Shown here piece after piece: positions 1 through 22,176 of a stretch of DNA of 22,176 nt (position 1 is its first letter; each line of letters begins with the position of its first letter). The position numbers and the translations under genes were made by a program. The notes below the pieces were generated by a model. That model was not told the origin of the DNA. It saw nothing but the letters and a program-made list of their open reading frames with translations, and did no database searches. Source of the stretch: a virus; the IMG/VR virus record IMGVR_UViG_3300037156_000309, positions 1 to 22,176 of that record. One strand, written 5' to 3'.

Positions 1-39
1 GGCCAAAAGCGCGTCGTCGCTGAGTTTCGCCGTCGCCAT
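1..39 (-). CDS. Start of an unidentified minus-strand gene (partial)
   Basis: Reading the minus strand from position 39 gives an ATG and 13 open codons (MATAKLSDDALLA) that run off the window edge. A GAGGG stretch lies about 9 nt upstream of the ATG on that strand, so a real start is plausible. The gene would be divergent from the phage morphogenesis genes that begin just to its right. Too little is visible to name a family. Confidence 0.35.
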   Translation of the reverse strand, partial: MATAKLSDDALLA

Positions 40-124
40 GGGTCCGATTCCCTCGATTGCCAAATCGTCAGCTTATTCCACACAACGTTGAATCGCACCC
101 GTCGGCCAGGACGATCCGAACATC

Positions 125-493
125 TTGCAGTCGCTCTACGACGAACTCGACTTCGGCTGGAAGGAGTATTCCGGCCTGACCGACGACGCCTTCAAGATCG
201 AGGACCTGGACACCTCGGTGCTGCGGGTCGAACAGCCGTTCTACGAGGAACTGCACATCTCGTTCCTGCCCGCCGACGCCACCGTCTTCAACGACTGGCT
301 CGGCAAGATCGGCAAATCTCAGGCGGCGATGCGGATGGTTGCCCACTACGACGACTTCGACCGGTTCTTCAAAACGCTGGTCGCGGTCAAGGGCGTCTCG
401 GGAATCCACAACACGGCGGTCGCCCTTCGGACGATGGCGGAGCTGGCCGGGGAAGCGCTCGCCGCACGGGAGGCCGCAGAGGCGGGGGGCTAA
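125..493 (+). CDS. Unidentified small protein upstream of terminase, start uncertain
   Basis: This frame has well-behaved GC-rich codon use and a soluble acidic sequence (SLYDELDFGWKEYSGLTDD near the start, an Ala/Glu-rich helix at the end). I do not recognise the family. The first usable start is TTG at 125, with no good Shine-Dalgarno. The frame stays open back to a TGA at 89-91, and the codons between (APVGQDDPN) look like coding sequence, so the natural start may have been lost or lie across a frame break. It ends within a few codons of the terminase small subunit reading frame, which suggests it belonged to the same packaging operon. Confidence 0.5.
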   Translation: MQSLYDELDFGWKEYSGLTDDAFKIEDLDTSVLRVEQPFYEELHISFLPADATVFNDWLGKIGKSQAAMRMVAHYDDFDRFFKTLVAVKGVSGIHNTAVALRTMAELAGEALAAREAAEAGG

Positions 494-506
494 ACCCAAG
501 GCGACT

Positions 507-944
507 GTGCTGAAGCTGATCACGGGCAACCCGGGCCGTCGTCCGCTTAACCCGAAAGAGGCGAAGCCGCCTGCGGTGATCCCCGATCCGCCGGAGATGA
601 TGAAGGGTGCCGCACTGGACGAATGGAAGCGGGTGACTCCGCTGCTGGCGGATGTCGGCCTTATTGCAAAACTGGATCGTGCCATCATCGCCGCCTACTG
701 CATGGCCTGGGCGCGCTGGATCGACTGCGAGCGGATGCTGGAAACGACCGGCCTGATCGTGAAGGCGCCCAACGGGTATCCGATGTATTCGCCGTATCTG
801 TCGGCCTCCAACAAGGCGCTGGATCAGGTGCGGCAGTTATCCGAGCAGATCGGGCTTTCGGGGTCGTCGCGGTCGCGGATCAAGACCAACGATCCGGCCA
901 GCGAGACCGATCCGGCCGAAGCCTTCCTGCGTGGCAGCGCGTAG
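507..944 (+). CDS. Phage terminase small subunit, P27 family
   Basis: The small terminase subunit recognises phage DNA and recruits the large ATPase/nuclease subunit for packaging. The N-terminal block LKLITGNPGRRPLNPKEAKP followed by PPEMMKGAALDEWKR and an aromatic AAYCMAWARW segment is typical of P27-type small terminases. I use GTG 507, preceded by AAGG at 5 nt, giving about 145 residues. The family usually has around eight more residues (xRGxKPxxTx) and the codons for these are present just upstream (RRGAKPKAT from 480). However, the position where an ATG would be expected reads AGG at 480-482, so the ancestral start seems mutated. The 3' end overlaps the large subunit start by 14 nt, as expected for coupled packaging genes. 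Identity is strong; only the start is in doubt. Confidence 0.85.
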   Translation: MLKLITGNPGRRPLNPKEAKPPAVIPDPPEMMKGAALDEWKRVTPLLADVGLIAKLDRAIIAAYCMAWARWIDCERMLETTGLIVKAPNGYPMYSPYLSASNKALDQVRQLSEQIGLSGSSRSRIKTNDPASETDPAEAFLRGSA

Positions 945-2637
945 GCCGCCAAGAAAGGCCGCGCCACAGGACCCTGTCGAAGCCTACGCGAAGCCGTCGT
1001 CAGCAACGAGGTCGTCACCGGGCGTCTGGTCCGTCTGGCGTGCGAGCGGCATCTGCGCGACCTCGTGGACGGACCTGCCCGTGGCCTGCGCTGGGACCGG
1101 GCAACCGCACAGCGCGCGATCGACTTCTTCCCCGCGGTGGTGCGTCACACCAAGGGGCAGCACGCAGGGCAGCCGTTCGAACTGCTTGATTGGGAAGAGT
1201 TCGTCATCGGCTCCATCTTCGGTTGGATGTTCGGTCACATCCGGCGGTTTCGGACGGCGTTCGTTTCGACCGCACGGAAGAACGGAAAATCGACCATTGA
1301 GGCCGGGATCGGCCTCAAGGCATTGATCGACGAAAGGGAACCTGGCGCCGAAATCTACTCGGCCGCGACTACCAAGGATCAGGCCCGGATCGTGTTCTCG
1401 GAAGCGGAACGGATGCGGGCCGGATCCCCTGCCCTACGCCGGCGGATCACGCGGACGACGAATAACCTGGCTGTGCTGTCGACCGCATCGTGGTTCCGGC
1501 CGCTGTCGGCGGACTCGTCGCGGATGGACGGCCTGAACGTCTTCGTCGCGCTGGTGGACGAGCTGCACGAACACCCGGACGCCGGGATTATCGAGAAGCT
1601 CGACACCGGCATGGGCGCTCGGCTTCAGCCGCTGATGTATGAGACGACGACGGCGGGCGTGAGCCGCACCTCGGTCTGTTATCAGCACTGGGATTTCTCG
1701 ACCAAGGTTCTGGAAGGCGTCATCCCGGACGTGACGGCCGACCGTTGGTTTGCCTACATCGCGACCGTCGACGAAGGCGACGACTGGCGCGATGAGCTGG
1801 CCTGGCGAAAGGCCAACCCGTCGCTCGGCAGCGTCCTCAAAATCGAGGATTTGCGGGCTGAGATTGCCTTGGCGCGCGAGATGCCGTCGCGGCAGAACGC
1901 GATCCGACGGCTGCGGCTGAACCAGTGGACCCAGCAGCTTGTGCGCTGGATCGATATGGAGGTCTGGGCGGCCGGCGCGGAGGCAATCGACGCCGATTCG
2001 TTGCGCGGACGCCGCTGCTTCGGCGGGCTGGATCTGGCGCGCGTCAACGACCTGTCGTCGCTGGCGCTGCTGTTCCCGCCGGTCGAGGCGGGCGAGTGCT
2101 GGAAGGTGCTGTGGCGGCACTGGTGCCCGGAGGACAACATCGAAGGAACGGTCACGTCGCGATCGTGCGCCCTACACCGTCTGGCGCGACCAGGGACACC
2201 TGATCGCGACCGAGGGTAACACGACCGACTTCAAGTTCGTCGAGGCGGCGATTCTCGAACTGGCCGGCATCTACAATATCGAGGAACTGGCGTTCGATCG
2301 CACCTTCGCGGGCGAGATCGTCCGCAACCTCGGCGACGAAGGCATGAACCTGGTGGAGTTCGGCCAGGGCTTTCTCAGCATGGGCCCGGCGACGGCGGAG
2401 TTCACCCGCAAGCTGCTCGCGCGGGAATTGCAACATGGCAGCGATCCGGTGTCCGACTGGTGCGCGTCGAACGTGACCGTGCGCACCGATCCCGCGGGCA
2501 ACCAGAAGCCGGAAAAGGAACGCTCGATTGAACGCATCGATCCAATCGTCGCGCTGATCATGGCGGTGGGCCGCTCGATGGTGGAGCAGTCCGGAATTTA
2601 CGGCGACGGGCGCGGGCTGCTTATTCTGGGAAGGTAG
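931..2637 (+). pseudogene. Phage terminase large subunit, interrupted by two frame changes
   Basis: The large terminase is the packaging motor (ATPase) and genome-cutting nuclease. Translation starts at GTG 931 (VAARRPPRKAAPQDPVEAYA). The protein then continues in another frame from about 990 (EAVVSNEVVTGRLVRLACER), as if one base were missing, and returns to the first frame after about 2142 (KERSRRDRAPYTVW), as if one base were extra. The Walker A-like segment ARKNGKST is at 1272-1295 and the Walker B-like VALVDELHE follows. The first nuclease aspartate (GGLDLARVND) lies before the second break; later nuclease blocks (FDRTFAG, RIDPIVALIMA) lie after it. With the breaks as read, no single product has both a complete ATPase and a complete nuclease. 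GTG 1065 could start a truncated ATPase piece. Neither break sits on a classic slippery sequence. Decay or sequencing error are both possible. Confidence 0.9.
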
Positions 2638-2642
2638 AGGAT

Positions 2643-3806
2643 TTGACCACGCTGATCAGCGCCGACAAGTTCCGGAAGGAATTGCGGGCGCGGCAGCCGC
2701 CCTCGGGCGGTGTTTACCGTGTCAGCACCGAGGGGCTGGTGCCGGTGGAAGGGGTGGAGCGGACGCTGCGCTTTTGCTTCTCCGACAACAGCGTCGACCG
2801 GATGGGCGATACGATCGACGCCGCCGGTTGGGACCTGATGGATTTCAATCGGAACCCGGTGGCGTTGTGGGCGCACGATAGCTCGGCGCCGCCGATCGGG
2901 GGCGCGCGGAACGTGGCCGTCGAAGGCCAGCGGCTGATGGGCGACATCGAATTCGCGCGCCCGGAGACCTACGCGTTCGCGGAAACGATCTACCGCCTGT
3001 TGCTGGACAAGTTCATCCGCGCGGTGAGCGTCGGTTTCATGCCGGTCAAATATCGCTTCGCCGAAAATGACGCCGACCGGGCGTTTGGAATCGACTTTCT
3101 GGAACAGAGCCTGCTGGAGATCAGCGTGTGCCCGGTTCCCGCCAATCCCAACGCGCTGGCCGAGGCTCGCCGGAAGGGGATCGACACGCGTCCGCTGATG
3201 GAGTGGGCGGAAAGAACGCTCGATGGTGGTGGCAAGGTGATCCTGCCGCGCGCCGAATTGGAACGATTACGGAAAGCTGCAAAGGAACCAGCGATGGCAC
3301 GAAATCCCCGCTCGCGTTCGAAAGGCGCGCGCGCCGATGGGGCGACTGAAGACGCTCCGGAGGCCGGCGCCGCTGCCATCGGAAAATGCGGACGCGATCC
3401 GGACGGCGAATGCGGCATGACCGATCCGGCGGAATGCTCGGTGCATGGCGGCTCCAAAGCCGAGCCAGAGGCGGATGATGCAAAGGCGCTGGCGGCACTG
3501 TTGCGGCGGCTGCTCCCACGCCGCAAGGACGACGGCGCGACCGGCGATGACGATCTGCCGCTGGCGCATGAAGACGCGATCCGACTTGCACACAAATCAC
3601 TGCGCACGTCGAAGGCGTTCCTCACCGAGGCGGTTACCCACCACAACAAGGCGCTGGACCTGCTGGGCGGTGTAGTTGATGCGCTGGACGACACCCCCCA
3701 AGCCGATCCGGCGAGCGTACCACCGTCCGACCCGGACCCCGATGCAGAGAAAGCGGCGCAACTGCGCCGGGCAGCCGCGTTGAAGGCCAAGCACAACGCG
3801 GCGTGA
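2643..3806 (+). CDS. HK97-family prohead maturation protease with long C-terminal extension
   Basis: This serine protease cleaves the scaffold and capsid protein during head maturation. Residues about 25-185 match the family: SVDRMGDTIDAAGWDL, the candidate catalytic His in VALWAHDSSAPP, and the candidate catalytic Ser in RAVSVGFMP, then LEISVCPVPANPNA. At 387 residues it is much longer than the core domain. The C-terminal half is charged and low in complexity and may act as a fused scaffold. It includes an odd Cys/His cluster (C249, C257, C265, H268). The TTG start has AGAGG only 2 nt away, and the gene begins 5 nt after the terminase stop. A portal gene would normally occupy that junction. 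The downstream neighbour on this strand should be the capsid gene, but an antisense cassette lies between. Confidence 0.93.
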   Translation: MTTLISADKFRKELRARQPPSGGVYRVSTEGLVPVEGVERTLRFCFSDNSVDRMGDTIDAAGWDLMDFNRNPVALWAHDSSAPPIGGARNVAVEGQRLMGDIEFARPETYAFAETIYRLLLDKFIRAVSVGFMPVKYRFAENDADRAFGIDFLEQSLLEISVCPVPANPNALAEARRKGIDTRPLMEWAERTLDGGGKVILPRAELERLRKAAKEPAMARNPRSRSKGARADGATEDAPEAGAAAIGKCGRDPDGECGMTDPAECSVHGGSKAEPEADDAKALAALLRRLLPRRKDDGATGDDDLPLAHEDAIRLAHKSLRTSKAFLTEAVTHHNKALDLLGGVVDALDDTPQADPASVPPSDPDPDAEKAAQLRRAAALKAKHNAA

Positions 3807-3889
3807 CGCTGAACGGCTACGCGATCAATGCGGCCGGTGTGGAGTTGCCGCAAGAGCCCGCTGCACGGCTGGAGGGTCCACCGCGATGA
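3803..3889 (+). CDS. Possible 28-residue phage ORF or gene remnant after the protease
   Basis: A GTG overlapping the protease stop (GTGA) opens a 28-codon frame starting VTLNGYAINAAGVELP and ending at TGA 3887-3889. The overlapping start is typical of coupled phage genes and the first half reads like phage protein sequence. It runs antisense into the end of the minus-strand HTH gene, so it may be a gene cut short when that cassette inserted. No family is recognised. Confidence 0.25.
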   Translation: MTLNGYAINAAGVELPQEPAARLEGPPR

Positions 3890-4163
3890 CTTTGAGATAG
3901 GCACGGGCTGTTTGATCCGGTTCCGCCCGTCCTTGCTCCCAATCACATAGCGTAACGATGGGGATTTGAAACCGCGCCGCGAATTCTTCCTGTGTCAGTC
4001 CAAGCGCCCGGCGCAGCGTTTTAGCGCGCGGCACAGGTCTCATGCGGGCCATGCTTTCTTCCGTCAGGGGTTGGGCATCCGGATCGGCGAGCGCGGCGGC
4101 GTGAACCTCGGCCTCTGTCATTGAAGCGAGGGGCCACAAGCCCGTCTGATCGCTATCGGTCAT
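3825..4163 (-). CDS. Small HTH DNA-binding protein, antitoxin-like
   Basis: This 112-residue protein has an acidic N-terminus followed by a helix-turn-helix of the HigA/YiaG-like type. RAKTLRRALGLTQEEFAARF is helix 1-2 and PIVTLCDWEQGRAEPD is the recognition helix with its conserved W-E-Q-G end. Such proteins usually act as autoregulating antitoxins, often beside a BrnT or HigB toxin. No such toxin is present here; its operon partner, 19 nt upstream on the same strand, is an XRE-DUF29 fusion. It ends 18 nt from the protease stop and is antisense to all surrounding structural genes, which marks it as cargo. The family role is established knowledge; the pairing with DUF29 as a functional unit is inference. 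Confidence 0.8.
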   Translation of the reverse strand: MTDSDQTGLWPLASMTEAEVHAAALADPDAQPLTEESMARMRPVPRAKTLRRALGLTQEEFAARFQIPIVTLCDWEQGRAEPDQTARAYLKVIAVDPPAVQRALAATPHRPH

Positions 4164-4182
4164 GACGGGCGCTCATTGCGGG

Positions 4183-4962
4183 TCAGACAGGGTAAAAAGC
4201 CGGGTCGAGGATTTGATCCATCGACCACGGGCAGGTCTCTGGAAAATCCTCGATGCTGGTTTCTTCGAAGGCTTTCGCCTTTGCGTCCGACCACGCGTCC
4301 AGTAACCATTCGGGATCGGCGAGACTGGCTTTCAGGCTTGGGGTCTTCACGAGCCGCCGGTCGATCATCCGCCGCTGTTCGCGCAAAGTGCCCTGCCAGC
4401 TTTTACCCCGCCGCTCCGGCTGCGCCTGCCACTTCAGCAGGTGCGCCAGAAGAACGGCCATGCGATTGGCCAGTTCACGCTGTTCGCTTTTGCCCACGTC
4501 TTCGACCTCATCGGCGATATGCTCGATGTCGAGCTGTGAGAATTTACCGGCGCGAAGCAGCGCGGCTTGCTCGTTGGCCCAAGCGACGATGTCGGTTTCG
4601 TAGGCGGCCTTCATCACGACCTCCGTTGTGTCGGCATGATGCCCACAATCTGGTTCGTCGGGCAGCAGTTCGTCAACGCTCAATCCCAACTGCCGGGCCA
4701 GCCGTCGATAGATCGAAACTGAGCCCTCGCGTTGGCCGTCTTCAAGCTGAGCGAGATAGGGCTGGGATACACCGATCAATCCGGCCATGGCCGCTTGCGT
4801 AAATCCACGATGCTGGCGCCAAAACGCCAGCGGCGTGGGGGCTGCCAGATAGGCGTCCACATCGTCACCGGACAGCGTTTGAACCCTACCCGCCTCGATG
4901 GCCCGCATCGCGGCCTCGTGGTCGCGCGCGTCAATCAGGTCTTCATCTTCATCGGCGGTCAT
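4183..4962 (-). CDS. XRE-type HTH fused in frame to a DUF29 domain
   Basis: The 259-residue product starts at ATG 4962 (TTG 4971 and GTG 4968 are in-frame alternatives). Residues about 45-100 form an XRE/Cro-type helix-turn-helix (FWRQHRGFTQAAMAGLIGVS, then PYLAQLEDGQREGS and LGLSVDELLP). Residues about 117-259 are a complete DUF29 domain: YETDIVAWANEQAALLRAG, LDIEHIADEVEDVG, LLAHLLKWQAQPERRGKSW, ending CPWSMDQILDPAFYP. DUF29 is widespread and of unknown function, normally encoded alone starting just before the YETD block. Here an ATG at that exact point (4614) is preceded by a strong Shine-Dalgarno, so a free 143-residue DUF29 protein could be made as well. The gene is divergent from the capsid gene and leads a two-gene operon with the HTH protein downstream. 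Confidence 0.85.
   Translation of the reverse strand: MTADEDEDLIDARDHEAAMRAIEAGRVQTLSGDDVDAYLAAPTPLAFWRQHRGFTQAAMAGLIGVSQPYLAQLEDGQREGSVSIYRRLARQLGLSVDELLPDEPDCGHHADTTEVVMKAAYETDIVAWANEQAALLRAGKFSQLDIEHIADEVEDVGKSEQRELANRMAVLLAHLLKWQAQPERRGKSWQGTLREQRRMIDRRLVKTPSLKASLADPEWLLDAWSDAKAKAFEETSIEDFPETCPWSMDQILDPAFYPV
4612..4624 (-). promoter_or_regulatory. Internal ribosome binding site and start for stand-alone DUF29
   Basis: On the minus strand GGAGG (4624-4620) stands 5 nt before an in-frame ATG (4614-4612). This is a near-ideal start signal inside the XRE-DUF29 reading frame, at the position where ordinary DUF29 proteins begin. It suggests either two products from one gene or a recent fusion of two formerly separate genes. 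Confidence 0.65.
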
Positions 4963-5024
4963 TGTCACCAACCCCCATCCGCTGTGTGCGCCGATCTATT
5001 ATTTCAAAGGACGTCAAAAATACC

Positions 5025-6395
5025 ATGAGTACACTGCTGTCCCTTCGCCAAGCCCTCGGCAAGGCGGTGGATGAATTGCCGCCCCTCGCCGGCACCAAGG
5101 ACTTCGCCACCAAGGAACGCGAGATCGAGGATTTGGAACGCACGATCAGCGACCTTGAGCGTGCCGAAAAGCGCGCCGCCGGTCTGGCCCGCCCCGTGGG
5201 CGGCGGCGACGTCGTGCGTGACATCGCTGAAATCAACCCGTCGAAGCGCACCCTGTCACAGATCAGGGCGATGGACCCCCGCCCCGGCCGTCTGAAGGGC
5301 TTCGACGATTACCTCAGCCTCGCCCGAAAAGGTCTGGACTTCACCCCCACCGCCGACAGCCAGTACCGCTCATTCGGCGATCAGCTTCAGTCCATCTTCA
5401 AACACTACAGCAGCAAGGGCAGCGACACGGACCGGCGCCTGGTGCGGGCGCCAACCGGGGCCAGCGATGTCGATCCGACGGGCGGCGGCTTCCTGGTGCA
5501 GGTCGATTTCGCCGCGGCGATCTTCATGCTGGCGCACGACATGGGCGAGATCCTCAGCCGCACCAACAAACTGCCGATCAGCGCCAACGCCAACGGCATC
5601 AAGATACCGGGCGTGGACGAAACCAGCCGGGCGACTGGCAGCCGCTGGGGTGGTGTGGCGTCGAACTGGGTTGGCGAGGGCACGAACGTCACGCCGACAC
5701 GACCGAAATTCCGCATCGTCGAGTTCGACCTGAAGAAGCTCATGTCGCTGATGTACACGACTGATGAGCTATTGCAGGATTCGACGGCGCTAACCTCGCT
5801 CGCCAGCCAGGCGTTCTCGGAAGAAGTCATGTTCATGACCGAGGACGCGATCTTCGAGGGCACCGGTGCCGGCATGCCGCTGGGCGTGCTGAAAAGCCCA
5901 TGCCTGATTACCGTGCCAAAACAGACCGGTCAGGCGCCGGCCACATTGGTCAAGGAAAACATCGACAACATGTGGGCGCGCTGCTGGGCACGCTCGATGA
6001 AAAACGCGGTGTGGTTCATCAATCAAGACGTGTTGCCGCAGCTCATGGCGATGAACCAGTCGGTCGGCACGGGCGGGCAGTTGGTTTACATGCCGCCGGG
6101 CGGGCTGTCGGCAACGCCGTATTCGACCCTGTATGGCCGCGAGGTGGTTTGGACCGAATACAGCTCCACCGTCGGGACCACGGGCGACATCATGCTCGCG
6201 GATTTCAGCCAATACATGTTGGTGGATAAGAACGGTGTGCAGGCGGCGACCAGCATGCACGCGGCGTTTCTGACCGACGAAATGGTGTTCCGCATCACCT
6301 ATCGCGTTGACGGCAAGCCGATGTGGTCGCAGCCGCTGACGCCATTCAAAGGCCAGAACACCAAAAGCCCGTTCATCGCGTTGGCCTCGCGCTAG
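5025..6395 (+). CDS. Major capsid protein, HK97 fold
   Basis: This 456-residue protein forms the icosahedral head lattice. Residues 1-75 are charged and predicted helical with heptad-like spacing (KEREIEDLERTISDLERAEK), matching the scaffold-like delta region that the prohead protease removes. The mature part begins around the GGGFLVQVDFAA block and shows the usual family sequence: SRWGGVASNWVGEGTNVTPT, FDLKKLMSLMYTTDELLQDS, FEGTGAGMPLGVL, and a C-terminal VFRITYRVDGKP segment. I chose ATG 5025 because the upstream in-frame codons look non-coding and AAAGGA lies upstream, though 13 nt is long spacing. An antisense cassette separates it from its protease. Confidence 0.95.
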   Translation: MSTLLSLRQALGKAVDELPPLAGTKDFATKEREIEDLERTISDLERAEKRAAGLARPVGGGDVVRDIAEINPSKRTLSQIRAMDPRPGRLKGFDDYLSLARKGLDFTPTADSQYRSFGDQLQSIFKHYSSKGSDTDRRLVRAPTGASDVDPTGGGFLVQVDFAAAIFMLAHDMGEILSRTNKLPISANANGIKIPGVDETSRATGSRWGGVASNWVGEGTNVTPTRPKFRIVEFDLKKLMSLMYTTDELLQDSTALTSLASQAFSEEVMFMTEDAIFEGTGAGMPLGVLKSPCLITVPKQTGQAPATLVKENIDNMWARCWARSMKNAVWFINQDVLPQLMAMNQSVGTGGQLVYMPPGGLSATPYSTLYGREVVWTEYSSTVGTTGDIMLADFSQYMLVDKNGVQAATSMHAAFLTDEMVFRITYRVDGKPMWSQPLTPFKGQNTKSPFIALASR

Positions 6396-6429
6396 CCGTT
6401 CATTTCAACGCCCAGGAGAATTTTAGACC

Positions 6430-6912
6430 ATGGCTCGGCAATTTTCACTGCCCTATCAAATACCCCCTGTTTCGTTGCTGCCGCCTGCTGCTGACGCGGC
6501 GGGCCGTACCAGTTCCTTCCGTGACCTGGCCAATGCGCTGAAGGCGTATGTCGTGGCGCGGGTCAATCAGGGCAACGCCGCACAGGTGACGTTCACCCTG
6601 TTGCAAGGCCAGGACGTCCTCGGGACCGGGTCGAAGGTGCTGAACGTCGTGCCGATCTGGCTAAACGCGGCAACCGCGGTCAGCGACGCGCTGGTGGTGC
6701 AGGCGGCGGCGGCAAGCCTTCAGACGCCGGCAACCGTGACCGACAAAATCGTCGTCTTCGAGATCACGCCCGACATGTGCCTCGACCTGGTCAACGGGTT
6801 CCACACCATCGCGGTTGAGACCAGCGCATCGAACGTGGCCAACATCACGGCGGCCGAACTATTCGTTCTCGGTGCCTATCAGGGTGCGTCGGCCCCTTCG
6901 TCTTACGTCTGA
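6430..6912 (+). CDS. Phage head-associated protein of unknown function
   Basis: The 160-residue product is rich in Ala, Val and Thr with alternating hydrophobic strands (AQVTFTLLQGQDVLGTGSKV, DKIVVFEITPDMCLDLVNGF), suggesting a beta-sandwich. It has no signal peptide and no catalytic motif. It follows the capsid gene by 34 nt with AGGAGA upstream of the start. That position fits a head decoration or similar accessory structural protein, but this is inference from location; I do not recognise the family. Confidence 0.7.
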   Translation: MARQFSLPYQIPPVSLLPPAADAAGRTSSFRDLANALKAYVVARVNQGNAAQVTFTLLQGQDVLGTGSKVLNVVPIWLNAATAVSDALVVQAAAASLQTPATVTDKIVVFEITPDMCLDLVNGFHTIAVETSASNVANITAAELFVLGAYQGASAPSSYV

Positions 6913-6924
6913 CAGGATAGTACC

Positions 6925-7668
6925 ATGACCACTACATCCAAGTTCGTCGCGGGACGGTTAGAATTTTCCGACACCGTGACGTTTGAGCACATGCTACCGC
7001 TGGCACCGATCCTGTTCTATGAGGATTTCCTCGGTGCCGCGTATGAGACGATCCCTCCCGTCGGTTCCGCCGAACCGGGCGCCGATTTCGTAGCAAAGAT
7101 CGTTGGTGCGGCGCCGCCGACCCTGGCGGGCGTGGCGAACGCGATCGGCGGACAGGTCGCCTGCACCTTAGCGGCGAGCAGCGAGAAAGAGGACGTGGTC
7201 CTCTATTTCGGCGACAACCTGGCGTTCGACGTGACCAAAAAGGCCGCGTTCGAGTGCCGCACTTTGCTTTCGGTGACACCCAGCACGGCGGGCGTTCAGG
7301 CGGTTTGGGGCCTCGCGTCGGTCTGGATCGATGGACCGAACAACAACACCTGCTTCATGCGGTTCGGTGCAACGGCAAACGGCGCCGTGCTGATCGAAGC
7401 TTTCGACGGCGTGACCACGACGTCGTTCGCCACCGGCGTGACTGTGGGCACCGCGGACTGGCACATCTACCGGATCGACGCGACCAACCTGGCGGACGTC
7501 AAGTTCTTCATCGACGGCGCGCAGGTCAGCACGACGGGCCTGGTGAACTTCGCCGCGACGGGCACGCTGGCGGTGCTGCAACCCTATCTCGGGTGCTACA
7601 AACCGAGCGGTACGGGGGTTGCCACCCTGACGATTGATTACGTGCGTGCCTGGATGAATCGCCAGTAG
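6925..7668 (+). CDS. Structural protein with concanavalin-like (LamG-type) fold, predicted
   Basis: This 247-residue protein looks like a jelly-roll lectin/glucanase-type domain. It has an FYEDFLG opening, strands around VLYFGDNLAFD and KKAAFECRTLLSV, WGLASVWIDGPNNNTCFMRF, ADWHIYRIDATNLADVKFFI with DGAQVST, and a closing IDYVRAWMNRQ strand. Such domains occur in phage structural proteins as glycan-binding or capsid-decorating modules. No acidic catalytic pair is clear, so binding is more likely than hydrolysis. It starts 12 nt after the previous gene with AGGA upstream, so it is co-transcribed with the head genes. The fold call rests on pattern recognition only. Confidence 0.7.
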   Translation: MTTTSKFVAGRLEFSDTVTFEHMLPLAPILFYEDFLGAAYETIPPVGSAEPGADFVAKIVGAAPPTLAGVANAIGGQVACTLAASSEKEDVVLYFGDNLAFDVTKKAAFECRTLLSVTPSTAGVQAVWGLASVWIDGPNNNTCFMRFGATANGAVLIEAFDGVTTTSFATGVTVGTADWHIYRIDATNLADVKFFIDGAQVSTTGLVNFAATGTLAVLQPYLGCYKPSGTGVATLTIDYVRAWMNRQ

Positions 7669-7679
7669 CGGAGCGGGCC

Positions 7680-8045
7680 ATGTTTTCAGTTGGCATCACC
7701 CTCAATCCGGCGACCATCGCAGCCGGACAGGCGCTGTCCGATCCGACCCCGTTGGGTGCATTGACGCTGGTCGGCATTTCGATGCCGGCGGTCTGGACCC
7801 CGGCGGCGCTGACGTTTCAGGTCAGCCCGGACGGCGGAACGACTTGGCAGGAGCTTTACGACGGTGCGGGGAACGAGGTGACCTTCACGGCCGGGGCCGG
7901 GCAATTCGTCATCCCGCTCGCCGATCCCCCGTCTGCTTGGCGTGGGATCAACATGGTGCAAGTGCGCAGCGGAACGGCGGCGGCCCCGGTCAACCAGGCG
8001 GCGGGTGCCGTGATCAACCTTGTGACCAGGAGCGAAATGCTTTGA
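7680..8045 (+). CDS. Small phage structural protein, beta-rich, unknown function
   Basis: The 121-residue product has regular beta-strand patterning (MFSVGITLNPATIAAGQALS, AALTFQVSPDGGTTWQELYD, GRINM-like WRGINMVQVRSG). Similar small proteins are common between capsid and connector genes in phages and are thought to sit on the head surface. It starts 11 nt after the previous gene. Its stop codon directly abuts the stop of the minus-strand BrnA gene with no spacer, so the second antisense cassette begins exactly at its end. Confidence 0.65.
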   Translation: MFSVGITLNPATIAAGQALSDPTPLGALTLVGISMPAVWTPAALTFQVSPDGGTTWQELYDGAGNEVTFTAGAGQFVIPLADPPSAWRGINMVQVRSGTAAAPVNQAAGAVINLVTRSEML

Positions 8046-8342
8046 TTACCGGAGATTCTCCGCCGCTTTCTTCAGGATCGCGTCTATCCTGCTCTGCCAG
8101 CCTGGCCCGGTTGCGCGGAAAGCATCCAGAGTGGCGCGATCCAGCCGAATCGCTGTGAGCTCTTTCGTCGGCGCCTTTTGCTTGCCGCGGCCCCGTTTGA
8201 TGGCGGCCGCCATTTCGGGGTAGGCCTCGGCAAAGGGGCGCATCGAAGCGATTTCGGCTTCGGTGAGCGGCGGGCTATCAACGGCATCCCAGTCCTCTTT
8301 GGTGTATCCATGCCCAGGCTCGAATGCTTTTAATTTAGGCAT
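8046..8342 (-). CDS. brnA: BrnA-family antitoxin without its BrnT toxin
   Basis: BrnA proteins are ribbon-helix-helix antitoxins that neutralise the BrnT ribonuclease and repress their own operon. The 98-residue product has the family signature: GYTKEDWDAVDSPPLTEAEI at residues 12-31, a linker with a basic RGRGKQK stretch, and the C-terminal block KELTAIRLDRATLDAFRATG followed by PGWQSRIDAILKKA. A good Shine-Dalgarno (GGGAGGAAA) precedes ATG 8342 on the minus strand. BrnT is normally encoded immediately upstream; here that position holds an HTH antitoxin and a RelE toxin instead, and no BrnT-like frame is visible in the window. It is therefore an orphan or has been recruited into this cassette. 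Confidence 0.85.
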   Translation of the reverse strand: MPKLKAFEPGHGYTKEDWDAVDSPPLTEAEIASMRPFAEAYPEMAAAIKRGRGKQKAPTKELTAIRLDRATLDAFRATGPGWQSRIDAILKKAAENLR

Positions 8343-8360
8343 CGAGGGCTTTCCTCCCGA

Positions 8361-8747
8361 TCAAGCGAGGTCATCCAGCGGAACCCCCAAGGCACCCGCC
8401 AGGGCGGTATGTGCCGCGAGACTTCCGGGCTTCTTTCCACTTTCTATTTCGTTGAGATAGCCCGCTTGAATCCCGGCAGCCTGAGCAAGCGCGCGTTGCG
8501 TCAGCCCACGCTTTTCGCGCCAGATACGAACCGGACTTTCGCCTGCCAGCATGCGCTTGGCCTCGTCGCCCGTGAGGTAGTTGGCCTTCGCCACCTCATA
8601 GCCCCCGAGGCTTTCTTCGTGGCGGCGGCGCGCGCGGACCGCGGCAATGTCTTCCGCATCCTCCGCTGCCAGGATCAGGGTTTCAAGATCGGTTCGGCTG
8701 ATCGTCACGGTGTCATCTGTCTCGGCCAGCAGTTTAATCGCGTTCAT
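8361..8747 (-). CDS. XRE-type HTH antitoxin paired with RelE toxin
   Basis: The 128-residue protein has an N-terminal segment resembling antitoxin dimer or toxin-binding regions (TISRTDLETLILAAEDAEDI), then the block EAKRMLAGESPVRIWREKRG and an XRE-type helix-turn-helix (GLTQRALAQAAGIQAGYLNE, IESGKKPGS). Proteins of this arrangement bind and inhibit RelE/HigB-type toxins and repress the shared promoter. Its ATG overlaps the toxin stop by 4 nt, so the pair is translationally coupled with the toxin first, as in higBA-type modules. The 54-bp palindrome upstream of the toxin gene is the likely operator. BrnA follows 18 nt downstream in the same operon. Confidence 0.85.
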   Translation of the reverse strand: MNAIKLLAETDDTVTISRTDLETLILAAEDAEDIAAVRARRRHEESLGGYEVAKANYLTGDEAKRMLAGESPVRIWREKRGLTQRALAQAAGIQAGYLNEIESGKKPGSLAAHTALAGALGVPLDDLA

Positions 8748-8995
8748 CGGTAGATGTCCCTTCTGTTTCCGATGCGTGTGACAACGACATCATTGCCTTC
8801 GATCGTGTAAACGGCGCGCCAGTCGCCTTTGCGGAGCCGCCATGTTCCCGGTTGGCCGACCATCTCGGTGACGAAAGAAAAACGGGTGTTCAGGTCGGCG
8901 GCAACCTGTTCGAGCGCCTCAAGAATACGGCTGGCATCGGCCTTCGGCATGGCCTTCAGTTGCTTCATCGCGGCCGGGATGAGGATCAATGGCAT
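8744..8995 (-). CDS. RelE/ParE-superfamily toxin
   Basis: The 83-residue product has the compact RelE-fold pattern: an N-terminal helical hairpin (AAMKQLKAMPKADASRILEA), a central strand pair (TWRLRKGDWRAVYTIEGNDV), and a closing strand VVTRIGNRRDIYR. The arginines of WRLRKGDWR and the terminal GNRRDIYR match the catalytic and RNA-contacting positions typical of ribosome-dependent mRNA interferases of this family. Length is normal, so the toxin appears intact. It overlaps the HTH antitoxin by 4 nt. ATG 8995 has only a weak purine-rich stretch upstream. It is antisense to the phage operon. Confidence 0.88.
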   Translation of the reverse strand: MPLILIPAAMKQLKAMPKADASRILEALEQVAADLNTRFSFVTEMVGQPGTWRLRKGDWRAVYTIEGNDVVVTRIGNRRDIYR

Positions 8996-9000
8996 GGATA

Positions 9001-9054
9001 TTCTCTTATAGAGAATTTACTGCCTGATCAAGCAAGAAATTCTCCATTAGAGAA
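9001..9054. promoter_or_regulatory. 54-bp imperfect palindrome made of two nested operators
   Basis: Each end holds a small palindrome TTCTC-N5-GAGAA (9001-9015 and 9040-9054), with centres 39 bp apart. The inner 9011-9044 is itself an inverted repeat (GAGAATTT ... AAATTCTC) centred on GATC at 9026-9029. Over the full 54 bp, 22 of 27 base pairs match. The left operator overlaps a possible -10 element for the RelE operon (TATAAG on the minus strand, 9010-9005) with weak -35 choices (TTGCTT at 19 nt or TTGATC at 15 nt). It begins 5 bp before the toxin start, as expected for an autoregulated toxin-antitoxin promoter. Confidence 0.75.
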
Positions 9055-9219
9055 CGCCTAGTCTGGTTTATGCGCGCGCCCGCTACCGCCTTCAACGCGG
9101 CCCGGGCGTGATCGTCGCGGGGCACGCCGCAGCAAATTAATGAGGTAGCAACATGATCGGACATAACGACTACATGACGCGCGATATGGCGGCGCCCGGG
9201 CGCAAGGAAAGATTGAACG
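9055..9219. other. Spacer between TA cassette and connector gene, with possible gene fragments
   Basis: One plus-strand frame is open from 9051 to TAA 9138 without a start and encodes LVYARARYRLQRGPGVIVAG plus five residues, which resembles the end of a phage gene. It is followed by TGAGGT and ATG 9153 (MIGHNDYMTRDMAAPGRKER), whose frame then runs on as an apparent shadow of the connector gene. Both may be remnants of small phage genes disturbed by the cassette insertion; neither can be called with confidence. Confidence 0.3.
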
Positions 9220-9861
9220 ATGCGCACCACTCTGCAAGTGACAACCCCGCCGGCCGGGGAGCCAGTGACGGTAGAGCAGGTCAAACAGCACTGCCGGATC
9301 GACAGCAACGCGGACGACGACCTGCTGGCGGGCTACCTGACGGCGGCTCGGATCATGGCCGAGGGCTACCTTAGCCGCGCGCTGCTGACCCAGACGCTGC
9401 TTTGGACGGTGCGGCCGTCATCCGGGCAGCGTTCCGAACACAACAGGCTGCCGGGGCCGCTGGAATTGCCGCGCGCGCCAGTGCAGTCGATCGCCTCGGT
9501 CGTGACGCTGGATGCGTGGGGCAACAGCACGACGGTTCTGCCCGCCGCGTTGCCGTTGGCACCGCCGGCGGTGATCCTCGGCTACCTCCTCGACCTGGCG
9601 TTGGAGCCAGCCACGCTGCTGATCGGCCGGGAGACGGTGCTGGGCGGTGGCTTGTCGTTCCGCGACACCAGATTGCAGCACCTGCAGGTCACGATGGTCG
9701 CCGGCTATGGCGCGGCAACGGACGTCCCGGCGACGATCATCCAGGCGATCATGATGACAACAGCGTTTCTGTATGAGCACCGGGGCGACGCGGGCGGCAC
9801 GATGCCGGAGGCGGCACAGTGGCTCCTGGATCGGCACCGGTTGCAGTTCCTCGGCGGGTAG
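9220..9861 (+). CDS. Head-tail connector (gp6-like adaptor)
   Basis: The 213-residue protein has the signature of gp6-like connectors that ring the portal. The N-terminal helix block is PVTVEQVKQHCRIDSNADDD followed by LLAGYLTAARIMAEGYLSRA, then LPGPLELPRAPVQSIASVV, and a C-terminal helix (IIQAIMMTTAFLYEHRGD) ending before LLDRHR. ATG 9220 is preceded by AAGGAAAG at suitable spacing. The gene opens the connector block of three tightly packed genes. It depends on a portal protein for its role, and no portal is encoded in the window. Confidence 0.88.
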   Translation: MRTTLQVTTPPAGEPVTVEQVKQHCRIDSNADDDLLAGYLTAARIMAEGYLSRALLTQTLLWTVRPSSGQRSEHNRLPGPLELPRAPVQSIASVVTLDAWGNSTTVLPAALPLAPPAVILGYLLDLALEPATLLIGRETVLGGGLSFRDTRLQHLQVTMVAGYGAATDVPATIIQAIMMTTAFLYEHRGDAGGTMPEAAQWLLDRHRLQFLGG

Positions 9862-9864
9862 CGG

Positions 9865-10257
9865 ATGGCGCTTCAGCCGGACCCGGGGCCAGATCCGAAC
9901 GCGGTGCGGATCGGCGCGCTGCGCTGGCAGGTCGTAATCGCAACACGCGAGCAGGCGGCGGACCCGGACAGCGCCGGCATTCTCGAAACGATCGCCAGGA
10001 CGCAGACCGTGCGTGCCGATGTGCAGCCGATCGGGCCGATGACGTTCTATGCCGCCGAACAGGTCGATACGCCCGTGACGCATCGGATCGTGATCCGGTG
10101 GCTCGATTGGATCGACACGACACATGTCATTTTCCGCACCACGAAGCGGCCGGACCAAAGCGACATGATTGAGCGATTCCGTGTGCGCCGGGTGATGTCG
10201 ATCGACGGACGGCAGCGGTTCTTGCGGATGGAGTGCGAGTTGGAGCAACGAACCTGA
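9865..10257 (+). CDS. Phage head-tail joining (head closure) protein
   Basis: The 130-residue product is a small beta-barrel type head closure protein of the SPP1 gp16 / HK97 joining family. It shows RIGALRWQVVIATREQAADP, a middle RADVQPIGPMTFYAAEQVDT, and the strand pair THRIVIRWLDWIDTTHVIFR followed by a C-terminal RFRVRRVMSIDGRQRFLRME. These proteins seal the filled head below the connector. The gene lies 3 nt after the connector and its stop overlaps the next start (TGATG), so the three are translationally coupled. Confidence 0.85.
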   Translation: MALQPDPGPDPNAVRIGALRWQVVIATREQAADPDSAGILETIARTQTVRADVQPIGPMTFYAAEQVDTPVTHRIVIRWLDWIDTTHVIFRTTKRPDQSDMIERFRVRRVMSIDGRQRFLRMECELEQRT

Positions 10258-10817
10258 TGGCAGTCCGTCTGACCATAACGGTGCCGCCCGGCTACACGAT
10301 CGTCGCCGGAAAGGATCAGGTGCGCGCGGTCATACGCGGCGCCGGCAACGAGGTCGCGGCCCGGGCTCGGGCGATGATCCGGGCTGGCGGCGCGACCCGG
10401 AAACGGGCGGCGAAACGTAAATCAGCGGCCGGGCAACCGCCGGTCAGCCGCACCGGGAACCTGGCGCGGGGTATCAAGGTCAAGCTTCGCCGAGACGGCG
10501 AGGGCGTCGTGATCCGGGATGTCGCCGCCGGCAAGGACGGGGCGTTCTATGCGCTATTCCTGGAAAAAGGCGCGAAGGGCGGTGGCGGCAATACACACAA
10601 GCGGGCGAACATGCTGATGGCGTTTGAGATCGGCCGAAACGGCAAGGTGCTACGCGGCACGAACCGTATGAAGGCGTCGGCGGTGTCGAAGACTCGCATC
10701 CTGGCGCCGCATCCCTTCATGGAACCGGCGCTGGACCAGGCGGTGGCGAACGGTCTCGCCGACCGGGTGCGCGCGGCAGTCATGAGCGGGCTGAAGTTCC
10801 AGCGCGGGATGAAGTAG
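10257..10817 (+). CDS. HK97 gp10-like tail/head-tail component
   Basis: The 186-residue protein matches HK97 gp10-like neck or tail-joining proteins: a basic helical N-terminus (VIRGAGNEVAARARAMIRAG), then SAAGQPPVSRTGNLARGIKV, a FYALFLEKGAKGG block (usual Y-x3-E-x-G), and the C-terminal LAPHPFMEPALDQA. ATG 10257 overlaps the previous stop. This arrangement of connector, joining protein and gp10 is the standard neck module. The next expected gene, a tail terminator, is displaced about 1.75 kb downstream by the inserted Fic gene. Confidence 0.88.
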   Translation: MAVRLTITVPPGYTIVAGKDQVRAVIRGAGNEVAARARAMIRAGGATRKRAAKRKSAAGQPPVSRTGNLARGIKVKLRRDGEGVVIRDVAAGKDGAFYALFLEKGAKGGGGNTHKRANMLMAFEIGRNGKVLRGTNRMKASAVSKTRILAPHPFMEPALDQAVANGLADRVRAAVMSGLKFQRGMK

Positions 10818-10857
10818 CCTGCCCAGGATTGGCGCGGGCCTTGCCGTGAACGCCGTA

Positions 10858-10886
10858 TTGATTTTTCGGTTTTTAGCACCTAAAAT
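10858..10886 (+). promoter_or_regulatory. Sigma70-like promoter for the Fic gene
   Basis: TTGATT (10858-10863) and TAAAAT (10881-10886) are separated by exactly 17 nt in an AT-rich gap between tightly packed phage genes. The start of the Fic gene lies about 35 nt downstream. An interrupted inverted repeat (GAAAAT 10890-10895 with ATTTTC 10912-10917, enclosing CGGT-G-ACCG 10897-10905) follows the -10 and could be an operator or leader hairpin. Confidence 0.6.
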
Positions 10887-10921
10887 ATGGAAAATTCGGT
10901 GACCGTAAGAGATTTTCAGTA

Positions 10922-12508
10922 ATGGACCCCATTTTCAACACACCACGCGTGTTCCGCGAGCGAGAGGTTCCAGAAGGCGCCGAGATCGCCGGATACGCCG
11001 CGCTGGTCCATGCCTACGGCGTAGATGCCCCGCTTCGCTCGGCAGCCTGCATTCGATCGAAGTTCTCCGCTGTGGCACGCCGGGAGACCTCCGATTGGGC
11101 AATCTTCGAGAAGCGCTACAGGCCAGAACCGACGATCGCCGGACACCTTACATTCGCGTTACGGCACGAACCGTTGGACCTTTTGGTCCTGAAAAGGTGC
11201 TTTGACAAGATTGAGATCGCTGACTTCACGCGGATCGTGGCAGCCGAACCGAGCGGCATTTGGACCCGGCGCGCGTGGTTCCTGTTCGAGTGGCTGACTG
11301 GCAGACATCTGGAAGTCCCCGATCTGAAGCGCGGCAACTACATCGAAGCCCTCGAACCGACCAATTACTACACCGTAAAATCGGTGAACTCGCCGCGGCA
11401 TCGGGTCCGGAACAACCTTCCGGGCGTTCCGGATTTCTGTCCAATCATCCGCCGCACGGCTTCCCTCGACACCTTCATTGGCCGCAACCTGGACGATGCG
11501 GCTCGCCAGATTACCGGTCGGGTGGACCGGCGGGTGCTGTCACGGGCCGCCAGTTTTCTTCTGCTGGCCGATAGCCAGGCCAGTTTTCAGATCGAAGGCG
11601 ACCGGGCACCCAGGAACCGGATTGAGCGGTGGGGGCGGGCTGTCATGCAAGCCGGGCACCAGACGCTGTCCGTCGCTGAATTGGAACGCCTTCAATCGGT
11701 CATTATCGAGGGTGCCCGTCTTATCGAACCGGGCATTCGAACCGATGCGGTGTTTCTCGGCGACAGAGCGCCGGACGGCACGCCCATCCCCGAATTCATA
11801 GGCGCGCGTCCAACGGACTTGGCACGACTGATGTCGGGACTTCTCGCGGCGAACATCAGGATGTCAGAGGGGCAGATGCCGCCAGTACTCCAGGCCGCGG
11901 CGATCTCCTTCGGCTTCGTGATGGCGCATCCCTTCGAGGACGGAAACGGACGCCTACACAGGTTCCTGATCCATCATGTTCTTGCTGAGCGGGGCTTCTC
12001 TCCGCCAGACGTTCTGTTTCCAGTGTCAACGGCGATTTTGGCGGTCATTGATGAATACGCCCAGGTCCTCAAGGCGCACTCGGGTCCGTTAATGGACCAC
12101 ATCGAATGGACCACCTCCTCGAGGTTGAATGTCGCGGTGCTTAACGACACGCGCGACCTCTATGCGCTGTTCGACGCCACGAAGTTCACCGAATTTCTTT
12201 ACACCTGCGTCGCCCGCACCATCGACGAAGATCTGCCGATGGAAATCGCTCACTTGCGGGCACACGACCAGGCCAAATCGGAGATTCTCAGCCGGTTCGA
12301 AATGCCGGACTCAAAGGTGTCTCTCCTGATCACGTTCTTGAGGCAGAACGGCGGGATCTTATCCAAGAGACGGCGCCAGGACGAGTTCGCGGCCCTTACC
12401 GATGACGAGGTGACCCTTATCGAAGGCCTTGTCCAGGAAGCTTTCGACACGGGAGAGACAACGGCCAAGGACGAACACGACGACATAAACAAAGCGCGGA
12501 TCGGATAG
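10922..12508 (+). CDS. Fic-domain protein, probable AMP-transferase of class II
   Basis: Fic proteins transfer AMP (sometimes other nucleotide groups) to target proteins. The catalytic loop HPFEDGNGRLHR is complete, with the catalytic His at residue 336. The inhibitory helix motif S/T-x3-E-G/N is present upstream as SFQIEG (S221, E225, G226), so the enzyme is probably autoinhibited in cis and needs no separate antitoxin. Residues 1-180 are a non-Fic N-terminal region. The C-terminal end (SLLITFLRQNGGILSKRRRQ onward) resembles a winged-helix segment. At 528 residues it is long for a Fic protein but typical of bacterial multi-domain ones. It sits alone between neck and tail genes with AT-rich flanks and its own promoter, so it is cargo rather than a structural gene. 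Targets are unknown. Confidence 0.93.
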   Translation: MDPIFNTPRVFREREVPEGAEIAGYAALVHAYGVDAPLRSAACIRSKFSAVARRETSDWAIFEKRYRPEPTIAGHLTFALRHEPLDLLVLKRCFDKIEIADFTRIVAAEPSGIWTRRAWFLFEWLTGRHLEVPDLKRGNYIEALEPTNYYTVKSVNSPRHRVRNNLPGVPDFCPIIRRTASLDTFIGRNLDDAARQITGRVDRRVLSRAASFLLLADSQASFQIEGDRAPRNRIERWGRAVMQAGHQTLSVAELERLQSVIIEGARLIEPGIRTDAVFLGDRAPDGTPIPEFIGARPTDLARLMSGLLAANIRMSEGQMPPVLQAAAISFGFVMAHPFEDGNGRLHRFLIHHVLAERGFSPPDVLFPVSTAILAVIDEYAQVLKAHSGPLMDHIEWTTSSRLNVAVLNDTRDLYALFDATKFTEFLYTCVARTIDEDLPMEIAHLRAHDQAKSEILSRFEMPDSKVSLLITFLRQNGGILSKRRRQDEFAALTDDEVTLIEGLVQEAFDTGETTAKDEHDDINKARIG

Positions 12509-12520
12509 TTAGGTCGATCG

Positions 12521-12550
12521 TTACGCACTGCCTTCATTGTATTTTATAAG
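12521..12550 (+). promoter_or_regulatory. Possible weak promoter restarting tail transcription
   Basis: In the AT-rich gap after the Fic gene, TATAAG (12545-12550) is a good -10 candidate. TTACGC (12521-12526) at 18 nt spacing is a poor -35. It would lie just before the tail terminator gene and could restore expression downstream of the insertion. No convincing Fic terminator hairpin is visible. Confidence 0.25.
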
Positions 12551-12566
12551 CATTTTTTAGGCTCTG

Positions 12567-13190
12567 ATGGACATCTCACTCGTGATTCAGCAGCTCCGGC
12601 AATATTGTCCGGCGCTGGGCGGCCGCATTGGCGGTGCGGCCGATTTCGAGACCGGCGTTGAGTCGGTCATTGCCATCACAGACCCATCAACCGGCAAGTT
12701 CGCCAATCCGGCGGCGGTTGTCATTCCCTTGGAGGACGATGCCGGCGCGGGCAACGAACTGCTGGACGGCAACACCCAGGTCGTGACCGAAACCGTCGGT
12801 ATCATCGTCGAATTCGACGCGACGGCCGACCGGCGTGGTCAGGGCGGCGTGAGCCAAGCCGAGGCGATGAAATACGCGCTGTTCGGTGCACTGTTGAACT
12901 GGCTGATCGACCCGAACCGGGGCGCGCGCGGGCTGTATTATGCCGGCGGTGAGTTGCTGTCGTTCGACCGCGCCCGGTTGTTTTGGATGTACCGAATGAG
13001 CTTCGACGCGACGATCACCGATGGCGACGGATTTCAGCCCAGCGGCGATCCGTTGACCAACGTGACCGAGACAATACAGCCGGACCATCCCGTCAACCTT
13101 GCGACGCCAATCGTCGCAGGAGCAACCACACTGGAGCCTGCCGCCGTCTGGGATGAATTCGACTGGGATGACGGGAGTCTCTGGCAATGA
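12567..13190 (+). CDS. Mu gp37-like tail terminator protein, probable
   Basis: The 207-residue protein begins MDISLVIQQLRQYCPALGGR and has the arrangement seen in gp37-like phage proteins: an N-terminal helix, a central strand region (PAAVVIPLEDDAGAGNELLD, TETVGIIVEFDATADRRGQG), a helix AEAMKYALFGALLNWLIDPN, and a final strand pair LFWMYRMSFDATIT. These proteins are thought to cap the tail tube end that joins the head. It precedes the tail genes, as expected, and its stop overlaps the next start (ATGA). The extension after residue 160 is Thr/Pro-rich and unassigned. Confidence 0.72.
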   Translation: MDISLVIQQLRQYCPALGGRIGGAADFETGVESVIAITDPSTGKFANPAAVVIPLEDDAGAGNELLDGNTQVVTETVGIIVEFDATADRRGQGGVSQAEAMKYALFGALLNWLIDPNRGARGLYYAGGELLSFDRARLFWMYRMSFDATITDGDGFQPSGDPLTNVTETIQPDHPVNLATPIVAGATTLEPAAVWDEFDWDDGSLWQ

Positions 13191-15585
13191 CCATCGCGAC
13201 CGGGAACGCGGCGCTGGCGGCCGATGTTGCCGCCATTCGGACGCTGGCGACATCGGCTTCGACCGCCGCATCGGTGGCGACCGCGAACGCCGCGACCGCA
13301 CTTTCGAATTCTGTCGCGGCACAAGCTACGGCTGCGGAGGCCGAGACAACGGCCTCGGTGGCGCTGTCAGTTTCAGCGCTGGAGTTGGTCACCTCGGTGG
13401 TCTCGTCCGACACCGTGCCGATCGGGCAGAGCGGCACCACCGTCGCCGTGACAGTAGCCACCTTATTCGGAGGCGAGACGATCGATCTGCTGGCGGCGGC
13501 CGCGGCGGCTTCCGACACCGACACGTTCATGGTCGGGCAAGGCACCAACGTTCTGACCCGACAGACCTTGTCGGCCGTGTGGACATATTTGCAAGCCAAG
13601 CTGCCAAATTACAAAGTTCCGGTGCAGGAGATCACGGCGAACAAGACGCTGGATGCAACCTACAATGGGCAAATTTTGGTGGTGACCGCTGCCGGGGTGA
13701 CACTGACGCCGAACTTCCTGCTGATGGGCAGCGGATTCGAGTGTGAGGTCGTCACCTCCGGGTCCGGAACTGTCGTATGGGGCGCCGGGATCATTGCGAC
13801 CAACGGCGGCACCGGCCTGTCTGCCGCCAATGCCTATGCCAAGCTGCTCGCGTTCACGTCGAGCGCGGGTAGCGTGGTGCTTGCCAGCGTCGGAGCGGCA
13901 TCGAGCGGCGGTGGCGTGGCCGCGCCAGGACCGATCACGGGGCTGACTCTGGGCACAGTCACGTCTTCCTCCCTCGCGTTCTAGTGGACAGCGCCGGCGA
14001 CCGGCGGAACGGCGACGTACTACCAGGTGCAATACCGGGTGTACGGCTCTGGATCTTCCTGGACAGCGTTGGGGACCAACCCCACCACGACGGGAGCCAC
14101 GATCACCGGCTTGGCAGCCAGCACGCGATACGACGTGGAGGTGGCGGCAAACAACACGGGTGGCGTGGCGAGCGCCTATGTCGATTATGGGCAGTCGCCT
14201 GTCGCGACAACATCGGCAGGCAGCGCGTCCGGGGTGCCGGACGTCGTCACCTTGCTCGCCGCCGGAACGGTGACCGGCAACACCGTGCCGCTGACATGGA
14301 CGGCGCCCACGGTGAGTGGATCGCACGCGGCGGCGACGGCCTATACAGTCCAGTACCGCATCAACGGGTCGAGCATCTGGCAGACCGCCACCGCAACGGC
14401 ATCCTCGACCGCCTACACGGTCGCCAGCCTGATCTCCGGCCAGACCTACCAGTTCAACGTCTTCGGAACGAACACCAACGGCGTGGGGACTGGCACCACG
14501 ATCACCGGAACGTTTCCGCCGCGGATTATTTTACAGGTTCCTTCCTCACTGATCCGAACAACGGATCTTCACCGTCAACCTGGGCGCTGGGAGCCGACGG
14601 GACAGCGGCAGAAACCTACGTCACGGGCCTGCCCGCTGCTGAACTGGCCGACTGCGCCGCGATCTTTTGGCCGTGGTCCGAAAGCGATAGCGGCAAGCCC
14701 TACAGCGAAAAGGCTACCTTCGAGGCGGCACAACTGCGGTACATCGCGCTGATGCGCGGTTGGGTCGACAAGTCGGCCGGTGCCCTGCCATTGCTGCTGT
14801 GGAACGCGATTCCGTTCCAATACTTCACACCCGAACCCGGCAACCAGATGATCCGCGAGGCGGTTTTCGACATGACGCAGGCGACCGGACAGAACGCCTG
14901 GATCGCGCTGCCGCAGACCTCTGACAGCATCTCGCGCAGCGCCACCGGCAACGCGGACGGGACCTGGACGGATGCCGACACCGACGCGATCCATCGTTCC
15001 GCAGCCGACAATGTGAGGTTCGGACAGCGGGCTGCGATCGTGGCGGCAAGGGCGATCCAGGCATCATCGGGCGGCGACACCATCACGGCGTTTCCCCTCG
15101 GCGTGCCGGCGGTTGGCGGCCCGGTAATCAGCCACGTCTATCAGCAGTCATCGACGGTCCATATCGTAACGGTCACGCACGACGCCGGGGATGATCTGAT
15201 CATCCCGCAACAGGCGGCGAATGGGTTCGGCTGGTCGTTGATGGATGGCGGTTCGGTCGCTTCACCTGGCACGCTGATCATGGCCACGTCCTGCGTCTAT
15301 GTCAGCTCGACCAAGATCCAGGTCACATTCGCCTCGGCGCCGGCGCACGCCGTCGGGTCACTACTGCTGTTCTATCCTTATGGCGGAATGAACATCGGCA
15401 ACAACGGCGGCGCCTCGGCGATCGGGCGTGGGTTGGTCGGCACGACAAATGCCGTCACCGACAACCTCTCGACCCTGACACCGCCGGCCGGGTGGGACAT
15501 CGGTAATCAACTCGGGACGTCGTGGTTCCAAAATCTACCGCTTGCCGCGACGACATACGGGATTCCCGTCAGCGCAACGCCGTAA
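13187..15585 (+). pseudogene. Fibronectin-III / SGNH-like tail protein, broken by an amber codon and a frame change
   Basis: Three pieces read as one protein. Residues from ATG 13187 form an Ala-rich helical start and a beta-rich region. A fibronectin-III domain begins near 13930, but an in-frame TAG at 13982-13984 interrupts its first strands (SSSLAF-stop-WTAPATGG). Reading continues in the same frame through a second fibronectin-III domain (about 14234-14515). At about 14520 the coding frame changes to one that is open to 15585. This last piece has SGNH-hydrolase-like blocks: WSESDS (14674-14691, compare WxQGESD) and DAIH (14983-14994, the Asp-x-x-His pair). The Ser-bearing first block is not visible. 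Proteins of this make-up bind or trim host glycans. A product as read would stop at 265 residues. Confidence 0.75.
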
Positions 15586-15609
15586 CAATCGGCTCCAATC
15601 GAGGTCAAA

Positions 15610-15843
15610 ATGTTCGTGAAACCCGGGCCGCGGCAGGATGACCGCGCCCGCCCTCTTGTCGTGCGCGCACCGAACGGCCGGCTTCTGCCCCCGTTGGGTG
15701 AGAACGTGCCCGAAACCCAATTCTGGAACCGGCGCCTGCGCGATGGCGATGTCATCGCGGCCGGGACATCGGCCGAGCCAATGCCCCCTGCCCCCGCTGT
15801 CGCCCTCGCCGAGCAAACGGCACATGAGGAGATACAGGCATGA
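15610..15843 (+). CDS. DUF2635 family protein (Mu gp38-like)
   Basis: The 77-residue protein shows the family pattern: MFVKPGPRQDDRARPL at the start, then NGRLLPPLGENVPETQFWNR with RRLRDGDV. These small proteins are encoded immediately before the tail sheath gene in Mu-like contractile-tail phages; their role in tail assembly is not well defined. The stop overlaps the sheath start (ATGA at 15840-15843), indicating coupling. The C-terminal 25 residues are Ala/Pro-rich and probably disordered. Confidence 0.85.
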   Translation: MFVKPGPRQDDRARPLVVRAPNGRLLPPLGENVPETQFWNRRLRDGDVIAAGTSAEPMPPAPAVALAEQTAHEEIQA

Positions 15844-17339
15844 GCGGAACGCTCGCGTTCAAATACTTCCCCTCGACGGCCTGGCGCCCGTCCGGCGTCA
15901 ACGCCGAGTTCGACAACAGCCAGGCCAACACCGCGACGCAAAATCAGCGCGCGTTGTTGATCGGCCAGATCACCGGTTCTGGGACGGCAACGCTCAATAT
16001 TGCGGTCCAGGCCTATAGCCAGGCCCAGGTGAATGGCCTGTGCGGGCTCAATTCCATGCTGGCCCTGGCGTATGCCGCCTACCGAGCAATGGATCCGTTC
16101 GGCGAGGTTTGGATCGGACCGGTCTCCGATCCGATTGGCGGCACCTACGCGGCCGGCAGCATCAGCTTCACCGGACCCGCGACCGCTGCCGGCACGCTGG
16201 CGCTGTATCTGATGGGCGTCTCGATTCCGGTAGCGGTGAATCTCGGTGACACGGCGACGATCATAGCCGCCAACGTTGCCGCGGCGATCACCGGTGCGTC
16301 CGGCGTCGCGTGTTCGGCCGCGGTGGATGGCACAAATGCCTTCCAGGTCGATTTGACCGCGCGCCATAAGGGCCTCGCCCTGAACGATATCGACATCAGG
16401 TTCAACTATCACGGCGCCCAGAACGGCGAGGTCACACCTGCCAGCGTCGGCGTCACGGTCACCCCACTCACCAGTGGCACGGGCGCCCCAGTGCTGACAA
16501 CGCTGCTGTCAAACCTGGGTGTGCAGCTCTTTGACTTTATCGCGCTACCCTACACCGACACGACCAGCCTGACGGCGTTGCAGACGTTCCTGTCCGACTC
16601 TTTGGGCCGCTGGGCCGCCGAAAACATGCAGTATGGGCATGTGTTCGCGGCCTATCGCGGGACGTTCAGCAATCGGACCACATTCGGCACCGGCCGTAAC
16701 GACCAGCACGCCACCATCCTGGGCTTCTACGACAGCCCAACCCCGGCCTGGCTGGAAGCGGCCGACTGGTGCGCGGCGCATGTGATTCGGCTGCGGGTCA
16801 ATCCCGCCCAAGGCGTGTTTACGCAGGCGCTCAATATGCTGCCGCCGCCAATCGCCTCGCAGGATACGCCGGGCGAGCGCAACACATTGTTGTTCGATGG
16901 GATCAGCACTTTCACGGTGGACAATACCGGCGTGTGCCGGATCGACCGGTCGATCACCACCTATCAGTCGAACGCATCCGGGCAACCCGACAACTCATAT
17001 CTGAACACAAACCTGATGTTCCAGGCGATGTATGCCGCCCGCTACATCCAAGCCCAAATCACCAGCCAGTTCATCGTTCCGGGCAAGATCCTGGTGAGCA
17101 ATGGCACGCCGATCGGACCTGGCTCACCCGCCACCACGCCCAACGCGATGCTCGGTGCCGTGATCGCGGTGTACGCGTATCTGTGCAGCATCTTCATTGT
17201 TCAAAACGTGCAGAAATTCGCTCAGAACGCATCCGCGACGACCAGCACCAAGGGGCAGGTTCTGATGTATCTGCCTATCGATTTCAGCGATCAGGTCATC
17301 AACGTCGGCATCCTCGTCCAATTCCAGCAGTCCACATAG
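15840..17339 (+). CDS. Contractile tail sheath protein (Mu gpL-like)
   Basis: The sheath surrounds the tube and contracts to drive DNA entry. At 499 residues it is close to the usual Mu-like length. Recognisable parts are an N-terminal NTATQNQRALLIGQITGSGT, a central domain with QLFDFIALPYTDTTSLTALQ, a block with YRGTFSNRTTFGTGRNDQHA, and the conserved C-terminal region (NTLLFDGISTFTVDNTGVCR, IDRSITTY, then SYLNTNLMFQAMYAARYIQ). The gene is intact. It fixes this phage as a myovirus-type particle, although its head genes are HK97-like. Confidence 0.95.
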   Translation: MSGTLAFKYFPSTAWRPSGVNAEFDNSQANTATQNQRALLIGQITGSGTATLNIAVQAYSQAQVNGLCGLNSMLALAYAAYRAMDPFGEVWIGPVSDPIGGTYAAGSISFTGPATAAGTLALYLMGVSIPVAVNLGDTATIIAANVAAAITGASGVACSAAVDGTNAFQVDLTARHKGLALNDIDIRFNYHGAQNGEVTPASVGVTVTPLTSGTGAPVLTTLLSNLGVQLFDFIALPYTDTTSLTALQTFLSDSLGRWAAENMQYGHVFAAYRGTFSNRTTFGTGRNDQHATILGFYDSPTPAWLEAADWCAAHVIRLRVNPAQGVFTQALNMLPPPIASQDTPGERNTLLFDGISTFTVDNTGVCRIDRSITTYQSNASGQPDNSYLNTNLMFQAMYAARYIQAQITSQFIVPGKILVSNGTPIGPGSPATTPNAMLGAVIAVYAYLCSIFIVQNVQKFAQNASATTSTKGQVLMYLPIDFSDQVINVGILVQFQQST

Positions 17340-17349
17340 AGGAAAATCC

Positions 17350-17754
17350 ATGTCAGGCACTTTGGCGGCGAGCACGCCGACCAACCGGCGGCTGGCCGGT
17401 ATCACGGCCTTCAGCGTCAACGGCAGCGCGTTCCCGGTAATCGAGTTCACCTGGGACCCGGCGGTGACGGAAAACGAAACGATGACCAGCCTGTCTGGCG
17501 TCGATGGTTACGCACAAAAGCCCGTCGCACCGTTCATTTCGGGGAAATTCCGTGACTCGGCTGCTGTCAATGTCACCGGGTTCACCACACTCAACAACGC
17601 GACCGTCGTGGTGACACTGGCTAACGGCAAGCAGGTTGTCGGTCATAACCTCTGGTATGTCGGCCGGCCGGGCGTGTCGGGCGCCGATGCCGGGTTCGAT
17701 TTCCGGTTCGAGGGCGTCGCCGGAACCATTCAGGAAATCGGAGGCCCGTCATGA
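17350..17754 (+). CDS. Tail tube protein (Mu gpM-like)
   Basis: The tube protein polymerises inside the sheath to form the DNA channel. The 134-residue product starts MSGTLAASTPTNRRLAGITA and contains KPVAPFISGKFRDSAAVNVT, TLNNATVVVTLANGKQVVGH, and the closing FDFRFEGVAGTIQEIG strand that is typical of this family. ATG 17350 has GAGGAAAA upstream. The stop overlaps the chaperone start (ATGA), preserving the sheath-tube-chaperone order of Mu-like phages. Confidence 0.92.
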   Translation: MSGTLAASTPTNRRLAGITAFSVNGSAFPVIEFTWDPAVTENETMTSLSGVDGYAQKPVAPFISGKFRDSAAVNVTGFTTLNNATVVVTLANGKQVVGHNLWYVGRPGVSGADAGFDFRFEGVAGTIQEIGGPS

Positions 17755-18116
17755 GCCCTTGGATTCCAATCCCGGAGCCGGTGACCTGGACATTCCCCAA
17801 GCCACTGACGCAAGGCGGCCTGTCCTACGCGACCGTGACAATCGGCGCTCCGACCGCCGAGGACATCCTGAAAGCGACGGCTGTGTGCGGCGCATCCGGC
17901 ATGGACATAACCTTGCGCCTGATCGAATCCGCTTCGGCCGAGCATGTGCCTTACGAAGTGCTGAAGAAGCTGCCTTCGTGGTTGATCCAGCAGATTTCCG
18001 ATTACACTGAGGAGTTCGCAGGCGCGCCGGCCCCCGACCCTTTGGAGTCCTGGCGGACAGCACGCCGCGCCGCGCAACAGGCGCCGGCAGAGGCCGCGAA
18101 CCCGCCGGCTTCCTGA
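17751..18116 (+). CDS. Tail assembly chaperone, short form
   Basis: This 121-residue protein starts MSPWIPIPEPVTWTFPKPLT and has the middle PTAEDILKATAVCGASGMDI and LKKLPSWLIQQISDYTEEFA blocks seen in Mu gp41-type tail assembly proteins. It lies between tube and tape measure, where nearly all long-tailed phages encode a chaperone that keeps the tape measure soluble. The last 23 residues after the slippery heptamer at 18038 are Ala/Pro-rich. A longer form made by frameshift is described separately. Confidence 0.85.
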   Translation: MSPWIPIPEPVTWTFPKPLTQGGLSYATVTIGAPTAEDILKATAVCGASGMDITLRLIESASAEHVPYEVLKKLPSWLIQQISDYTEEFAGAPAPDPLESWRTARRAAQQAPAEAANPPAS

Positions 18117-18274
18117 TCGCGCTCGCCCGATCGGGTGAACTGGAAATCCTCGTCGCGCGCGTCGGGCGCTTTTACGGCGACGGGCTTCGCTGGGCGCTGT
18201 CGCTGTCACTACCGGCGCTGTTGCGCTGGGCCAGCCTGATACCAGGCATCATGGAGCGCGAACGTGGCAGGTAA
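17751..18274 (+). CDS. Tail assembly chaperone, long form by -1 frameshift (predicted)
   Basis: If ribosomes slip back one base at 18038-18044, translation continues to TAA 18272-18274, adding 76 residues to the first 98 for a 174-residue product. The added frame lies open from 18011 and reads like real protein: FLIALARSGELEILVARVGR, then FYGDGLRWALSLSLPALLRW. It has no good start codon of its own, and it covers the otherwise unexplained gap before the tape measure, which it overlaps by 11 nt. A conserved frameshift at this place in long-tailed phages is established (lambda G/GT; Mu gp41/gp42 region). Only the efficiency here is unknown. Confidence 0.75.
18038..18044 (+). promoter_or_regulatory. 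Candidate -1 ribosomal slippery site C-CCT-TTG
   Basis: The heptamer fits the X-XXY-YYZ rule, with zero-frame codons CCT and TTG. It lies within the overlap of the short chaperone frame and the downstream -1 frame (overlap begins after TGA 18008-18010, ends at TGA 18114-18116). A GC-rich stretch follows that could fold as a stimulatory structure, though I did not identify a specific hairpin. Confidence 0.7.
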
Positions 18275-20006
18275 ATCGTCCGGGTTCGCCATCGGCATCG
18301 GCATTCAGGACGGAGCCAGCGCGGGCCTCGATGCGATCAACAGGCGCATCGCTGCAATGTCCGCGCCCGCCGAAAAGTTCAACAAGAGCCTGGCGAAGTT
18401 CGGCGAGGTCAGTGGCATCAACCGGGCCGCCGAGGGCATGCAGACGCTTGGTGATCGCACCCTCGGTGCCGCTGGGGCTATCGAGCGCATGGCGTCGCCG
18501 ATGGCCGCGATCACATCGCTGGCCAGTATCGGTGGGGTGGTCGAACTCAGTCGCCGATGGGCCGAGGCGGGCAACCAGATCGGCAAGACGGCCAACGCCT
18601 TGAACATGCCAATGGACAAACTCAGCGCGCTGCACGGCGCCGCCCGGCTGGCGGGCAGTTCGGCTGACGCGATGGACACCAGCCTCAAAGGTCTCGGCGA
18701 CACGCTATCGGACGCCAATTGGAGCCGGCCGGGTGCCAAGGTCGCGTTGCTTAATCAACTCGGCATCCAGTTTCATGGCGTGGGCAAGGAAGCCCGCACC
18801 GCCGAGGACGCGATCGGCGATGTCGCCGACGCGGTAGCACGGCAGAAAAATCCGCACGCGCAGATTCGCATCCTACAGCAACTCGGCATCTCCGAAGACC
18901 TGTTGCCGCTGCTGCAAAATGGCCGGAAGGGCCTGGAGGAATTCCGCGCCAAAGCATTGCAGACCGGCGGGGTTATGACCGGCGAGATGGCGCAGAATGC
19001 CAAAAAGATGAACACTTCGTGGGCCGAGTTGGGCCTGGCGATCGAAGGCGTCGGCAACCGCATCGTCGATAGCTGGTCCGGCACGGCGACGAAAGTGCTC
19101 GATACCACGTCGCACTGGATCGAAAACAACCAAGGTCTGGCTGATTCCTATGGGAAGAACGCGACCGCCTTCGCCGCTGCCGTGGGAGCGATGGCTGCTG
19201 TTCGGCCGGCGGTTTGGATACTGCGTGCGCTCGGTCTTCTTGGTCCCACCGAGTTGCTGGCGGTTGCCGGGGGCGCCGCCTATCTGGGAAACCAACTTCC
19301 CCCGGCGCCGGGGAACCATTCGATGGCCACGCCCGGCGGCATCGACACGCCCTTTAGTGGGACCGCGCCTCCGCTGTCGTCCGATGATTATCAGCCGCCC
19401 TGGTATGAACGTCTGGGACGTTGGCTCCGGGGCGGTTCGTCCGCGCCGGCGATAACCGTTCCGCGTCCGCCCTCCGCCGCCGCGGCGACAATGCAACACA
19501 CGCATGACTTTTTCCGCTCCAAGGGCCTGACCGAGGAACAGACAGCCGGCATCCTGTCGAACATCGCGGCGGAAAGCGGGTTCGATCCGACGCGTTCCGG
19601 CGACAACGGCACGTCCTATGGGTTGTTTCAGGATCATGCCGAACGGTTGGCCGCGATGCGGGCGCGGTATCGGACCAATACGCCCTCCGAACAGCAGCAA
19701 CTCGACTACGCCTGGGATGAGCTGAACGGCCCGGAAAAATCGGTCCTGGACCGGCTGCGCTTGGTCAACACGGCCGGACAATCGGGCGCGGTGTTTACCG
19801 GCTTCGAACGCCCGGCGGACGGTCCGGGCGAGGCATTCCGGCGCGGTCAGGCGGCGGATCAGTTCGTGCAGCACCCGGGCGGCAACGTCCAGGTGGACGT
19901 GACCTTGCGCGGCGCTCCGCCGGGGACAACGGCGCATGTCACCACCTCGGGCGCGGCAAGCGCGGGCGCGCCCCGGATTGAAACCAGCATGCCGATGGCG
20001 CGATGA
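18264..20006 (+). CDS. Tail tape measure protein with tail lysozyme domain
   Basis: The tape measure sets tail length and is ejected ahead of the DNA. The 580-residue product starts at GTG 18264 (MAGKSSGFAIGIGIQDGASA). It has a helical N-terminal part, a hydrophobic segment at about 303-345 (AAAVGAMAAVRPAVWILRAL onward) that could insert in a membrane, and a Pro/Ser linker. Residues about 410-530 form a lysozyme-like domain of the phage tail lysozyme type: FFRSKGLTEEQTAGILSNIA, then AESGFDPTRSGDNGTSYGLF with candidate catalytic E437. The enzyme domain would open peptidoglycan during entry. The length is short for the family (Mu is near 690), so a short tail is expected. The stop overlaps the next gene (ATGA). 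Confidence 0.92.
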   Translation: MAGKSSGFAIGIGIQDGASAGLDAINRRIAAMSAPAEKFNKSLAKFGEVSGINRAAEGMQTLGDRTLGAAGAIERMASPMAAITSLASIGGVVELSRRWAEAGNQIGKTANALNMPMDKLSALHGAARLAGSSADAMDTSLKGLGDTLSDANWSRPGAKVALLNQLGIQFHGVGKEARTAEDAIGDVADAVARQKNPHAQIRILQQLGISEDLLPLLQNGRKGLEEFRAKALQTGGVMTGEMAQNAKKMNTSWAELGLAIEGVGNRIVDSWSGTATKVLDTTSHWIENNQGLADSYGKNATAFAAAVGAMAAVRPAVWILRALGLLGPTELLAVAGGAAYLGNQLPPAPGNHSMATPGGIDTPFSGTAPPLSSDDYQPPWYERLGRWLRGGSSAPAITVPRPPSAAAATMQHTHDFFRSKGLTEEQTAGILSNIAAESGFDPTRSGDNGTSYGLFQDHAERLAAMRARYRTNTPSEQQQLDYAWDELNGPEKSVLDRLRLVNTAGQSGAVFTGFERPADGPGEAFRRGQAADQFVQHPGGNVQVDVTLRGAPPGTTAHVTTSGAASAGAPRIETSMPMAR

Positions 20007-21388
20007 GCGGCTTCACCAACGTCACGGGCTTCGCGCCGCCGACCAGCATCGCCGGCTTCATGGGCCTGCTGCAAACCGCGTCGTTTCGCGGTGTGCCGTT
20101 CAAGGTCATTGCGGCCCAGGTCAAGAAAGGCCGGCGGCTGGCGATCCACGAATACCCGTTCCGCGACGGCGGCTGGGCCGAGGACATGGGCTGGGCGCTG
20201 CGGACCTACTCGTTTTCGGGTTATCTGATCGGCGATTTGGCGCCCGCGATGCAGCTTCTGCTCGACAACGCGGTCGAGACGGCCGGTCCGGGACTGCTGA
20301 TCCATCCGACGATCGGCGCGGTGAAGGTCGCGCTGGTTTCCTCGGGGACCGCCGTGCATCGCGACAAGATGCGCGTCATCGAGGTCGCGTTCGAGTTTAT
20401 CGAACAGGGCGGCACCGTGTTTCCAACCGCGATCATCGCCACGGCCATCGCCGTGCTGGCTGCGGCCGATAGCGCGCTGACGGCGGCTGGGACCGACCTG
20501 GGCGGCGTGGCGATCCCGGCCGCCGCTATCGGCCCCGCCGTGACGGGCGAAGGCGCCTCCGTGGTAGCCAGATTCGCCGCCGCGACCACGCTCGGTGGGG
20601 CCAACCCGACGGCGATCGTCGGCATGGCGGCGGCACTCCCGCCGCCGGATGCTAACACGAGCTATGGCCGGTATGGTTCGGGATCGGCGACGGTGAGCCT
20701 GCCGATCGGCACGACGGTCGCCTCGCTTCAGGCGCAGCTTGCCAATCAGCGGGCCGCGCTGGCTCTGGCGGCCACGGGCGCCGAGACGGCCGCTGCAACG
20801 TATTCGGCCAGCACCGACATGATCGACGCTCTGGCGACGCTGGTCGAGGCGATGCGTGCCGGCATCACCGATCCCGCCGACCAGGTGCGGGTGCTGCTCG
20901 CGCTGGCCGGGTTCACCTTCGAGGACGGCGCCGGCGGATCGGTTGGCATCGGCGCGGCGATGGCGGCGATGCGCGATGCGATGGCGACGGCATGCCGGCG
21001 TGTCGCGCTGGTCAGCCTGGCGCGGGCGTCAGCGTCCTATCAGCCGATCAGCTACAACGATGCCGCCGCGCTGCGCCTGTCGCTCGCCGCCGCTCTGGAC
21101 ACAGAAATCACCGCCGCAGGCGATGCCGGGGAGGATGCGAGTTATCTCGCCTTGAAGGCGCTGCGGTCCGCCGTGGTGCAGGACCTGACGGTGCGCGGCG
21201 CCAGCCTGCCTAGCGTGGTGACGGTGGCCCTCGGGTTGCCAATGCCGGCGCTGGCGATCGCGCAGTTCCTCTATCAGGACGCGAGCCGGTCGGACGGGAT
21301 CGCGGCCGAGTCCGGGGCGATCCATCCGGCATTCTGTCCGGTCAGCTTTCAGGCGCTGGCGTCGGGCATGGGCCAGCCTCGGCCTTGA
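20003..21388 (+). CDS. Mu gpN-like protein with DNA circularisation N-terminal domain
   Basis: The 461-residue product starts MSGFTNVTGFAPPTSIAGFM and its first 120 residues match the domain historically named DNA circularisation protein N-terminus: ASFRGVPFKVIAAQVKKGRR, then HEYPFRDGGWAEDMGWALRT and YSFSGYLIGDLAPAM. In Mu the equivalent gpN is a baseplate hub/tail component, so the DNA circularisation name is probably misleading. The remainder is Ala-rich and helical, ending with LPMPALAIAQFLYQDASRSD. Start overlaps the tape measure stop. In Mu-like phages the baseplate genes follow directly; here nothing of that kind follows. Confidence 0.88.
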   Translation: MSGFTNVTGFAPPTSIAGFMGLLQTASFRGVPFKVIAAQVKKGRRLAIHEYPFRDGGWAEDMGWALRTYSFSGYLIGDLAPAMQLLLDNAVETAGPGLLIHPTIGAVKVALVSSGTAVHRDKMRVIEVAFEFIEQGGTVFPTAIIATAIAVLAAADSALTAAGTDLGGVAIPAAAIGPAVTGEGASVVARFAAATTLGGANPTAIVGMAAALPPPDANTSYGRYGSGSATVSLPIGTTVASLQAQLANQRAALALAATGAETAAATYSASTDMIDALATLVEAMRAGITDPADQVRVLLALAGFTFEDGAGGSVGIGAAMAAMRDAMATACRRVALVSLARASASYQPISYNDAAALRLSLAAALDTEITAAGDAGEDASYLALKALRSAVVQDLTVRGASLPSVVTVALGLPMPALAIAQFLYQDASRSDGIAAESGAIHPAFCPVSFQALASGMGQPRP

Positions 21389-21640
21389 ACAGCACAAGGA
21401 ATGCATGCTGGGCGCTACCTTAAGATGCACCAGACGCGATCAAGAATCGAATCGCCCCGATGGGGAGTTCTGCTTGCATTGCGATCAATGCCCAGTCACA
21501 ATTCTGAAAGCTTCGTAACACGCAGTTCTCGACAATCCTAGATTTCCCAAACGCGACACTAGCTCAGGCGAGCTATTGGATGAATACTCGGCGAAACAAA
21601 GCGGCCGCCGTGCCGAACTGCACAAGCCCAGGAGAATATC
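21389..21640. other. Lower-GC junction after the tail operon
   Basis: This 252-nt gap breaks the tight overlapping gene pattern of the tail module. It contains a 37-codon ORF (21405-21518; AAGGA upstream) with a C-x2-C-x2-C cluster (FCLHCDQCPV). It also holds a perfect 6-bp hairpin TAGCTC-AGGC-GAGCTA at 21560-21575 that is not followed by a T-run, so it is not a clear terminator. No baseplate sequence is recognisable. It may mark the end of the surviving prophage or a recombination junction. Confidence 0.4.
21405..21518 (+). CDS. Possible 37-residue Cys-rich small protein
   Basis: An ATG with AAGGA just upstream opens 37 codons. The middle contains three cysteines spaced C-x2-C-x2-C, and a fourth Cys lies nearer the start, which could bind a metal. 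A competing frame starts at ATG 21401 and has no such features. With no homology visible, chance cannot be excluded. Confidence 0.2.
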   Translation: MLGATLRCTRRDQESNRPDGEFCLHCDQCPVTILKAS

Positions 21641-22087
21641 ATGCTGACCGTTGGACTTGAAGGTTCGGTGACCGCCTCATACGGCGATCCCAACAATCCG
21701 CTTTTTGTGGGCGTTGATTCTGTAACCCTAAATTTTGTCGATCCACTGGGCTCTTCAATCGACATGGCTGCTCCAGCACTCGTATCGGTGTCGGCGAATG
21801 TGTACGGGGGCATTGAGTCGTGGAAATCGCCTTTCACTTGGCCTCTCTATGACCTGCTGATCGTCTCAAGTGCACAGGCCTTGACGGATTACAGTGATGG
21901 CTCCTCAGCGACTGTCAGTGCCGCAGGAACCGATCTCGAGAACACGCTCCAAGGTGCCGGTCCGACAGACCAACCCGTGCCTATTCCACTGGACTCTTTT
22001 TTCCCTTTTCCAATTAGCCTCACGCTCAATTTGGTCTATGATGTGACCATCCCTAAGCCGGATGAACCGGAACCAAAGAGGATGTAG
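21641..22087 (+). CDS. Unidentified 148-residue protein
   Basis: The start is clear: AGGAGA lies 6 nt before ATG 21641. The sequence is beta-rich with Pro- and Asn-containing turns (LTVGLEGSVTASYGDPNNPL, DSVTLNFVDPLGSSIDMAAP, PISLTLNLVYDVTIPKPDEP) and a Lys/Glu/Pro tail; there is no signal peptide or membrane segment. Codon use is less GC-rich than in the phage genes, which suggests a different origin. It follows a broken junction rather than a phage gene. I do not recognise a family. Confidence 0.7.
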   Translation: MLTVGLEGSVTASYGDPNNPLFVGVDSVTLNFVDPLGSSIDMAAPALVSVSANVYGGIESWKSPFTWPLYDLLIVSSAQALTDYSDGSSATVSAAGTDLENTLQGAGPTDQPVPIPLDSFFPFPISLTLNLVYDVTIPKPDEPEPKRM

Positions 22088-22122
22088 CATCGCGACCCGA
22101 CACCACGATAGTCGAGGGTGCT

Positions 22123-22176
22123 ATGGTAAGCGCACTTATAGAACGCTACGACGACCGGATTGCTGGGGTGTTGTCG
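22123..22176 (+). CDS. Start of an unidentified gene (partial at window end)
   Basis: ATG 22123, preceded by GAGGG, opens 18 codons (MVSALIERYDDRIAGVLS) to the window edge. The RYDDRIAGVLS stretch resembles the N-terminus of a family of proteobacterial hypothetical or transposase-associated proteins, but this is from memory and low confidence. Confidence 0.45.
   Translation, partial: MVSALIERYDDRIAGVLS

What the first reader, a model, noticed from the sequence alone, without database searches (positions are those of the whole stretch)
4183..4962. XRE-HTH fused to DUF29 with a perfect internal start
DUF29 proteins normally stand alone. Here the domain is joined in frame to an XRE repressor-like domain, yet keeps GGAGG-N5-ATG at its ordinary starting point. 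One gene could make both a DNA-binding DUF29 fusion and free DUF29, which is a plausible built-in regulation scheme for a toxin-antitoxin-like unit. The function of DUF29 is unknown, so this fusion is a clue to it.
Basis: partly seen in the sequence, partly recalled or inferred. Interest (0 to 1): 0.75.

Follow-up and report, generated by a model that had tools for sequence, protein, structure and literature searches.

The report
Phage gene fusing antitoxin to DUF29
A phage gene really does join the DNA-binding antitoxin of a toxin-antitoxin pair to the uncharacterised domain DUF29 while keeping DUF29's own start signal; it came from shuffled toxin-antitoxin cassettes, and the site where it sits suggests that DUF29 itself behaves like a stand-alone toxin.

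Summary
The fusion is real and lies on the minus strand (window 4183-4962; 259 codons, no stop or frame change). The internal start GGAGG-N5-ATG (4614) is the strongest ribosome-site candidate of any in-frame internal ATG tested in the window, and it is the conserved native start of DUF29 in unfused relatives. The gene lies in a hypervariable slot, antisense between prohead protease and capsid. Sister phages (capsid 78-85% identical) hold interchangeable toxin-antitoxin cassettes there: RelE/ParE+XRE1, BrnT+XRE2, Uma2+XRE2, HigBA, DUF29+XRE1 and DUF29+XRE2. The window is a recombinant of a RelE-XRE1 cassette, with RelE and about 17 antitoxin residues lost, and a DUF29-XRE2 cassette. Most of the linker is DUF29's translated 5' leader. 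Remnants of the same junction survive in two bacterial chromosomes, so it is not an assembly artefact; the complete fusion was found only here. DUF29 is usually solitary, so not an obligate toxin-antitoxin partner. It does occupy the toxin position beside known antitoxins and is co-distributed with Uma2, previously predicted to be a 'solo toxin'. Best reading: a TA-cassette hybrid that mainly delivers free DUF29.

The parts
4183..4962 (-). XRE1::DUF29 fusion gene (259 aa; possible TTG start at 4971)
4666..4821 (-). HTH (XRE) domain, residues 48-99; antitoxin of RelE-XRE1 modules, 85% identical to the antitoxin in L131
   Evidence: Pfam HTH_3/HTH_31; L131
4615..4656 (-). Linker EPDCGHHADTTEVV; mostly DUF29's 5' leader read in frame
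   Evidence: alignment to leaders of L003, L222, L242
4620..4624 (-). GGAGG Shine-Dalgarno sequence of the internal start
   Evidence: pairing energy and background
4183..4614 (-). DUF29 domain, with its native ATG at 4614; predicted 143-aa free product
   Evidence: Pfam DUF29 3.7e-46; conserved start in unfused relatives; AF2 pLDDT 92.7
3825..4163 (-). XRE2 gene, 19 nt after DUF29; partner of BrnT in L133/L134, of Uma2 in L136, of DUF29 in L003
3807..5024 (.). Hypervariable cassette slot between prohead protease and capsid; mostly empty in sister phages
2643..3806 (+). Prohead protease (left border of slot)
   Evidence: Pfam Peptidase_S78
5025..6395 (+). Major capsid protein (right border of slot)
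   Evidence: Pfam Phage_capsid 6.4e-41

Best explanation
The gene is a recombinant of two toxin-antitoxin-like cassettes that trade places in a hypervariable slot of this phage family. A RelE-XRE1 cassette lost RelE and the start of its antitoxin, and what remained was joined in frame to the leader of a DUF29-XRE2 cassette (shown by alignment to both parental types). Because the join kept DUF29's own Shine-Dalgarno and ATG, the mRNA probably yields free 143-aa DUF29 plus some 259-aa antitoxin-DUF29 fusion (inferred, about 75%). DUF29 most likely acts as a solo-toxin-like effector, the way Uma2 has been proposed to act, since it takes the toxin position beside antitoxins that elsewhere serve RelE and BrnT (inferred, about 45%). 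The XRE1 part is still constrained as a protein, but its usual operator is missing, so any restraint on DUF29 would come from protein contact or from XRE2 rather than from native XRE1 autorepression (inferred).
For: Parents in the same slot: L131 RelE/ParE+XRE1, L003 DUF29+XRE2, L002 DUF29+XRE1; also BrnT+XRE2 (L133, L134), Uma2+XRE2 (L136), Uma2+XRE2+Uma2 (L137, L138) and HigBA (L205). Junction: XRE1 homology to L131 runs to window ~4650, DUF29-leader homology to L003 begins ~4636 and continues through XRE2. The same XRE1-tail/DUF29 junction survives in L242 (88% over 509 nt, no indel, directly behind hipA-hipB) and L222/L243 (86%, 2-nt deletion). Start strength. Purifying selection: dN/dS 0.09-0.22 for XRE1 and 0.05-0.11 for DUF29. 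DUF29 and Uma2 co-occur: 45 of 45 DUF29-positive genomes of one bacterial family are Uma2-positive against 66 of 116 overall; copy-number Spearman 0.85 (uncorrected for phylogeny). DUF29 is frequent on small plasmids and in tandem paralogous pairs, as described for Uma2 (PMC2701414).
Against: No toxicity or expression data. DUF29 mostly lacks an antitoxin neighbour: XRE-type neighbours in only a handful of about 109 loci and 3 of 54 later ones. No DUF29 model among PADLOC defence families. The fold gives no enzymatic clue: only 3fcn, of unknown function, matches well. DUF29 pairs with both XRE1 and XRE2, which may mean neither is a cognate antitoxin.
Confidence: 0.5

Rival explanations
1. Neutral relic: DUF29 is a harmless accessory gene of mobile DNA that happens to share the slot; XRE1 is an orphan antitoxin left after RelE was lost; the fusion has no special function, and DUF29 is made from its own start as elsewhere.
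For: DUF29 is usually solitary; in L222 and L242 the same DUF29 persists after XRE1 was reduced to a tail; operator absent.
Against: In all three slot cassettes that hold DUF29 an XRE antitoxin gene adjoins it; XRE1 of the window has kept a low dN/dS, like intact modules; same-strand XRE neighbours cluster within 300 nt of DUF29 outside this phage group as well.
Confidence: 0.3
2. One reading: the full-length fusion is a DNA-binding repressor/antitoxin and the internal product is the toxin or effector, balanced in one gene with autoregulation.
For: In-frame fusion, strong internal start and a decent outer start (ATG 4962, -9.1 kcal/mol); XRE1 is a TA antitoxin in relatives; precedent for intragenic TA products in Rpn proteins (PMC10327210).
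Against: Likely operator missing from the window; antitoxin N-terminus truncated; only one complete instance found; free DUF29 survives elsewhere without XRE1.
Confidence: 0.15
3. Single-chain fused TA in which the XRE part holds DUF29 inactive in cis until a phage or stress signal releases it, as in CapRel-type fused systems.
For: Antitoxin and putative effector in one chain, carried by a phage among TA cassettes.
Against: The strong internal start would make unrestrained DUF29; the AF2 model places no reliable contact between the two parts (pTM 0.54, linker pLDDT about 50).
Confidence: 0.04
4. Assembly chimera or sequencing artefact.
For: Metagenome-derived viral contig; complete fusion seen once.
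Against: The same junction, without indel, lies in an unrelated bacterial chromosome (L242); both parts lack stops and show purifying selection.
Confidence: 0.01

Closest known systems
RelE/ParE-XRE type II toxin-antitoxin modules
   Same: XRE1 is the same antitoxin family (85% identical to the L131 antitoxin that follows a ParE-family toxin)
   Different: No RelE; antitoxin N-terminus (~17 aa) and candidate operator lost; antitoxin fused upstream of DUF29
Uma2/DUF820 (PF05685), predicted 'solo toxin' endonuclease (PMC2701414)
   Same: Same slot beside XRE2, usually solitary, tandem paralogues, strongly co-distributed with DUF29
   Different: Different fold: DUF29 is all-alpha and no catalytic motif was identified here
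Rpn long/short intragenic toxin-antitoxin genes (PMC10327210)
   Same: One gene with a strong internal start giving a C-terminal product
   Different: In Rpn the short form is the antitoxin; here the short form would be the putative effector, and the start is inherited from a once separate gene
Antitoxin partner swapping in type II TA networks (PMC10440598)
   Same: Modular exchange of toxin and antitoxin partners
   Different: Seen here inside one phage slot, ending in an antitoxin-effector fusion with a domain of unknown function
DUF29 protein 3fcn (Rhodospirillum rubrum, solved structure)
   Same: Same family (profile E 2.3e-11; Foldseek prob 1.0)
   Different: Stand-alone protein of unknown function

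Membership tests
DUF29 (PF01724) | Score above the Pfam gathering threshold over the full domain | tested here: met
   157.2 bits against 22.5; profile 2-138 of 138
XRE antitoxin of RelE-XRE1 modules | Homology to an antitoxin that follows a RelE/ParE toxin | tested here: met
   L131, L244, L245, L246 and L226 carry the RelE-like gene directly upstream of the XRE1 homologue; ParE_toxin by Pfam in L131 and L244
XRE antitoxin of RelE-XRE1 modules | Complete antitoxin with its N-terminal segment | tested here: not met
   The first ~17 residues are missing in the window and in L002
Type II toxin-antitoxin module | Recognised toxin gene beside the antitoxin | tested here: not met
   No known toxin between 3807 and 5024; only DUF29, of unknown function
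Type II toxin-antitoxin module | Autoregulatory operator upstream | tested here: not met
   TATAGC-N5-GCTATA of RelE-XRE1 promoters absent; the operator assignment itself is inferred
Type II toxin-antitoxin module | Toxicity of one product and neutralisation by the other | not testable with these tools
   Needs expression assays
Intragenic (gene-within-gene) two-product gene | Strong internal start in frame | tested here: met
Intragenic (gene-within-gene) two-product gene | Two products observed | not testable with these tools
   Needs immunoblot or ribosome profiling
Uma2-like solo toxin (works like, not member) | PD-(D/E)XK-type Uma2 domain | tested here: not met
   No Uma2 match; DUF29 model is all-alpha

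The most novel reading that the evidence does not exclude
DUF29 is a previously unrecognised solo-toxin family that antitoxins of RelE and BrnT systems can restrain, and this phage gene is a single-gene version that emits both the effector and an antitoxin-tethered form of it.
Probability: 0.2. Interest if true: 0.8.

Novelty: new variant of a known kind. Interest (0 to 1): 0.55.

Why it matters
DUF29 is an abundant family of bacteria, plasmids and phages, and no paper in the held library names it. Finding it in the toxin position of a phage slot otherwise filled by RelE, BrnT, Uma2 and HigBA cassettes turns 'function unknown' into a simple prediction: expressed alone it should impair growth or phage production, and XRE1 or XRE2 may relieve that. 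The same slot is a natural record of how toxin-antitoxin partners are exchanged.

Tried and rejected
Terminator and sigma-70 promoter scans of the slot gave nothing above chance. PADLOC and NCBIfam gave only generic HTH matches for the fusion. Structure comparison: after 3fcn only a weak similarity to the translin-like nuclease C3PO (prob about 0.5, E about 1), and a lone profile hit to one archaeal ribosomal protein L29 (E 7e-4), both judged uninformative. Mixing XRE rows into the structure alignment misaligned them and was dropped. The idea that DUF29 is an obligate toxin-antitoxin partner was rejected by the neighbour tally. Long open frames upstream of DUF29 in L042, L078, L079 and L126 were set aside by inspection only: they look like high-GC read-through without a recognisable domain, and no domain search was run on them. 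Phage collection: only an XRE-part match.

Full report
Observation. The feature is on the minus strand. From ATG 4962 (or TTG 4971) to the stop at 4183 the frame is open for 259 (262) codons. Pfam finds HTH_3/HTH_31 at residues 48-99 and DUF29 at 121-257 with E 3.7e-46. The internal start is GGAGG-TCGTG-ATG with ATG at 4614. Its pairing energy with the anti-Shine-Dalgarno (-10.2 kcal/mol) beats all 91 in-frame internal ATGs of 12 other ORFs in the window and is reached by 0.5% of all 588 ATGs; the outer start ATG 4962 is also usable (-9.1).

Where it lies. The window is a whole IMG/VR virus record of 22,176 bases. The gene lies antisense between the prohead protease (2643-3806) and the capsid gene (5025-6395) and is followed by a second XRE gene, XRE2 (3825-4163).

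The slot. Relatives with 78-85% identical capsids differ completely in this place. L131 has a ParE/RelE-family toxin and an XRE1 antitoxin, and no DUF29. L133 and L134 have BrnT and XRE2; L136 has Uma2 and XRE2; L137/L138 have Uma2, XRE2 and a second Uma2. L002 has free DUF29 followed after one base by XRE1; L003 has free DUF29 followed by XRE2. A scan anchored on the capsid shows the slot empty (gap under 280 nt) in most close relatives, Uma2 alone in L163, L165, L166 and L201, and a sense-strand HigBA pair in L205. DUF29 therefore occupies the position that known toxins occupy beside the same two antitoxins.

Origin of the fusion. Window XRE1 is homologous to the L131 antitoxin down to about window 4650, and homology to the DUF29 leader of L003 begins at about 4636 and runs on through XRE2. 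RelE and the first ~17 antitoxin residues are gone. The linker is mostly DUF29's translated leader, which is why its Shine-Dalgarno sequence and ATG are intact. The junction is older than this record: L242, in a bacterial chromosome, holds the last ~17 codons of XRE1, the linker and DUF29 without an indel (88% over 509 nt) directly behind hipA-hipB; L222/L243 holds a shorter XRE1 tail with a 2-nt deletion (86%), and its DUF29 is intact and has no XRE gene. For L222 the 60-nt leader match scores 38 against at most 18 in 500 shuffles; the part beyond the last 35 nt alone is borderline (15 against a maximum of 15). This makes an assembly chimera very unlikely. No other complete fusion was seen in about 130 DUF29 frames, in 250 genomes searched by protein, or in two overlapping draws of 397 and 398 genomes searched by DNA.

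Function of the parts. XRE1 of the window has dN/dS of 0.09-0.22 against five relatives, similar to intact modules compared among themselves (0.09-0.15), and DUF29 has 0.05-0.11; part of that divergence precedes the fusion. RelE-XRE1 modules (L131, L244, L245, L246) share a palindrome TATAGC-N5-GCTATA just upstream of RelE (10-12 of 12 positions), a likely XRE1 operator; upstream of the fusion the best match is 6 of 12 (shuffles mean 6.9), and the window has only chance-level matches. Native autoregulation is therefore not supported.

Is DUF29 a toxin? For: toxin position in the slot; same-strand XRE neighbours within 300 nt in five loci outside the slot (L025, L044, L045, L067, and weakly L083), with very few XRE matches elsewhere in about 5 kb on either side; frequent presence on small plasmids; tandem paralogues; and co-distribution with Uma2, where all 45 DUF29-positive of 116 genomes of one family are among the 66 Uma2-positive ones (hypergeometric p 3e-16, Spearman 0.85, not corrected for phylogeny). 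Makarova et al. 2009 called Uma2 a likely solo toxin, abundant, rarely beside antitoxins and in cassettes of paralogues (PMC2701414). Against: most DUF29 genes have no XRE or other recognised antitoxin next to them, there is no experimental work, and the confident all-alpha model (pLDDT 92.7) matches only 3fcn, of unknown function.

Verdict. The fusion is best read as a product of cassette shuffling; the more valuable lead is DUF29's place in the toxin slot.

Noticed in passing
window 8046-8995, minus strand: A second antisense island among head genes: an apparently intact ParE/RelE-family toxin (8744-8995) with XRE antitoxin (8361-8747), followed by a BrnA antitoxin (8046-8342; Pfam 2.4e-21) without a BrnT toxin.
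   Followed up: partly
window 10922-12508, plus strand: A 528-aa Fic/DOC-family gene inserted among the structural genes (Pfam Fic 2.8e-10), another candidate cargo gene.
   Followed up: no
L226 1249-2929: Bacterial locus with a RelE-XRE1 module facing a BrnT-XRE2 module, the two antitoxin types that meet again in the window.
   Followed up: partly
L242 56-2016: hipA-hipB followed directly by DUF29 carrying the XRE1 tail; hipB ends on a TGA created within the XRE1-derived sequence.
   Followed up: yes
G003 and relatives: DUF29 reaches 15-25 matches per genome in several genomes of this family; in G003 and G004 some are fragments, a pattern of rapid gain and decay.
   Followed up: partly
L012 3992-4845: Two DUF29 genes overlapping by four bases on an E. 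coli plasmid; a simple system for testing the function of the family.
   Followed up: no
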